64,000 bases of DNA, taken from NCBI RefSeq assembly GCF_900163865.1, contig NZ_FUKU01000027.1, positions 1 through 64,000 on the forward strand. Reading direction: 5' to 3'. The stretch comes from Sphingobacterium sp. JB170. GTDB taxonomy: Bacteria > Bacteroidota > Bacteroidia > Sphingobacteriales > Sphingobacteriaceae. The position numbers were made by a program, and so were the translations under genes. Positions 1 through 64,000 of the stretch are shown here, piece after piece. The notes beneath the pieces are model-generated. The model was given only the letters and a program-made list of their open reading frames with translations. It was not told the origin of the DNA and searched no databases. How positions within the stretch are numbered: position 1 is the stretch's first letter; each line of letters begins with the position of its first letter.

Positions 1-1
1 T

Positions 2-790
2 GTGGGGAATATGGAAAATAAAGGTGTAGAGCTAGCGATCAATGCAAAAGCTATAGACACCGACGACCTTGCATTAGATTTCGGATTTAATTTCACGTAC
101 AACAATAGTAAAGTTACGAATCTAACGGACGTTTCCGATCCTGATTATATGATTGAAACAGGCGGGATTTCTGGCAGTACAGGAAATAATATTCAGGCCC
201 ACATTATCAATCGGGCACCTAATAGTTTCCGTGTCCACAAACAGGTATACAACGAAGAAGGTCTACCTATTGAGGGTGTATACGAGGATTTGAATAAGGA
301 CGGTATAATCAACGACAACGACCGTTATTTTTACAAATCTCCTGTACCGGATTATATGCTGGGCTTCACAACACAGGTTCGCTATAAAAAATGGTCATTA
401 TCGACGGTGTTACGCGCGAACATTGGAAATTACATCTACGATAATATTTCATCCAACTTTGGTAGCCAATACAATGTGCTAGACCCCAACGGTCCGATTA
501 ACAATGCACCAGTATCCTTTTTAGATACTAAATTCTTACAAAAACAGTATACGAGTGACTATTACATTCATAATGCTTCATTTTTAAAGATGGATAACTT
601 GTCGTTGAGTTATGCGGCTGGTAGCATATTCCCAAATGGAATCGGTCAGCTTACTGTATCAGCGAACGTTCAAAACGTGTTCACCGTATCCAAATACAAA
701 GGAGTTGATCCGGAGATAAGTAACGGAATTGACAATCGCTTCTATCCAAGACCACGGACATTCGTTCTTGGACTAAATCTAGGTTTTTAA
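2..790 (+). CDS. SusC/RagA-type TonB-dependent outer-membrane transporter, C-terminal part
   Basis: Open from the window edge, so only the last ~262 residues of a protein that is normally about 1000 aa are present. What is visible is the distal part of a TonB-dependent beta-barrel: alternating aromatic strands, the SusC-family stretch with an ENKGVE start, a DLNKDG-type calcium-like loop and a tail near FYPRPRTFVLGLNLGF ending in an aromatic residue, as outer-membrane barrels do. It is followed 18 bp later by a SusD gene and then SusE, GH13, beta-PGM, GH65 and MFS genes, so it probably imports maltodextrins across the outer membrane. Plug and any STN domain lie outside the window. The family is certain; the substrate is inferred from context. 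Confidence 0.93.
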   Translation: MGNMENKGVELAINAKAIDTDDLALDFGFNFTYNNSKVTNLTDVSDPDYMIETGGISGSTGNNIQAHIINRAPNSFRVHKQVYNEEGLPIEGVYEDLNKDGIINDNDRYFYKSPVPDYMLGFTTQVRYKKWSLSTVLRANIGNYIYDNISSNFGSQYNVLDPNGPINNAPVSFLDTKFLQKQYTSDYYIHNASFLKMDNLSLSYAAGSIFPNGIGQLTVSANVQNVFTVSKYKGVDPEISNGIDNRFYPRPRTFVLGLNLGF

Positions 791-808
791 TATTTAAAGA
801 AAAAAGAA

Positions 809-2380
809 ATGAAACGGAACATATTTGCAGCAATTATTTTAGCTATAGCTTGTAGTTGTAGCCAAGACCTGAATTTAACGCCAACTAATGATATTACAGC
901 CGACGTGGCCTACAGCACGCCGGAAGGATATAAGAAGGCATTGGCGAAAGTGTATGGAAGTTTTGCAGTAACAAGTGGGAAAGGCCCTGGCGATAGTGAT
1001 CTTGGTGGGATTGATGCGGGCACTTCGGACTTTTTACGTTTGTATTGGAACGCTCAGGAGCTCGCTAGTGATGAAGGTATTTGCACATGGCTGGGTGATC
1101 CAGGGGTAGCGGATCTGAATTACATGACATGGAATTCCAGTCACATTATGCTACGCGGGCTATATACGCGTAGTTTATACCATATAACCGTAATCAATGA
1201 GTTTCTGCGCGAGAGCACCGATGAGAAATTAGCGGCGCGGGGTATTACCGGAAACGATGCCGAGCAAGTTGCAGAATACCGTGCGGAAGCCCGGTTCTTA
1301 CGCGCTTATCAATATTGGGTGCTGATGGATCTTTTTGGAAACCCTCCCTTTATTACCGAAGACAATGAGATTGGAAAAACGCCTCCTAATCAAATTATGA
1401 GGAAGGACTTATTTACTTTCGTAGAAAGTGAGTTAAAGGATGTAGAAAACGTACTTCCTGAGGCCCGACAAAATGAATACGCAAGAGCAGATAAAGGGGC
1501 TGCGTGGGCGCTTCTGTCCCGTCTGTATCTAAACGCAGAGGTTTATACTGGGGAGGCCAAATATACTGAAGCAATAGCTTACGCAAGCAAAGTTATCGAT
1601 GCTGGATATAGCTTAAAGGCAAACTACGCACATTTATTTACTGCAGATAATAATATCAATAATCCTGAAATGATTATGCCCATTGCATATGACGGTCAAC
1701 AAACACAAAATAACGGAGGTACTACTTTTCTTATAAACTCTTCTGTACATTCATCAATGACCCCTTCGGATTTTGGTATACCTAGTGGTGGTTGGGGAGG
1801 AAATAGAAGCCGCGCAACTCTTCCTGCTGTTTTTGATGACGCATCGGGAGCGACAGACAAAAGGGCGATGTTCTTTGGGAGTAATCCAAACATCGAAGAT
1901 CCCTCTGTTTTTACGGAAGGGTTAGCCATCACAAAATTCACAAATTTAACTTCCACGGGCGAAAACGGGCGATCCGTAAACGGAACATTTTGCTCAACAG
2001 ATTTTCCACTATTTCGCTTGGCAGAACAATACCTAAACTATGCAGAGGCGGTAGTAAGAGGCGGAACTGGAGGTTCAAATACACAAGCGTTAACTTATCT
2101 AAATTTGCTCCGAGAGAGAGCATACGGAAACAGTTCTGGAAACTTGTCATCCTTATCCCTCGATGGCGTTCTAGAAGAACGTAGCAAAGAATTGTATTGG
2201 GAAGCATTTCGTAGAACGGATCTTATTCGTTTTGGCAAATATACAAGTGGAAGTTATTTGTGGCCTTTCAAAGGAGGCATAGCTATGGGTAAAGCGGTAG
2301 AAGACTATAGAACGCTATTTCCTTTACCAGCAGCCGACCTGATTTCAAATCCTAATCTAGTACAAAACACTGGATACTAA
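809..2380 (+). CDS. RagB/SusD family nutrient-binding outer-membrane lipoprotein
   Basis: 523 aa. The N-terminus is a lipoprotein signal (KRNIF...AIACSCSQD) with the acylated Cys about residue 17, placing it on the outer membrane facing out. The SusD fold is shown by the TPR-like central part (AEARFLRAYQYWVLMDLFGNPPF, here cited by its AEARFLRA and LFGNPPF blocks) and the C-terminal ERSKELYWEAFRRTDLIRFGKY region with the final LFPLPAADL/NPNLVQN motif. SusD proteins close over the SusC barrel as a lid and bind glycan. The gene follows SusC by 18 bp and precedes SusE by 20 bp, consistent with one transcript. Starch-type substrate is inferred from the neighbouring GH13 and GH65. Confidence 0.95.
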   Translation: MKRNIFAAIILAIACSCSQDLNLTPTNDITADVAYSTPEGYKKALAKVYGSFAVTSGKGPGDSDLGGIDAGTSDFLRLYWNAQELASDEGICTWLGDPGVADLNYMTWNSSHIMLRGLYTRSLYHITVINEFLRESTDEKLAARGITGNDAEQVAEYRAEARFLRAYQYWVLMDLFGNPPFITEDNEIGKTPPNQIMRKDLFTFVESELKDVENVLPEARQNEYARADKGAAWALLSRLYLNAEVYTGEAKYTEAIAYASKVIDAGYSLKANYAHLFTADNNINNPEMIMPIAYDGQQTQNNGGTTFLINSSVHSSMTPSDFGIPSGGWGGNRSRATLPAVFDDASGATDKRAMFFGSNPNIEDPSVFTEGLAITKFTNLTSTGENGRSVNGTFCSTDFPLFRLAEQYLNYAEAVVRGGTGGSNTQALTYLNLLRERAYGNSSGNLSSLSLDGVLEERSKELYWEAFRRTDLIRFGKYTSGSYLWPFKGGIAMGKAVEDYRTLFPLPAADLISNPNLVQNTGY

Positions 2381-2400
2381 CACCAATTAAATTGAAAATT

Positions 2401-3411
2401 ATGAAACTTATAGGTATTAATATTATGGCGGCCGTCCTGATTCTTATCATAGGGGGGTGCCAAAAGGACGAAACAAAGCTTATTGCTTCCCCTGTTAGCG
2501 CGGCAGTACTTAACGCATCTGAATCCTCCGTCGTCCTCGCCAAAGAACAAGAGGATGAACAGGCAATATCTTTTCATTGGACACCAGCAGATTTTGGATA
2601 TTCTGCAGCGGTTACCAACGTGCTCCAAATAGCACCTAAAGGTGTCAATTTCCTGGGAGCCAAAGAAGTTACCCTCGCAGCGGGTGCTAGCGAAATTAAT
2701 TATACGACCCTCGAACTTAATGGAGTATTACTCGCTCTTGAGCTTCCAGTGAACACCCAGAGCGAGCTTGAAGTACGCGTAAAATCCACTATTGCGCCCG
2801 CTGTGGCAGCACAATATTCGAATGTATTAGCTTTAAATGCCACTCCATATGCTGCCATAAGTTACTTATATGTACCCGGCGCATACCAAGGATGGATGCC
2901 AGAAACAGCCGAAAGCCTAATCTCGCCTACAAGCAATGGTATATATACAGGAATTATTCAGTTTCCTGAGGTAGGTTCTATGTTCAAAATTACTCTAGAA
3001 AGAAACTGGGATAATTCCTATGGTGAGACTCAAAACGGTGTTTTGGCTCTAAACGGTGGATCAGATATTAAAGCAGCCTTGGCGGGGAATGTCGAAGTAA
3101 CAGTAAATACCAATGCACTTTCAATAACCTATAAGCTTCATACTTGGGGACTAATTGGTGATGCTACTGCGGGTGGCTGGGCGACAGATTCTCCGATGAA
3201 ATACGATAATACTACGCAGACATGGAAGGCGACCGTTGACTTGAAGAAAGGAAACTTTAAATTTCGTAAGAATAATGATTGGGGAACTAGTTACGGGGTT
3301 ACCGATGGTATTTTAACACTGGGGGGTGGCGATATAGCAATTGCCGAGGCAGGAACCTACAATATTACCCTTGACGTAACAAATGAAAAATATACGCTCG
3401 TTAAAAATTAA
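2401..3411 (+). CDS. SusE/SusF-like starch-binding outer-membrane lipoprotein
   Basis: 336 aa from the ATG at 2401; an in-frame TTG lies nine bases earlier. Lipobox at residues ~15-18 (IGGCQ) predicts a surface lipoprotein. Residues ~20-145 resemble the SusE N-terminal immunoglobulin-like domain (HWTPADFGY early, then repeated strands). Two tandem carbohydrate-binding-like domains follow (about 150-245 and 250-336), each with a GxW-type strand (YQGWMPE; GGWATDS) and a paired RxxWxxSYG motif (RNWDNSYG; NNDWGTSYG). The repeated tryptophans are the usual stacking residues for maltooligosaccharide. It lies between SusD and the GH13 gene. The family is confident; whether it is SusE or SusF-like is not decidable. 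Confidence 0.85.
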   Translation: MKLIGINIMAAVLILIIGGCQKDETKLIASPVSAAVLNASESSVVLAKEQEDEQAISFHWTPADFGYSAAVTNVLQIAPKGVNFLGAKEVTLAAGASEINYTTLELNGVLLALELPVNTQSELEVRVKSTIAPAVAAQYSNVLALNATPYAAISYLYVPGAYQGWMPETAESLISPTSNGIYTGIIQFPEVGSMFKITLERNWDNSYGETQNGVLALNGGSDIKAALAGNVEVTVNTNALSITYKLHTWGLIGDATAGGWATDSPMKYDNTTQTWKATVDLKKGNFKFRKNNDWGTSYGVTDGILTLGGGDIAIAEAGTYNITLDVTNEKYTLVKN

Positions 3412-3417
3412 TTACAA

Positions 3418-5265
3418 ATGGAAATTAACAAGAAATTTATCGGTATAATTTTATCCCTATTTACATTCGTATGTACAGATTCTACTCAGGCACAGACCGT
3501 ACAGCGCGTAGAACCCCTTAACTGGTGGGTCGATATGAAAAACCCGGAACTACAGGTGATCCTGTACGGTCAAAATATCGGTGGATGCCAGGTAAAGATT
3601 GATGCACAGGGTGTACAATTAAAGGGTAGTACAAGTGTTGAGAATCCGAATTACCTATTTTTAGATCTACAAATAGCTGCAAACCGCGAGGCAGGAAGCT
3701 TTCCTATAATCTTGTACCGTGGTAACCAGAAAGTGGCAACGATAAACTATGAGCTAAAAGCTAGAAATACAGGGATAAAAGCGCAAGGTGTTAATGCTTC
3801 GGATTTTATTTACCTACTAATGCCTGATCGATTTGCTAACGGCGATACGTCCAATGACATTATTCAGGGACTCTCAGAGACTGCATTAAACAGAGATTCT
3901 ATGTATTACCGTCATGGTGGTGATCTCAAAGGAGTGATCAGTAAACTCAATTATTTGCAAGATTTAGGGGTTACAGCGTTATGGATGACACCAGTGTTAA
4001 CCAATGATATGCCGCAAGCATCGTACCATGGATACGCTAATACAGAGAACTATCAGATCGACCCGCGCTTCGGAAATCTTGAAACCTATCAACAGCTGGC
4101 AAAAGAACTTCATAAAAGGGAAATGAAGCTCGTGCACGATGTCGTTCCGAATCATGTAGGGTTAAACCATTGGACTGTCCTGGACAAACCCTTCGCCGAC
4201 TGGGTACATGTCTGGCCTGAATTTACGCAAACCACCTATAAGGATCAGACAATATTTGATCCTTACGGCACAAACCAAGATAAAGAATTGATGGAGAAGG
4301 GTTGGTTTGTATCCACTATGCCTGATATGAATCAGCAGAACGAATTGGTTGCAAAATATATCACCCAAAGTCATATCTGGTGGATCGAGCAAATTGGCAT
4401 TGACGGTTTTCGAATTGATACGTATCCTTACAATGACCTTAAATTTATGGCCGCTTGGACCGATGCTATACGAACGGAATTTCCCAATTTTAGCTTCTTT
4501 GGTGAAACGTGGGTGCAATCTTCAGCCAGTCAAGCTTTTTACCTGGGTGGCCAAAAAGTAAATCAACAGGTCGATACAAAACTAGAGGGTGTGACCGATT
4601 TTCAACTAAATTATGCAATTGGAGATGCACTAAATAAAGAGAACGGTGGCGCAGACCGTTTATATTCAACTTTGGGATTTGATTTTCTATACCCAAAACC
4701 ACTAGCAAATGTAATATTTTTAGACAATCATGATAAAGATCGGTTTTTCTCCGTGGTAGGCGAAGATATAGAAAAATATAAATCGGCAATGAGTTGGCTT
4801 CTTACATCCAGGGGTATACCCCAAATATACTACGGAGCAGAAATTTTAATGAAAAACTTTAGCGCTCCTGATGGTAAAGTTCGTGACGATTTCAAAGGAG
4901 GATTTCCCAATGATAAAATAAACAAGTTTGCCAGCCAGGGCCGCAGTACGCAAGAGAACGAGATGTTCAATCATATACGCAACCTAGCACAATATCGTAA
5001 ATCCAATCCTGTTCTTCAAACGGGCAAAACGAAACATTATGTACCGCAACAAGATGTTTACGTCTATTTCCGATACACTGACGACGCGAAAGTGATGGTC
5101 CTGATGAACTGCAGTACTCAGGAAAGGGAGGTTCATCTTAATCGCTTTTCCAAAATGATTGGGCAATCAACCGGGATGCGTAATATTCAAGAGAAAAACA
5201 CTCAAAAGATTCCAAATTCTATATCTATTAAACCTAAGCAAACATTGGTATTTGAGCTAAAATAA
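3418..5265 (+). CDS. Secreted GH13 alpha-amylase/neopullulanase (SusA-like)
   Basis: 615 aa. A signal peptide ends about residue 26 (DSTQAQ), so the enzyme is periplasmic. An N-terminal beta-sandwich domain typical of cyclomaltodextrinase/neopullulanase (residues ~30-120) precedes the TIM barrel. All four GH13 regions are present: DVVPNH (I), GFRIDTYPY with the nucleophile Asp334 (II), FGETW with the acid Glu363 (III), and FLDNHDKDR with Asp439 (IV). A short C-terminal beta domain closes the protein. It would cut imported maltodextrins to maltose/glucose for the downstream phosphorylase. It starts six bases after the SusE stop and ends two bases before pgmB, so it is clearly in the operon. 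Exact bond preference (alpha-1,4 or alpha-1,6) cannot be read from sequence. Confidence 0.93.
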   Translation: MEINKKFIGIILSLFTFVCTDSTQAQTVQRVEPLNWWVDMKNPELQVILYGQNIGGCQVKIDAQGVQLKGSTSVENPNYLFLDLQIAANREAGSFPIILYRGNQKVATINYELKARNTGIKAQGVNASDFIYLLMPDRFANGDTSNDIIQGLSETALNRDSMYYRHGGDLKGVISKLNYLQDLGVTALWMTPVLTNDMPQASYHGYANTENYQIDPRFGNLETYQQLAKELHKREMKLVHDVVPNHVGLNHWTVLDKPFADWVHVWPEFTQTTYKDQTIFDPYGTNQDKELMEKGWFVSTMPDMNQQNELVAKYITQSHIWWIEQIGIDGFRIDTYPYNDLKFMAAWTDAIRTEFPNFSFFGETWVQSSASQAFYLGGQKVNQQVDTKLEGVTDFQLNYAIGDALNKENGGADRLYSTLGFDFLYPKPLANVIFLDNHDKDRFFSVVGEDIEKYKSAMSWLLTSRGIPQIYYGAEILMKNFSAPDGKVRDDFKGGFPNDKINKFASQGRSTQENEMFNHIRNLAQYRKSNPVLQTGKTKHYVPQQDVYVYFRYTDDAKVMVLMNCSTQEREVHLNRFSKMIGQSTGMRNIQEKNTQKIPNSISIKPKQTLVFELK

Positions 5266-5267
5266 CT

Positions 5268-5921
5268 ATGAGTACTACATCTTTAATTAAACAGGCAGAC
5301 GCAGTAATTTTTGATTTAGATGGTGTTCTTGTTGACACCGCAGTATTTCATTTTAAGGCATGGCAAAGACTAGCCAAAAGCTTTGGATTTAATTTTACTA
5401 CCGCTGATAACGAACAGCTTAAAGGGATTAGCCGAATGGACTCTTTAGACCTCATTATTAATTGGGCGAAACTCCAGCCGACATCACTAGAGCGACTTGC
5501 ATACGCAGAGCAAAAAAATATCTGGTATTTAGAACTCGTAGAACAAATGACAAAAGGAGAGGTGCTGCCCGGGTGTATCGAGCTATTGGATTATCTACGG
5601 CGATCCGGTAAGAAGGTCGCACTTGGTTCGGCCAGTAAAAATGCAAAACTAATCTTGAACAAAACAGGCATTATCGACTACTTCGATGCGATCGTTGATG
5701 GAAATGCAGTCACGCACTCCAAACCTGATCCCGAGGTTTTTCTACTTGGTGCAAGACAGCTTGGAGTCGTTCCAGAGAAATGTTTAGTTTTTGAAGATGC
5801 ACAGGCAGGAATTCAAGCAGCAAAAAGTGCGGGTATGAATGTAATCGCGGTGGATAGAGAGCGAACGCTTACCTCGTATGACGCGCGGTTAGACGAGTTA
5901 ACAGAAATAGAATACAGCTAG
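5268..5921 (+). CDS. pgmB: Beta-phosphoglucomutase (HAD superfamily)
   Basis: 217 aa, the normal family length. It interconverts beta-glucose-1-phosphate and glucose-6-phosphate, the step after inverting phosphorolysis of maltose by GH65. HAD motif I VIFDLDGVLVDT carries the phosphorylated Asp16 and the general acid/base Asp18. The cap begins with the HFKAWQ element and RMDSLD substrate loop. Motif II is GSASKN, motif III is HSKPDPEVF and motif IV is FEDAQAGIQAA. The gene lies two bases after the GH13 stop and seven bases before the GH65 gene, the expected partner. A general HAD sugar phosphatase is the alternative, but motif and context together favour beta-PGM. Confidence 0.95.
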   Translation: MSTTSLIKQADAVIFDLDGVLVDTAVFHFKAWQRLAKSFGFNFTTADNEQLKGISRMDSLDLIINWAKLQPTSLERLAYAEQKNIWYLELVEQMTKGEVLPGCIELLDYLRRSGKKVALGSASKNAKLILNKTGIIDYFDAIVDGNAVTHSKPDPEVFLLGARQLGVVPEKCLVFEDAQAGIQAAKSAGMNVIAVDRERTLTSYDARLDELTEIEYS

Positions 5922-5928
5922 ACGACAA

Positions 5929-8217
5929 ATGAAAAACAATATAAAATTGGATCCTTGGCATATCATTGAAGAGGAATTTCCCGGCGCACATAACGAGTTA
6001 TCGGAAAGTATATTTTCGATTGGAAATGGGAGGATGGGACAACGCGCTAATTTTGAAGAGGGGTTTTCCGGAAATACACTTCAAGGTTCCTACATTGCCG
6101 GTGTATATTACCCCGATAAAACGCGGGTCGGATGGTGGAAAAATGGATATCCAGAGTACTTTGCGAAAGTCATCAACTCTATTCACTGGATTGGGTTAGA
6201 TATCGTTGTCAATGGACAGCAACTAGATCTAGAAAATTGTCATATAAAAAAATTCTCTCGTCGGTTAGATATGCAAAAAGGTGTATTACACCGCTCATTT
6301 GTTGCACAAATGCCGAATGGAATAGAGATTCAGGTTAATGCAATTCGTCTATTTCACATGTTTAAAACACAGACAGCGTCTTTGCAATATAACCTTACAG
6401 TCCTTAACAGCAATATTGATATACAAGTTTCTTCAATCCTTAACGGAGACGTAGCGAACAGAGACAGCAATTATGATGAAAAATTTTGGATAGAACTTGA
6501 TCGATCTTTAGAACCCGATATGCGGCTTCGAATGGAGACCAAAAAGACAAATTTTCAAGTGGAGACACTATTACACACCAGCTTTTTCATCGATAATGAA
6601 CCCCTGAGTAAAATTAAAAAGCAGGAAAGCCGCCATCTACTTCAGCATGTGTATGAGGGTGTCCTAAATAAGGACGCCACATTAACTATCGAAAAACGTG
6701 TAGCAATTTTAGCAACGACCAATAATCCACAGTCTATACTCCATGAAACTGCTTATCAAGAATTGGAGAGCATAAAAGCTCTCTCGTTTGAGATGCTACT
6801 AAGCCAACAGGCCGACGCGTGGCAAAAAATTTGGTCAGAAAGTGACATCCAGATAAAAGGAGACGTGGGGGCCCAACAGGCGATACGTTTTAACATCTTC
6901 CATTTGATGCAAACCTACACCGGAGAAGATCCGCGATTAAATATTGGTCCTAAAGGGTTTACTGGAGAAAAATACGGTGGCGTGACTTATTGGGATACAG
7001 AAGCATACTGTCTTCCTTTTTATATGGCAACACAAGATAGTGAAGTAGCGAAAAATTTGTTACTATACCGTTACCAACACCTTCAAAAGGCAATTGAGAA
7101 TGGTAAGAAGTTAGGATTTAAGGGAGGTGCAGCATTATATCCGATGGTAACAATAAACGGAGAGGAGTGCCATAATGAATGGGAAATAACTTTCGAAGAG
7201 ATTCATAGAAACGGCGCAATCGCTTTTGCGATCTACAACTATGTCCGTTATACTGGTGACACCAATTATTTAGCCTCGCACGGTTTAGAGGTTCTTATAG
7301 CTATCTCGCGTTTCTGGTCCCAGCGCGTAAACTGGAGTAGGGATAGGAATAACTACGTGATGCTTGGTGTGACTGGTCCGAACGAATACGAGAATAATGT
7401 CAACAACAATTGGTATACCAATACCATGGCTACCTGGTGCATGGAATATACGCTTGAGGTCCTTGCATTGCTACAGCGTGAATACAACGCGGAATATCTA
7501 TCGGTATTGAGCAAAGTACAGTTTGAAAATCAAGAATCAAAACAATGGCGGCACATCATTGATAATATGTACTATCCTGAAGATACCGATCGAGGGATCT
7601 TCTTGCAACAGGACGGTTTTTTGGACAAAGATCTTTCGCCAGTATCGACCATTGATGAACAGCAACGACCTTTAAATCAGCATTGGAGCTGGGATCGTAT
7701 TTTGCGTTCGTGTTATATTAAACAGGCCGATGTACTGCAGGGGCTTTATTTTTTGGAAGATAGATATACGACTGATACAATCCGTTCTAATTTTGAATTC
7801 TATGAACCACTAACGGTACATGAAAGCTCCTTATCTCCCTGCGTACATGCTATCTTAGCCGCTAGACTCGGAAAGCACGAAGAAGCCTATGCATTCTACC
7901 TACGTACCGCTAGACTGGACCTTGACAATTATAATAACGATACCGAAGACGGGTTACATATTACCTCAATGGCTGGAACCTGGCTTTCTATCGTGGAAGG
8001 TTTCGCAGGTATGCGTGTCAAAGATGGTATTTTACATTTCAATACTTTTATTCCTAAGCAATGGGAAAGCTATAGCTTCAATGTTCAATTTAGAGGCTCG
8101 AAACTTAGGATCCGCATCACGCAGTATGATTTTCAGGTAACTAGTAATTCAGATCAGCGAATTAATCTTATATTTAATGGTAAGCCTCTTGTAGTTGAAC
8201 CATTGTTAACACGATAA
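5929..8217 (+). CDS. Glycoside hydrolase family 65 disaccharide phosphorylase (maltose phosphorylase-like)
   Basis: 762 aa, usual GH65 length, no signal peptide, so cytoplasmic. It has an N-terminal beta-sandwich (to ~residue 270), a linker and an (alpha/alpha)6 barrel. The general acid is Glu486 in the GPNEYENNVNNNWYTN motif, which aligns with the catalytic Glu of characterised maltose phosphorylases; WDTEAYCLPFY and HQSSLSPCVHA-like (HESSLSPC) motifs form the phosphate and substrate sites. Family members invert the anomer, giving beta-glucose-1-phosphate and glucose, which explains the adjacent beta-phosphoglucomutase. Trehalose, kojibiose or nigerose phosphorylase activity exists in GH65, but the starch-type locus makes maltose the best guess. 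Confidence 0.92.
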   Translation: MKNNIKLDPWHIIEEEFPGAHNELSESIFSIGNGRMGQRANFEEGFSGNTLQGSYIAGVYYPDKTRVGWWKNGYPEYFAKVINSIHWIGLDIVVNGQQLDLENCHIKKFSRRLDMQKGVLHRSFVAQMPNGIEIQVNAIRLFHMFKTQTASLQYNLTVLNSNIDIQVSSILNGDVANRDSNYDEKFWIELDRSLEPDMRLRMETKKTNFQVETLLHTSFFIDNEPLSKIKKQESRHLLQHVYEGVLNKDATLTIEKRVAILATTNNPQSILHETAYQELESIKALSFEMLLSQQADAWQKIWSESDIQIKGDVGAQQAIRFNIFHLMQTYTGEDPRLNIGPKGFTGEKYGGVTYWDTEAYCLPFYMATQDSEVAKNLLLYRYQHLQKAIENGKKLGFKGGAALYPMVTINGEECHNEWEITFEEIHRNGAIAFAIYNYVRYTGDTNYLASHGLEVLIAISRFWSQRVNWSRDRNNYVMLGVTGPNEYENNVNNNWYTNTMATWCMEYTLEVLALLQREYNAEYLSVLSKVQFENQESKQWRHIIDNMYYPEDTDRGIFLQQDGFLDKDLSPVSTIDEQQRPLNQHWSWDRILRSCYIKQADVLQGLYFLEDRYTTDTIRSNFEFYEPLTVHESSLSPCVHAILAARLGKHEEAYAFYLRTARLDLDNYNNDTEDGLHITSMAGTWLSIVEGFAGMRVKDGILHFNTFIPKQWESYSFNVQFRGSKLRIRITQYDFQVTSNSDQRINLIFNGKPLVVEPLLTR

Positions 8218-8224
8218 ATTATCC

Positions 8225-9562
8225 ATGTTAAAAAACATCGAAAAGCCGATATTAACGACGTCCCAAATCATAAATATGAGTATGGGATTCTTAGGAATTC
8301 AAATGGGGTTTGCATTGCAAAATAGTAATGCCTCACGCATATTACAGATATTTGGCGCAGACGTAGAGCATCTTTCTCTATTCTGGCTGGCTGCGCCGAT
8401 AACAGGGATGCTCGTGCAGCCGATTGTTGGTCACTATAGTGATAGAACATGGACGAGATTGGGGCGGCGGCGGCCATTTTTTTTAGTCGGAGCAGTTCTA
8501 ACGGCTATCGCTTTGACGTTTATGCCCAATATCGCTTTATTTACGACATTATTACCCCCCTTGCTAGTAGGAGCGGGCATGTTAATGATTATGGATGCCT
8601 CCATAAATATCACCATGGAACCATTCCGTGCGCTGATAGGTGATAATTTGCCCAGTTCGCAACGCAGTTTAGGATTTTCAGTTCAAACGGTGCTTATCGG
8701 TATCGGAGCAGTTATAGGGTCTGCATTGCCTTATTTATTCGGGAAATATTTTGAGATCTCGACCCACAGCGGAACAGGAATCGTTCCCCAAAATGTCTTG
8801 TACTCGTTCTATTTCGGAGCAATTATACTTTTAATTTCTGTTCTATGGACCGTCTTCACCACGAAGGAATATAAGCCCAGCGAATTAGAAGCTTTCGAGC
8901 GAGCGAGTACAGAGCAGGCATCCGTAGAAAAGAAAAGTGGATTACTTACTATTATAGAGGATTTTAAAAAGATGCCTGCTACCATGCGTAAGCTGGGGTG
9001 GGTACAATTCTTTTCTTGGTTCGCTTTGTTTATGATGTGGGTATATATGACGCCGGCTGTTGCAGACCACGTTTTTTATAAACAACAGGGCGACAGGGAT
9101 CAATTGTATTCACAAGCTGCCGACTGGGTAGGGATACTGTTTGGTGTCTACAATGGGATATCTGCTGTTTACGCTATTTTTCTTCCCCGTTTGGTTCACC
9201 AATGGGGAAGGGTCAAATGCCATAGTTTTGCACTTTTGGTTGGGGGCATTTCTTTGTTATCCCTGTTTCTTATTGATTCTCCAACACTATTGATTTTACC
9301 TATGATCGGTATCGGTATTGCTTGGGGAAGCATATTGACAATGCCTTATGCTATTCTCAGCGATAGTCTTCCTGGGTCAAAAATGGGGGTTTATATGGGG
9401 ATATTTAATTTCTTTATAACCTTCCCACAAATTGTATGCGGTTTTTTTGGCGGGCTTATTATTAAAACATTTTTCAATAATGTAGCCATTTACGGGATAA
9501 TGCTTGGCGGATTATTTATGTTATTAGGGGCGATCGCTATGCGCCGGATTCCAGAGAAGTAG
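8225..9562 (+). CDS. MFS sugar permease, SLC45/GPH-like (maltose/sucrose type)
   Basis: 445 aa with about 12 hydrophobic segments; inner membrane. The loop after helix 2 reads GHYSDRTWTRLGRRRPFFLVGA, matching the GRRRPF signature of the SLC45 sucrose/maltose symporter group and relatives rather than generic MFS. It starts seven bases after the GH65 gene and is the last gene before a strong bidirectional terminator at 9580-9613. In this operon the likely role is proton-coupled uptake of maltose or small maltodextrins from the periplasm to the GH65 phosphorylase. Family confident; substrate by context. Confidence 0.9.
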   Translation: MLKNIEKPILTTSQIINMSMGFLGIQMGFALQNSNASRILQIFGADVEHLSLFWLAAPITGMLVQPIVGHYSDRTWTRLGRRRPFFLVGAVLTAIALTFMPNIALFTTLLPPLLVGAGMLMIMDASINITMEPFRALIGDNLPSSQRSLGFSVQTVLIGIGAVIGSALPYLFGKYFEISTHSGTGIVPQNVLYSFYFGAIILLISVLWTVFTTKEYKPSELEAFERASTEQASVEKKSGLLTIIEDFKKMPATMRKLGWVQFFSWFALFMMWVYMTPAVADHVFYKQQGDRDQLYSQAADWVGILFGVYNGISAVYAIFLPRLVHQWGRVKCHSFALLVGGISLLSLFLIDSPTLLILPMIGIGIAWGSILTMPYAILSDSLPGSKMGVYMGIFNFFITFPQIVCGFFGGLIIKTFFNNVAIYGIMLGGLFMLLGAIAMRRIPEK

Positions 9563-9579
9563 AGGTCAGTACAAAGGAA

Positions 9580-9620
9580 CGAGCGCTGAAATAGAATATC
9601 TCTTCAGCGCTCGATTTTAT
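9580..9620. terminator. Bidirectional hairpin between MFS permease and clpB
   Basis: An 11-bp perfect stem (9580-9590 with 9603-9613, CGAGCGCTGAA and its complement) with a 12-nt loop, followed by ATTTTATT. It sits in the 57-bp gap between the converging permease and clpB genes and probably ends both transcripts. Confidence 0.8.
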
Positions 9621-12223
9621 TAAAGCTTGTCGCCTTTATTCAGAAAGACAAACTGTCCATCAAAAACATCGAGCTCAATTATAGAATCGCCGGATATCTT
9701 TCCGGAAAGTATCTCTTTAGAAAGTTCGTTGAGAATTCTTTTTTGTATAACTCGTTTTAGAGGTCTAGCTCCATATATAGGATCGTAGCCCAATTGACTC
9801 AACCAGTCCAGGGCTTCATCAGATGCTGTAATGATAATGTCCTGTTCTGCAAGCTGCGCTTGTACCTTTGAAAACTGCATACGTACGATGTCGCCGATCT
9901 CAGAACGACTTAATGGTGTAAACATAATCACCTCATCAATTCGATTTAAGAACTCTGGGCGAATCGATTTCTGCAATAAAGAAAACACTTCGTCTTTAGT
10001 TTTTGCTACAATCCCCTCGCGATTATCTTCATTTAATTCTGAAAAATTCTCCTGTATCAGATGAGAACCAGTATTTGAAGTCATGATAATGATCGTATTT
10101 TTGAAATTGACGACTCGTCCTTTATTATCTGTTAAATGCCCGTCATCTAATACCTGTAAGAGAATATTAAATACGTCAGGATGTGCTTTCTCTATCTCAT
10201 CAAGTAAAACAACTGTGTAAGGCCGACGCCGTACGGCTTCGGTAAGTTGCCCACCTTCGTCATAACCAACATATCCCGGAGGCGCACCGATCAGGCGAGA
10301 AACCGCATGACGCTCTTGATACTCTGACATATCAATACGAACCATCGCTTGTTCATCATCAAAAAGGTATTCTGCAAGCGCTTTAGCAAGTTCGGTCTTA
10401 CCAACTCCAGTGGTTCCTAAAAAGATGAACGATCCGATGGGGCGTTTAGCATCACTAAGTCCAGCACGTGATCTACGTATTGCATCTGATATTGCCTCGA
10501 TAGCCTCGTCTTGTCCTGCCACACGTTTGTGTAATTCTGTTTCTAGGGAAAGTAATTTATCACGCTCGGACTGAATCATTTTGTTTACCGGAATCCCCGT
10601 CCAGCGCGAAACAACATCTGCGATGTCCTCGGAGGTGACTTCTTCTTTCAACATACGACTCGTCTGTTGTTTCTGAGCAAGCTCCGATTTGAGCGTTTCG
10701 ACTTTTTCTTGTGCCTCTTTGATCTTCCCATACCGTAATTCAGCGACTTTACCATAATCGCCGGACCGCTCCGCTTGATCGGCCTCGAGCTTATAATCTT
10801 CAATGTTTTGTATCTCTTGGTTGACTTGATCGACTAATTCTTTCTCGGACTGCCAAGCAGCTTTTAACGAATCTCGTTCGTTGGATAAATTCGCAATCGT
10901 CTCTGATAGTTCAGATACTTTTCTATGGTCATTTTCTCGCTTGATAGCTTCACGTTCAATTTCAAGCTGCATAATACGCCTGTCAAGTTCGTCGACCGCT
11001 TGCGGAACGGAGTCCATCTCTAAACGCAGTTTCGATGCTGCCTCGTCAATTAAGTCGATTGCTTTATCGGGCAAGAATCTATCGGTAATGTATCGTTCCG
11101 AAAGCTCGACCGCCGCAATGATTGATTCATCTAGAATACGTACTTTATGATGTGTTTCGTACCGTTCTTTTAATCCGCGGAGAATCGAAATAGCATCTTG
11201 GGTATTAGGCTCATCGACCATTACTTTTTGAAAACGGCGCTCCAACGCTTTATCTTTCTCAAAATACTTCTGGTATTCGTTCAGCGTTGTTGCACCGATA
11301 GCACGAAGCTCACCTCGAGCTAGTGCTGGTTTAAGGATATTAGCAGCATCCATTGCTCCTTCGCCACCGCCTGCACCAACAAGCGTATGTATCTCGTCAA
11401 TAAAAAGGATGATCTCCCCGTCACTGTCGGAAACCTCTTTTACAACTGCCTTCAAACGTTCCTCGAACTCGCCTTTGTATTTCGCTCCGGCAATAAGAGC
11501 CCCCATATCTAACGAGAATACCGTTTTGTTTTTTAAATTTTCCGGCGCATCACCTTTTATTATTCGATGCGCGATACCCTCGGCAATGGCTGTCTTACCA
11601 ACCCCTGGTTCGCCTACAAGTATAGGATTGTTTTTGGTACGTCTAGAGAGAATCTGCATCACGCGTCGTATTTCCTCGTCACGACCAATCACCGGATCCA
11701 GTTTACCCGAAGCAGCATAATCGTTCAAGTTACGCGCATACTTAGCTAATGCATTAAAAGTAGCCTCGGCATTTTGATCCGTTACACGATTATTACCACG
11801 AAGCTCTTTTATTGCTAATTTAAGGTCTTTCTCGTTTACTCCTTGGTTCTTTAATAACGTGGCCGTCTTATCTCCAGAGGCTAACAGCCCTAACAATATA
11901 TGCTCTATCGAAACAAACTCATCGTTGAATTCTTTTAGATAACTCTGTGCTTTTTGCAATACCGTGGACGAAGCATTTGCAAAGTATAATTGACTTCCTG
12001 TAACTTTCGGTAGGGATTCAACAGTTTGTTCGACCTCGGTGGTTAACTGGGGTATGTTGACGTTTAGTTTTTTTAATAGATGCCCGATAACGTTTTCATC
12101 GACTGTTAACAAGGCTTTTAATATATGCGCAGGTTCAATCGCCTGCTGTTGATTGCCGGTAGCAATCTCTGAAGCCTTCTGTATAGCTTCTTGTGCTTTG
12201 ATTGTATAATTATTGAAATTCAT
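9620..12223 (-). CDS. clpB: ATP-dependent disaggregase ClpB
   Basis: 867 aa, full family length. Hexameric AAA+ unfoldase that rescues aggregated proteins with DnaK/DnaJ/GrpE; dnaJ and grpE lie at 44.9-46.6 kb. Domains in order: Clp N-terminal repeats (about 1-145), AAA1 with Walker A GEPGVGKT (residues ~204-211) and Walker [10 protein letters not shown], the coiled-coil middle domain (about 405-530) that docks DnaK, AAA2 with Walker A GTTGVGKT and the pore-loop GYVGYDEGG, and the D2-small C-terminal domain ([11 protein letters not shown]). The middle domain distinguishes ClpB from ClpA/ClpC, and no IGF/IGL ClpP-docking tripeptide was noted. Monocistronic; 3' end at the shared terminator. Confidence 0.98.
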
Positions 12224-12444
12224 ATTTGATTTTTTTAATTCTGTTTACCCTTCAGCTCTGTTAAAACAAATTGAATGCCTTTTTGATTTACCTAAAATCA
12301 ATAAGTCGTTTTGACAGAAAGTTTTGAATTATTCTGCCATTATGTCTTGATAGTTTATTTTTTTAATTTGATTTTCAGCATTTTGGCGTTGAATAGTCTG
12401 TTTTTAAACAAAACTATTTGCAAAATACGACCAGACTTTAGATA

Positions 12445-12474
12445 TTTGCATCATCGAAAATGTAAACATTTTTG
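12445..12474 (+). promoter_or_regulatory. Putative Bacteroidota promoter for tRNA-Thr
   Basis: TTTG at 12445-12448 and CATTTTTG at 12467-12474 (one mismatch to TAnnTTTG), separated by 18 bp. The -7 box ends six bases before the mature tRNA 5' end. Position and spacing fit the Bacteroidota -33/-7 pattern; assignment is by eye. Confidence 0.45.
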
Positions 12475-12480
12475 AAAAAA

Positions 12481-12553
<73 letters not shown>

Positions 12554-12561
12554 CAAAAAAG

Positions 12562-12600
12562 GAAAAGCAGTTGTTGATTATCAAGCTGCTTTTCTTTATC
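12562..12600. terminator. Hairpin between tRNA-Thr and the four-helix-bundle gene
   Basis: Stem GAAAAGCAG (12562-12570) with CTGCTTTTC (12586-12594); the loop can extend the stem through TTGA/TCAA. An A-run (12555-12560) precedes it and TTTATC follows. It can end the tRNA transcript on plus and the converging 12623-13240 gene on minus. Confidence 0.65.
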
Positions 12601-12622
12601 CCGAATCAATTCCAGTCAATAA

Positions 12623-13240
12623 TTAGTTCAGATTTTCCGGTCTAGTATTTTTTATGCTTCTAATTGTCTTTGAAGCGAATACCAGCGCTTGGATGATAAT
12701 TGCGATGATAATTAGAATCGCTAGTTCTAAATAGGAGAACAAGTTTGAGAAATAGGTCATATTCAGCACTTCGTCTAATTTATTTTTCCCTTCTTTTACT
12801 TGGATTGAAGATAAGCTTTGCAACGTGTCTCCAGCTGCACGTGCCGTTACCAAAAGGGTGGTTCGGTCACCACTCATACTGTTTTCTGCTATGTTCTGAC
12901 ACAGTTTTTTGAAACGCTCAAAATTAACTCGTTCCATTTCCGTAAGCCTCGTTTTTTCATATAATGCGTTTAACCGTTGCACTTCGGAAAGATAATCGTC
13001 TATTGCAGCAGGGACATCTGGATTTCCCTGCTCTATATCGGAAATCATACGGTCAAGTTGCGTGGACAATTGGAGAATATATTGCGCAACCACAAGTCTA
13101 TCTTCATAGAGAGAAGTGACAGCCGTACTTATTCGTGCTGCTGCGCGCTGCTCACGCATATTGGTTAACATGACTAGAACAATTACAGCGAATAATAGTG
13201 CCGCAGCTGTCATCTTTTGTTTAATAGCAAATGTCCACAT
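12623..13240 (-). CDS. Membrane-anchored four-helix-bundle (MCP-like ligand-binding) protein without an output domain
   Basis: 205 aa from the ATG at 13240 (a TTG lies nine bases upstream). Residues ~1-30 form a membrane anchor (MWTFAIKQKM then a hydrophobic run), the middle ~125 residues are helical and heptad-rich, resembling the 4HB_MCP sensor domain found in chemoreceptors and kinases, and a second membrane helix (LAILIIIAIIIQALVF) lies near the C-terminus, leaving a short basic cytoplasmic tail. There is no HAMP, methyl-accepting, kinase or cyclase domain, and no chemotaxis gene nearby. Standalone proteins of this layout recur in Bacteroidota with unknown role. It may be an adaptor or a degenerate receptor. 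No function assigned. Confidence 0.7.
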   Translation of the reverse strand: MWTFAIKQKMTAAALLFAVIVLVMLTNMREQRAAARISTAVTSLYEDRLVVAQYILQLSTQLDRMISDIEQGNPDVPAAIDDYLSEVQRLNALYEKTRLTEMERVNFERFKKLCQNIAENSMSGDRTTLLVTARAAGDTLQSLSSIQVKEGKNKLDEVLNMTYFSNLFSYLELAILIIIAIIIQALVFASKTIRSIKNTRPENLN

Positions 13241-13344
13241 ATCCCTCAATTTATCGGTTTATAATCTAGACAATTTAAAGAAAAAAATCATATAATTTGT
13301 GTATCGGCGAAAAATGAAGCATTATCAGATGGACTTGGTATAAA

Positions 13345-13978
13345 TATTTAGGCGAGCCTTAAAAATTCACTTCTAAACAAATCTTACACTTGGAGATCCA
13401 CTTGTTGAATTGGAGCATCACGTTTTGAAGAAACACAAAAAATGATGCTTACCACTTATTTATCATTCTTTTGAAATTACATGCAGCAGTAGCAAGCATA
13501 ATATTAATATTGTCACCAGCAATCTCCTTATAGAAGTTTCTTCCCAATTGAATATACCGGAGCATGTTGACCCCTCTCTGCTATGTTTTTTGTTTATTAG
13601 CGATCATCCATTAAAACGATCCCATTGTTCGACCGCGCTCTCATCGGAAACATTGCGAATATGCTTCATAATCAATAAACTCACCATCAATCGGATCGGT
13701 TTGACAGGACATCCATTATCCAAACAATACATGGGGCTGACTGCAATCTCAAAGAGCCTCCAGTCAACACGGTTATTCAAAATATATAGAGAATACCTAG
13801 CGCTCAAGGTATCTTCTAAGGAGAAGAAGAAACTGGATTGATTTGATATCTTTTTCTTCGCTTGCATACGGTTCAATTTACAAGGTTTATACCCTATAAA
13901 GTACAGAATCTGGTAGATGAAAATAGAAAAATAAGGAATAATTTTCTGATTAATAGATTTTTAGTGCTCGACTATTTA
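13345..13978. mobile_element. Internally deleted IS (MITE-like) with terminal inverted repeats and 6-bp target duplication
   Basis: A 622-bp element at 13351-13972. Its ends are imperfect inverted repeats: 13351-13368 matches the complement of 13955-13972 at 13 of 18 positions (GGCGAGCC... against GTCGAGCA...). TATTTA stands directly outside both ends (13345-13350 and 13973-13978), as expected of a target-site duplication. Inside are only the two ends of a transposase gene of the IS5-like DUF772 group, on minus. Coding capacity for the catalytic middle is gone, so movement would need a full-length relative elsewhere. Confidence 0.75.
13449..13867 (-). pseudogene. IS5-like (DUF772) transposase remnant with internal deletion and frameshift
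   Basis: From the ATG at 13867 to 13604 the frame gives the N-terminal InsH/DUF772 domain: LEDTLSARYSLYILNNRVDW, CLDNGCPVKPIRLMVSLLI and KHIRNVSDESAVEQW are close to the family consensus. It stops just after VEQW. A different frame between about 13584 and the TAA at 13449 then encodes the family C-terminus (GRNFYKEIAGDNINIMLATAACNFKRMINKW, cited by its GRNFYKEIAGDNIN and CNFKRMINKW blocks). The central region with the DDE acidic residues, some 250-300 residues, is missing. Both ends are preserved enough to identify the family with confidence; the protein cannot be functional. Confidence 0.85.
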
Positions 13979-14112
13979 GTGACATTAAAACCAGTGTTGG
14001 AATTAGCCTACCCTGTAAGGGAGTAGATTTTAGGCTGTGGAACACAGGAACGGAGTCAAAATAGTACGTAGCTATTCCGAAGTGCATAGGTCCCAAAAAG
14101 TAATGTTTAAAG
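13979..14112. other. Non-coding stretch between IS remnant and terminator
   Basis: No supported gene, tRNA or recognised RNA. With the right part of the IS (13868-13978) and the hairpin at 14113-14150 it accounts for the roughly 300 bp before the GH88 gene. Confidence 0.6.
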
Positions 14113-14150
14113 CAAAAAAGATCTATTCATGATGAATAGATCCTTTTTTA
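14113..14150. terminator. Terminator downstream of the GH88 operon
   Basis: Perfect 10-bp stem (14120-14129 with 14133-14142, GATCTATTCA) and a 3-nt loop TGA. An A-run (14114-14119) on the left gives a U-tract for the minus-strand operon, and TTTTTT on the right serves the plus strand. It ends the GH88-SusD-SusC-FecR transcript. Confidence 0.88.
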
Positions 14151-14179
14151 CAATATTACTTTTTAATAATTCCTCCTTT

Positions 14180-15394
14180 TTAGTCCAACAATTCTTTATA
14201 CCGTATCAATGCTTCAACATAATAGTAATCGGCATAGGTCAGGGGAACATCCACCTCGGAATTAGCTGTTAAATGACCAACCGAGTGTTCGAGGATGAAT
14301 CCTCCATTTGCACCGGGTTTAGCTTTGTAGCTTGATGAACTGAGACTCTTTATCATTTGTTCAGCGGCAACAAGGTACCGTTTTTTTTGCGCGGGATCGC
14401 CGTATGCCTGCAATTCTAACAGAGCCGAAGCGATTATTGCGCCGGCCGATGCGTCGCGTTTCGCATTTGGAATAGTAGAGGCATCAAAGTCCCAGTATGG
14501 AATCTTGTCGTCAGGTAGGTTTGGATGATTCAGTATGAAATCCGCAATATGGATCGCCTGCCTTAAATAGGCCGAATCTTTCGTGTCTCGGAACATCATC
14601 GTAAAGCCGTATAGACCCCATGCCTGACCTCGTGCCCAAGCTGTTTCATCACCCTCACCTTGAGCAGTTTGCTTATGACGCACTGCGCCCGAGACGGTAT
14701 CATAGTCAATAACGTGATACGAGCTGTAATCATCTCTGAAATGGTTTTTCATAGTCGTGTTCGCATGTTTTTTTGCGACCTCGCCGAACTTGTTGTCACC
14801 ACTTTCCCGGGTAGCCCAATTTAAAAACTCCAAGTTCATCATATTATCAATTATCACGGGAAATTGCCATTTTTCACCATTATGGTCCCATGAACGAATT
14901 GATTGTACTGTTGGATTGTATCGTGTTAGTAAAGACTCAGCACCCGTAAGCATTATTTCTTTATAATGTGGATTTTCCGATAACCTATTCGCATTTCCAA
15001 AGCTACAATACAACATAAAGCCCAGATCATGTGTATGTGTATTGTCTTTTTCTTTCTCGAGTAATACCAATTTTTCTTGTGCCTCTGTTAGTAACTCCTT
15101 GTCTGACGAATACGAATAGAGGTAGAGTAATGTACCTGGATAGAATCCTGAGGTCCACCAACTCGTCTTACTTGTCTCTAACGAGTCACTGTCTTTATAA
15201 TACGATTTGGGCACTAACGAGTCATTTAAGTTTTCTGCAAGTAACTTGTATTGACTAACCGCGTCGTGAAGCTGTGAATCTATAAATTCACTTTTTAAAG
15301 TTAAATGCTCAGCATACTTGGTCGTCATGTTATTACAAGCGACCGCAGTCAGTAGTATAACAATATTAAAGACGTATATTTCAATTTTTTTCAT
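14180..15394 (-). CDS. Glycoside hydrolase family 88 unsaturated glucuronyl hydrolase (lipoprotein)
   Basis: 404 aa from the ATG at 15394 (a TTG start six bases upstream is possible). Signal with lipobox VACNN about residue 18, so periplasmic or membrane-anchored. The (alpha/alpha)6 barrel motifs of GH88 are present: WWTSGFYPGTLLYLY, THDLGFMLYCSFGNA, SWDHNGEKWQFPVIIDNMMN, GDETAWARGQAWGLYGF and WDFDASTIPNAKRDASAGA. The two Asp residues used by family members (HDLGF and IDNMMN blocks) are both there. GH88 enzymes hydrate the enol ether of 4,5-unsaturated uronic acids released by polysaccharide lyases. No lyase gene is in the operon. Last gene after SusC and SusD; spacing to SusD 11 bp. Confidence 0.92.
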   Translation of the reverse strand: MKKIEIYVFNIVILLTAVACNNMTTKYAEHLTLKSEFIDSQLHDAVSQYKLLAENLNDSLVPKSYYKDSDSLETSKTSWWTSGFYPGTLLYLYSYSSDKELLTEAQEKLVLLEKEKDNTHTHDLGFMLYCSFGNANRLSENPHYKEIMLTGAESLLTRYNPTVQSIRSWDHNGEKWQFPVIIDNMMNLEFLNWATRESGDNKFGEVAKKHANTTMKNHFRDDYSSYHVIDYDTVSGAVRHKQTAQGEGDETAWARGQAWGLYGFTMMFRDTKDSAYLRQAIHIADFILNHPNLPDDKIPYWDFDASTIPNAKRDASAGAIIASALLELQAYGDPAQKKRYLVAAEQMIKSLSSSSYKAKPGANGGFILEHSVGHLTANSEVDVPLTYADYYYVEALIRYKELLD

Positions 15395-15405
15395 AATCAA
15401 ATGTA

Positions 15406-16920
15406 TTAAAATCCGGGGTTTTGTGGTAAAAGATTTGCGTTGCGTCCGATTTCCTCTTGTGGAATGGGCAACAAAGTGTGATATTCTTGTACATTCGGAT
15501 GACTTTCATAGCCATCTGATTGTTTAAATGCGTCCGATACTATCTTCCAACGTTTCAAATCATACCATCGCTTCCATTCAAAAGCAAGTTCTAGCCGACG
15601 TTCCTCCCGAACCGCATCTCTAAAATCTTGTTGCGAGATTCCCGTTTGAAGATCGGTGGGGTACGTTTGGGGACCTTGCGGAGTTTTTCGGGCACGCCCA
15701 CGCACTTCATTGATGTACTTGTACGCGTCCGCGGTGGGGCCTCCATTGGCTTCGTTGATAGCCTCGGCGGCAATCAACAACACTTCGGCATAGCGGAAGA
15801 TGACGTGTTTAATATCTGAATTGGAGCCCTCAGAAGAAGCATTGGATCCTGGGTATAAACACCACTTAGCTGTATGAATTCTAGGCCACCGCCATTGTTG
15901 ATATGGAGTCATAATCCCTTTGATCGGTGTTTCGGTCAAGAAACTAACTTTCTTTCGATAATCTAGGTCAGAGAAACTCGTATACATCCCCTCCGAAGGA
16001 ACCAGCACACTCCATCCGAGCATATCTGCATCACGTACACCGGTCATCGGCGCGGTATAGTCAACATTGGAACTATTTTCACCGGAAATTGTTCCAGCAA
16101 AATCAACCACCCATACATGCTCGGCCTGGTATCCTAAATCCGCGTTCCAAAGCTTTTGATAATCGTCTACCAATGCATAATTGTACTTGGAGGATTGATT
16201 GATAACTGTCTGCGCTTGTGTCGCAGCATCTGTCCATCGTTCGAGAATCATATATACGGAGGCTAATAATGTATGCGCTGAGCCTTTTGTAGGTCGGGCT
16301 CGAACGTCATTAGGTTGCATCTCTGGAAGTTTTTCAATAGCGAAATTACAGTCGTCAATTATGTGTTCATAGACTTCCGCCGCCGGTGTTTTGCTAATAT
16401 CAGTCACCGTCGATGGATCCGCGACATATTTGCCAATGTAGGGGATGTCGCCGAAGAGCTGAACGAGATGGTAATAATTCAACGCACGGAGTAGCCGCGC
16501 TTCGGCAATCAATGCCGATTTATTCTGCTCATCCATCTCCACGTTTGGGATACCATCGATTGCCGCATTTGCAGCACCGATGCCTAGATAAGCCGTTTTC
16601 CAAATGGCCAGCACATCTTGATTACTCGCATCATGCGTGAACCCATTGATTTGAATTCTGCTGGACTGCGTGCCGATGTCCGCGATGTCGATATCATCTC
16701 CAAGCAATTGTAAAACCATCGTTAACCGGCGACCGTAGTAATCTGCATTGGCCAGCAAGCTATAAATCCCCATAACGGCCGCTTCAGCGTCGGCGGCAGT
16801 TTTAAAATACTGGTCCGGAACTAGGATGCTCACTGGGCTTTCATCCAGATCTGTACAAGATACACCCGAAAAAAGAAACGTATAAAGGAGCAAATATTTG
16901 TATAATTTTTTAGTCTTCAT
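15406..16920 (-). CDS. RagB/SusD family nutrient-binding outer-membrane lipoprotein (second locus)
   Basis: 504 aa starting at the ATG at 16920 (MKTKKL), chosen because a lipoprotein signal begins there and the acylated Cys is in FSGVSCTDLDES; the longer frame to 16944 would overlap the end of SusC. SusD hallmarks include LIAEARLLRALNYYHLVQLFGDIPY (seen as AEARLLRA and LFGDIPY), TKGSAHTLLASVYM TPR-like helices, EERRLELAFEWKRWYDLKRW and the final LLPIPQEEI/NPGF. It is the glycan-binding lid of the SusC encoded upstream (10-bp gap). It differs clearly from the SusD at 809-2380. Confidence 0.95.
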   Translation of the reverse strand: MKTKKLYKYLLLYTFLFSGVSCTDLDESPVSILVPDQYFKTAADAEAAVMGIYSLLANADYYGRRLTMVLQLLGDDIDIADIGTQSSRIQINGFTHDASNQDVLAIWKTAYLGIGAANAAIDGIPNVEMDEQNKSALIAEARLLRALNYYHLVQLFGDIPYIGKYVADPSTVTDISKTPAAEVYEHIIDDCNFAIEKLPEMQPNDVRARPTKGSAHTLLASVYMILERWTDAATQAQTVINQSSKYNYALVDDYQKLWNADLGYQAEHVWVVDFAGTISGENSSNVDYTAPMTGVRDADMLGWSVLVPSEGMYTSFSDLDYRKKVSFLTETPIKGIMTPYQQWRWPRIHTAKWCLYPGSNASSEGSNSDIKHVIFRYAEVLLIAAEAINEANGGPTADAYKYINEVRGRARKTPQGPQTYPTDLQTGISQQDFRDAVREERRLELAFEWKRWYDLKRWKIVSDAFKQSDGYESHPNVQEYHTLLPIPQEEIGRNANLLPQNPGF

Positions 16921-16930
16921 TTGATTTGAT

Positions 16931-19900
16931 TTAAAATTTGGCATTAAAACCTATAGTGACCGACTTAATATTAGGATACCCCATGTAATCGAGGCCTATA
17001 TTACGGTTGGAATCACTGAAACTAACTTCTGGATCAAAACCAGTATAGTTTGTCCACGTCCATATATTCTGGACGCTCGCAAAAAAGCGGAGATTATTGA
17101 TGCCGATTCGTTCCATAGATTCCGTGGGAACGGAAAAGCCTATAGCGATATTTTTCAATCGCAAATAGGAACCGTCCTCCACCCAGCGTGAGGATACTTC
17201 CGGATTATGCGAGGCACTCGCACGGGGTACATCGGTATTCGTGTTTCTTGGTGTCCAACGATTTAAAGCGTCTTTGGTTGCGTTGCCTTTGCCTGCCATC
17301 CAATCGAGCTCCATCCGAGTAATATTGAGCATATCATTCCCATAGGAACCCGTCATGAAGATATTCAAATCAAAATTTTTGTATCTAAAATCATTGTTAA
17401 ATCCAAATGTGAAGTCAGGGTTTGGATTTCCAATTACAGTTCGATCATCTGCGTTGACAGTACCATCAGGACCTGATACTAAATTATTTTCGTCGTTACG
17501 ACCGTAAATATCGGCATACTTTACATCGCCCAGAACCTTTTTAGGCTGTGCGCTAAAATCGTCGTCCTTCTGATAAATCCCATCAAATTTCCAACCGAAG
17601 AATGCTCCTACAACATCGCCTTCGCGGAGAATCTGGGATTCGGTCGAAAGCATATGTCCTGGAATCGAGTTATACCGTATCTCACCCCCGGGAAGTTGTA
17701 ATATCTTATTCCTATTGAATGTGATATTAAAAGCGGAATTCCATTTAAATTCTTTATCGAAATTAACCGTTTGCAAAGCAAATTCCCAGCCCTTATTCTC
17801 CACGCTACCGATATTTTGTAGCGAGCTTGTAAAACCCGAATACAATGGCAACGGAACAGAGTAGAGCAGATCGACGGTTTTCTTATAATAATAATCGATG
17901 GTCAGGTTGATACGGTTTTCTAACACACCAACGTCAATCCCCGCGTCAGTCTGTTTCGTGGTTTCCCAAGTCAAATTAGGGTTGGCGACGTTCGTTGGAC
18001 GTACCGCATTGACCGGATTTCCTTCAATAGTTGAAAGAGTAGGTGAGTAGCGTGCTAGTGATTGATACGAACCAATTTCGGAGTTCCCTGTTTCTCCATA
18101 GCTGGTTCTGAATTTTAAGTTACTAATTGTCGTGAGATCTTCCATAAACGGTTCTTGCGATATATTCCATGCAAAAGCACCCGAGGGAAAGAAGGCCCAT
18201 TTGTTGTTTTCTCCGAATCGTGAGGATCCGTCATACCGCCCTGTAACGGTGAACAAATAGCGGCTTTTGAAATTATAGTTTATCCGTCCGTAAAAGGACG
18301 ACATTACCCAGTCTTCCATGTTCGATGCGGCATTTTGGTAATTCGAGCCGGCGCCTAAATTCCAATACGAGAATCCATCCGATATGAAATTTCTGTTGTT
18401 TGACTGCCAAGTTTCATTCCGCGAACTCTGGTAAGAATATCCGACCATCAGGTTTAGGTTATGCTTTTCATTGAATTCTTTTTCATAGGTGAAAAAGTTT
18501 TCACTAATTAAGTTTGTGTTCTTGTGCGCCCCAATTGAACCCACACCGTTATTATTTCGTCCTTCCACCAGTTTCTGTGACACGTAGTTTCCAATCCGTT
18601 GATTACTAATTTGAACACCGAGGGTACTACGGAATTTAAGTTCCGGTAATAATCCCAATTCCAGATAGCCGTTTCCCTGAAACAAGTCGGTTACAACCTG
18701 ATTATCGCGTTCCCGTGCAGCCGCAACCGGATTATCATGCGGATCTCCAACAGCTTTAAGCGTATAATTTCCATCTTCATCGAATATCCCTTGGATCGGA
18801 TCAAATCTCAATGCTCCGGAAATAACACCAGCACCGGATGTCCCACTGCTAGTTTCCTGAGTCCGTACACCATCTAATATATTGCGGTTGAACATTAACC
18901 GGGTCCCAATTTTAAGCCTATCGGATACATCCATATCAATATTGGATGTTCCGGAGAACCGCCTATAATTTGATTCAATGACGGTTCCTTTTTGTCCGTA
19001 ATGATTTAGGGATGTATAATAACGGACATTCTCACTGCCACCCGAAATAGAGAGCTGGTTGCTCAGTAAGTTGCCCGTGCGGAATATTTCCTCTTGCCAA
19101 TCGGTACCTTCACCATAACTTTCGGGGTTCGGATAGGGCACGCTCGAATTACCACTATTCACATAGGTATCATTGATATACGCCGCAAACTCCGATGCAT
19201 TTAATAAGTTCAGACGTTTTCCAACTTTTTGGGTACCATAAGAGTTCGTAAACTCAATGGTCGGTTTTCCAATTTTACCCTTTTTTGTGGTGATCATGAT
19301 AACCCCATTCGCGCCACGTGAACCGTATATGGCGGTCGCGGACGCATCTTTTAGCACTTCTACGGATTGTACATCCTCAGGAGCAGGAGGGGTGCTGCCC
19401 GGAAATCCGTCCACTACGTATAACGGATCGGAGCTCGCATTAATGGATGTACCGCCGCGTATACGGACGCGTGGTGCCTTTCCCGGCTCACCGTTGATAC
19501 TCGAAACGGCCACTCCCGGAGCTCGTCCTTGCAGCGCTTGCTGTGTGCCAGCAAGCGGAAAGGCATTAATTTCACTAGTATTCACCGATGCCACCGATCC
19601 GGTTAAATCGCTTTTACGCTGGGTACCATAACCGACGACAACTATCTCGTCAATATCGGCATTGGCTCGCGCGAGTTTAATGTCTATAGTTCTTCGCCCT
19701 CGCAATGGAACAGACTGTGAACGATAGCCGACCATGGAAATAAGTAGTGTTGCGTTTGCGTTGGTAACAGGCAACGAAAAACGTCCATTTTGATCTGTTG
19801 TAGTTCCTTTACCTGGTTCACCTTTGATCACGACAGTTACACCCTGCATTAATCCGGATGTATCCGCGACTGTTCCGACAACAGTAATCTGGATTTCTTG

Positions 19901-20302
19901 TACCGTCGCTGCTCTTATGGTTTCACTCGCAGCCATGTTCGGTTTATCTTTTACGATGATTGTCTTTTTCGCTATTGTATATTCCACGGGCTGATCAGCG
20001 AAGCATCGTTGCAACACTTCCTCGAAGGGGGCGTCATGTACAGTTAACGAAACCGGCTTTGTCTGTTTTAGCATGGTCGGGCTGTATAGTACATGGAGCC
20101 CACCTTTCGTGGCGATCTTGTTCAGGGCCACTTCGAAAGAAGTATTTTGTAGCGAGAGTGAGATCCGCTGCGCATACGTTTTACCTTGCGCGCCAATGGT
20201 CCCAATTAGCATAAGAAATACGGTTAGCTTCATGATTTTTGAGGTTGCTAGGTGCACGACAAGGCACAATATCCTTGAAGACACATCATAATTTTTGTAC
20301 AT
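16931..20302 (-). CDS. SusC/RagA TonB-linked outer-membrane transporter with STN signalling domain
   Basis: 1123 aa. Leader with a hydrophobic segment ending near GKTYAQ (~residue 45), then an STN (secretin/TonB N-terminal) domain about 46-120, a carboxypeptidase-regulatory beta domain about 136-215 (VVGTVADTSG... TTTDQNGRFSL), the SusC DEIVVVGYG box, plug with GRAPGVAV and PLYVVDGFPG, and the barrel ending NIKSVTIGFNAKF with a terminal Phe. STN-bearing SusC proteins contact a FecR anti-sigma factor; fecR lies 102 bp upstream and fecI beyond it. So this transporter is probably both importer and sensor of its own glycan, likely uronic-acid-rich given the GH88. Confidence 0.96.
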   Translation of the reverse strand: MYKNYDVSSRILCLVVHLATSKIMKLTVFLMLIGTIGAQGKTYAQRISLSLQNTSFEVALNKIATKGGLHVLYSPTMLKQTKPVSLTVHDAPFEEVLQRCFADQPVEYTIAKKTIIVKDKPNMAASETIRAATVQEIQITVVGTVADTSGLMQGVTVVIKGEPGKGTTTDQNGRFSLPVTNANATLLISMVGYRSQSVPLRGRRTIDIKLARANADIDEIVVVGYGTQRKSDLTGSVASVNTSEINAFPLAGTQQALQGRAPGVAVSSINGEPGKAPRVRIRGGTSINASSDPLYVVDGFPGSTPPAPEDVQSVEVLKDASATAIYGSRGANGVIMITTKKGKIGKPTIEFTNSYGTQKVGKRLNLLNASEFAAYINDTYVNSGNSSVPYPNPESYGEGTDWQEEIFRTGNLLSNQLSISGGSENVRYYTSLNHYGQKGTVIESNYRRFSGTSNIDMDVSDRLKIGTRLMFNRNILDGVRTQETSSGTSGAGVISGALRFDPIQGIFDEDGNYTLKAVGDPHDNPVAAARERDNQVVTDLFQGNGYLELGLLPELKFRSTLGVQISNQRIGNYVSQKLVEGRNNNGVGSIGAHKNTNLISENFFTYEKEFNEKHNLNLMVGYSYQSSRNETWQSNNRNFISDGFSYWNLGAGSNYQNAASNMEDWVMSSFYGRINYNFKSRYLFTVTGRYDGSSRFGENNKWAFFPSGAFAWNISQEPFMEDLTTISNLKFRTSYGETGNSEIGSYQSLARYSPTLSTIEGNPVNAVRPTNVANPNLTWETTKQTDAGIDVGVLENRINLTIDYYYKKTVDLLYSVPLPLYSGFTSSLQNIGSVENKGWEFALQTVNFDKEFKWNSAFNITFNRNKILQLPGGEIRYNSIPGHMLSTESQILREGDVVGAFFGWKFDGIYQKDDDFSAQPKKVLGDVKYADIYGRNDENNLVSGPDGTVNADDRTVIGNPNPDFTFGFNNDFRYKNFDLNIFMTGSYGNDMLNITRMELDWMAGKGNATKDALNRWTPRNTNTDVPRASASHNPEVSSRWVEDGSYLRLKNIAIGFSVPTESMERIGINNLRFFASVQNIWTWTNYTGFDPEVSFSDSNRNIGLDYMGYPNIKSVTIGFNAKF

Positions 20303-20360
20303 TTGCTGTGTTAAGTTGAATGTTATTAACTCATTTATTTAATTGATTTTAGCTTGATTT

Positions 20361-20385
20361 CCGAGAGCGCTGCAATCGCTCTCGG
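20361..20385 (-). promoter_or_regulatory. Hairpin in the FecR-SusC intergenic region
   Basis: Perfect 9-bp stem CCGAGAGCG (20361-20369) with CGCTCTCGG (20377-20385), 7-nt loop, in the 102-bp gap between fecR and susC. No U-tract follows on the minus strand, so it is more likely an attenuator, processing site or mRNA stabiliser than a full terminator. It could set different levels of FecR and SusC. Confidence 0.55.
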
Positions 20386-20404
20386 TTCATTCTATTAGGT
20401 TTAC

Positions 20405-21550
20405 TTAATTTAAAACATAAATCCTCCTTCCTTTGGTTTCAAATGACACCATGCCGGTTAGGGCAAGCATATTCAAAACTTCATCGACTTGTTCTAACCG
20501 AGATATGTTGCCAGAAAAAACTTGGTCCGATACCTCTCCTTTGTATATAACCTCGACGTCATACCAGCGTTCGATTTTTCGTAAGATGCTTTGAAGATTT
20601 TCTGCATCGAAGACAAACTGGTCACGTTGCCAGGCCAGCACGTTTCCATCGACAAACTTATCCGTTACCATCCGAGAATTCTGTTTGTTATACGTTGCCC
20701 GTTGCCCGGGGACTAAAAGGAACTCTTCTTGGCCCGATTTTATCGTCACCTTTCCTTCCAGCAGCGATGTTTGAATAGACTGCTCGTTATCGTATGCATT
20801 CACGTTAAATTTAGTTCCAAGGACAGTAATTTGTTGATCGCCTGCATCGACGATAAACGGTTTGTTTTTATCTTTTGCAACTTGAAAATAGACCTCACCT
20901 GTGATTTTCACTGTTCTATTATCTTGGGAAAATGTAGTAGGAAAACGGATGGAGGAAGCGGCGTTTAACCACACTTTACTCCCGTCTGGCAGGTCGATCT
21001 GGTATTCTCCTCCTCGGGGTGTTTCAATCGTATGGTATTTCACAATGGCATCTCTCCTAGTCCCTTGATAGGCTAGTTGACCACGTTTAGTTTTTGAGCC
21101 GACCACTTGACCATTGACAACTAGTTCACCTACATTTAGTTCTTCTAAATCCATTTGCGTCCCATCTTCGAGCGTTAAAGTGGCCCGGAAGCCACCAGCT
21201 TGAATCTGCTCGGACGTGGAATCTATGTACGAATCGTTTTTGATGAAAGGATCGCTCGTTCGAAAACGAATGAGTAAACCCAAGGTAATGCATACGATGG
21301 CGGCTGCGGCAATTTTGTAAATCATTTGTTGCCGCTGAATTCCCCCTTTACGTGTTCGTATATGATTCTGAATTGTAGATTTAAGGGTATTCTTAACGGT
21401 CTCTTGGGGGCCCATCAAACCCTTATCCCAATCTCCATCACGGAGCAGGAAATCGTCGGGATAAGACTCGAGCAATTCAATTTCTTGTTTCGAACAAAGC
21501 CCTTGCTCGTATTTTTCGTACAATTCAATATACGCCTGTTTGGTTAACAT
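20405..21550 (-). CDS. FecR family anti-sigma factor
   Basis: 381 aa from the ATG at 21550 (MLTKQAYIELYEKYEQG), preferred over a longer frame to 21634 because FecR N-termini usually look like this. Short cytoplasmic sigma-binding region, one transmembrane helix (MIYKIAAAAIVCITLGLLIR, ~residues 75-95), periplasmic FecR domain with ETPRGGEYQIDLPDGSKVWLNA, GEVYFQVAKD and VLGTKFNVNAY motifs, and a C-terminal DUF4974/STN-contact domain (LQSILRKIERWYDVEV). It would hold the FecI sigma factor until the SusC STN domain signals substrate. Unusually it points away from the fecI-type gene (21711-22322, plus strand), with which it shares a 160-bp divergent region. Confidence 0.93.
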   Translation of the reverse strand: MLTKQAYIELYEKYEQGLCSKQEIELLESYPDDFLLRDGDWDKGLMGPQETVKNTLKSTIQNHIRTRKGGIQRQQMIYKIAAAAIVCITLGLLIRFRTSDPFIKNDSYIDSTSEQIQAGGFRATLTLEDGTQMDLEELNVGELVVNGQVVGSKTKRGQLAYQGTRRDAIVKYHTIETPRGGEYQIDLPDGSKVWLNAASSIRFPTTFSQDNRTVKITGEVYFQVAKDKNKPFIVDAGDQQITVLGTKFNVNAYDNEQSIQTSLLEGKVTIKSGQEEFLLVPGQRATYNKQNSRMVTDKFVDGNVLAWQRDQFVFDAENLQSILRKIERWYDVEVIYKGEVSDQVFSGNISRLEQVDEVLNMLALTGMVSFETKGRRIYVLN

Positions 21551-21710
21551 AAAATGTTTATTAGGTCTACATTGATATAGAGACATTTTTTGTACACGAC
21601 ACACATACTTAATTGTATTTTTTTTAACTTGCATATGTTATCTTGATATTTCCTAGATAGATTGAGGTGTTAACCAGTTGTAAATCAATGTATACCGACT
21701 AGAAACTGTT

Positions 21711-22322
21711 ATGTTTTCAAACAAAAGACACTTGCACACCGCATCGTCCGAAGCTGACGAACAGTTATGGGTGGCTATAGCTATCGAGAGTTGTTCAACG
21801 TCTTTTGGAATTTTGTTTGATCGGTATTGGTCGATGATATTCACAACTGCATTCTCCTATACGAAGGACAGGCAGCTAAGCGAAACAATTACGCACGATA
21901 TATTTGTGAATCTATGGGACAAACGGTGTAAACTTCAAATCAACTCATTCCCCACATACCTGCGTATGGCAGCGCGCTATCACGTTTATAAGGATTTGAA
22001 ATCAAGGAAAAAAAGATCAATACAATTCGTGGACCAATGGGAAATAGGTTCCGAACCGCACGCAGCGGAAACTGCGGATGCCAATCTAGGATATCAGGAT
22101 ACTATATTGTCGATTCATAGTGCATTGTCCATTTTACCAGCGCGATGTCAGCAGATATTTCGCATGAGCCGTTTTGAACAGCTTAGTAATGATGAAATTG
22201 CCCACGAGCTTGGCATATCCAAGCGATCGGTAGAAAATCAAATAACAAGAGCACTACACTTCTTACGTGAAAAGATGAAACCGATAATTAGCATCCTACT
22301 ATTACTTAGTCTTTTAAGCTAA
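21711..22322 (+). CDS. FecI-type ECF RNA polymerase sigma factor
   Basis: 203 aa. Sigma region 2 is at about 25-95 (FGILFDRYWSMIFTTAFSYTKD, ETITHDIFVNLWDKR) and region 4 at about 130-190 (SIHSALSILPARCQQIFRMSRFEQLSNDEIAHELGISKRSVENQI) with the helix-turn-helix at ISKRSVENQ. No regions 1 or 3, hence ECF. The TM-like C-terminus (ISILLLLSLLS) is common in Bacteroidota FecI proteins. Its partner FecR is divergent, and the pair most likely drives the SusC/SusD/GH88 operon. Confidence 0.93.
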   Translation: MFSNKRHLHTASSEADEQLWVAIAIESCSTSFGILFDRYWSMIFTTAFSYTKDRQLSETITHDIFVNLWDKRCKLQINSFPTYLRMAARYHVYKDLKSRKKRSIQFVDQWEIGSEPHAAETADANLGYQDTILSIHSALSILPARCQQIFRMSRFEQLSNDEIAHELGISKRSVENQITRALHFLREKMKPIISILLLLSLLS

Positions 22323-22406
22323 TTCCTTGCGGGAGTATAGCAGTCCGACTCACGTTAAATAACGGGGTTCTTCGTGGATAAGAAGGAATTAAGTGCTTTG
22401 TTTCGC

Positions 22407-22643
22407 TTATTTAAGCAGCATTGCTTCTTGATGATAAACAATTTGTTTAGCTGTTGGAAGACCATTTTTAATTAAGGCTATATGGTGCGGGTGGGGTACA
22501 GTCAACTTATAATTACGCTTGCCTACTTCTATAAAAAACAGTGCGCCATGCTCCTTGCCCTGCTCGTCGATTAATAATATAAATTTGCTAATCGGTTGAT
22601 TTAGCATTTTATTTTCGACTAAAGATTTTAATAGCTTTTCCAT
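22407..22643 (-). CDS. Small protein of unknown function, downstream of universal stress protein
   Basis: 78 aa, start ATG at 22643, only three bases after the universal stress protein stop, so cotranscribed. Mixed alpha/beta composition with basic stretches (KRNYKLTVPHPHHIALIK), no signal peptide, no membrane segment and no cysteine. I do not recognise the family. The tight coupling to the stress protein is the only clue to function. Confidence 0.6.
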   Translation of the reverse strand: MEKLLKSLVENKMLNQPISKFILLIDEQGKEHGALFFIEVGKRNYKLTVPHPHHIALIKNGLPTAKQIVYHQEAMLLK

Positions 22644-22646
22644 ATT

Positions 22647-23507
22647 TTAGAATGTCCCCGGGTCGTTACCCTCTTGAAGAACTAAGGTTGCTGTATTAGT
22701 GTGAGTACGTAATTTATTGCTCATACTGGTCGAAAAAATACGTTCGAGAAAATTCCTATTTCGTTTTACAACACACAATAGATCCACTCGGTTTTCCTCA
22801 ATATATTTATTTAACGTGAATTCCACGGATTGATCCATTTCCAAAAACACAAACTCAAGATTGCTTTGTGGATACAATTTTGTCCATTTTTCTGCCAAAC
22901 CGATCGTATCTAAATTCGATTGTTTGTGTACATGAATACATTTTACGCGTACTCGGAACTTTTCAGCCATTATTACAATTTGTTTAAGGGCCGCTTCATC
23001 TTCGTCACGAAATAACGTCGTAAAAAGTATTTCTTCAATACCGCGATATTTTGCTTCCAATGGAACGGACAATACAGGTATCTTCACCCCACGGATTACA
23101 CCGAGCGTGTTGGATCCAAAGATCTTGTTCATGATTCCGCTGGCACGATTCGTACCAAGTACGATTAATTGGATGTTTTCCTTATTTATCACCGTAAGTA
23201 CGTTGGACACAACGGTACCTTCTTCAAACAAGTAACGTATCGGCACCCCGTTCAGTCCATTGTCGTCCGCTAGGCGGTTTAAGATTATCGAATATTTCTT
23301 GAAATTTTCAAATTGATGCAGTTCATGGGTTTGGTATATTTCTGGAACCATCTCCGGTTGACCTGCGTGCGATGAGGATAGGACGGGCTGCATGTACGTA
23401 TTGAGTACATATAGCTCGGCCTCGAGTTCTTTCGCTAGATTTAAAGCGTACAAAAAAGCATTGTTCGCCGCATCGGAAAAATCCGTTGGAAATAAAATCT
23501 TTCTCAT
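22647..23507 (-). CDS. Tandem universal stress protein (UspA family)
   Basis: 286 aa from the ATG at 23507 (MRKILFPTDFSDAANNAF), the standard start of a Usp domain; a longer frame to 23588 adds an atypical leader. Two Usp domains, about 1-145 and 150-286. The first retains the nucleotide-binding GTNRASGIMNKIFGSNT block (GxxGxG-like plus S/T); the second (IEEILFTTLFRDEDEAALKQI ... VVKRNRNFLERIFSTSMSNKL) is less conserved. Cytoplasmic. Tandem Usp proteins are common in Bacteroidota and serve stress or energy-limitation responses; the precise role is unknown. Operon with the 78-aa gene. Confidence 0.88.
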   Translation of the reverse strand: MRKILFPTDFSDAANNAFLYALNLAKELEAELYVLNTYMQPVLSSSHAGQPEMVPEIYQTHELHQFENFKKYSIILNRLADDNGLNGVPIRYLFEEGTVVSNVLTVINKENIQLIVLGTNRASGIMNKIFGSNTLGVIRGVKIPVLSVPLEAKYRGIEEILFTTLFRDEDEAALKQIVIMAEKFRVRVKCIHVHKQSNLDTIGLAEKWTKLYPQSNLEFVFLEMDQSVEFTLNKYIEENRVDLLCVVKRNRNFLERIFSTSMSNKLRTHTNTATLVLQEGNDPGTF

Positions 23508-23721
23508 ATTGCTGTCAATTAATATAAGCAAATTACGATTTTTTTTTGGTCCAGACAATGCGTTAGAATAGTTTGAATTATTTTTCATCCCTCTGTAGCG
23601 AAAATAGGATTAACTCCGTTTCAACCTGCAAAAAGACAATGGTTATGGTTGGAATATAATTGGTGGTTCAGGTAACATAAATTATTTTGCTAAATTGGCG
23701 TATCAGAACAGACGATTATAG

Positions 23722-24333
23722 GTGAATATTGTTCAGCAACATTGGAGGAAAAAGAAACCATTGGCTTTACGTGAGGCATTGGCTGACTGTGTTTTGAATA
23801 AAACAGAACGCTCGAAGTCTTTTCTCTATAAAAAGTATTATGGTTATGTCATGGCAGTAGTCGGGCGTTACGTGGCGATGGAGATGGAGGCACAAGAAGC
23901 AGCCAATGAAAGCTTTGTGAAAGCATTTCGGAAGCTTGAAACTTTCCAAATGCACGAAGACGATGATATTTTAGACCGTACGTTTCGTTCCTGGCTTGCG
24001 CGGATCGCCGTAAATACATCAATAGATTTGTTACGCGCAAAAAAAACAACATATACTTATGACGAGGTCTCGGAAGAGAATTTACTTTCACATTCGGTGA
24101 TGATAAATGATCAATTAGCAGTCGATGATATTATGAAACTATTGCAACGACTGCCGGATATTCAGCGAGCGATATTCAATTTGTTTGAAATTGAAGGATT
24201 CACTCATGAAGAAATTGGTAAAAAGCTTGATATCCCGGAGAGTACCTCTAGAACGTACCTGACTAGAGCGAAGCATAAGTTGCGCAAATTATACGTAGAA
24301 GAATTTAGTGTTTCACATAACATGCATTCTTAA
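23722..24333 (+). CDS. ECF RNA polymerase sigma factor
   Basis: 203 aa with a GTG start at 23722 (no better in-frame ATG before sigma region 2). Region 2 about 30-100: YKKYYGYVMAVVGRYVAMEMEAQEAANESFVKAFRKLETF, with the SWLARIAVNTSIDLLRAKK stretch; region 4 about 135-190: LPDIQRAIFNLFEIEGFTHEEIGKKLDIPESTSRTYLTRAKHKLRK, a clear helix-turn-helix. ECF type. The next gene starts 12 bases downstream and encodes a membrane-anchored barrel protein that probably serves as its regulator. No typical FecR or SusC is adjacent. Confidence 0.92.
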   Translation: MNIVQQHWRKKKPLALREALADCVLNKTERSKSFLYKKYYGYVMAVVGRYVAMEMEAQEAANESFVKAFRKLETFQMHEDDDILDRTFRSWLARIAVNTSIDLLRAKKTTYTYDEVSEENLLSHSVMINDQLAVDDIMKLLQRLPDIQRAIFNLFEIEGFTHEEIGKKLDIPESTSRTYLTRAKHKLRKLYVEEFSVSHNMHS

Positions 24334-24345
24334 TTGCAGTTAAAA

Positions 24346-25722
24346 ATGAAAGACAACAAGAATAAAGAATTAATAGAGGTTATTAAGCAGCAGTTAAAAA
24401 ACGGCCCACAACTTCCGTATAAAGAGGGTGCATGGGAGTCGTTTAAAGAAAAATACGAAACTGCTCCGACACGCAAGGCACTAGTGCCACTTTGGGTTGC
24501 CGCGGCAGCTTCGGTGGTTGTGTTGGCATTTGGCGCTCTATTTGTTTTTCAAAATAGCAATGACGCCACGAGCATGCAGCTAACACGTTCATCTATCGAT
24601 ATGCCTGACTCAACGGAGAATCGCGGTGACCAAGTGCCGCACAACAATTCGACGGATATGGTTAGCGGTATTCCTTCCGGCCCGGCAAAGAGTGATCAAG
24701 GAACCGCGGGTAGTGAAGAAGAGCTAGCAATCCTAAGCTACGAGCAGCAGCACATTCTCAGTGGACGAACCCGGAGTGAAGACACGCATGACGAATTCAT
24801 TAAAGAAACGCTACACGTAGCTTCGATAGCACCGATACATGTGGCAATTACACCCCAACTCGAAACTGTTAATCCTTCCGTGCGGAATAACCTTCCTATT
24901 GCACTTTTCCCGGACCGCACGATAGGCGTCACGCCTTACGAACAAAACGATCTTGTGAGCGGCAGTGAGGTGGATGAATCATACGCATATACTGCTCAGG
25001 CGGGTCGGAACATATCACCTAAAAAAGTAAGGCTGGCTAAAAATGTAAGGCTCGGCGCATTTGTAAGCCCATCGGCAACCGAACAAAGCTTTGATTTGGG
25101 AGGAGGATTAGTATTAGCCTACCAAATCTCCGATAAACTAGCTGTTCGAACTGGAGCATCATTTAATCAGTACGAGGTTGGTATATTGGGCGGATCGGCG
25201 CGCCCTGAGAATGGAACTCAGGACGCACCACCAACAGCTGCTAGTGGTGCGGCTCTCGTTTCTGAGAATGTTCCCTACCGGAAAAACAATGTCATGATGC
25301 CGAGCTTAAATTCCGTTTCGAGTAAAATGCAAACATTAGATGTTCCTTTGGAAATCAAATATAACCTTTCCAAAGATTACTACATTGTAGGGGGCGCCTC
25401 GTATGCGTTTGTTCTTTCTCAAGAGCGCTATAACTATTATTCTGAATACACCGACGCGATTACTTATTCGAGTGCATCTGATTCCGATAAACCGACAAGC
25501 ACACCGCAAAAAACGGTAGAGCGAAAAATAAAAAGCGGAACGGATAACGTCGATGATGACGGTTTTGGTGGTTTTGTAAACTTTTCAATTGGGAAGAAAA
25601 CCGGACTTACTAAAAACTTGAACATATCAATAGAGCCATTTGTAAAAATTCCCGTTGGTTCGTTCAAACAAACTGACATGAACTATACTAATGGCGGAAT
25701 TCGTATAATTACGAATTTCTAA
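24346..25722 (+). CDS. Membrane-anchored protein with C-terminal outer-membrane-type beta-barrel, putative sensor/anti-sigma partner
   Basis: 458 aa from the ATG at 24346 (a TTG at 24334 is in frame). Residues 1-44 are charged and cytoplasmic-looking (KELIEVIKQQL, AWESFKEKY), residues ~46-68 are one transmembrane helix (LVPLWVAAAASVVVLAFGAL), ~70-228 a low-complexity Ser/Thr/Asn/Gln-rich stretch, and ~230-458 a small barrel-like domain (RLGAFVSP, FDLGGGLVLAYQISDKLAVRTGASF, DVPLEIKYN) ending ISIEPFVKIPVGSF... IITNF with a terminal Phe. Sequence cannot show whether the barrel is in the outer membrane while the helix is in the inner. It follows the ECF gene directly, so an anti-sigma role is inferred. 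Confidence 0.65.
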   Translation: MKDNKNKELIEVIKQQLKNGPQLPYKEGAWESFKEKYETAPTRKALVPLWVAAAASVVVLAFGALFVFQNSNDATSMQLTRSSIDMPDSTENRGDQVPHNNSTDMVSGIPSGPAKSDQGTAGSEEELAILSYEQQHILSGRTRSEDTHDEFIKETLHVASIAPIHVAITPQLETVNPSVRNNLPIALFPDRTIGVTPYEQNDLVSGSEVDESYAYTAQAGRNISPKKVRLAKNVRLGAFVSPSATEQSFDLGGGLVLAYQISDKLAVRTGASFNQYEVGILGGSARPENGTQDAPPTAASGAALVSENVPYRKNNVMMPSLNSVSSKMQTLDVPLEIKYNLSKDYYIVGGASYAFVLSQERYNYYSEYTDAITYSSASDSDKPTSTPQKTVERKIKSGTDNVDDDGFGGFVNFSIGKKTGLTKNLNISIEPFVKIPVGSFKQTDMNYTNGGIRIITNF

Positions 25723-26330
25723 ATTTGATCGACACGTATCCACCCCATGCCGGCGGATATTGCTCCGCGTACACCAGGGTCTCCATCTTCGAACACGAGG
25801 CAATTTTGTGGGTCGACTCCTAAATTTTCGGCCGCAAGCAAGAATGGTTGCGGAGAGGGCTTGCCTTCGGGCGTATCCCCCGCGCATACGAGCGTTTCAT
25901 ATTTACCTGTTAACCCGATAACTTCAAGTGTAATATTCAACGTAGACCGTGATCCTCCCGATACGATGCCAATTCTTTTTTTACCGATATTCGCTAGAAG
26001 GTGCTGTAAAACGAAATCGACTGGCTTGGTCGCACGAATGAATTGTTCGATGAAAATGGTAGATTTTCGTTTCGAAAATTCATTGATATCAAACTCCTTT
26101 TGGTAGCGCGCATTGATTTCTGTTGCTACATCGACCGTTGGCCAGCCTGCGAGTTCCTCCACAATTGCATCATCAAGGTCCACTTCATATTCCTTCGCTG
26201 CGGCAACATACGCTGCTTTGTGTGCGTGCATATTATCGGCAAGAGTGCCATCCACATCATATAATAACGCCTCAAATGGTCCCGATTTTTCTTGTAAAAT
26301 ATTAAATTTCAATTTTGATTCAGCATTCAT
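25719..26330 (-). CDS. HAD-IA family phosphatase/phosphoglucomutase-like
   Basis: 203 aa, soluble. Motif I YDVDGTLADN (nucleophile and acid Asp), motif II VSGGSRST, Lys in GKPSPQPF, motif IV FEDGDPGVRGAISAGM; the fold and helical cap match the HAD-IA group of phosphatases and beta-phosphoglucomutases. The N-terminal ~18 residues before motif I are longer than usual. Substrate not readable; the neighbour set gives no pathway. Its 3' end overlaps the converging barrel-protein gene by four bases. Confidence 0.85.
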   Translation of the reverse strand: MNAESKLKFNILQEKSGPFEALLYDVDGTLADNMHAHKAAYVAAAKEYEVDLDDAIVEELAGWPTVDVATEINARYQKEFDINEFSKRKSTIFIEQFIRATKPVDFVLQHLLANIGKKRIGIVSGGSRSTLNITLEVIGLTGKYETLVCAGDTPEGKPSPQPFLLAAENLGVDPQNCLVFEDGDPGVRGAISAGMGWIRVDQI

Positions 26331-26376
26331 AGGAGCGAAAGTATGAAATCCCGCGCAATTGCACGGGATAATGAAG

Positions 26377-27567
26377 CTAGATTTGCTTTCTTCTTTTCTG
26401 TTCCGTAATAATCAAGGCTAGTTCTCGGCCGGTCTGCCCACCAACCGATGTGTTTTCCTGTGCCCTACGGAAAAGATAAGGCATTACTGATTTAACGGGG
26501 CCATAAGGCACATATTTGGCGACATTGTATCCGGCGGCGGCCAGATTAAATGATAGATTATCGGACATCCCCAATAATTGCGCAAAGAAAACATGTCTAT
26601 TTTTGGGAGAGATATCACGGTGGATAATCTGCTGGGCGAGTAACCTGCTACTGTCTTCATTATGCGTGCCTGCCATTAAACCGACACGATTGACGCGATC
26701 GAGGCAAAACTCGATTGCATCGTTGTAATCGCGATCCGAAGCTGCTTTGTCAACATGGATAGGTGAGGGGTACCCTTTTTCAAGCGCTCGTTCTCGTTCA
26801 ATTTCCATATACGCGCCCCGAACGAGTTTCGCACCGAGATAGAAGTCTTGTGTTTGCGCATAAGAAAAATCAGCCATCAATGAAGCTAATTTATCATGGC
26901 GGTAGAGCTGGTAGGTATTATAAACAATTGCTTCTTCCTTGTTGTATCGCTCCATCATCTCCCGTGCCAAATCATCAATAGTGTCTTGCACCCATGAGTG
27001 TTCCGCATCAATAAGAATTTTTATATTCGCTTCAAATGATGCTTTACAAATACGATCAATTCGGTGATGCACACGTGAAAACTCGTCTTTCTCCAATGGT
27101 GTTAACGTGTCTCTTGCATCTAGCTTAGCAAATAAATCAAACCTCCCCAGACCAGTGGGTTTAAACACACAAAAAGAAATTAGCGGATTAGCCTTGGCAT
27201 AGGCAATCGTTTGCAGAATTTCCTTACAGGTCAACTCGAAGCCCTCTTCGGTTTCTTCACCTTCTACCGAATAATCTAAAATGGTCGTGACCTGACCCTG
27301 ACCGAGTTCATCGATCGTAGGTTGACAGCCATGAATTGTTTCGCCCCCGCAGAATTGTCGATAGATTGTATTTTTTATTATTCCTTGAATAGGTAATCCT
27401 ATTTTTAACGCCAAATTGGTTAGTGGTGTCCCCACTTTGATCAAGGCACTACTTGACACCATTTTAAAAAGCCAATACGCTTTTTCTAGATCATTATTAC
27501 TTTTGTTACGAAATGCTACTTCCGTATTATCAAAATCTAGTTTCGCCTGATTACCTCCAACGATCAT
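26377..27567 (-). CDS. Proline dehydrogenase
   Basis: 396 aa, monofunctional. It oxidises proline to delta-1-pyrroline-5-carboxylate with FAD, passing electrons to the quinone pool at the membrane. Typical blocks are present: an early TLDYSVEGEE strand, LIDAEHSWVQDTIDDLA, NTYQLYRHDKLA, GAKLVRGAYMEIERERA (FAD and substrate contact) and AGTHNEDSSRLLAQ near the end, with GYNVAKYVPYGPVKSVMPYLFRRAQENTS containing the RRxxE-type proline-binding region. Bacteroidota commonly encode ProDH and P5C dehydrogenase separately, unlike the enterobacterial PutA fusion. No P5C dehydrogenase is nearby. Divergent from the S4 protein gene. Confidence 0.93.
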   Translation of the reverse strand: MIVGGNQAKLDFDNTEVAFRNKSNNDLEKAYWLFKMVSSSALIKVGTPLTNLALKIGLPIQGIIKNTIYRQFCGGETIHGCQPTIDELGQGQVTTILDYSVEGEETEEGFELTCKEILQTIAYAKANPLISFCVFKPTGLGRFDLFAKLDARDTLTPLEKDEFSRVHHRIDRICKASFEANIKILIDAEHSWVQDTIDDLAREMMERYNKEEAIVYNTYQLYRHDKLASLMADFSYAQTQDFYLGAKLVRGAYMEIERERALEKGYPSPIHVDKAASDRDYNDAIEFCLDRVNRVGLMAGTHNEDSSRLLAQQIIHRDISPKNRHVFFAQLLGMSDNLSFNLAAAGYNVAKYVPYGPVKSVMPYLFRRAQENTSVGGQTGRELALIITEQKRRKQI

Positions 27568-27654
27568 ATATGTAAAAATTAATGGCCAAAATTAATTATT
27601 TATTTTGATTAGCGTTATATTTACAAACGATAAATATGTCTTCAAATAAATATT

Positions 27655-27861
27655 ATGCAAACATTTTCGTTAAAAGGAGATTACATTCAACTCATACAGT
27701 TATTAAAGGCGCTTAATTGGGTTGAACACGGTGCGATGGCCCAAATGGTTGTCCAAGAGGGTATGGTAAAATACAACGGCGAAGTGGATTTAAGAAAACG
27801 CCTCAAAGTACGCGTGGGTGATATAGTTGAGTTTGACGGGCAAAAAATAAAAATTACTTAA
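27655..27861 (+). CDS. Small S4-domain RNA-binding protein (YbcJ-like)
   Basis: 68 aa, essentially one S4 fold: LKALNWVEHGAMAQMVVQEGMVKYNGEVDLRKRLKVRVGDIVEF contains the characteristic helix followed by the VNGEVD-type loop and the KVRVGD beta strand. The family binds structured RNA, often near the ribosome; the specific target is unknown. It starts 13 bp before aroB and is likely cotranscribed. Confidence 0.88.
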   Translation: MQTFSLKGDYIQLIQLLKALNWVEHGAMAQMVVQEGMVKYNGEVDLRKRLKVRVGDIVEFDGQKIKIT

Positions 27862-27873
27862 AAGAAATCGCAA

Positions 27874-28941
27874 ATGGCAAAACAAATATCCAGCCTTGGT
27901 TACTCGGTTTATTTTGAAGAAGATTTAACATCACTAGAGCAGCTTATATCTTCCAGAGGATATTCACAGGTCCTTGTACTAGTAGACAGAAATACGAATG
28001 ATCATTGTCTGCCTCTTTTACAAGTTATGCTTCCGAACCTAACAGATTACGATATTATCGAAGTCGACCCGGGCGAGGAGAACAAGAATATTGATTTCTG
28101 TATCGGCGTGTGGAAGACAATGTTAGACTTCGGCGTGGACAGAAAGGCATTAATGATAAATCTAGGTGGCGGCGTGGTAACTGATATGGGAGGCTTTGCC
28201 GCATCGACCTATAAGCGTGGCATCGATTTTATTCAAGTGCCAACGACGCTATTATCACAAGTCGATGCATCTGTTGGTGGAAAGACTGGGATCGATCTAG
28301 ACAATGTCAAAAATATTATCGGCACCTTCACCCAGCCGCAAGCGGTTTTTATCAGCGGAAAGTTTCTTAGAACACTAGATGATAGACAATTGCGATCTGG
28401 ATTTTCGGAGGTCATTAAGCATGGTTTAATATACGACAAAGACTTGTTTAACCGATGTAAGGATATTGATCCTACGAAAGACAATCTAGAGGACATCGTC
28501 TTTCGATCCGTAGAAATTAAAAATGAAGTGATTACACAGGACCCGACAGAAAAGGGGGTGCGTAAAATTTTAAATTTCGGGCATACCATTGGACATGCGA
28601 TTGAAAGTCACTCTATGCTTCATGACGAAAATCCGTTACTTCATGGTGAAGCAATTGCAATAGGAATGGTTTGTGAAGCCTATTTATCATTTAAAACAAA
28701 CGGACTCTCCGAAGACCAACTGAACGAAATAGTTGCTATCTTCGGCGCACGCTTTTCACATTATGCATTATCGGAAAGTAGCTACCAGGAACTATTAACA
28801 CTCATGAATAATGACAAGAAAAATGAGGCAAACAAACTAGGTTTTGCTTTGTTATCACATATTGGTGCGTGTGAATATAACTTGTACGTCGACCGGGACC
28901 TAATAATTGACAGTCTTGATTTTTATAAATCTTTAAAATAA
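27874..28941 (+). CDS. aroB: 3-dehydroquinate synthase
   Basis: 355 aa. Second step of the shikimate pathway: DAHP to 3-dehydroquinate, NAD- and Zn/Co-dependent. Motifs: NLGGGVVTDMGGFAASTYKRGIDFIQVPTTLLSQVDASVGGKTGID (NAD and substrate binding), NVKNIIGTF, SGFSEVIKHG, and the metal ligands in NFGHTIGHAIE and LHGEAIAIGM. Length normal for AroB. Two bases before the next gene start, and the S4 protein is upstream, suggesting an S4-aroB-thuA run. Confidence 0.97.
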   Translation: MAKQISSLGYSVYFEEDLTSLEQLISSRGYSQVLVLVDRNTNDHCLPLLQVMLPNLTDYDIIEVDPGEENKNIDFCIGVWKTMLDFGVDRKALMINLGGGVVTDMGGFAASTYKRGIDFIQVPTTLLSQVDASVGGKTGIDLDNVKNIIGTFTQPQAVFISGKFLRTLDDRQLRSGFSEVIKHGLIYDKDLFNRCKDIDPTKDNLEDIVFRSVEIKNEVITQDPTEKGVRKILNFGHTIGHAIESHSMLHDENPLLHGEAIAIGMVCEAYLSFKTNGLSEDQLNEIVAIFGARFSHYALSESSYQELLTLMNNDKKNEANKLGFALLSHIGACEYNLYVDRDLIIDSLDFYKSLK

Positions 28942-28943
28942 CA

Positions 28944-29660
28944 ATGAAATATATATCGAGTATTTTAACCGCATTAGTCATGCTAAGCTCTTTGAGCACA
29001 AATGCCCAAGATAAGGTTCTTATTTTTAGTAAAACGGCTGCATTCCGCCATGAAAGTATTCCAAAAGGCGTCGCTACAGTGCGTGAGATTTTGAAAACGG
29101 CACAAATAAAATCTGTACACACCGAAGACGCAGCATATTTTAACACTGATAGCTTACAACAATTTGGTGCAATTATCTTTTTAAGTACCACTGGAGATAT
29201 CTTGGATAAAGATCAAAAGGCAGCCTTCCAGGCCTATATCCGCTCCGGCAAAGGGTTTGTCGGAATACATGCTGCGTCCGACACGGAACACAACTGGCCA
29301 TGGTATGGTGGTTTAGTCGGTGGATATTTTTCAAGCCATCCTGCCGTCCAAGAGGGGAAAATCGACGTGGTGGATTCCGAACATGTCTCCACATCCCATT
29401 TATCAAAAATATGGTGGCATAAAGATGAATGGTACGACTATAAGGATGTACAACCGGGATTGAACATTTTAATGAAACTCGACGAGGAAAGCTATCAAGG
29501 TGGTAAAATGGGTAAATTTCATCCAGTAGCATGGTTCCATTCCTACGACGGTGGCCGTGCTTTTTATACCGGACTCGGGCATACGAACGAATCTTTTGAC
29601 GTCTTGAATTTTCAAAAACATATCCTAGGCGGAGTTAAATACGCGCTAGGTCAAAAATAA
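28944..29660 (+). CDS. Secreted ThuA-domain protein
   Basis: 238 aa. Signal peptide about 22 residues (LSSLSTNAQ). The body is a single ThuA (class I glutamine amidotransferase-like) domain: VLIFSKTAAFRHESIPKG, IIFLSTTGDILD, GFVGIHAASDTEHNWPWYGGLVGG and VAWFHSYDGGRAFYTGLGHTNESF are its usual blocks. In this family the nucleophilic Cys of amidotransferases is absent, and the role is linked to sugar (e.g. trehalose) use without clear chemistry. Two bases after aroB stop. Followed by a strong hairpin. Confidence 0.88.
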   Translation: MKYISSILTALVMLSSLSTNAQDKVLIFSKTAAFRHESIPKGVATVREILKTAQIKSVHTEDAAYFNTDSLQQFGAIIFLSTTGDILDKDQKAAFQAYIRSGKGFVGIHAASDTEHNWPWYGGLVGGYFSSHPAVQEGKIDVVDSEHVSTSHLSKIWWHKDEWYDYKDVQPGLNILMKLDEESYQGGKMGKFHPVAWFHSYDGGRAFYTGLGHTNESFDVLNFQKHILGGVKYALGQK

Positions 29661-29696
29661 GTTAATGTACCCCTACTAACCGGGGCACATTAACTT
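29659..29696 (+). terminator. Hairpin after the aroB-thuA run
   Basis: Stem AAGTTAATGT (29659-29668) with ACATTAACTT (29687-29696), an A-C mismatch, then CCCC/GGGG around an 8-nt loop. No clear U-tract follows, so termination could be partial; it begins at the thuA stop codon and the next gene is 20 bp further. Confidence 0.6.
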
Positions 29697-29715
29697 ATAT
29701 CCTGAACCTCAACAA

Positions 29716-31029
29716 ATGAAGCAAATTTATCTATTTTTTGCGCTAATCTGCATTTGTCGTAGCTATAGCTCGGCCCAATCCTTAAACCCAGACCCGATAC
29801 GGGTAGAATTTGAGAACGCGAAAAAGCTTCGTGATTATTTTTATGGTTTTAGCCTATATGACTTAGATAGCAACCGCTTCATAATGGGCATAAATGAAGA
29901 TAAACATTTTGCGCCAGCATCTAATACAAAAGTTTTTACGTTATTTACTGTACTCAAAACTTTAGGTGATTCGATCCCAGGTATTCATTACGTAGAAAAG
30001 GGCGACTCACTCATATTTTGGGGTACTGGTGATCCTACTTTTCTACACAACCGATTAGACACAAAAAAAGTATTCGATTTTTTAAAAGGCACTCCTAAAA
30101 AGCTTTATTTTATCGAACCTGCACCCACCCAGGAGCCGTTCTATCGCAACGGTTGGTCCATCGAGGACTACAACGAATACTATCAGCCAGAAATTAGTAC
30201 GTTCCCCATCTATGGCAATGTAGTTACGTTTAGAGCTTCGGCAGATCGGCTCCTCGCAACTCCCGCAGAATTCCAGCAAAACCTATCGCTTGTTTCCGAT
30301 ACGACCGCGAAATTTTCCATAATGCGAAACTTTGAAAACAACCTATTCACTTACAATCATACTTACATACCGCGTAACTACGTAAATGAAAAGCCTTTTC
30401 GTTATTCAAACGAACTAATGGTAAAGTTACTAAGTGACTCCTTGCATCGAGAAGTTACCATTATCGGCCAGCCGGCTTCTATTAAAGACGTTAAAACGAT
30501 ATATTCCGCACGTACAGTCGATATTCTGCGTCAAATGATGTTACCTAGTGATAACTTTCTGGCAGAGCAATTTCAAATGCTCGCCGCGAGGGAAAAATTT
30601 GGGTCCTTTCAAACACAGAGGCTCCGTACGTATTTCCAAGACGAATATTTCGATCTTTTTAGCGATAAAATTCAGCTATATGATGGTAGTGGTTTGTCCA
30701 CGTACAACAAGGTCACCCCACGCAGCATGATCGAGGTGTTACTACTTATTAACGAGATGGTTAGCAATAGAAATGAGCTGGAATACCTTTTCCCCGTCGG
30801 GGGGGTAAGCGGCACGCTAAAAACAGCGTATAAACTAGACCAAGGACAGCCGTTCGTTTGGGCCAAAACCGGAACGATAAACGGTGTACACAATCAAAGT
30901 GGTTTTATACGTACGCGTACTGGTAGAAACCTCGTATTTTCATTTATGAATACGAATTATTTGGGATCTTCGACTCCTGTACGCCGAGAGATAGTTAAGA
31001 TAGTCACCTTTATACGAGAAAATTATTAA
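29716..31029 (+). CDS. dacB: D-alanyl-D-alanine carboxypeptidase/endopeptidase, peptidase family S13
   Basis: 437 aa with a signal peptide of about 21 residues (SYSSAQS), so periplasmic. The three penicillin-binding motifs are present: FAPASNTKVFTLF (SxxK; the active Ser in ASNTK), SDNFLAEQ (SxN) and AKTGTINGV (KTG). S13 enzymes trim or open peptidoglycan cross-links. The protein is near the low end of S13 length and the inserted domain between SxxK and SxN is short. Stands alone, 56 bp after thuA and before UMF1. Confidence 0.9.
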   Translation: MKQIYLFFALICICRSYSSAQSLNPDPIRVEFENAKKLRDYFYGFSLYDLDSNRFIMGINEDKHFAPASNTKVFTLFTVLKTLGDSIPGIHYVEKGDSLIFWGTGDPTFLHNRLDTKKVFDFLKGTPKKLYFIEPAPTQEPFYRNGWSIEDYNEYYQPEISTFPIYGNVVTFRASADRLLATPAEFQQNLSLVSDTTAKFSIMRNFENNLFTYNHTYIPRNYVNEKPFRYSNELMVKLLSDSLHREVTIIGQPASIKDVKTIYSARTVDILRQMMLPSDNFLAEQFQMLAAREKFGSFQTQRLRTYFQDEYFDLFSDKIQLYDGSGLSTYNKVTPRSMIEVLLLINEMVSNRNELEYLFPVGGVSGTLKTAYKLDQGQPFVWAKTGTINGVHNQSGFIRTRTGRNLVFSFMNTNYLGSSTPVRREIVKIVTFIRENY

Positions 31030-31119
31030 AAGCAATGAAGGCATATTCGACAGTTTCTACTTACATTTCGCTCGATTGTTTCCTAATTATCGCGATCATT
31101 ACTTTTTTCATCAAAACAT

Positions 31120-32439
31120 ATGCGCGTATTTCATAAAAACGACAAGCGTCTGATTCGTTCCTGGTCGATGTATGACTGGGCAAACTCAGCATATAACCTC
31201 GTTATCACCTCCACGATCTTCCCGGCATACTACACTGCGGTAACCCAAACTTCCGAACATGGCGACGTTGTAAACTTTTTTGGTGTGCAGGTGATCAATA
31301 CAGTGCTGTCGAACTACACTCTGGCAATCGCATATCTGGTTATGGCACTCACGTTGCCATTCATCTCCTGTTATGCGGATATTCAGGGGCGCAAGAAGCA
31401 AATCATGATGTTTTTCACCTATTTTGGCGCACTGTCTTGCATGGGATTATACTTCTTTAAGCTCGAAACTTTAGAGATTTCGGTAATCTTATTCGGATTG
31501 GCGGCGATGGGATATATTGGCGGCGTATTGTTTAACAACTCTTACCTTCCAGAAATCGCCACGGTCGATCAACAAGACCGAGTAAGCGCGCAAGGGTTTG
31601 CCTACGGATATGTCGGCTGTGTTACCCTACAACTCATTTGTTTGGTCTTTATTTTGAAGCCTGACTGGTTCGGTATTACAGACCCGAGTTTCGGACCTCG
31701 ATTATCTTTTCTTCTAGTTGGGCTGTGGTGGATGGGGTTTTCAACGATCCCGTTCCGCGCACTCCCAAATAACAAACCGTCAACCGTACGGCAGGCGAGG
31801 AGCTTATTTCAAACCGTTATTTTAGATTTCCGCATTGTTCTTCGTCGCATTGGGAAGAGCGATCGTATCCGTCGATTTTTACCGGCTTATTTCTTTTATT
31901 CTGCCGGGGTGCAAACGGTTATGATCGTTGCAGCCGCTTTTGGTTCCAAAGAGCTGAAACTAGAAAGTTCGAAATTAATTATTACCATTTTACTCATTCA
32001 AATCGTAGCAATTGTGGGCGCAATTGCCATGTCGAGGTTATCTGCCAAGATGGGGAATATCAAGGTTTTGTTAGCTGTTATCGTTGTTTGGATAGGGGTT
32101 TGCGTTTCAGCATTTTACGTCGAAACTGAGATGCAGTTTTATTTCTTAGCCTGTGTTGTTGGACTGGTGATGGGTGGCATACAATCGTTATCGAGATCGA
32201 CGTATTCAAAATTTTTACCCAATAACATCAAAGACACGGCTTCATTTTTTAGTTTTTACGACGTTACAGAGAAGCTAGCAATCGTTATGGGACTTGTTTC
32301 TTTTGGATTAATTGAGCAGATTACCCGAAATATTCGTTATTCCGCCGTTTTTTTGACTATATTTTTTATTATCGGTGCTTTGTTGTTACTTCGCTTAAGG
32401 GGCTATAACAGGTTTTTGACGGGTAGAAAGGAAGATTAG
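31120..32439 (+). CDS. MFS transporter of the UMF1 (Atg22-like) family
   Basis: 439 aa, about 12 transmembrane helices. The N-terminal SWSMYDWANSAYNLVITSTIFPAYY is the UMF1/Atg22-type signature. Bacterial UMF1 transporters are linked to amino acid or small-solute efflux, but substrates are mostly unknown. Short charged cytoplasmic loop after helix 6 (FRALPNNKPSTVRQARS). No operon partner evident. Confidence 0.88.
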   Translation: MRVFHKNDKRLIRSWSMYDWANSAYNLVITSTIFPAYYTAVTQTSEHGDVVNFFGVQVINTVLSNYTLAIAYLVMALTLPFISCYADIQGRKKQIMMFFTYFGALSCMGLYFFKLETLEISVILFGLAAMGYIGGVLFNNSYLPEIATVDQQDRVSAQGFAYGYVGCVTLQLICLVFILKPDWFGITDPSFGPRLSFLLVGLWWMGFSTIPFRALPNNKPSTVRQARSLFQTVILDFRIVLRRIGKSDRIRRFLPAYFFYSAGVQTVMIVAAAFGSKELKLESSKLIITILLIQIVAIVGAIAMSRLSAKMGNIKVLLAVIVVWIGVCVSAFYVETEMQFYFLACVVGLVMGGIQSLSRSTYSKFLPNNIKDTASFFSFYDVTEKLAIVMGLVSFGLIEQITRNIRYSAVFLTIFFIIGALLLLRLRGYNRFLTGRKED

Positions 32440-32627
32440 TGCAGATTATAATAGGGGTTTTCAACGGGAATTCTTAGCTTAGCTCACAACAAATAGTGTA
32501 GGAATTCGTTTAAAATGTTAAACTTTAGCGAAATCACCTAAATAAATGGTCAGTGATATAGAAGGCGAACGCAGGCGTACTTCTTTTTAGAATCCAACCA
32601 CGTAGAATGAAAACCTGCTCAAGAAAT

Positions 32628-33356
32628 ATGAAAGTAGAGATATTTATACCTTGCTTTATCGATCAACTTTTTCCTGATACAGCTTTTAACACTGTAAAGC
32701 TGCTTCAAAAAGCCGATTGCCAGGTCACCTATAACCCAAATCAGACATGCTGTGGCCAGCCGGCATACAACGCTGGCTTTTGGGATGAAGCGAAAGCAAT
32801 AGGACAGAAATTTTTAAACGACTTTTCAGAAAACACCTATATTGTATCGCCTTCGGCATCATGTACCGGGATGGTCAAGACAGGATACAACCACCTTTTC
32901 ACCAATTCAATCGAACATAACCGTTGCCGTAATATTCAATCGAATATATATGAGCTCAGTGACTTTTTAGTAAACGTGCTCAAAAAAGACTATTTCGGAG
33001 CCGAACTTGTTGGAACAGCTGTTTATCATGATTCCTGTTCTGGATTGCGCGAATGCAAAATTAAAGAGGAACCTCGGCAGCTTTTAAGTCATGTTGGTGG
33101 ACTCGAGGTGGTCACTATGCGTGACCAGGAAACATGTTGCGGGTTTGGTGGAACGTTTGCCGTTAAATTTGAAGGGATTTCTACCGCAATGGCTGAGCAA
33201 AAGGTTCAAAATGCATTAGCTGTTAAAGCAGACTATATTATCTCTACCGATAGCTCCTGTCTTTTACAGCTCCAAAGTTACATCGATAAGCATCAACTCG
33301 CTATAAAAACTAAACATCTAGCCGATGTGCTGACATCTGGCTGGGCAAATATTTAA
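32628..33356 (+). CDS. lutA: LutA-like (Fe-S)-binding CCG-domain protein
   Basis: 242 aa from the ATG at 32628 (MKVEIFIPCFIDQLFP), the usual LutA start; a further ATG at 32607 adds seven residues. Two cysteine-rich (CCG) domains: TCCGQPAYNAGF near residue 50 and ETCCGFGGTFAVKF near residue 180, the ligands of a heterodisulphide-reductase-like Fe-S or Zn site. In LutABC it helps oxidise L-lactate, but no lutB or lutC is adjacent, so the partners must be elsewhere or the role differs. Cytoplasmic. Confidence 0.85.
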   Translation: MKVEIFIPCFIDQLFPDTAFNTVKLLQKADCQVTYNPNQTCCGQPAYNAGFWDEAKAIGQKFLNDFSENTYIVSPSASCTGMVKTGYNHLFTNSIEHNRCRNIQSNIYELSDFLVNVLKKDYFGAELVGTAVYHDSCSGLRECKIKEEPRQLLSHVGGLEVVTMRDQETCCGFGGTFAVKFEGISTAMAEQKVQNALAVKADYIISTDSSCLLQLQSYIDKHQLAIKTKHLADVLTSGWANI

Positions 33357-33374
33357 CACAAAAACTAGAAAAAA

Positions 33375-34259
33375 ATGAACTCAAGAAGAAGCTTTTTGAA
33401 AAACGTCGGGCTCGCAACAGCCGGACTAGCTTTAGCGCCAACCTTAGATCTTTTTGCTGCTAAAAAATCATTCTTTGATATCTCATTAGCAGAATGGTCG
33501 TTGCACCAAACGTTATTTAAGGGCGATTTAAAGAATATTGATTTCCCAGAATTATCTGCAAAAAAATTCGGAATCTATGGCGTAGAATATGTCAACCAAT
33601 TTTTTAAGGATAAAGCGAAAGATATGACGTACCTAAAAGATCTTAATAACCGCGCGAAAGATAACGGCGTGACCAATGTTCAAATAATGATCGACGGTGA
33701 AGGCAACTTAGGTGATGAAACGGAGGCAAAGCGCTTAGAGGCTGTTGAAAATCATTACAAATGGATCGATGCAGCAGCTTTTCTGGGTTGTAAGTCAATT
33801 CGCGTTAACGCAGCCGGCAAAGGCACACCGGAGGAGGTAAAGAAACACGCTGTAGAGAGCCTTAGTACCCTGGCTGATTACGGTAAGAAAGCAAAAATTA
33901 ATGTAATCGTCGAGAATCATGGGGGAATCTCATCACATGGCGACTGGCTTTCTGACGTGTTAAAAACAGTGAACAAGAAAAACTGTGGAAGCTTGCCTGA
34001 TTTTGGAAACTTCTATGAATATGATCGCTACCAAGGGGTGACTGATTTAATGCCTTATGCAAAGGGTGTGAGTGCAAAAACACATGATTTCGACGCTCAG
34101 GGTAATGAAACACAAATTGATTATATGCGTATGATGAAGATTGTTAAAGATGCAGGTTTCAAGGGGTGGGTCGGAATCGAGTATGAAGGATCCAACTTGC
34201 CAGAGGTCGAAGGTATTATTAAAACAAAAGAACTTCTAGAGCGCCTAAAAACAATTTAG
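33375..34259 (+). CDS. Tat-exported TIM-barrel sugar isomerase/epimerase-like protein
   Basis: 294 aa. The N-terminus [20 protein letters not shown] is a twin-arginine signal, so it is exported folded. The body is an AP-endonuclease-2/xylose-isomerase-like TIM barrel: [48 protein letters not shown] and WVGIEYEG carry the metal-ligand Glu/Asp/His pattern (E in VENHGG, D in LPDFGNF, H in KTHDFD, E in IEYEG). Such Tat TIM-barrels are frequent in Bacteroidota; substrates generally unknown. Cotranscription with lutA is possible (18 bp gap). Confidence 0.85.
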
Positions 34260-34274
34260 TCGCAAAACAAGCAT

Positions 34275-34345
34275 AAAGCTTTTCTTTAACTACAAAATAT
34301 TAGATCTCCAAATTACAGGATTTTCGCGTGTTAAAGAAAAGCTTT
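34275..34345. repeat. Perfect 16-bp inverted repeat with a 39-nt spacer
   Basis: AAAGCTTTTCTTTAAC (34275-34290) is the exact complement of 34330-34345. The spacer is 34291-34329. It begins 16 bp after the stop of the TIM-barrel gene, so a long terminator-like stem is possible, but the spacer is unusually large for one. Confidence 0.75.
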
Positions 34346-34773
34346 GTAATTTACCAACTATGTAGCAAAAGTATATCGATCACGTTATTTCAAAGCATGC
34401 GGTACATAGTCAATCGGTAATCGAAATTTTACAAAATAATATGTGCGATTGCTTGACGATATTAGTGAAGAAAGTTTATGGTATTCGCAAAACCAATTAT
34501 GATTATTTTATAAAAATATACACCCGTTTTTAATTGTGGTATTGATACAGTATTTTAGCGTATGTTGAGAAACGTGCGCACACACTTATAAGTGGTTCAG
34601 CAATTTACAGTAAGAGGATATTATTGATCGAAAATTAGCATTCAATTGTTTGACGTATTTTGAATTATTTTACTGGCGCTTTTACAATCCATATTTGCGT
34701 TAAATCAAAGCTCTAAGCAGAGCCCATAGGGTACATTTTACACTATCCATTGCAGATTATAATATATCGAATC

Positions 34774-34805
34774 TTTGACAAAATTTAGATTTTTTGTTTT
34801 CTTTG
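34774..34805 (+). promoter_or_regulatory. Putative promoter of the peptide transporter
   Basis: TTTG at 34774-34777, then 20 bp, then TTTCTTTG at 34798-34805 (one mismatch to TAnnTTTG), giving a leader of about 65 nt to the ATG at 34879. Confidence 0.4.
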
Positions 34806-34878
34806 TACCGTTAAATCCAAATCATTCATCAGAAATGTACAACGAATGTTTTGTAAATTTAAGTCTTAACTAAAAAAT

Positions 34879-36459
34879 ATGATTCAAGATAAAGATGATG
34901 CTCTAGTAAGCCATCTTGCCAAGCAAGGTATAGATGACACAATGGTAATGGGCCATCCAGCCAGTTTGTTTGTATTGTTCTTCACCGAGATGTGGGAACG
35001 ATTCAGTTATTACGGCATGCGTGCGCTACTAACTGTTTTTTTAATTACAGAGATCGCTAAAGACGGTTGGGGTTGGTCGAACGAGAGTGCGATGCAGCTC
35101 TACGGTTGGTATACGGGGCTCGTGTACCTAACTCCTTTGATCGGCGGAATTATCGCCGATAAATTGACAGGCTATCGGCAAGCAATCGCAATCGGGGCGC
35201 TAGTGATGACATTAGGACATTTGTCGATGGCATTCGAAGGTATTAATGAGAATTTTTTCTATCTTGGTTTAGTCCTCATGATATTAGGAAACGGTTTATT
35301 TAAACCAAATATTTCCTCTATGGTAGGGCAGTTGTATCCCGACACAAGTGTGAAAAAAGATGCCGGATACACCATATTCTACATGGGGATTAATGCAGGT
35401 GCTTTTCTAGGAATGCTACTTTGTGGTTATATCGGAGAGAAAGTTGGCTGGCATTTTGGCTTCGGTTTAGCCGGTGTATTTATGTTCTTCGGAATGTTGC
35501 AATTCTATTTCGGACGTAAAATTTTTGGTGTGATCGGTGAGAAGCCTAATACGGTTCATAACGAGAACGAACACATCGAGAAAGTGGATGAAGAGGAATT
35601 GCCTAAAAAGGTTATTAACGATCGTTTAGTTGTGGCCGGTGTGTTGATGGTAGCTAGTTTATTTTTCTTCTTTGCTTTCGAACAAGCAGGTGGATCGATG
35701 ACGATCTTTGCAAAAGATTACACCCAGCGCGTCTTAGACGGTGATTCCGGCACCATTTTTAAATGGATCGATGCAGCTTTGACAATTTTTCCGATATTGA
35801 TTGTGACCTGGGTTTTATATGGTCTAGGAAAGAAAATTGCGAAGCAATATCCACTAACGATCTTGTTTACCTCTATTTCATTTGTATTCATCTGGGCTTT
35901 AGGATTATGGAAAGTATATAATGAATATACGCTTGAAGCGACGGAAGTAACGGTTTCGTGGTTCCAAATTTTAAATTCGTTCTTTATTATTACACTCGCT
36001 TCCTCTTTTAGTAAAGTTTGGGAAAAAGTATGGAACCCCTCAGGACCAGTAAAATTTGCGATGGGACTCGCCCTGGTGGGCGTCGGATTTATTGTCTTAG
36101 CCTTTGGTGCTAGCTCCATCCCTCAGGGAGCGAAAACGGCATCGGTCAGCATGATATGGCTAATATTAGCGTACTTTTTTCACACCAGCGGTGAACTATG
36201 CCTATCTCCTGTGGGACTATCTTATGTATCGAAGTTATCGCCTAAAAAATTAGCAGGTTTACTGTTTGGTCTTTGGTTCACAGCCTCGGCAATTGCAAAC
36301 TTCATTGCCGGAATGACCGGCTCATATATTGATAAGATTTCTCAAACGTACTCCATGTCTACTTTTTTTTATATCATCGCTGCAATACCTATCGCAGCCG
36401 CATTACTTCTTCTATTGTTCAATCCGAAATTGAAGAAAATGATGCATGGTATAAATTAA
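34879..36459 (+). CDS. POT/PTR-family proton-coupled peptide transporter
   Basis: 526 aa, about 14 transmembrane segments. The POT signature FTEMWERFSYYGMRALLTVFL (ExxER-type proton motif in helix 1) and the downstream GNGLFKPNISSMVGQLY (PTR2 signature, with F-x-P-x-I) are both present. Imports di- and tripeptides with protons. Charged cytoplasmic linker about 215-245 (EHIEKVDEEELPKK). Single gene, followed by its own terminator. Confidence 0.95.
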   Translation: MIQDKDDALVSHLAKQGIDDTMVMGHPASLFVLFFTEMWERFSYYGMRALLTVFLITEIAKDGWGWSNESAMQLYGWYTGLVYLTPLIGGIIADKLTGYRQAIAIGALVMTLGHLSMAFEGINENFFYLGLVLMILGNGLFKPNISSMVGQLYPDTSVKKDAGYTIFYMGINAGAFLGMLLCGYIGEKVGWHFGFGLAGVFMFFGMLQFYFGRKIFGVIGEKPNTVHNENEHIEKVDEEELPKKVINDRLVVAGVLMVASLFFFFAFEQAGGSMTIFAKDYTQRVLDGDSGTIFKWIDAALTIFPILIVTWVLYGLGKKIAKQYPLTILFTSISFVFIWALGLWKVYNEYTLEATEVTVSWFQILNSFFIITLASSFSKVWEKVWNPSGPVKFAMGLALVGVGFIVLAFGASSIPQGAKTASVSMIWLILAYFFHTSGELCLSPVGLSYVSKLSPKKLAGLLFGLWFTASAIANFIAGMTGSYIDKISQTYSMSTFFYIIAAIPIAAALLLLLFNPKLKKMMHGIN

Positions 36460-36474
36460 TAGTAGCTGTCAATC

Positions 36475-36515
36475 AAAAAAGTTGCTCGTAATCTTATGGC
36501 GAGCAATTTTTTTTA
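36475..36515 (+). terminator. Rho-independent terminator after the peptide transporter
   Basis: TTGCTCG (36482-36488) pairs with CGAGCAA (36500-36506); A-run before and eight T after it, a textbook intrinsic terminator. It stands 16 bp past the stop of the transporter. Confidence 0.9.
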
Positions 36516-36590
36516 TTATGCCTTAGTTTTCGCCCTTTTGATTAAATTTGGATTCTGCTCCCGTATTTTTTAATTTAACAGAAACACACC

Positions 36591-37319
36591 GTGGCCGACA
36601 GTTTAGTCATCATCCCAACATATAACGAAAAAGAGAACATCGAAAAGATTATACATAAGGTTTTTTCGCTCGGGACACCCTATGATATCTTGGTCGTTGA
36701 CGATGGATCGCCTGACGGAACGGCGGCAATTGTCAAGGGACTCCAATCGGATTATCCAGAACAGTTATTTATCGAAGAAAGAAAAGGAAAACTGGGGTTA
36801 GGGACGGCGTATATTCATGGTTTCAAGTGGGCTTTGGCACGAGCGTATCAGTACATATTTGAGATGGATGCGGATTTTAGCCATAACCCCGAAGATTTAC
36901 TCCGCCTGCGTAATGAATGTAGCCAGGGTGGTGCGGACATGGCAATAGGTTCGCGATATATTAAGGGCGTCAATGTTGTAAACTGGCCGATGAATAGGGT
37001 ACTGATGTCTTACTTTGCATCTGTATACGTCCGTTTTATCACCGGAATTAACATTCAAGATGCGACAGCCGGCTTTGTATGTTTTACCCGGCCGGTGTTG
37101 GAGAAAATCCCTTTAGATAAAATTCAATTCGTCGGTTATGCTTTCCAAATTGAGATGAAATTTAAGGCCATCCAGTATGGTTTTAATGTGACAGAAGTTC
37201 CCATAATATTTACCGACCGCACAGACGGCGTATCAAAAATGAATACCGGAATTTTCCGCGAAGCATTTTTCGGAGTCATCCAACTCAAACTCGAGAGTTT
37301 ATTTAGAAAGGATAATTGA
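36591..37319 (+). CDS. Polyprenol-phosphate mannosyl/glycosyltransferase (GT2, Dpm1-like)
   Basis: 242 aa, GTG start at 36591. A GT-A fold: [12 protein letters not shown] at the N-terminus, [11 protein letters not shown] (nucleotide binding), [14 protein letters not shown] (DxD metal site) and [13 protein letters not shown] followed by DATAGFVCF, matching dolichol-phosphate mannose synthase-type enzymes. It transfers a sugar from a nucleotide donor to a polyprenyl phosphate at the inner face of the membrane. No C-terminal membrane domain, as in soluble Dpm1-like proteins. Stop codon 29 bp before the ruvB start. Confidence 0.9.
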
Positions 37320-37348
37320 TTAACTTAGTTGCGACAATAATACCCGCT

Positions 37349-38371
37349 ATGAACGAAAATCTTGATCCCAGCCCGGAACGCTTAAACCCCATTGACAAGG
37401 ATATCGAAAGAGCCTTACGTCCGCAGGCTTTTGAAGATTTTACTGGACAGCAAAAGATCTTAGAGAATCTCTCCATATTTGTAAAGGCAGCAAAGCTGCG
37501 TGCTGAAGCCCTAGATCATGTATTATTACATGGCCCTCCGGGTTTAGGAAAAACTACTTTATCGCATATTATTGCAAATGAGATGGGCGTTAATATCAAG
37601 ATCACTTCTGGTCCCGTGTTGGATAAACCAGGCGATTTGGCCGGTCTCCTAACGAATTTGGAGGAAGGTGACGTTTTGTTTATTGACGAAATTCATCGAC
37701 TGAGTCCAGTTGTCGAGGAATACTTGTATTCAGCGATGGAGGACTTTAAGATTGACATTATGCTTGAAACGGGCCCTAACGCACGCTCTGTTCAAATTTC
37801 GCTTAACTCTTTTACGCTTATTGGTGCCACCACGCGCTCGGGCTTATTAACAGCGCCGTTGCGCGCCCGGTTCGGTATAAATTCCCGTCTACAATATTAC
37901 GATGCGAAACTATTGACGTCTATCGTACTTCGTTCCTCATCAATATTAAACACACCAATAAGTGATGAAGGGGCCTATGAAATTGCGAGGCGTAGCCGTG
38001 GTACACCACGTATTGCCAATGCACTTCTTCGCAGAACACGCGACTTTGCCCAGGTAAAAGGCACAGGCGAAATTGACCAGGCTATCGCTAAGTACGCACT
38101 TAACGCTTTAAATGTCGATGAATATGGATTGGACGAAATGGATAACCGTATTCTTTCGACCATTATAGAAAAATTTAAAGGTGGGCCAGTGGGCCTGAAA
38201 ACAATTGCTACGGCCGTAGGGGAGGATGAAGGAACTATTGAAGAAGTTTACGAACCGTTCCTTATTCAAGAGGGATATTTGATGCGCACTTCGCGCGGAC
38301 GAGAGTGTACCGATCTTGCCTATCAGCATCTTGGAAAGGCAAACTTACGTAATGGAAATACGTTATTTTAG
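37349..38371 (+). CDS. ruvB: Holliday junction branch-migration helicase RuvB
   Basis: 340 aa from the ATG at 37349, the usual N-terminus [12 protein letters not shown]; upstream in-frame codons are not a better start. AAA+ motor with Walker [10 protein letters not shown], Walker [12 protein letters not shown], sensor 1 IGATTRSG, arginine finger region RARFGI, and the C-terminal winged helix ([24 protein letters not shown]... [10 protein letters not shown]). With RuvA and RuvC, which are elsewhere, it moves Holliday junctions in recombinational repair. Confidence 0.98.
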
Positions 38372-38440
38372 AGACTTCGACCTTACGAGATATTTCGAGG
38401 CTAACAACCTCAAATGCACCTTTTCTAATTGTTAAAATAA

Positions 38441-38989
38441 CTACTGAATTCGTTTCCGTATTTGTTTTGAGCGGGCAACAAGAGCAGCACTTGCATCGAT
38501 TAAAAGGTAGTCTATCTGCGCCTGAAGTTCGGTCTTGATCCAAGGAGCATGCGTATTAAAATTTGCAATAATATCTAAACAGTTAACTTTGGCAGCCACA
38601 GGGCATTGCGGATCGATCACCCAATTAAAACACACTCCAACCAATCGATCAATCTGTTGACTGGTATGTGTAATCCTATTTTTTCCGTTGCTTGCAAGCA
38701 TGGCTAATTTTGTCAGGCAGCGTATTGCACTCCAGTTTTTTTGATTCTCCAGCGTGTTGATATATTGATCATATATATTTGTAATAATCGAAGGGTGCTT
38801 TAAAACCACGTGTTCCAAAAGCCAGGCCGAACGGAAAGAAACAACTGAATCATTAAACAAGCTATAATCCAGTAGAATACTAGGGGTGAGGTTGTTGTCT
38901 TCTAACAGTTGAAGGTCGAAATCCTTTACTTTTACCAGGCGAATCCCGTGGTTGAGAAAATTGACAACATCCTTTTCACTCCTCCTCAT
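38441..38989 (-). CDS. Hypothetical helical protein overlapping the RecD-like helicase end
   Basis: 182 aa from the ATG at 38989 (MRRSEKDVVNFL). It is predominantly helical with leucine/isoleucine-rich repeats resembling HEAT-like alpha solenoids (LLEHVVLKHPSIITNIYDQYI, AAKVNCLDIIANFN). No signal peptide or membrane helix. Its start overlaps the last 14 bases of the helicase gene, so translation is probably coupled. I do not recognise the family. A longer frame to 39034 exists but would overlap more. Confidence 0.65.
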   Translation of the reverse strand: MRRSEKDVVNFLNHGIRLVKVKDFDLQLLEDNNLTPSILLDYSLFNDSVVSFRSAWLLEHVVLKHPSIITNIYDQYINTLENQKNWSAIRCLTKLAMLASNGKNRITHTSQQIDRLVGVCFNWVIDPQCPVAAKVNCLDIIANFNTHAPWIKTELQAQIDYLLIDASAALVARSKQIRKRIQ

Positions 38990-40403
38990 AAAACTTCGGG
39001 CTAAAGTTGACCAAAAATAACTCTTCACGTGCACGCGTTATTGCCGTATAGAGCCACCTCAAGAATTCCGTATTGAGCATCTCATCATTCATATACCCTT
39101 GATCTACGAACACACAGGGCCACTGTCCACCTTGCGCTTTGTGACAGGTAATGGCGTAAGCAAACTTTATTTGAAGCGCATTATAATAGGGGTCTTTTTT
39201 TATAGCCTCTAACCGATCTATTTTCAATGGTATATCACTGTAATCTCGTACAATAGACTCATATAGCTGTTTCGATTGTTCACGAGGAAAGTTCGGGGCA
39301 TCGACGTAGATGCTATCCAGTAACACGCGGCAAACAATGGGTTCTAGTTCGTCATCATCAATAAATTCGAGCGAAATATCTGCAAAGCGAAAACCATGCT
39401 GCTCATGTACATTACTTACTTTTCGAACTTTTGCCTGATCGCCATTCGCAATAAACCCAGTGTTTTTTTCATCATGTTGCTGCAACCAGTAGTAGTTATT
39501 ACGGACGACCATAATTAAATCTCCACCAGTAATTTCCTCCTCGCGGAATAATATCTGATTACGAATGTGCTGATTATACAAATTAGCAGACTTATTCGAT
39601 CGGCAGATAACAATGCTATTTTCGATATTAAACTTATCATAACTGTAATGCAATCCTTCAATCAAACGGTCTCCATTCATTCGAAAGATATCTTTAAAAC
39701 CGTTAGTTCGAAAATGAGGAAAAGGCAAAGACGATTCAGGGTTCTCCAAGCGGATATCGTTACGAACCTGTGTTGCGTTAAATAATATCCCAGAATCGAA
39801 TTGCTGACGAACCACTTCCTTTAATTCATAATGCATGATATGCAAATGGTAATTGGTAGTTAAATAACTCGGATCTAACGCAGGACTTTCTACCATGCCC
39901 ACCGGCGGAAGCTGCGCAGTATCCCCAACGAACATTAAACAGCAATTTTTCCCCGACCGTACGTAACTAATTAAATCACTTAATAGACTACGTGAAAAGA
40001 AGTGAACACCTTCGTCGGCTATCATCGATGCCTCATCAATAATAAACAAAGTGTCTTCATGTAGATTTTCCGCCAGCACAAAGTCAAGATCCATCGTGGC
40101 AGCCGTTTTCTTGCGATAGATCTTTTTGTGAATAGTAAAAGCCTTTCTGCCTGAATAATAGCGCATAACTTTAGCAGCCCTGCCCGTAGGAGCAAGTAGT
40201 ACCGATCGTTTGCGGAGTGATGGGAGTACACGTACGAGTGCGCTTATTAATGTCGTTTTTCCGGTTCCAGCATAACCTTTAAGCACAAAGCAAGTATCCT
40301 GACGAAAGGTCATAATGAATTCCTCTAGTAACGCAATAGCCTGGCTCTGCTGGCCGGTTGGAGGCCAGGGCAATTGTTGTTTAAGAAGGTTCTGGATGTG
40401 CAT
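38976..40403 (-). CDS. RecD/Pif1-like superfamily 1 DNA helicase
   Basis: 475 aa from the ATG at 40403 (MHIQNLLKQ); a TTG lies six bases upstream. SF1 helicase motifs: Walker A GYAGTGKTTL (I), LLAPTGRAAKVM (Ia), LFIIDEASMI (II), FVGDTAQLPPVG (III), and the UvrD-C2-type C-terminal part AITCHKAQGGQW and LYTAITRAREEL (V, VI). ATP-driven 5'-3' unwinding, as in RecD or Pif1. The short length and lack of a RecB/RecC partner make it a stand-alone RecD-like helicase. It is followed by the overlapping helical gene. Confidence 0.92.
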   Translation of the reverse strand: MHIQNLLKQQLPWPPTGQQSQAIALLEEFIMTFRQDTCFVLKGYAGTGKTTLISALVRVLPSLRKRSVLLAPTGRAAKVMRYYSGRKAFTIHKKIYRKKTAATMDLDFVLAENLHEDTLFIIDEASMIADEGVHFFSRSLLSDLISYVRSGKNCCLMFVGDTAQLPPVGMVESPALDPSYLTTNYHLHIMHYELKEVVRQQFDSGILFNATQVRNDIRLENPESSLPFPHFRTNGFKDIFRMNGDRLIEGLHYSYDKFNIENSIVICRSNKSANLYNQHIRNQILFREEEITGGDLIMVVRNNYYWLQQHDEKNTGFIANGDQAKVRKVSNVHEQHGFRFADISLEFIDDDELEPIVCRVLLDSIYVDAPNFPREQSKQLYESIVRDYSDIPLKIDRLEAIKKDPYYNALQIKFAYAITCHKAQGGQWPCVFVDQGYMNDEMLNTEFLRWLYTAITRAREELFLVNFSPKFYEEE

Positions 40404-40612
40404 AGCCAAAGTTATTCAAAAGGTTGATCAATTCAATTGGAAATCTTATTTTTGTTAATTAAGAATGGAGTTTCTTCGTTTATTGGTTACCTTGTCGTTT
40501 GGCAGCCAATTTCTATATTAGAGGAAGGCAATAAGATGGCGATACTGGATGGGCAGCAGTAAAGTCCTTATCTAGAATTTGATTCGTTAAAAGCACAGGA
40601 TTCAAAACATAC

Positions 40613-41407
40613 ATGAAATATACATCTAAGAATTTTCATTTACATTATATACCGCAATACAAATTGCTCATAAAAACCGGTTTTATAGAAGAAACGCTAG
40701 TTGTGATCGATGAAAGTAATGAAGTTCAAGTCCTTCATTCCTACCCATCCAACCAGCCCGATAGCGCGGCAACAAAACTATTAGGGCTCCCGTTCCAGCA
40801 AGTCTTCATCACATTAGCGCTACAGGGCCTCGTGTTTATTCCGAGCGAAGTTTACAATGAAAATGACCGGTCCTTGTATCAACAATTTCTGCCTGATGAT
40901 AATCTCTCTCGGACACACAAGGTAGATATTGATAGTATCGATGTCTCGGGATGTTATCAATTTGATTTGCTAACGCATAATAAATGGAAATCAATCTTCC
41001 CGAAAGCAATTTTTGTCGCGAATTTCAGTATCGTATTGCAGCAAGCACAAGCTCATATCCCACTGCAAGGCGAGGTTTTTGGCATACATATGAACGACAA
41101 TCAAGCAGAGCTTTTCGCTTTTAAAAATGGTAAATTTCAGTTCTATCAAATATTTGATGTTCACAGTAAGAATGACTTGAACTACTTCATTTTAAATACG
41201 TGTAATTCAATAGGTATATCACCTAAGATGAACAAGATTCTTGTTTCGGGATTAGCGATGGATCATGAATATACGATGCTCCTTGAAGGTTTTTCGACGA
41301 ACCTTGTATTTATAAAACCGACAACAAATGTTCATAGCGAAGAGGAAAAAGTGAACGAGAAATTAGACCCATTAAATACACTTATAGATAGTCAATTATG
41401 CGCATAA
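40613..41407 (+). CDS. DUF3822 family protein
   Basis: 264 aa. The sequence (HLHYIPQYKLLIKTGFIEETLVVIDES, QVFITLALQGLVFIPSEVYNENDRSLY) fits the DUF3822 family, an ASKHA-like (actin/hexokinase-fold) group of Bacteroidota usually next to rsmD and coaD, exactly as here. Function unknown. Its stop overlaps the rsmD start by 10 bp, so coupling is likely. Confidence 0.85.
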   Translation: MKYTSKNFHLHYIPQYKLLIKTGFIEETLVVIDESNEVQVLHSYPSNQPDSAATKLLGLPFQQVFITLALQGLVFIPSEVYNENDRSLYQQFLPDDNLSRTHKVDIDSIDVSGCYQFDLLTHNKWKSIFPKAIFVANFSIVLQQAQAHIPLQGEVFGIHMNDNQAELFAFKNGKFQFYQIFDVHSKNDLNYFILNTCNSIGISPKMNKILVSGLAMDHEYTMLLEGFSTNLVFIKPTTNVHSEEEKVNEKLDPLNTLIDSQLCA

Positions 41408-41943
41408 TCGGTGGAAAACTTGGTGGAATACGTTTGACGCCTCCGACGAAGTTACCGGTAAGACCAACGACTGATATCGCGAAAGAAGCACTTTTTAATA
41501 TTCTGGAAAATAGAATTGAACTACCGGAGTCGGTCTGTTTGGATCTTTACACCGGTACCGGAAACATAGCCTTCGAACTCGCTTCACGAGGCGCGAGATC
41601 GGTCCAGAGTGTTGACAGACACTTTAAGTGCTTGCAATATATCGCCGAAACCGCCAGAAAGTTAAAAGTGGAGGATATCATAAAAACGAAGAAAGCTGAT
41701 GTGATGAAATTTATTGCAAGCAGTAAACGACAATACGATCTTATTTTTGCTGATCCACCATACGATATTGATGAACTACCCGCGCTAGCAAATCGCATTC
41801 TCGATCAGGGAATGCTCCGTGACGATGGATTGCTCATTGTGGAACACCCTTCACTGCGTAAAATGGAAAAATCAACTTTGTTACTTGAAACACGCAAGTA
41901 TGGGAATTCGTCATTTAGCTTTTATCAAAAATCGCCACAATAA
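41398..41943 (+). CDS. rsmD: 16S rRNA (guanine(966)-N2)-methyltransferase
   Basis: 181 aa. Class I SAM-dependent methyltransferase: RIIGGKLGGIRL at the N-terminus, LDLYTGTGNIAFELASRGA (SAM-binding motif I), VDRHFKCLQYI and the catalytic (D/N)PPY motif as FADPPYDI near residue 120. Methylates G966 of 16S rRNA late in 30S assembly. It starts inside the DUF3822 gene and lies 15 bp before coaD. Confidence 0.95.
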   Translation: MRIIGGKLGGIRLTPPTKLPVRPTTDIAKEALFNILENRIELPESVCLDLYTGTGNIAFELASRGARSVQSVDRHFKCLQYIAETARKLKVEDIIKTKKADVMKFIASSKRQYDLIFADPPYDIDELPALANRILDQGMLRDDGLLIVEHPSLRKMEKSTLLLETRKYGNSSFSFYQKSPQ

Positions 41944-41958
41944 AAACCACTATCAATT

Positions 41959-42426
41959 ATGAAAACTGCCGTTTTTGCAGGGTCATTTGACCCTTTTACT
42001 TTCGCTCATAAAGATTTAGTTGAACGAGGTTTAGAACTTTTCGATAAAGTAATTATTGCGATTGGTGTAAATAGTGCCAAAAAAGGGTTGATGAGTTCCG
42101 ACCAAAGGGTAGAAAGTATTAACGAGTTATTTCACGGTAAGTTGGGCATCGAGGTTACGCAATTCACTGGTCTTACGGTTGATTTTTGCCGTAAGAGCGG
42201 CGCACGGTATTTACTTCGCGGATTGCGCAATACCAATGACTTCAATTTTGAAAACGCCATCGCACAGAACAATCTACTATTAGCACCCGAGATAGACACG
42301 TGCTTTTTGATGGCCCGATCCGGACTGGGGCATATTTCCTCGACTATTGTCCGTGATATTATTCAAAATTCGGGCGATGTGACGGCACTTGTCCCAAAAG
42401 AAATAATAAAGCACATTACCGTTTAA
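41959..42426 (+). CDS. coaD: Pantetheine-phosphate adenylyltransferase
   Basis: 155 aa, normal size. Transfers AMP from ATP to 4'-phosphopantetheine, the penultimate step of CoA synthesis. Motifs: AGSFDPFTFAHKDLVERG (TxxH nucleotide site), LRGLRNTNDFNFENAIAQNN and the ISSTIVRD motif near residue 128. End of the DUF3822-rsmD-coaD cluster. Confidence 0.96.
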   Translation: MKTAVFAGSFDPFTFAHKDLVERGLELFDKVIIAIGVNSAKKGLMSSDQRVESINELFHGKLGIEVTQFTGLTVDFCRKSGARYLLRGLRNTNDFNFENAIAQNNLLLAPEIDTCFLMARSGLGHISSTIVRDIIQNSGDVTALVPKEIIKHITV

Positions 42427-42549
42427 TTCCCAATATAATTCAGCGTCTGGATAACGAATAATTGACCAATTAACTCTTTTTCAATGTAGGCTTGTAAGCT
42501 AGCTTAGCAGTGTCGGTGTATCCATTTGGATTAGATATTACGTTCGAAC

Positions 42550-43857
42550 CTACGTGCGGCCTACTTTAACCTTTTTGCCTTTTATCTTATTATTCACCGA
42601 CTGCTTGATAATAGAAGCTGCTACATTCCGATCTACGGACACGAACGATTCTTTTTCTTTCACCTCAATCAATCCGACATCTTCTTTAACGACGCCGTCT
42701 AAATTTAACAGGTAACCTACAATATCAACTTTGTTTATCTTATCTTTCTTACCACCAGTTACATAAAGGGTAGCAAATGGAGAATTAGGTGGTAAATCAT
42801 ACTCTAGTCCGTCAAGGTCTACTGTAGGCGCATCTGCCGGCACATACGGATAATCTTCTTCGGGTTTTAAAATCACGTAAACCTCGCCACTCGCTTGCAT
42901 ACGAGCAGTACGACCGTTACGATGCGTAAAGGCATCTTCTTTATACGGTAACTGATAATGAATAATCGTTTCCACTTCAGGAATATCTAGTCCGCGCGCG
43001 GCCAAATCTGTGGCTATCAGTATCCGGTTGGAGTTGTTACGAAATTTCAGTAGGGCGAGTTCACGATCAGATTGCTCCAAACCACCATGGAAAAGATCAT
43101 GAATAACTCCTCGGTCTTCTAGAAGCTCACTGACGTGATCAACCGCCTCACGGTGGTTACAAAATATAATAGTCTTCTTCGAACCGTTACGACAAAGGAG
43201 TTTAAATAATGCTTTTAGTTTGTTTTGTGGGGGAGCAATGACCTTCTGAATCAACAGTTTGGGTGCAGATGAAGCATCAGCTGAAAAATCTACCGTTACA
43301 AATGCGCCAATTCCTGTAAATTCGGGAATATCGCTCATTTTGGTTGCCGAGGTGAGAATGCGATGCCTTAAACCATGTAAGCGTTCGACGATCGAGGTCA
43401 TCTGACCGACAAAACCGAACTCCAACGATTTATCAAACTCATCAAGAACAAGGGTATGAATTGCACGAGGATCAACGTGATTCCGTTCAAAGTGATACAT
43501 CACTCTACCTGGAGTACCTATTAGTATGTCTGGTGCTTCGCGCAGTTTATTACGCTCAACTTTGGTATCGTTTCCTCCATAGACACATGTAACTTTTTGT
43601 CCCTGATGAACTTTGCGCATTACCTCTTCAATCTGTAGTGCGAGTTCGCGTGTAGGTACTAAAACCAACACCTGAGTCCCCTCGTAGTTCTCAATAATGT
43701 GTTTTTCTAATAGAAGCGCGAATGCAAGCGTTTTACCCGTTCCCGTAGGAGAGTGTAAAACGAAGTCCTTTTTATCATCGTATTTCTCGAGAACCGCTTG
43801 CTGCATCTCATTGAGTTGAGAAATCTGCAGACGTCGTAAAATTTGCTGTAGCTCCAT
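42550..43857 (-). CDS. DEAD-box family RNA helicase with DEFD motif and DbpA-like C-terminal domain
   Basis: 435 aa. SF2 motifs: Q motif region (LQISQLNEMQQAVLEKY), SPTGTGKT (I), PTRELALQ (Ia), TPGRVMYHF (Ib), VLDEFDKSLEFG (II, with Phe replacing Ala so DEFD), TSATKM (III, SAT), ATDLAARGLDIPEV (V) and HRNGRTARM (VI). The last ~75 residues (KINKVDIVGYLLNLDGVVKEDVG... VDRNVAASIIKQ) look like a DbpA/CsdA RNA-binding domain, suggesting a ribosome-assembly role. Single gene on minus. Confidence 0.9.
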   Translation of the reverse strand: MELQQILRRLQISQLNEMQQAVLEKYDDKKDFVLHSPTGTGKTLAFALLLEKHIIENYEGTQVLVLVPTRELALQIEEVMRKVHQGQKVTCVYGGNDTKVERNKLREAPDILIGTPGRVMYHFERNHVDPRAIHTLVLDEFDKSLEFGFVGQMTSIVERLHGLRHRILTSATKMSDIPEFTGIGAFVTVDFSADASSAPKLLIQKVIAPPQNKLKALFKLLCRNGSKKTIIFCNHREAVDHVSELLEDRGVIHDLFHGGLEQSDRELALLKFRNNSNRILIATDLAARGLDIPEVETIIHYQLPYKEDAFTHRNGRTARMQASGEVYVILKPEEDYPYVPADAPTVDLDGLEYDLPPNSPFATLYVTGGKKDKINKVDIVGYLLNLDGVVKEDVGLIEVKEKESFVSVDRNVAASIIKQSVNNKIKGKKVKVGRT

Positions 43858-43938
43858 ATGCGCAAAAGTACAACTAATAATTCGAAAAGATTCGGCTTAG
43901 TTTACAGGCGGGGAAATATTCGCTGCTTCTGCTTTATA

Positions 43939-43977
43939 TGATAAAGGCTATCCCGCGCTGCGGGATAGCCTTTATCA
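43939..43977 (-). terminator. Very strong hairpin downstream of the outer-membrane barrel gene
   Basis: 17-bp perfect stem (43940-43956 with 43960-43976, extended to 18 bp by T/A) with a 3-nt loop GCT. No U-tract follows on either strand. It lies between the 3' end of the barrel gene and the 5' end of the helicase gene, so it could stop or stabilise the barrel mRNA. Confidence 0.7.
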
Positions 43978-43997
43978 AATCGTTAATATTGTCCGTA

Positions 43998-44582
43998 TTA
44001 AAAGTGGAACTGTACTCCCAGAGATGGTGATAAAGAGTTCGCATCTAAACCAAATTCATTAGAAGAATCGTAGGAATCTTTACCATCGAAATGATTGTAG
44101 TACAATCCGCGAACTTTCAATTCTATACCAATTTTCGGTGTTGGGAAAAAGGCAATACCCGGAGCAAGCTCAACACCGTAAGAAGCAAATTTATCAGTAC
44201 GGTTGGTCGAAGGATCTTCGAATTCCACTTCACCCCATTGCATCGGAACGGATAATTGTGCAAAAAACTTAAACTGACCATCGCCGATATAATTTCTTAC
44301 GAAAGGAGCTAGATTAAAAGAATTTGATTTGTTCACATCGATTGAATTATCGACTTTACTCCAATTATATCCGACAGCAGTTCCTACAGCCCAATTGTCG
44401 CTAACGAAATAGCCGACGGTAGGGTTAATAGAGAAACTTGAAGTTTCAGCCTCACTATCATCTACGTTATTCGTATGAAAGCCGACTTGTCCACCTACAA
44501 TAAATTTCCCCTGTTCAGTTTGTGCTTGTGATGCCATTGTCAATCCAGCAACGGCTGTCAGAGTTAGTAATAATTTTTTCAT
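43998..44582 (-). CDS. Small outer-membrane beta-barrel (porin-like) protein
   Basis: 194 aa. Signal peptide about 20 residues (MKKLLLTLTAVAGLTMASQAQ). The rest is an eight-stranded-type barrel: FIVGGQVGFHTNN, PTVGYFVSDNWAVGTAVGYNWSKV, NLAPFVRNYIG, QLSVPMQW, IGIELKVRGLYY and a terminal SLGVQFHF with an aromatic C-terminal residue. General OmpA/OprF-like small barrel of the PF13568-type; function unknown. Monocistronic, long leader upstream. Confidence 0.85.
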   Translation of the reverse strand: MKKLLLTLTAVAGLTMASQAQTEQGKFIVGGQVGFHTNNVDDSEAETSSFSINPTVGYFVSDNWAVGTAVGYNWSKVDNSIDVNKSNSFNLAPFVRNYIGDGQFKFFAQLSVPMQWGEVEFEDPSTNRTDKFASYGVELAPGIAFFPTPKIGIELKVRGLYYNHFDGKDSYDSSNEFGLDANSLSPSLGVQFHF

Positions 44583-44865
44583 TTTGTGTGTTATTTAATT
44601 TATTTAATTTGTTTGACTATTTATCTATATGATTCAGTAAGTTCAATACTTGTGCCAACTGATTTATCGATTGTCATCAAATTGTTTAATTGCATAAATG
44701 ATTGATTAGTATAACTCTTAGTTGAAAAATCATCGGTTAATATTGTCAAGGGGAACTGTCAATTAGGTAATCCCGGTGACAAAATAGCATATAGGTCGGT
44801 CCTTATGTCACTAACTAAGGGCCATAGAACAACGAAGGAGCATTAATATTACGCAGCCGATGCCC
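44583..44865. other. Intergenic region upstream of the barrel gene
   Basis: Leader and promoter region of the barrel gene on minus, AT-rich, no gene. I see no clear TAnnTTTG match at the right distance and no recognised riboswitch. Confidence 0.5.
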
Positions 44866-44902
44866 AAAAAAAACGCCCGGCATAAGAAGCATATGTCGGG
44901 CG
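44866..44902 (-). terminator. Terminator of the grpE-dnaJ operon
   Basis: CGCCCGGCAT (44874-44883) pairs with ATGTCGGGCG (44893-44902) with one G-T wobble, loop of 9 nt; the A-run 44866-44873 becomes a U-tract on minus. Lies 21 bp downstream of the dnaJ stop. Confidence 0.85.
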
Positions 44903-44923
44903 GGTAAACAAAATTTAATTATT

Positions 44924-46072
44924 TTATTCGAAATACTCTTTGATACGTTCAAAGAAAGATTTCTCACTTTTGCCGGGTTGCGGCTTAAAATTAGCCGATC
45001 CTTTAAGTTTCTCTAATAAAGTACGCTCTTCAGCAGACACCGCCTTTGGCGTCCATACGTTCACGTACACAAGTTGATCTCCTTTATGATAAGAATTTAC
45101 CTCAGGTACGCCTTTTCCTTTTAAACGTAAAATTTTACCGCCTTGTGTTCCAGCATCGATTTTAATCTTCGCTTTACCATCAATTGTTGGTATTTCCACA
45201 GTGGTACCTAATGCAGCATCAGCGAAATTAATATACAAATCATATATAACATTGACACCATCACGCTTTAAGCTCTCGTGTGGAATTTCTTCAACTAAAA
45301 TAATAAGATCTCCAGGGATTCCGCCTCGCGCAGCGCTATTCCCCTTACCACTCATGGATAGCTGCATGCCTTCACTAACGCCTGCCGGAATATTTATAGA
45401 AATTGTCTCTTCCCCGCGGACGAGTCCATCACCATGACAGGTATTACATTTACTGGTGATTTCAACGCCTTCGCCATTACAAGTAGGACAGGTGCTCGAC
45501 GTCTGCATCTGACCTAGGATCGTATTGGTTACCCGGCGAACAGTCCCCGAACCACCACAAGTCCCACAGGTTTTAGAAGATGATTTATCTTTAGCTCCCG
45601 TACCATCACAAGTGTGACAATGGATTTGCTTGTTTACTTTAACTTTCTTTTCAACGCCTTTCGCTACTTCTTCAAGTGTCAATTTTACTTTAATGCGTAG
45701 ATTCGTTCCGCGTTGTACGCGACGCCCCCCACGTGAGCCGCCTCCGAAGAAGCTATCAAATGGACTTCCTCCACCACCAAAAATATCCCCAAACTGGCTG
45801 AAGATGTCGTCCATATTCATACCGCCACTGCCGCCAAAGCCTGAGGCGGAGTTAGCGGAATGGCCAAACTGATCGTAACGTTGACGTTTCTCGGAATTAC
45901 TCAGAATCTCATATGCCTCTGCTGCTTCCTTGAATTTGTCTTCTGCTTCTTTATCATCGGGGTTTTTATCCGGGTGATATTTTATCGCTAGTTTGCGATA
46001 TGCCGATTTAATCTCCGATGCCTCTGCAGATCTGGAAATACCTAATATATCGTAATAATCTCTCTTAGCCAT
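44924..46072 (-). CDS. dnaJ: Co-chaperone DnaJ
   Basis: 382 aa. J-domain with the HPD motif ([11 protein letters not shown]), Gly/Phe-rich linker ([23 protein letters not shown]), four CxxCxGxG zinc repeats ([33 protein letters not shown]) and the substrate-binding C-terminal domain. It stimulates DnaK ATP hydrolysis. It lies four bases after grpE, so they form one operon with ClpB as a functional partner at 9.6-12.2 kb; no dnaK here. Confidence 0.98.
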
Positions 46073-46076
46073 CTTT

Positions 46077-46622
46077 CTATTGCCCTATAACTACCTTAGC
46101 GAAACGAACGACTTTATCATTTAAAAAGTATCCCTTCTCAACTACATCTATAATTTTGTTTTTCATTTTATCCGACGGTGCAGGGATTGCCGTAATTGCC
46201 TCCTGATATTCTGCATCGAATGGCTGGCCCACTAAATCTTCCATTTCTTTTAAACCCTCTAAAGCCAACGTTTTACGGAATTTTTGATCGACTAGATCAA
46301 TACCGACTTTTACAGATTCGATATCTGCCGCCGTCTGCATAGCCGCAAGTGCACGATCGAAGTCATCTAACACAGGTAATAGTTTGTGAAGAACATCTTT
46401 GCTAGCCGATTGAATAAGTTCAACACGCTCTTTTGCTGTTCTTTTTTTATAATTATCAAATTCGGCAAATAAGCGTGTGTATCTATCCTGCGCAGTTGCC
46501 AATTCTAGTTGTAATTTTTCTTCTGGAGACAGTTCTTCCTCCGACTCCTGGTTTTCAGGTGGTTCCTGTTGATTTAGTTCCTCTAAGTTTTCGTCCTGAA
46601 TATTGTTTTCCTGTTCGTTCAT
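46077..46622 (-). CDS. grpE: Nucleotide exchange factor GrpE
   Basis: 181 aa from the ATG at 46622; an adjacent ATG at 46625 and a longer frame are possible. Acidic, low-complexity N-terminus ([20 protein letters not shown]...), long coiled-coil (about 45-110), then the beta-wing C-terminus ([46 protein letters not shown]). Exchanges ADP from DnaK and acts as a thermosensor. Immediately upstream of dnaJ. Confidence 0.95.
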
Positions 46623-46689
46623 CATATCTATAAATAGCAATAAATTGTATTCGTCAAAAGCGGGTTCAATAATTTTGCCAACATAAGTA

Positions 46690-46744
46690 AAACCGACACC
46701 CTGTCAGTTTGCTTCAAAACAAACGTTCAAAATGTCGGTTTTTT
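46690..46744. terminator. Structured hairpin between ftsE and grpE
   Basis: AACCGACA (46691-46698) pairs with TGTCGGTT (46733-46740); inside, GTTTG/CAAAC forms a smaller stem. TTTTTT follows on plus and AAAA precedes it. The strong U-tract is in the plus direction although both flanking genes are on minus, so its role as ftsE terminator is only moderately supported. Confidence 0.5.
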
Positions 46745-46765
46745 GATTATATGTCAGTATATCTC

Positions 46766-47446
46766 CTAGATTGTCGCATTATCATACAGCGCGGTATCCG
46801 CGGTTTTGATAATGCGTGCAGGCAAATTCTTAATGATTTGGTAATCATGTGTTGCCATTAAAACGGACGTTCCCGCCCCTGCAATATCACGTAGAAGTAA
46901 TACAATCTCCTCCGAGGTGTCTGGGTCAAGGTTACCCGTAGGTTCATCGGCAAGGATAATTTCGGGATTATTTAGCAAAGCTCGCGCAATAACGACACGC
47001 TGCTGCTCCCCACCAGATAATTCGTGCGGCATTTTACGCAATTTCGATCGAAGACCGACCTTCTCCAGCACATCTAACATCCTGTTTTCGATCAACCCTC
47101 GTTCCGTCCAGCCTGTCGCTTTTAAGGCAAATTCTAAATTCTTTTCCACGGTGCGATCATTAAGAAGATGGAAATCTTGAAATACAATACCTAATTTTCG
47201 TCGCAAAAAGGGGACGTCGTTTTCATGTAACTTACGAAGATCAAAACCTGCAATCATTCCTTCACCGTTGCCTATATATAAATCACCGTATATAATTTTC
47301 AATAAGCTACTCTTACCTGTACCAGACTGGCCAATAAGATATATAAACTCACCTTGCTTTATATCCAGATTTACATGAGAAAGCACCAAATGTTTCTGCT
47401 GATAAATATCGACGTTTTTTAATTTTATGACTGTATTTTCTACCAT
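46766..47446 (-). CDS. ftsE: ABC-type ATPase FtsE (cell division)
   Basis: 226 aa. ABC ATPase with Walker A GQSGTGKSS, Q-loop VFQDFHLL, signature LSGGEQQR, Walker B ILADEPTGNLD and H-loop ATHD. The overall sequence matches the FtsE group, which with FtsX controls septal peptidoglycan hydrolases. FtsX is not adjacent. It starts six bases after the small gene at 47453. Confidence 0.87.
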   Translation of the reverse strand: MVENTVIKLKNVDIYQQKHLVLSHVNLDIKQGEFIYLIGQSGTGKSSLLKIIYGDLYIGNGEGMIAGFDLRKLHENDVPFLRRKLGIVFQDFHLLNDRTVEKNLEFALKATGWTERGLIENRMLDVLEKVGLRSKLRKMPHELSGGEQQRVVIARALLNNPEIILADEPTGNLDPDTSEEIVLLLRDIAGAGTSVLMATHDYQIIKNLPARIIKTADTALYDNATI

Positions 47447-47452
47447 AATACG

Positions 47453-47656
47453 TTATATCTCAATTTTTTTTATCTGCCCAAAAGGCATTTCCTTGACCAT
47501 ATCCATAATCAGCTGCGTTTTATCTGCTAAACCTATCTTCTGTAAGGATTTATCCGGCCGGTCTACACGAAAGTATGCAAGCAATGTAAAAGCCTCATCA
47601 CGCAATTGCACATAGTCTGGAATCTTAGCGACACCTTTCACTTTTATTACATACAT
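47453..47656 (-). CDS. Small conserved hypothetical protein upstream of ftsE
   Basis: 67 aa from the ATG at 47656 (MYVIKVKGVAKIP); a longer frame to 47683 adds nine residues. No signal peptide. Charged and mixed alpha/beta (FTLLAYFRVDRPDKSLQKIGLADKTQLIMDMVKEMP). Positioned six bases before ftsE and likely cotranscribed. I do not recognise the family. Confidence 0.6.
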   Translation of the reverse strand: MYVIKVKGVAKIPDYVQLRDEAFTLLAYFRVDRPDKSLQKIGLADKTQLIMDMVKEMPFGQIKKIEI

Positions 47657-47709
47657 AATAACAAAGTTAAAATTTTTTATCAAACATCGCTCTAGCTACA
47701 TCGCTAATT

Positions 47710-48726
47710 CTAATACGTATGCTCCTTTAAGAATGCTAAAGTATCTATATCATCGGCATAATCTGTCAAACTTGGACATTGCGCCTGTCCTAATGGAAAC
47801 GTCGGAATAAGGGTTTCTATTGCAATTTGGGTAGTTATACATTGAATTTTATCCGACTGAGCATTAAGTTGCTCAGCTAATTCTTGCTGCGAGTCATATT
47901 CTTGATAAAAAATGACGGCAAGGGGTGAAGCGTTTCGCTCATCAGATTTGAGCAGTAGAAATCCGTTATCGTAATGTGTCTCTCCGTTAATGAGGTAGAT
48001 CGATTTATTATAGTCGTAATTATTCGCATATTTAAAATGATTCGAAACCTCTTTGAAAGATTCTATCGCCTCAAAAAAAATATTTATCGGATAATTTTTT
48101 GGTATAAATAATTTCGAGACCGAACGGCATCCCAACCCGAAGTAGTCGAAAATATCATTTCCGAGCCCTTGCAACTGTTCGCGCGTCTCGGTGCCGTTTA
48201 ATATGGCGACAGAGTTCCGATTACGGCGGATGATATGGGGTTTTGATCCAAAATAATAGTCGAAGTAGCGCGAGCTATTATCACTGCCCGTTGCGATGAT
48301 TAGATCGAAATTAGATAAACGATCCACAATATTTATTTGCTCATAAAATTGAGGTTCAATTTCGATCAACTTGTGAAGGAGGTAAGCAGTTAATCCCGCG
48401 TCGTCCGAGGATACTTTTACTTGTGCACGAAATCCGGCTAGTAGAACGCTCAGCACGTCATGGAATCCCACAAGTGGGATATTCCCAGCAAGAATAAGCC
48501 CTACCGTCTTCGGATACTGGGAAAAGTCAAAAGGCGCTATCCATTCGCGCAACTTGTATTGAGTTAAGTTTTGTGTAATGGCGACAATTTGTTTTGAGGT
48601 ATTTTCAACCGTGTACCACCGGTTCAACTGGGACGCCCGTTCCAGCGTAAGGGTCAACTCTGGTTCCGCCTGTGATAAAAATTCGCCTAATGATACAAAG
48701 GCCTTTATTCTTTGTTCGACTGTCAA
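47710..48726 (-). CDS. Acyl-CoA reductase (LuxC-like)
   Basis: 338 aa, TTG start at 48726 (MTVEQRIKAFVSLGEFL, the typical N-terminus; no upstream ATG). An aldehyde-dehydrogenase-like fold: PKTVGLILAGNIPLVGFHDVLSVLLAGF, ATGSDNSSRYFDYYFGSKPHIIRRNRNSVAILNG, and the catalytic Cys in FGLGCRSVSKLF. It reduces fatty acyl-CoA or acyl thioesters to aldehydes. Divergent from the ferredoxin gene across 138 bp, a pairing common in this phylum. No LuxE/LuxD partner. Confidence 0.87.
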   Translation of the reverse strand: MTVEQRIKAFVSLGEFLSQAEPELTLTLERASQLNRWYTVENTSKQIVAITQNLTQYKLREWIAPFDFSQYPKTVGLILAGNIPLVGFHDVLSVLLAGFRAQVKVSSDDAGLTAYLLHKLIEIEPQFYEQINIVDRLSNFDLIIATGSDNSSRYFDYYFGSKPHIIRRNRNSVAILNGTETREQLQGLGNDIFDYFGLGCRSVSKLFIPKNYPINIFFEAIESFKEVSNHFKYANNYDYNKSIYLINGETHYDNGFLLLKSDERNASPLAVIFYQEYDSQQELAEQLNAQSDKIQCITTQIAIETLIPTFPLGQAQCPSLTDYADDIDTLAFLKEHTY

Positions 48727-48769
48727 AATGATGTAATTTAGAAATATCAGATGATTTTTTTATACTATT

Positions 48770-48802
48770 TTTGCGTGTCTTAAGAAATAACTACTAACTT
48801 TG
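48770..48802 (+). promoter_or_regulatory. Promoter of the ferredoxin gene
   Basis: TTTG at 48770-48773, 21-bp spacer, then a perfect TAACTTTG (48795-48802) matching TAnnTTTG, about 62 bp before the ATG at 48865. A second perfect box TATTTTTG at 48766-48773 overlaps the -33 element. Confidence 0.55.
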
Positions 48803-48864
48803 TATAGTATTACTTGAAGATCAAGTGCAAAATTAGTTTATTTATTATAATTGTAAGGTTATAA

Positions 48865-49215
<351 letters not shown>

Positions 49216-49237
49216 GCAAAAATATTAAGTCCCGTAT

Positions 49238-49272
49238 AAAAGCACGACCTTTTTTATGGTCGTGTTTTTTTT
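49238..49272 (+). terminator. Terminator after the ferredoxin gene
   Basis: CACGACC (49243-49249) pairs with GGTCGTG (49258-49264), flanked by an A-rich left side and TTTTTTTT on the right. Lies 28 bp past the ferredoxin stop. Confidence 0.9.
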
Positions 49273-49414
49273 GATTTTCCTTATAATTGGCCAAAATAGT
49301 AAGCAGTTTTTTCGTCTGCGCGATTATAAAGCGCCCAAAAACCAATTTGCATCCGGTCTGAGAGCTTCATTTCCCTCTTACGGCCCTGACTGCAGGGTAA
49401 TACGAGTTTTAAGG

Positions 49415-50806
49415 TTAATGATAACCCAATAACTTCATTACTTGCTTGGAATTTTGTTCTTCGCCAAACACTTCATAGTTAAATGTTTCATCACGATTCC
49501 TGCGGATCAATACATGTTTTGGTGAGGGGAGTAGACAGTGGTGAATACCACCATAACCGCTCAATACATCTTGGTAGGCGCCTGTATGGAAGAAACCTAA
49601 GTATTGTACTTTTCTCGTTTTAGGCATGAATACCGAGTTCATATGTGCCTCTTGATTATAATAATCTTGCCCGTCGCAGGTGATGCCTCCTAAGTTGATA
49701 CGCTCGTATTCCGAGTCCCAGTTATTTACCGGCAGTAAAATATATTTTTGATTTAAGGCCCAAACATCAGGCAGATTTGTAATAAACGAACCGTCGATCA
49801 TGAACCATTTTTCGCGATCATTCTGCAACTTGCGGCCTAAAACTTTGTACAAAATACCGGACGCTTCTGCAACGGTATATTTTCCAAATTCGGTAATAAT
49901 ATCCGGTTCCATTACCTCATGATGCGCACAGATCTGTTTGATTCGGTTAATAATTTCGTTAACCATGTATTCGTAATCGAAATCATGTACTAACGAATCT
50001 TTAAACGGCATACCACCACCAATATCCAGCGTATCGAGGTCGGGATTGATCTTTTTGAACTTACAATATAGCGTGACGTATTTTTCTAGCTCATTCCAAT
50101 AATATGGTGTGTCCGATATTCCTGAGTTGATGAAGAAATGAAGCAGTGTAACCTTGAAATTCGGGTTACCGACGATTTTGTTATTATAAAAATCGATAAC
50201 CTCTTCCATTCGTATACCTAGACGCGAAGTGTAGAACTGCGAATCAGGTTGCTCCTCGGCGGCAACACGCATCCCTAGTGCACAAGGCTCGTCAAGTTCA
50301 ATTTCATCGTCATAGAGATTGAATTCTTCTTTGTTATCCAGCACAGGGATAATATTGGTATACCCATCATGGATCATATCAATAATATACTGTTTATATT
50401 GGTAGGTCTTAAAGCCATTACAGATAACCGTAATATCTTTGGTCACCGTTCCAGCACGTTCGAGCGAATCGATCATTGGCATATCAAAAGCTGACGAAGT
50501 TTCTAAATGGATATCATTTTTTAAGGCTTCTTCAACAATATGCTTAAAATGCGAGGACTTCGTACAATAACAGTACTTGTATGAACCTCGATAATCGTAT
50601 TTTAATATCGCCGTTTGAAACAAAATCTTGGCTTGCTGAATTTTTTTGCTAACGATAGGTAAATAGGTAAAACGCAATGGCGTGCCATACGTCTCTATCA
50701 TCTCCATTAAGTTTAAATCATGGAAATACAATTCGTCGTCAATAATTTCGAATCCGTCTTGCGGAAAACCAACACTTAAGTCTAGAAATTCCTGATAGGT
50801 CTGCAT
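49415..50806 (-). CDS. speA: Biosynthetic arginine decarboxylase (short Bacteroidota form)
   Basis: 463 aa. PLP-dependent fold III decarboxylase: the Schiff-base Lys is in the YCYCTKSSHF stretch (about residue 80), LETSSAFDMPMID follows, the substrate/PLP part is DTLDIGGGMPFKDS, and the C-terminal part contains NSVFMPKTRKVQ and FHTGAYQDVLSGYGG. Makes agmatine from arginine for polyamine synthesis. Shorter than the ~630-aa enterobacterial SpeA, as usual in Bacteroidota. A TAACTTTG box on minus at 50823-50830 stands 16 bp before the start. Divergent from argS. Confidence 0.93.
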   Translation of the reverse strand: MQTYQEFLDLSVGFPQDGFEIIDDELYFHDLNLMEMIETYGTPLRFTYLPIVSKKIQQAKILFQTAILKYDYRGSYKYCYCTKSSHFKHIVEEALKNDIHLETSSAFDMPMIDSLERAGTVTKDITVICNGFKTYQYKQYIIDMIHDGYTNIIPVLDNKEEFNLYDDEIELDEPCALGMRVAAEEQPDSQFYTSRLGIRMEEVIDFYNNKIVGNPNFKVTLLHFFINSGISDTPYYWNELEKYVTLYCKFKKINPDLDTLDIGGGMPFKDSLVHDFDYEYMVNEIINRIKQICAHHEVMEPDIITEFGKYTVAEASGILYKVLGRKLQNDREKWFMIDGSFITNLPDVWALNQKYILLPVNNWDSEYERINLGGITCDGQDYYNQEAHMNSVFMPKTRKVQYLGFFHTGAYQDVLSGYGGIHHCLLPSPKHVLIRRNRDETFNYEVFGEEQNSKQVMKLLGYH

Positions 50807-50822
50807 TTTTTGTTATTTTTGG

Positions 50823-50830
50823 CAAAGTTA
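50823..50830 (-). promoter_or_regulatory. Putative -7 element of speA
   Basis: On minus it reads TAACTTTG, a perfect TAnnTTTG, 16 bp before the speA ATG at 50806. No convincing -33 partner seen. Confidence 0.4.
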
Positions 50831-50915
50831 TACTTTAGGGATGAATACCGTACTATCTACGGTGATAATTTTTCAACTCATACCCAGTAAGTTATAAAAA
50901 TTACGAAATAATTAC

Positions 50916-52700
50916 ATGGCTCAATCTATTCAAAATACGCTTATCGCGCAAACCGTTAAGGCGGTTCAAGAACTTTATCAGGCGGAATTACCCCCCGACC
51001 AAGTCTCTTTACAAGAAACTCGTAAAGAGTTCGACGGGCATATTACCATTGTCGTTTTTCCGGTAACTCGATTTTCTAAGCGCTCACCGGAACAGACGGC
51101 CAAAGCAATCGGCGAATGGTTGCAACAAAAAGTAGGACAGATCGCCGGATTTAACGTCATAAAAGGATTTCTAAATATCAGCTTATCGGACAACTATTGG
51201 ATAAGTTTACTTAATGAAGAGCTCCTCGCACCTTCCTTTGGACAATTTCCGGCAAACGGTAAGAAATTGATGGTTGAGTATAGCTCACCGAACACCAATA
51301 AACCATTACACCTTGGACATATCCGAAACAATCTGTTAGGATATTCGGTAGCCGAGATTTTAAAAACATACGGCTACCAGGTTATAAAAGCGAACCTGGT
51401 GAACGATCGTGGTATCCATATTTGTAAATCGATGCTCGCCTGGCAAATTTTTGGAAACGGTGAGACACCCGCGTCATCCGGATTAAAGGGGGACCACCTG
51501 GTGGGTAAATACTATGTTATATTTGATAAAGAGTATAAAAAACAGATAACAGAACTTATATCGCAAGGTTTATCCGAGCAGGACGCGAAAAAGGAAGCTC
51601 CTTTTATCAAACAAGCGCAAGCCATGCTGCAAAAATGGGAGGCTGCCGACCCCGAAGTAATTGCTCTTTGGGAAGAAATGAATAGCTGGGTTTACGCAGG
51701 TTTCGACAAGACCTATAAGCAACTAGGCGTCGATTTTGATAAGTTCTATTATGAGTCCAATACGTACTTATTGGGTAAAGATATCATTCAGGAAGGTTTA
51801 GAAAAAGGGGTGTTCTTTAAAAAAGAAGACAACTCCGTTTGGATTGATTTGACAGACGAAGGACTGGATGAAAAACTCGTTCTGCGTGGCGACGGTACAT
51901 CGGTATATATTACCCAAGATTTAGGAACTGCGCAATTGAAGCACGATGACTTTAAAATGGACGAGTCGATTTATGTCGTTGGAAACGAGCAAGACTATCA
52001 TTTTAAAGTACTCTTTTTAATATTAAAGAAATTGGGTAAGCAGTGGGCAGATGGCTTATCTCATCTGTCCTACGGAATGGTCGATCTACCTTCGGGTAAA
52101 ATGAAATCGCGCGAAGGTACGGTCGTGGATGCCGATGATCTTATGAACGAAATGATGGAGACGGCGAAAACACGTACCGAAGATCTTGGAAAAACCGAAG
52201 GGTTGACTGAAGAAGAAAAAGCTATTTTATACCGCACCATTGGGATGGGGGCGCTAAAATACTTCTTACTAAAAGTAGATCCAAAAAAACGGTTATTATT
52301 CGATCCAATCGAGTCGGTAGATTTCCAAGGTAACACCGGTCCGTTTATCCAGTATACCCATGCCCGCATAAAATCTATTTTGCGAAAAGCCGATTACAAT
52401 AAAGATCTTCCTTTAAGCAATCCCGATAAACTATCTGTATACGAGCAAGAGCTTATTCAAGTATTAGGAAACTATCCGATGGTACTCGAAGCCGCTGCAA
52501 ACGAATTTTCGCCCGCACAGCTAGCAAACTATGCCTACGAATTAGCGAAAGTGTACAATAAATTCTATCACGAAGAATCGATACTTAAAGCGGAAGATAT
52601 CCTCATAAAAAACTTTCGTTTACATTTATCGGCAGTAGCTTCGCGAATAATTTCCGAGAGCATGCGTTTATTGGGTATTACCGTACCTGAAAGAATGTAA
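50916..52700 (+). CDS. argS: Arginyl-tRNA synthetase
   Basis: 594 aa, class I synthetase. N-terminal ArgRS-specific additional domain (about 1-110) that recognises the D-loop, HIGH motif as HLGHIRNN (residues ~129-), the Rossmann core, KMSKS region as KMKSREG (residue ~394), and the DALR anticodon-binding domain at the C-terminus (ANYAYELAKVYNKFYHEE). Complete and intact. Divergent from speA, which uses the same amino acid. Confidence 0.97.
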   Translation: MAQSIQNTLIAQTVKAVQELYQAELPPDQVSLQETRKEFDGHITIVVFPVTRFSKRSPEQTAKAIGEWLQQKVGQIAGFNVIKGFLNISLSDNYWISLLNEELLAPSFGQFPANGKKLMVEYSSPNTNKPLHLGHIRNNLLGYSVAEILKTYGYQVIKANLVNDRGIHICKSMLAWQIFGNGETPASSGLKGDHLVGKYYVIFDKEYKKQITELISQGLSEQDAKKEAPFIKQAQAMLQKWEAADPEVIALWEEMNSWVYAGFDKTYKQLGVDFDKFYYESNTYLLGKDIIQEGLEKGVFFKKEDNSVWIDLTDEGLDEKLVLRGDGTSVYITQDLGTAQLKHDDFKMDESIYVVGNEQDYHFKVLFLILKKLGKQWADGLSHLSYGMVDLPSGKMKSREGTVVDADDLMNEMMETAKTRTEDLGKTEGLTEEEKAILYRTIGMGALKYFLLKVDPKKRLLFDPIESVDFQGNTGPFIQYTHARIKSILRKADYNKDLPLSNPDKLSVYEQELIQVLGNYPMVLEAAANEFSPAQLANYAYELAKVYNKFYHEESILKAEDILIKNFRLHLSAVASRIISESMRLLGITVPERM

Positions 52701-52931
52701 AAACAAGGATAGCGCGCACGATTACGTATTAATAATACGACGTTCGCTCCAAGTGTCTTCGTGTAAGTAAAAAATGGCGAGGACACTTTTTATTACGGAA
52801 TATGCGGAAAGAGAACGGCACATTTCAATGTTATTATAAACAAAATAAAAATAAATTAGGAAATAGCGAAACGGCAGGCGCTTTCCTCGCAACCACGGCG
52901 AAGCCGCCCAATGCGTATCCTGCTTTATCTT

Positions 52932-54008
52932 ATGAAAGTATATAAAATTGGACTTATTGGGTTTTCTATTGGCGGGCAAGTGTTTCACGCGCCTTTTATC
53001 GCCGGAAACCCGGCGTTAGAATTGTATAAAGTCACGGCACGCAAACAAGAACAAAAAGATTTACTTGCACGACGTTTTCCACAGGCCATTGCCGTTGAAT
53101 CTGCTGACGACATAATAAATGATCCGGAGGTAAACATCGTAGTGGTTGCTACGTCCAACGATGTGCACTACTCATTAACCAAACAGGCGATTTTGGCTAA
53201 TAAGCATGTAGTAGTTGAAAAACCCTTTACCAACACGACGCGCGAAGCCGACGAATTAATAGCGCTCGCCGAGCGGCACGGTGTATTGCTAACTGTACAC
53301 CATAACGCGCGATTCCATTCCGATTTTAAAACGGTTCGTAACGTGATTGAAACTCGGGGAATATATCCAGTTGTAAATTACGAGGCGCGGTATGACCGTT
53401 TCCGTAATTTCTTACGCGAGGGCGCTTGGCGCGAACAAGCAGGTCCTGGTTCAGGTATACATTTTGATCTTGGCGCCCACTTAATTGACCAGGCTTTACA
53501 GCTGTTTGGATGTCCGGAATGGGTTTTTGCCGATTTGAGAACACAACGGGAGGACGCTCAAGCGATCGACGACTTTGAATTGATTTTAAGTTATCCTAAA
53601 TTAAAAGTTTCCCTAAAAGGACAAATGCTCGCAAAAGAAGCAACCAATCGTTACGCATTATACGGGTGGAATGGCTCTTTCGTGAAACCGGGAATAGATC
53701 CGCAAGAAGAACAGCTGCGTGCCGGTGTATTACCACACGAAGTTAAGGATTGGGGACAAGAATATGAAAGCACGTTCGGTCGATTATCTGTAATCGAAGA
53801 TGGGGCTGACAAACAGAAACGTATCACGAGCGAGAGGGGGTCAGGACAAGATTTTTACAATAACTTGGTAGATACCCTCCAGGGAAATTCATCGCTCTTG
53901 ATCACCGCTTCCCAGGCGCGGGACGTAATTCGAATATTGGAGGCGAGTGAGCAGTCCTGGCGTGAACAACGTGCAATAAAAATCAAAGGCGAGCTAATCG
54001 CGTATTAA
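52932..54008 (+). CDS. Gfo/Idh/MocA family oxidoreductase
   Basis: 358 aa from the ATG at 52932 (MKVYKIGLIGFSIGGQVFHAPFI). N-terminal Rossmann with a GFSIGGQVFH loop, the conserved EKPFTNT (Lys-Pro of the family), and the C-terminal alpha/beta domain with HFDLGAHLIDQALQLFG catalytic His. NAD(P)-dependent; substrate (a sugar or inositol derivative) not readable. Its stop overlaps the next gene's start by one base (TAATG). Confidence 0.9.
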   Translation: MKVYKIGLIGFSIGGQVFHAPFIAGNPALELYKVTARKQEQKDLLARRFPQAIAVESADDIINDPEVNIVVVATSNDVHYSLTKQAILANKHVVVEKPFTNTTREADELIALAERHGVLLTVHHNARFHSDFKTVRNVIETRGIYPVVNYEARYDRFRNFLREGAWREQAGPGSGIHFDLGAHLIDQALQLFGCPEWVFADLRTQREDAQAIDDFELILSYPKLKVSLKGQMLAKEATNRYALYGWNGSFVKPGIDPQEEQLRAGVLPHEVKDWGQEYESTFGRLSVIEDGADKQKRITSERGSGQDFYNNLVDTLQGNSSLLITASQARDVIRILEASEQSWREQRAIKIKGELIAY

Positions 54009-55237
54009 TGGAGTACGACGCTATAATTATTGGAGGCGGAGCATGCGGACTGATGTGTGCAGCGCAAGCAGGTTTAGTGGGAAAGAAAACGTTATTGCTT
54101 GAGAAAAATGACAAATTAGGTGCTAAAATATTGATATCCGGGGGCGGGCGGTGCAATTATACGAATCTGCACACTTCGATAGAAAATTTTGTCACCCACA
54201 ATCCGCAATTTTTGCATTCCGCATTTTCGGCATGGTCCGTCCAAGATACAATTGATTTCTTCGCAACATATGGTGCGATTCATGGTGAAGAAAAAACACT
54301 TGGACAACTTTTTCCTGCTTCCAATAAAGCGAAAGATATCGTGGCTGTTTTCACCAAACTGATGTATCAGACTAGCCAAGACGTATGGTTAAATACGGAC
54401 GTAAAATCGGTACAAAAGTCTGCAAGTGGCTACCTTGTTTCTGTGGAAAAAGGAGGGGAGCGCCAGCAGCTCACAAGCCAGAGTGTGGTCATCGCCTCAG
54501 GAGGGCTGCCTGTGGCGAAGCTTGGCGCATCCGATTTCGCCCTTCGCATCGCGCGTAAATTTGATTTATCAGTTATAGAGACAGCACCTGCACTCGTGCC
54601 GCTAACCATTACAGGCAAAGATGCTGCATGGTATGCAGCCCTAGCCGGCAACACCATCTATTGCAAAGTGTATAATGATAAAATATCCTTCACGGAAAAT
54701 ATTTTATTTACTCATTGGGGCTTAAGCGGACCCGCTATTTTACAAATATCATCGTATTGGAGTCCTGGTGAAACTTTTACAATCGATCTTTTACCCGATG
54801 CGTCGATGGACAGTATAATCAAAGTTGAGCGCAATCAAGGAGGGAAGCGCACCGTGGGGCAACTTTTACAGACTTTTTTCACACGAAAGATGACGGACGC
54901 CTTCGCAAAATACCTACCCGTGGACGTCAAAATTGCTTCATTAGGAAAGAACGACGCAAGACTTATTTGTGATACAATTCATAAGTTCAAAGTAAAACCG
55001 GCGGGCGACAAAGGCTACGACAAAGCCGAGGTTATGCGTGGAGGGATAAGTACAACCGAGCTGCAGCCCAAGACGTTGGAATCGAAAAAACATGCAGGAT
55101 TATATTTTGGGGGTGAAGCCGTGGACGTAACTGGTTGGCTTGGTGGTTATAATTTCCAATGGGCGTGGGCATCGGCCTATTTAATAGCACAGTCGATTCC
55201 CCGCGAAGATAGGCAAGGGACGTGCTACACCGGATAA
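54008..55237 (+). CDS. HI0933/YhiN-family FAD-dependent oxidoreductase
   Basis: 409 aa. N-terminal FAD-binding DAIIIGGGACGLMCAAQA (GxGxxG), the KILISGGGRCNYTN block and a C-terminal GLYFGGEAVDVTGWLGGYNFQWAWASAYL motif that closes over the flavin: the HI0933-like fold. Cytoplasmic. Substrate unknown. Translationally coupled to the Gfo/Idh protein (shared TAATG). Confidence 0.92.
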   Translation: MEYDAIIIGGGACGLMCAAQAGLVGKKTLLLEKNDKLGAKILISGGGRCNYTNLHTSIENFVTHNPQFLHSAFSAWSVQDTIDFFATYGAIHGEEKTLGQLFPASNKAKDIVAVFTKLMYQTSQDVWLNTDVKSVQKSASGYLVSVEKGGERQQLTSQSVVIASGGLPVAKLGASDFALRIARKFDLSVIETAPALVPLTITGKDAAWYAALAGNTIYCKVYNDKISFTENILFTHWGLSGPAILQISSYWSPGETFTIDLLPDASMDSIIKVERNQGGKRTVGQLLQTFFTRKMTDAFAKYLPVDVKIASLGKNDARLICDTIHKFKVKPAGDKGYDKAEVMRGGISTTELQPKTLESKKHAGLYFGGEAVDVTGWLGGYNFQWAWASAYLIAQSIPREDRQGTCYTG

Positions 55238-55455
55238 TTTTGCTCACGGACTCCATTTTTTAAAAATAATCCATATCTTTCGAAAGTGAAATACCAGAGT
55301 AGATAATTTCGAAATAGTATGATATGCTATCTCGAATTTTCGGGTTCGTTTGCGAAATAATTCTAATATTAACCGAGCAAAAGCGGAGACGGTAATATGT
55401 TGAAAAGCTCCAGCTACACCTTGTTGTGAATTGAAGTTATATATCGAATAGTTCT

Positions 55456-56751
55456 ATGAAAAAAAAGAAGCTAGCATTACATTGGAAAATAATTTTAGGG
55501 ATTGTATTGGGTATCCTCCTAGGGATTGCGCTGATACAATTTGATTGGGGTAAACAGCTAGTTGTGGACTGGATCAAGCCCTTTGGGACGATCTTTGTGA
55601 ACATGCTCAAGCTAATAGCTATTCCCTTGATCATCGTGTCTTTAGTTAAAGGGGTGGCGGATTTGAAAGATATTAGCCAGCTTTCCAAAATGGGATTGAG
55701 AACCTTTATGCTCTATATCGTCACCACCGTACTAGCGATTTCCACCGGTTTAGTGCTTGTTAATATTATCAAACCAGGTACATTCATCTCCGAAGATACA
55801 CGCGTGGAAATGCTCGGTTCTTTCGGCGGCGACGTTGAGAACAGATTGAGTGACGCTCAGCAGACAGTAACGCAATCTGGGCCATTACAACCACTCGTCG
55901 ACGTCGTTCCAGAAAATATATTTGGTGCTGCGAGTTCTAATGCAAATATGCTTCAAGTCATATTTTTTGCCATACTCGTTGGCGTAGGTTTAGTCATGCT
56001 CCCGGAAGAAAAAAGTGCACCAATTATCAAGCTATTTGATTCGGGTAACGAACTCATGTTAAAGATCGTCGATATAATTATGATGATTGCCCCCTATGGT
56101 GTTTTTGCTCTTATGACAAGCTTAATAGCCGAATCTCCTTCCGCCGACATCTTCGTCGCCTTAGGGGCTTACGGAATGACCGTGCTACTAGGACTTATCG
56201 TAATGACCTACGGAATGTACGGTTTACTGCTTAAATTCTTCGGTGGTATTAACCCTTTCGATTTTCAAAAGAAGATGGCTCCAGCACAGCTTGTTGCCTT
56301 TTCAACGAGCTCGAGCGCAGCAACGCTGCCTGTAACAATGGAGCGCGTTGAAGAACATATCGGGGTCGATAAAGAAGTTAGTAGCTTTGTGCTTCCAATC
56401 GGCGCTACCATGAATATGGATGGCACGAGTGTGTACCAGGGAATTGCTGCTGTTTTTATTGCGCAGGTTTTCGGACAGGACTTAACATTAACCCAACAAC
56501 TTACTATATTATTAACAGCGACGCTCGCTTCCATAGGTACGGCAGCAGTACCGGGTGCAGGTCTACTAATGCTCGTTATTGTATTAGAATCGATTGGTGT
56601 GAACCCCGCGGGTATAGCACTTATTCTAGCGGTTGATCGGCCATTGGATATGTGTAGAACGGTAACGAACGTAACAGGAGACGCTACCGTAGCGGTAATT
56701 ATAAATAAATTGACTGGACGACGATTGAAACCGACGGCAACGGATGATTGA
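55456..56751 (+). CDS. Dicarboxylate/amino-acid:cation symporter (DAACS family)
   Basis: 431 aa, eight transmembrane helices plus two re-entrant hairpins. The family signatures are visible: SSSAATLPVTMERV (serine-rich HP1), LPIGATMNMDGTSVYQG (helix 7, with the NMDGT metal motif) and AVPGAGLLMLVIVLESIG (HP2), then LAVDRPLDMCRTVTNVTGDA (helix 8, Asp and Arg). Imports glutamate/aspartate or C4-dicarboxylates with Na+ or H+. Single gene. Confidence 0.94.
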   Translation: MKKKKLALHWKIILGIVLGILLGIALIQFDWGKQLVVDWIKPFGTIFVNMLKLIAIPLIIVSLVKGVADLKDISQLSKMGLRTFMLYIVTTVLAISTGLVLVNIIKPGTFISEDTRVEMLGSFGGDVENRLSDAQQTVTQSGPLQPLVDVVPENIFGAASSNANMLQVIFFAILVGVGLVMLPEEKSAPIIKLFDSGNELMLKIVDIIMMIAPYGVFALMTSLIAESPSADIFVALGAYGMTVLLGLIVMTYGMYGLLLKFFGGINPFDFQKKMAPAQLVAFSTSSSAATLPVTMERVEEHIGVDKEVSSFVLPIGATMNMDGTSVYQGIAAVFIAQVFGQDLTLTQQLTILLTATLASIGTAAVPGAGLLMLVIVLESIGVNPAGIALILAVDRPLDMCRTVTNVTGDATVAVIINKLTGRRLKPTATDD

Positions 56752-56779
56752 TCATAGCAATATTGCTATTAAAATTTCA

Positions 56780-56787
56780 TACTTTTG
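56780..56787 (+). promoter_or_regulatory. -7 promoter element of rnpB
   Basis: TACTTTTG, perfect match to TAnnTTTG, ending five bases before the first paired base of the RNase P RNA at 56793. A -33 TTG at the canonical distance is not apparent. Confidence 0.55.
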
Positions 56788-56792
56788 CTAAC

Positions 56793-57174
56793 GAAGCAAA
56801 CCTGTTCTATCGCTGTTCCTTCGGGAAGAGAGGAAAGTCCGGGCAACATAGAGCGACACGCTTCCTAACGGGAAGGCGTCCTACACGTTGGATGACAGAA
56901 AGTGCCACAGAAAATATACCGTCCGCCTTTTGGGCAGATAAGGGTGAAAACGTGAGGTAAGAGCTCACGGTATTGCATGGTGACATGTATTACGGTAAAC
57001 CTCGTGTGTTGAAAGATCAAATAGGTTGCGAAATCAGAAGGCTGCTCGCCTTCTACTACTTCTCTAGTAGTATTCGCGATGGGTAGATTGATTGAGCTTG
57101 CGTGTGAATGCAAGCCTAGATAAATGATAGAAATCCCTCAAGGGATACAGAACCCGGCTTATAAGGTTTGCTTC
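56793..57174 (+). ncRNA. rnpB: RNase P RNA, bacterial class A type
   Basis: 382 nt. P1 helix: GAAGCAAACC (56793-56802) pairs with GGTTTGCTTC (57165-57174). Conserved region I GAGGAAAGTCCGGGC at 56830-56844 and region V CAGAACCCGGCTTAT at 57148-57162 form the P4 core and the universal pseudoknot. The 3' end runs directly into TTTTTT, an intrinsic stop. This is the catalytic RNA that trims tRNA 5' leaders. No protein lies within; frames on either strand here are chance. Confidence 0.97.
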
Positions 57175-57234
57175 TTTTTTCAATTTGATTTAATAATGAC
57201 TATTTTGTTGGCTTAACACGAAGTTAAAATATAT

Positions 57235-58611
57235 ATGACTACAATCTTAATAATTGACGACGAACGTCCGATTAGAAGTTCACTTCGAGATATCTTGGAA
57301 TACGAAGATTATAAAGTATTTGATGCGGATAACGGACCACAGGGATTGGACATCTTAAAAAAGGAAAAAGTAGATCTTGTGCTTTGTGACATCAAAATGA
57401 ATAAGATGGACGGAATGGAAGTTCTTACTGCCGCGCAAGAGATTTCCGAAACACCGTTTATTATGATATCTGGTCATGGCACAATTGAAACTGCTGTCGA
57501 AGCAGCACGTCGAGGTGCCTACGATTTCTTAGAAAAACCACTCGATCTAAATAGGCTATTAATTACAGTGCGCAATGCGCTTGAAAAAGGAGTTCTTGTA
57601 AAAGAAACGAAGGTTCTAAAGAAGAAAGTACTCGGAACAAAAGAGATTCTAGGTGAATCAACCGGGATTTCATTAATCAAGGAGACTATTGACCGCGTTG
57701 CCCCAACAGAAGCACGCGTTTTAATAACAGGTGAAAACGGATCCGGCAAAGAGCTTGTTGCGCGCTGGCTACATGAAAAATCAAATCGTTCCTCGGCAGC
57801 ACTTGTCGAAGTAAATTGTGCGGCGATCCCATCTGAGCTTATCGAATCTGAATTGTTTGGACACGAGAAAGGATCGTTTACCTCGGCCGTCAAGCAGCGG
57901 ATCGGTAAATTCGAACAGGCTAATGGTGGCACGTTGTTTCTGGATGAAATTGGCGACATGAGTCTCTCAGCGCAAGCAAAAGTATTGCGCGCTCTACAAG
58001 AAAATAAAATAACCCGCGTTGGTGGAGAAAAGGAAATTGATGTAAATGTCCGCGTAATTGCTGCGACGAACAAAGATTTACTACAAGAGATTGAAAATGG
58101 GAACTTCCGTATGGACCTTTTTCATCGACTTAGTGTTATCCTTATTCACGTACCTTCGCTGAGCGAGCGAGCAGAGGATATCCCAATCATTGCCAGCAAT
58201 TTCTGTGAGGAAATTTGCGGTGATTACAATATCCCTACAAAAGTAATTACAGAACCGGCAATGAAAGCGCTTCAGGCACTTCAGTGGACCGGGAATATAC
58301 GTGAACTTCGGAACATGATCGAACGGGTCGTTATTCTGAGTGATAACAAGATTACAGAAAAAGAGGTTGCGCTATACGCCAACCCAACAGGTCCAAGCAG
58401 CGCACACTCAGAATCAAAAAATGGAAATGTATTCGATTTTGAGAAATTCGAATCCTTTCAGGACTTTAAAGATAACGCTGAAAAAGAATACATTAATTTC
58501 AAATTGGATAAAAATGGTTGGAATGTCTCTAAAACGGCTGACGATATTGGAATCCAACGTAGCCACCTGTATCATAAAATTGAGAAGTTCGGTTTGAAAC
58601 GTACTGAATAA
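57235..58611 (+). CDS. NtrC-family sigma-54-dependent response regulator
   Basis: 458 aa. Receiver domain 1-120 with phospho-acceptor Asp52 (VLCDIKM), AAA+ domain about 140-375 with Walker A GENGSGKE and Walker B GGTLFLDEIGDM, and a C-terminal Fis-type helix-turn-helix (NGWNVSKTADDIGIQRSHLYHKIEKF). The sigma-54 contact loop reads GSFTSA instead of GAFTGA (residues ~213-218). No histidine kinase is adjacent. Follows rnpB on plus; terminator at 58635. Confidence 0.94.
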   Translation: MTTILIIDDERPIRSSLRDILEYEDYKVFDADNGPQGLDILKKEKVDLVLCDIKMNKMDGMEVLTAAQEISETPFIMISGHGTIETAVEAARRGAYDFLEKPLDLNRLLITVRNALEKGVLVKETKVLKKKVLGTKEILGESTGISLIKETIDRVAPTEARVLITGENGSGKELVARWLHEKSNRSSAALVEVNCAAIPSELIESELFGHEKGSFTSAVKQRIGKFEQANGGTLFLDEIGDMSLSAQAKVLRALQENKITRVGGEKEIDVNVRVIAATNKDLLQEIENGNFRMDLFHRLSVILIHVPSLSERAEDIPIIASNFCEEICGDYNIPTKVITEPAMKALQALQWTGNIRELRNMIERVVILSDNKITEKEVALYANPTGPSSAHSESKNGNVFDFEKFESFQDFKDNAEKEYINFKLDKNGWNVSKTADDIGIQRSHLYHKIEKFGLKRTE

Positions 58612-58634
58612 CCGGCAAAACAGTCCGTAGAGAT

Positions 58635-58676
58635 GAAAGATGGACAATCTACATAAAGTGGATTGTCCATTTCTTA
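58635..58676. terminator. Bidirectional terminator after the NtrC-family regulator
   Basis: ATGGACAATC (58640-58649) pairs perfectly with GATTGTCCAT (58661-58670) around an 11-nt loop, followed by TTTCTTAAAATTATTTA. It lies between converging genes (response regulator on plus, SDR on minus). Confidence 0.8.
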
Positions 58677-58683
58677 AAATTAT

Positions 58684-59439
58684 TTATCGGGTTGTATAAC
58701 CGCCGTTAGCAAAAATGGTTTGTCCTGTTATCCACCAACCATCAGTAACTAAAAACTCTACCAATGGAGCAATGTCTTTAATATCAGTTAAGCCTCCCAA
58801 ATCGGAAGCCGATTTGTGGTAAGCTACAGCATCATCACTTTCCTGTCCGTAGAAGAAAGGTGTATCCATTGGTCCGGGAGCAACTGCAGTTACAGAAATC
58901 CCTCGTGAACCAAACTCTTTGGAAGCTGCTCTAGTAAAATGTTCTACAGGAGCTTTTGCTCCTGCATACGTAGAATAATGCCCGGTAAATGCCGCCAACA
59001 ATGAGGTGACAATGGTGTTGATTTTACCGTTATCATTTATTTTTTTACCTGCTTCCTGAATAAAGAAATAGGCAACTTTGGAATTGATATTGCTCATACT
59101 GTCATATTCTTCTTCAGTGGTATCAGCAAAAGGCTTTTTTAGCACTTTCCCGACCGTATTAATTGCGATATCAATGCCCCCGAATTTTTCGATTGTCGCA
59201 TCAAAAAGTTTGGTGATGTTTTTTACATCTGTCAAATCTGCTTGATATAAAAATCCTTCTCCGCCTGCGTTTGTAATATGAGCCAAAGTCTTTTCGGCAT
59301 CTGCTTTTGTGCTATGACTATTATAATGAATAGCAACTTTTGCTCCTTTGGCGGAAAAGTCACGACTCAATAAGCCACCTAAATTTTTTGCACCGCCTGC
59401 AATTAAAACTACTTTTCCTTTTAAATCGTTTCTCGCCAT
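58684..59439 (-). CDS. Short-chain dehydrogenase/reductase
   Basis: 251 aa. Rossmann with AGGAKNLGGLLSRDFSAKG (TGxxxGxG variant), NAG-equivalent block read as NTVGKVLKKPF, catalytic Ser in IVTSLLAAFTG and YAGAK (YxxxK) near residue 158, then PGPMDTPFF. Cytoplasmic, NAD(P)-dependent, substrate unknown. It shares an identical upstream repeat with the AraC-family gene 84 bp away and is probably its target. AT-rich compared with its neighbours. Confidence 0.92.
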   Translation of the reverse strand: MARNDLKGKVVLIAGGAKNLGGLLSRDFSAKGAKVAIHYNSHSTKADAEKTLAHITNAGGEGFLYQADLTDVKNITKLFDATIEKFGGIDIAINTVGKVLKKPFADTTEEEYDSMSNINSKVAYFFIQEAGKKINDNGKINTIVTSLLAAFTGHYSTYAGAKAPVEHFTRAASKEFGSRGISVTAVAPGPMDTPFFYGQESDDAVAYHKSASDLGGLTDIKDIAPLVEFLVTDGWWITGQTIFANGGYTTR

Positions 59440-59474
59440 TTTATTTGATGTTAAATGATTTATAATTAATACTG

Positions 59475-59519
59475 TAAAGGTAGATAGATTATGAGTTTAT
59501 TTCGTGGTGAACTTTTCGG
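59475..59519 (-). promoter_or_regulatory. Regulatory region of the SDR gene: 15-nt repeat plus -7-like box
   Basis: TGGTGAACTTTTCGG at 59505-59519 (plus-strand reading) is an exact copy of 59955-59969 upstream of the AraC gene. On minus a -7-like TACCTTTA lies at 59475-59482, exactly 22 bp from the repeat, 35 bp before the SDR ATG. The repeat begins four bases after the AraC-family stop codon. Confidence 0.6.
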
Positions 59520-59523
59520 GTTT

Positions 59524-59901
59524 TTATTTTATGTTTCCCTTTCTGAATTGTCCGGGTGTTTGCCCTATGAATTTCTTAAAAAACTTTGAAAAATTAGAGG
59601 GATCGTAAGTCAGTATGTTTGCAATTTCTGCTATAGATTTATCGGTTTCGCAAAGCATTCTTTTAGCTTCATCGAGTATTTTAAGGTCATAAAAATGACA
59701 AGGGTGATGTCCCGTTTCTTTCTGGACGGTATCGGTCAAATGTTTGTGCGATATATATAACTCATTGGCAATTTTGTTGATTTCCATAAAATCGCCTATT
59801 TTCCCTGATATGACATCAGCGATATGATCATCCAGAAACTGAAAGTAATTATCGGTAATTTCGGTACTCCGTTTTAATATCTCTTGTTCGGTTTGTTTCA
59901 T
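59524..59901 (-). CDS. AraC-family transcriptional regulator (short)
   Basis: 125 aa, essentially only the AraC C-terminal DNA-binding domain with two helix-turn-helices: EINKIANELYISHKHLTDTVQKETG and SIAEIANILTYDPSNFSKFFKKFIGQTPGQFRK. The first ~35 residues form a helix rather than a ligand-binding domain, so it may sense through another protein or be constitutive. Next to the SDR gene, same strand, with a shared operator-like repeat; the likely regulator of both. Confidence 0.9.
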   Translation of the reverse strand: MKQTEQEILKRSTEITDNYFQFLDDHIADVISGKIGDFMEINKIANELYISHKHLTDTVQKETGHHPCHFYDLKILDEAKRMLCETDKSIAEIANILTYDPSNFSKFFKKFIGQTPGQFRKGNIK

Positions 59902-59924
59902 TTACTATAAATCAAAATATTTTA

Positions 59925-59969
59925 CAAAGATGTAGTTATCCGAATAACTATTTATGGTGAACTTTTCGG
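59925..59969 (-). promoter_or_regulatory. Regulatory region of the AraC-family gene: second copy of the 15-nt repeat
   Basis: TGGTGAACTTTTCGG at 59955-59969, identical to 59505-59519. On minus a CATCTTTG box (one mismatch to TAnnTTTG) at 59925-59932 is again 22 bp from the repeat, 23 bp before the AraC ATG. Identical spacing in the two promoters suggests a functional operator. Confidence 0.6.
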
Positions 59970-60225
59970 TTTTATTCTTTCAGAATGTACTTCTGTCACA
60001 TTGTTAAAAACATTTTGAGTGCTGGCCGTTCGAGCAAGATTTAGCGCTTAAACGTTGATACCAAAATAACTTTGCTACAGAACCGTCTATCTTTTTAATC
60101 CCAAAATTCTTTTCGTTGTGTACAATAATCGCTTTTAAGTACCGATATGCTGAGCGCGTATTTTGAGTGTTACCATAGCCGATAGCGATACAGATTTAAT
60201 ATCCGGACCCTCGGCTCTAAACTTA
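59970..60225. other. Intergenic stretch upstream of the AraC gene
   Basis: Part of a 324-bp gap (59902-60225). Apart from the operator-like repeat, no gene or recognised RNA seen; AT-rich. Confidence 0.5.
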
Positions 60226-60411
60226 CTAATCGTTAAACTTCCTTTTTTGTTTCCGGTATAGTACAATAACCACCACTACCATCACTATCACACCAATAAC
60301 GATAACACCCAGAGAAGAACTATTTGAGGAAGTCGCAACCGAATCAATTTGCGCGGCCTGAAGGGGAAATGAAAAATAGCTGAAAAAAAATAATAGTCCG
60401 GTCTTTCTCAT
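60226..60411 (-). CDS. Small secreted/membrane protein
   Basis: 61 aa. Possible signal peptide (KTGLLFFFSYFSFPLQAAQ), Ser-rich middle, then a transmembrane segment (SLGVIVIGVIVMVVVVIVLY) and a basic tail (RKQKRKFND). Such layouts occur in many small Bacteroidota proteins. Support is the coherent signal plus membrane anchor; no family recognised. Confidence 0.45.
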   Translation of the reverse strand: MRKTGLLFFFSYFSFPLQAAQIDSVATSSNSSSLGVIVIGVIVMVVVVIVLYRKQKRKFND

Positions 60412-60597
60412 GATTTTACCTCGATTTATATAAAATGAATTTAAGATATACTTTACTTAAAACCAAGTAGTGTAGATAAACAAATAGTTATTTTAACATG
60501 AATAAATCGTGAACTCGAGCTATGATTGCTAATAAAGTTATCGAAATACAATTAACATATTATGAGGGAACGCTAGTATATGTTGCTCGCTTGTTTT

Positions 60598-61425
60598 TTA
60601 GCTAATTAACTCACGTGCTTCCCGCAAAATCTGTTCAGTTTTCAATTTATCTACCTGGAGTTTATCCAGAAATTTGGAATCCTCAAGCAAATCGGACACA
60701 AGGATACAATCATTTTCCAATAAAGTTGCTTTGTCCTTATCGGTGAGCCTTGTTAAACAGGTTACCGGATAGAGCCCCTTATTGTCGACGCGCAACTTAA
60801 TACTATTATCTGCGGGGTAATCCCAGGAAAGCAGGTTAATATTATAATATTTACCAAAATCCTTTGAATCACTCGTTAAATAAGCGTTGGTAACTAGCCA
60901 ACCATCAGTAAAGTTATACTCGCGACCAAAAAAAGTAATTTTACGGTTGGAGATATCTTTTACGCGCGACATGAAGTACATCGGCGTTGTGACCGATATT
61001 TTCGCGTCCACATCGTTTCTAAACTTACATTCAATAGCGAGGAGATTATTTTCCTTAGCAGCTACAACGTCGATTTCATGGGTTACAGCATGGCCTTGCA
61101 CCGTTTGACCTGTTACCGTTTCGTAGCCATCGGAGGCAAATAATTTCCCTATCCAGCGTTCGAAATGAAAACCTTCCGGACCTAGCTCGCGCAATGCTTT
61201 CTTCAACGAATAACGGGCTGCGTAGGAATCCTTATGGGATTTTAGACTATCGAACGCTAATTGATAAAGTTCTTTCGTACTGATGCCATCATACAATTGA
61301 TCTTGAATGGATGCGTACACTTTCTCAACTTGCTCCTGCGTTGCACCGGAACGCAATAATGAATGTTGAAGACTCTTAGCGTTAAATGGGACGAGTTCAC
61401 CAGAATATTTTTTTACATTGATCAT
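60598..61425 (-). CDS. ATP-cone domain protein with Mrr/PD-(D/E)xK-like endonuclease domain
   Basis: 275 aa from the ATG at 61425 (MINVKKYSGELVPF). N-terminal ATP-cone (about 1-90: the VPFNAKSLQHSLLRSGATQEQVEKV and YAARYSLKKALRELG blocks), the nucleotide-sensing domain best known from ribonucleotide reductase. Then a restriction-endonuclease-like fold with FHFERWIGKLFASDGY, HEIDVVAAKENNLLAIECKFRND (Asp ... ExK catalytic pattern) and a helical C-terminus (KFLDKLQVDKLKTEQILREA). No methyltransferase or other defence gene is adjacent. It may be an ATP/dATP-gated DNA nuclease; role inferred. Confidence 0.82.
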   Translation of the reverse strand: MINVKKYSGELVPFNAKSLQHSLLRSGATQEQVEKVYASIQDQLYDGISTKELYQLAFDSLKSHKDSYAARYSLKKALRELGPEGFHFERWIGKLFASDGYETVTGQTVQGHAVTHEIDVVAAKENNLLAIECKFRNDVDAKISVTTPMYFMSRVKDISNRKITFFGREYNFTDGWLVTNAYLTSDSKDFGKYYNINLLSWDYPADNSIKLRVDNKGLYPVTCLTRLTDKDKATLLENDCILVSDLLEDSKFLDKLQVDKLKTEQILREARELIS

Positions 61426-61531
61426 ATATTTCAAATTAGAACTATCTTAATATCAAAAAAAATATCGACAATCCCATGCAATATTTAAAACATTCTCTTG
61501 TATCTACTTGTTGTATACTAAAAGAACAATC

Positions 61532-61828
61532 ATGGCAATTATAGATAAGGCAGTCGAAAAAATAAAAGATAGAATCGATCAGGCATGTGATAATGGAAGG
61601 GTACCAGAATCGGAACGTTTATTATCAGTTATTGCTGGAGGATTTATCGTTGCATATAGCGTTAGGTCCGTTGTAAAAAGCCCACTTACCGCGCTCTCTG
61701 GCTTGACCCTTGGCGGCGCGTTACTAGTACGAGGGGTAACGGGAAAATGTGCTATCAAAGGCGCTATATCAGCCCAAGAAGAGGAGTTAACGCACACTGT
61801 AGTTGAGCACCGCTATTTCGTTAAATAA
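61532..61828 (+). CDS. DUF2892/YgaP-like small membrane protein
   Basis: 98 aa from the ATG at 61532 (MAIIDKAVEKIKDRID); a TTG-led frame starts at 61508. Two hydrophobic segments (LLSVIAGGFIVAYSV, LSGLTLGGALLVRGV), the VRGVTGKCAI motif typical of DUF2892-type membrane domains with its conserved Cys, and an acidic C-terminus. Inner membrane, function unknown. Divergent from the ATP-cone nuclease. Confidence 0.72.
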   Translation: MAIIDKAVEKIKDRIDQACDNGRVPESERLLSVIAGGFIVAYSVRSVVKSPLTALSGLTLGGALLVRGVTGKCAIKGAISAQEEELTHTVVEHRYFVK

Positions 61829-61913
61829 CAAATTATTATTGAACAAAATTTTTGATCTTAAGGGCATCCCTAAAAATTGATTTTTGCTTACATTTGTTGC
61901 AAAAATCAATACT

Positions 61914-62597
61914 ATGAAAAAGGTCGTCGTATTTACAGGGGCAGGAATTTCCGCTGAAAGTGGCTTAAAAACATTTCGGGGACAGGATGGGCTTTGGGAA
62001 GGAACCAATATCAAAGATGTTGCGACACCGGCGGCTTGGAAGCGCGATCGCAAGCGTGTATTAGATTTTTATAACCAGCGACGCAAGCAATGTATTGCGG
62101 CTAACCCAAATGCCGCACACTTAGCGATAAAAAAGCTCGAAGAATACTTTGACACGTATGTGATTACGCAAAATATTGATGACTTACATGAACGTGCAGG
62201 TAGCGAGAATATCATTCACCTGCATGGCGAAATCTGTAAAGCCCAATCTTCGTTAAATCCTAAATTTGTATACACGATGCAAGTAGCAGAAATCAATCTT
62301 GGGGATACGTGTGAACTGGGGTCCCAATTGCGCCCACATGTAGTTTGGTTCGGAGAGGAGGTTCCGAATCTCAAAAAAGCCGAAGAGTTAACCAACCAAG
62401 CTGACGTTTTTATTGTCGTGGGAACATCATTACAAGTGTATCCAGCAGCAAATTTATTAAATCAAACCAAAGCCGGATGCGAGGTTTACTTAATCGATCC
62501 AAATGCCGAGGAGATGAATGTTGGATGGCAAATTAAGCGTTATTCGATGAGCGCAACAGTAGGTGTACCCAAACTGGTTGACGAATTAACCAAATAA
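61914..62597 (+). CDS. cobB: Sirtuin (NAD-dependent deacylase), class III
   Basis: 227 aa from the ATG at 61914 (MKKVVVFTGAGISAESGLKTFRG). Sirtuin core: FTGAGISAESGL, FRGQDGLW, the YNQR motif (YxxR, the class III sign for succinyl/malonyl-lysine preference), TQNIDDLHERAG, LHGE with the catalytic His, and VVGTSLQVYPAANLL. The two Zn-ligand Cys pairs expected between HGE and FGEE are missing: only Cys in EICKAQ and DTCELG remain. So the zinc ribbon may be lost or replaced. Cytoplasmic. Confidence 0.93.
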   Translation: MKKVVVFTGAGISAESGLKTFRGQDGLWEGTNIKDVATPAAWKRDRKRVLDFYNQRRKQCIAANPNAAHLAIKKLEEYFDTYVITQNIDDLHERAGSENIIHLHGEICKAQSSLNPKFVYTMQVAEINLGDTCELGSQLRPHVVWFGEEVPNLKKAEELTNQADVFIVVGTSLQVYPAANLLNQTKAGCEVYLIDPNAEEMNVGWQIKRYSMSATVGVPKLVDELTK

Positions 62598-62784
62598 AAT
62601 TCGTTACATAAACTTAATCATCTTTAATTCATGTGTTTACAATGGTTACCTAAGTAATTAAGTAAGGTATTCTGTTGTTAAAATGCAGCTTATAAAACAA
62701 TTCTGCCAAATAATATTCTGAATTTCGGAATGTTATTAAATAACACATTGTCAATAAGTGAATTATATTAATCAAATAAACACA

Positions 62785-63030
62785 TTAATCATATCTTTCA
62801 TATGCCAAAATGAACGATCTACGCATAACTTTAAACGCTTCGAGCACGTCACTTATAAACGCATCGTCAATTAATTCGAACACGCCGTTGACACCGCCAA
62901 CAACGTCTGTTTCGGCAATCTTATAGGACTGTTCAAGTGTGGCTTGTTCAAATTTTATAATGAATTTTTGGTTCATCGCAAAAATTGAAATCTTACAATC
63001 TGGATGGGGGAGTTCCGCTACTATTCGCAT
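62785..63030 (-). CDS. Small protein of unknown function near gdhA
   Basis: 81 aa from the ATG at 63030 (MRIVAELPHPDCKISIFAMNQKF). Beta-rich first half (KISIFAMNQKFIIKFEQ), helical C-terminus (FISDVLEAFKVMRRSFILAYERYD). No signal peptide or membrane helix. It starts after the gdhA terminator, so it is transcribed separately. Family not recognised. Confidence 0.6.
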   Translation of the reverse strand: MRIVAELPHPDCKISIFAMNQKFIIKFEQATLEQSYKIAETDVVGGVNGVFELIDDAFISDVLEAFKVMRRSFILAYERYD

Positions 63031-63045
63031 GATCGATAAAAGTTT

Positions 63046-63078
63046 AAAAAACAAAAGCTGCCATTGCTGACAGCTTTT
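63046..63078 (-). terminator. Terminator of gdhA
   Basis: AAAAGCTG (63053-63060) pairs with CAGCTTTT (63071-63078), loop of ten bases; the A-rich left side (63045-63056) gives a U-tract on minus. Lies 23 bp past the gdhA stop. Confidence 0.85.
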
Positions 63079-63100
63079 CGAAAGTACATTTAAATTCTGA

Positions 63101-64000
63101 CTAAACCAATCCTTGTGCTTTCATCGAGACCGCAACTTTAATAAAGCCGCCTATGTTCGAGCCTTTTAGGTAATTTATATAACCGTCATCTTCCTTACCA
63201 TATTTTACACATGTCTTATGGATGTTTAGCATGATGGATTTCAACCGGTCATCAACTTTCCCACTCGACCATTGTTGTCTAAGATTATTTTGCGACATCT
63301 CTAAGCCTGAAACAGCAACACCACCAGCATTTGCAGCTTTGCCAGGGGCAAAATGAATTTTCGCCTTATGAAACACTCTAATTGCTTCAGCAGTCGACGG
63401 CATGTTTGCACCTTCGCCAACACAAATACAACCATTTTTAACTAAAGCTTTAGCATCGTCTTCATTCAATTCATTTTGCGTTGCACATGGTAATGCGATA
63501 TCGCATTTAAACTGCCACGGACGTTTGTCTGCGTGAAATGTAGCCGTCTTATATTTTTTTGTATACTTCTCTAGATCTCTACCTAAAGTAGCAACATAGA
63601 CTAGCTTCTCAAGTGTCAATCCATCAGGGTCATGTAGCGTACCTTTGCTATTAGAGAGTGTAATTACTCGAGCTCCCATATGGATAGCTTTCTCTGCAGC
63701 GAAATAAGCTACATTACCTGCTCCAGAAATGGTAATTGTTTTACCGGCAATCTTTTCGTCTAGATTATCGTAAATACATTCCACAAAGTAGAGTAGACCA
63801 TACCCAGTGGCTTCCGGGCGAATATTAGAACCGCCCCAATTTAGACCTTTCCCAGTAAGTACGCCCGTGAAGGTGTTGCGAATACGTTTATATTGACCAT
63901 ACATATAACCGATTTCACGTCCACCGACACCGATATCTCCCGCAGGAACATCTGTATCGGGACCAATATGTCTATACAGTTCAGTCATGAAACTTTGGCA
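63101..64000 (-). CDS. gdhA: NADP-type glutamate dehydrogenase, C-terminal portion
   Basis: About 300 residues; the gene continues past the window end, with in-frame CQSF codons before the visible Met, so the N-terminus is outside. Blocks: FMTELYRHIGPDTDVPAGDIGVGGREIG (substrate-channel and catalytic region), GLNWGGSNIRPEATGYG, the NAD(P)-binding ISGAGNVAYFAAEKA, CVGEGANMPST and FAPGKAANAGGVAVSGLEMSQN. Hexameric, cytoplasmic; it aminates 2-oxoglutarate, a main ammonium entry. Whether NADP-specific is inferred from family resemblance. Confidence 0.96.
   Translation of the reverse strand, partial: CQSFMTELYRHIGPDTDVPAGDIGVGGREIGYMYGQYKRIRNTFTGVLTGKGLNWGGSNIRPEATGYGLLYFVECIYDNLDEKIAGKTITISGAGNVAYFAAEKAIHMGARVITLSNSKGTLHDPDGLTLEKLVYVATLGRDLEKYTKKYKTATFHADKRPWQFKCDIALPCATQNELNEDDAKALVKNGCICVGEGANMPSTAEAIRVFHKAKIHFAPGKAANAGGVAVSGLEMSQNNLRQQWSSGKVDDRLKSIMLNIHKTCVKYGKEDDGYINYLKGSNIGGFIKVAVSMKAQGLV

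Follow-up and report, generated by a model that had tools for sequence, protein, structure and literature searches.

The closest described relatives of the locus analysed here are the dual membrane-spanning anti-sigma (Dma) proteins, a recently described family of Bacteroides (PMC13088901; the founding description, PNAS 2024, is cited through PMC13088901). From N- to C-terminus these proteins comprise an anti-sigma domain, a transmembrane helix, a tether that is long and disordered, and a beta-barrel, and they are described as extending from the cytosol to the outer membrane (PMC13088901). The dma genes adjoin those of ECF21 sigma factors, and Dma proteins are confined to Bacteroidota (PMC13088901). 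According to genetics the anti-sigma factor represses its ECF partner; when dma1 or dma2 is deleted, Das1 or Das2 is set free and vesicle output goes up, an effect that has been reported only in B. thetaiotaomicron (PMC13088901). Comparable systems are the M0N98_03760/03761 pair of Phocaeicola vulgatus, a sigma/anti-sigma pair responding to envelope damage, and EcfO (PMC9308784). Both are linked to envelope stress, the signals named there being the toxin BcpT (Phocaeicola vulgatus) and oxidative stress (EcfO, Bacteroides fragilis), and, as in the locus described below, a periplasm-spanning anti-sigma factor with a C-terminal outer-membrane barrel is predicted from a gene downstream of the sigma gene (PMC9308784).

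The window, i.e., the whole stretch of 64,000 nucleotides analysed from Sphingobacterium sp. JB170, carries a gene pair of this kind. The first gene (23722..24333, + strand, GTG start) encodes an ECF sigma factor of 203 aa with Pfam/NCBIfam matches (Pfam Sigma70_r2, E 2.7e-10; Sigma70_r4_2, E 1.7e-15). It ends with TAA, and a gap of 12 bases leads to the gene of a 458-aa barrel protein (24346..25722, + strand), the length being counted from the ATG common to the homologues (an upstream TTG given by the ORF tool would make it 462 aa). The pair proposed in the first-pass annotation is real. With a probability of about 0.86 it is a Dma-type sigma/anti-sigma system, a reading that builds on what was established computationally, namely the domain layout, the pairing with the sigma gene, the homology to Dma-like proteins and the recurrence of the promoter, and in which the 458-aa protein would bind the sigma factor, sit in the outer membrane, receive a signal there and release its partner.

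Another sigma factor system, the FecI/FecR/SusC relay at 16.9-22.3 kb of the window, likewise comprises an outer-membrane sensor, a membrane-anchored anti-sigma factor and an ECF sigma factor. Unlike in the 458-aa protein, however, sensor, FecR anti-sigma factor and sigma factor are separate proteins there. FecR (20405-21634) gives strong FecR-domain matches, whereas Pfam searches of the 458-aa protein found no FecR periplasmic domain (PF04773/PF16344), FecR_C, TonB-receptor or plug domain, which bears out the earlier claim that the pair differs from this relay.

The four parts that the first-pass annotation had read in the 458-aa protein were recovered by hydropathy, AF2 and Pfam. Residues 1-44 (24346..24477, + strand) make up a predicted cytoplasmic anti-sigma segment with the motif PYxEGAWExF and two helices (3-19 and 29-38, at low pLDDT in the AF2 model). 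The single inner-membrane helix follows at residues 46-68 (24481..24549, + strand); it is the only hydrophobic segment of the protein, has R/K before it, is placed at 47-67 by AF2 and reaches a hydropathy of 2.46 over 19 residues, the best windows starting at residues 49-51. Residues 70-228 (24553..25029, + strand) form a disordered, presumably periplasmic linker of approximately 160 aa, rich in Ser/Thr/Asp/Glu and with pLDDT mostly 23-41. The C-terminal part of about 230 residues (229-458; 25030..25719, + strand) is a predicted outer-membrane beta-barrel of eight strands ending in Phe. Cysteine is absent from the protein. Overall confidence is low for the AF2 full model, which was built on 5 Sphingobacterium sequences (mean pLDDT 44, pTM 0.35), and PDB sequence searches with N-terminal and full-length profiles gave no significant match.

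Among the homologues, median identity to the window protein is highest in the N-terminal segment (46%), lower in the barrel domain (32%) and only 10% in the linker, the length of which varies from 111 to 214 aa. The presence of the linker is conserved, its sequence is not. The N-terminal segment and the barrel thus appear to be under selection, while the middle serves as a tether. Across 27 diverse homologues, Y25, G28, W30 and E31 never vary, nor do several positions of the barrel.

The barrel domain matches OMP_b-brl_2 (PF13568) at residues 248-376 with 34.5 bits (Pfam cut-off 27), and in the AF2 model it has eight strands between residues 234 and 457. One could argue that this domain is a periplasmic sensor, soluble or associated with the inner membrane, of an anti-sigma factor that crosses one membrane only, since a membrane helix fused to an outer-membrane barrel poses an assembly problem and the model is only moderately confident (best strands pLDDT 70-84). 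However, amphipathic alternation is clear in most of the eight strands, the terminal Phe is nearly invariant (present in at least 90% of the homologues), and the Foldseek matches in the PDB are exclusively small outer-membrane barrels (OmpW, OmpA, OmpX, Ail and NspA; best E 3.4e-5). Dma proteins are moreover described as extending from the outer membrane to the cytosol (PMC13088901). We consider the one-membrane arrangement very unlikely, and the earlier expectation of an outer-membrane-like barrel instead of a soluble fold agrees with the structure prediction. That one polypeptide bridges both membranes and carries an envelope signal to the sigma factor is supported.

The match to a common outer-membrane barrel family could also mean that the protein is an ordinary OmpX/PorT-like outer-membrane protein and merely under the control of the upstream sigma factor, its helix serving for export and its first 44 residues binding nothing. 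Other OMP_b-brl_2 proteins of the genome, e.g., that at C30:369657, are indeed plain exported outer-membrane proteins, and the sigma and barrel genes would use one promoter. Yet the N-terminal segment is the best conserved part of the protein, with an invariant GxWE core, and it is common to Dma-like and to barrel-less anti-sigma-like proteins; furthermore, 44 residues ahead of the helix and a linker of about 160 residues do not resemble a signal peptide. An ordinary outer-membrane protein is therefore very improbable.

Homology to Dma-like proteins was assessed with a comparison set of six Bacteroidales-type loci of the same architecture, all from NigD-containing genomes; judging by the coordinates, the sigma gene has a NigD gene less than 1 kb away in four of the six (L142, L144, L148 and L159). 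Profile-profile comparison (hhalign) with these Bacteroidales Dma-like proteins gave 98.6-99.4% over the N-terminus and helix, 96.4% for the helical segment of about 44 aa alone against the Dma-like N-termini and 96.8% for the barrel alone against the Dma-like barrels; an unrelated control, N-terminal segment against barrel, gave 0.1%. Both ends are thus profile-homologous to NigD-adjacent Bacteroidales members. Maximum-likelihood analysis of 80 sigma factors places the window sigma factor in one group (100/97) with the partners of Dma-like proteins from across the class; this group is set apart from the other ECF sigma factors of the genome, with the exception of the sigma factor of a split system described below. 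The partner sigma factor is likely of the Das/ECF21 type.

We therefore file the 458-aa protein in the Dma family on the grounds of architecture, homology and gene context, with sigma binding as a prediction that has indirect support from the homology to Dma, whose repression of the ECF partner is known from genetics (PMC13088901); the tie to Dma1-3 of B. thetaiotaomicron is one of architecture and NigD adjacency, not of direct comparison with the named sequences. It shares with Dma the four-part order, the ECF sigma gene alongside and a Bacteroidota host. It differs in that the host is a Sphingobacterium and the sigma gene stands directly first in a conserved two-gene unit. In addition, whereas Dma1 acts through nigD1, the predicted target here is an FKBP-like lipoprotein; no NigD_N gene was found in the window's genome. 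The architecture has already been described, and the pair belongs to a known class, not to a new one. The new findings are a conserved promoter, a predicted FKBP-like target, occurrence throughout the genus and a split paralogue.

Homologues of the 458-aa protein are present in all 94 Sphingobacterium genomes and in 221 of the 301 genomes of the family, and the pair is widespread in Bacteroidota. In all of the approximately 75 genus and family loci read, an ECF gene is located directly upstream, usually -25 to +40 bases from the ORF start. Such a distribution shows that the pair is not a chance arrangement. Pairing with ECF genes, anticipated in the first-pass annotation, extends to nearly all class-level loci, the sole exception (L131) being a gene with just 39 bases of contig ahead of it. 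This supports a distribution of trans-envelope anti-sigma factors well beyond gut Bacteroides: in at least one other genus, a distant relative, they are near-universal regulators, and within the family of that genus they are common. A second match in the genome (C74) was rejected as a FecR-like protein, the common part of which is membrane-helix-like sequence only. Class-level profile matches in L117-L124 (f21, f45) were likewise set aside, as they cover linker and helix only and the proteins there are different, barrel-less and anti-sigma-like. In one genome (G089; L078 1999-3175) the Dma-like protein is broken up into a frame of 183 aa and an overlapping one of 222 aa, probably due to a frameshift or an assembly error.

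Upstream of the sigma gene lies a predicted ECF-type autoregulatory promoter, TGTAGC-N17-CGTT (23594..23620, + strand; -35 TGTAGC at 23594-23599, -10 CGTT at 23617-23620). In 33 of 36 distinct genus loci, TGTAGC-N(14-17)-CGT stands 119-134 bases ahead of the start of the sigma gene, compared with 0.2% of shuffled upstream regions; the spacing is nearly always N17 and the -10 nearly always CGTT or CGTA. Seven loci of other genera also carry the TGTAGC motif. Its presence even at loci in which no divergent UspA-like gene was found speaks against a role as the promoter of that gene. The window holds two matches against 0.18 expected. Genome-wide, however, TGTAGC motif matches are not enriched (15 vs. 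17 in the control), so only phylogenetically conserved motif positions were retained.

In five genomes, intergenic copies of the motif are repeatedly found upstream of genes for exported proteins. The most consistent is an FKBP-like lipoprotein of approximately 215 aa (PF00254, E 2.2e-4, just above the cut-off, in the window's species). The motif precedes it in all five genomes and, more broadly, at 24 of the 27 genus loci parsed; the distance is mostly 50-60 bases, and the spacer is exactly N17 in 19 loci and N16 in five. Homologues of this lipoprotein are present in 92 of the 94 genus genomes; on contig C47 of the window's genome (G000:C47 490598-491997; L277) there are tandem FKBP-like lipoprotein genes, with TGTAGC-N17-CGTT ahead of the second. 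Less tested candidate targets are a META-domain lipoprotein (two genomes), a CpsB/CapC-like phosphatase (three genomes), an OMP_b-brl_2 protein and a DUF4397 lipoprotein. Given the promoter at 33/36 sigma loci and 24/27 FKBP-like loci, autoregulation of the sigma gene and a target in envelope folding are predicted, and the candidate targets together suggest an envelope-maintenance regulon. The conserved promoter provides a direct, testable regulon.

A Dma-type mechanism could operate as follows. The 458-aa protein would be anchored in the inner membrane via its one helix, and its cytoplasmic N-terminus of about 44 residues would keep the neighbouring ECF sigma factor inactive. When sigma factor and N-terminal segment were modelled by AF2 as a TAA-read-through fusion, the segment was modelled with low confidence (pLDDT near 40); the best Foldseek matches of the fusion model were sigma chains only. 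The disordered tether would span the periplasm, which is 20-30 nm wide; approximately 160 aa have a contour length of more than 50 nm, so the tether is long enough to cross it. The eight-strand C-terminal barrel would act as the sensor in the outer membrane, and perturbation of the barrel or of the outer membrane (by a ligand, by antimicrobial damage or by faulty assembly of the barrel) would lead to release of the sigma factor. Free sigma factor would then transcribe its own operon from TGTAGC-N17-CGTT as well as a small envelope regulon with the FKBP-like lipoprotein as its most consistent member.

Release would most simply proceed through proteolysis of the exposed tether and subsequent intramembrane cleavage. 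Proteolysis is the usual release route for membrane anti-sigma factors, e.g., RseA. Alternatively, the barrel could be coupled to the sigma factor directly, by a conformational change or mechanical pull through the tether and without proteolysis. A single polypeptide could pass on tension, and no protease site was identified in this analysis; the tether, however, is disordered, unconserved and variable in length, making it a poor rod and a good protease substrate, and we consider direct coupling unlikely compared with proteolytic release.

The split system mentioned above is encoded in the same genome (G000:C53 44653-46700; loci L163, L085 and L190) and is paralogous to the fused pair. Its ECF gene (180 aa) overlaps that of a barrel-less, anti-sigma-like protein of 255 aa, in which a short N-terminal segment containing a conserved Trp is followed by a membrane helix, a linker and a basic C-terminus. 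The gene of an exported OMP_b-brl_2 protein of 268 aa starts 8 bases past the anti-sigma-like gene. Homologues of the split anti-sigma protein are found in 62 of the 94 genus genomes, and the order ECF, anti-sigma, barrel holds in all 20 genus loci read in detail. The split-system sigma factor falls inside the group of Dma partners, near the Bacteroidales branch (with weak support there). Its loci have a conserved promoter-like sequence, TGCAACC then CGTC, different from TGTAGC-N17-CGTT, so the fused and split systems probably have separate regulons. We give roughly even odds to the broader proposal that fused and split forms of one system coexist, each with its own promoter, the tether being one of two ways of coupling and the fused form driving the FKBP-like regulon. 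The coexistence of a split form allows one to ask, by a cis/trans comparison, whether tethering of sensor barrel and anti-sigma factor is needed for signalling. A locus in another family (L110) has a similar order, with a separate exported downstream protein of barrel-like appearance.

The window contains a second OMP_b-brl_2 protein (43998-44582, - strand), which stands alone and is just above the Pfam cut-off. In one family of the class, proteins of three loci (L106 1504-2784, L115 1468-2709 and L128 1942-3246) have a sigma partner of the same group as well as the N-terminal segment and helix, and in the place of the barrel they carry at the C-terminus a domain similar to the type IX secretion signal CHU_C (PF13585 in L106, E 2.6e-4, below the cut-off). 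These are possibly anti-sigma factors reporting on type IX secretion.
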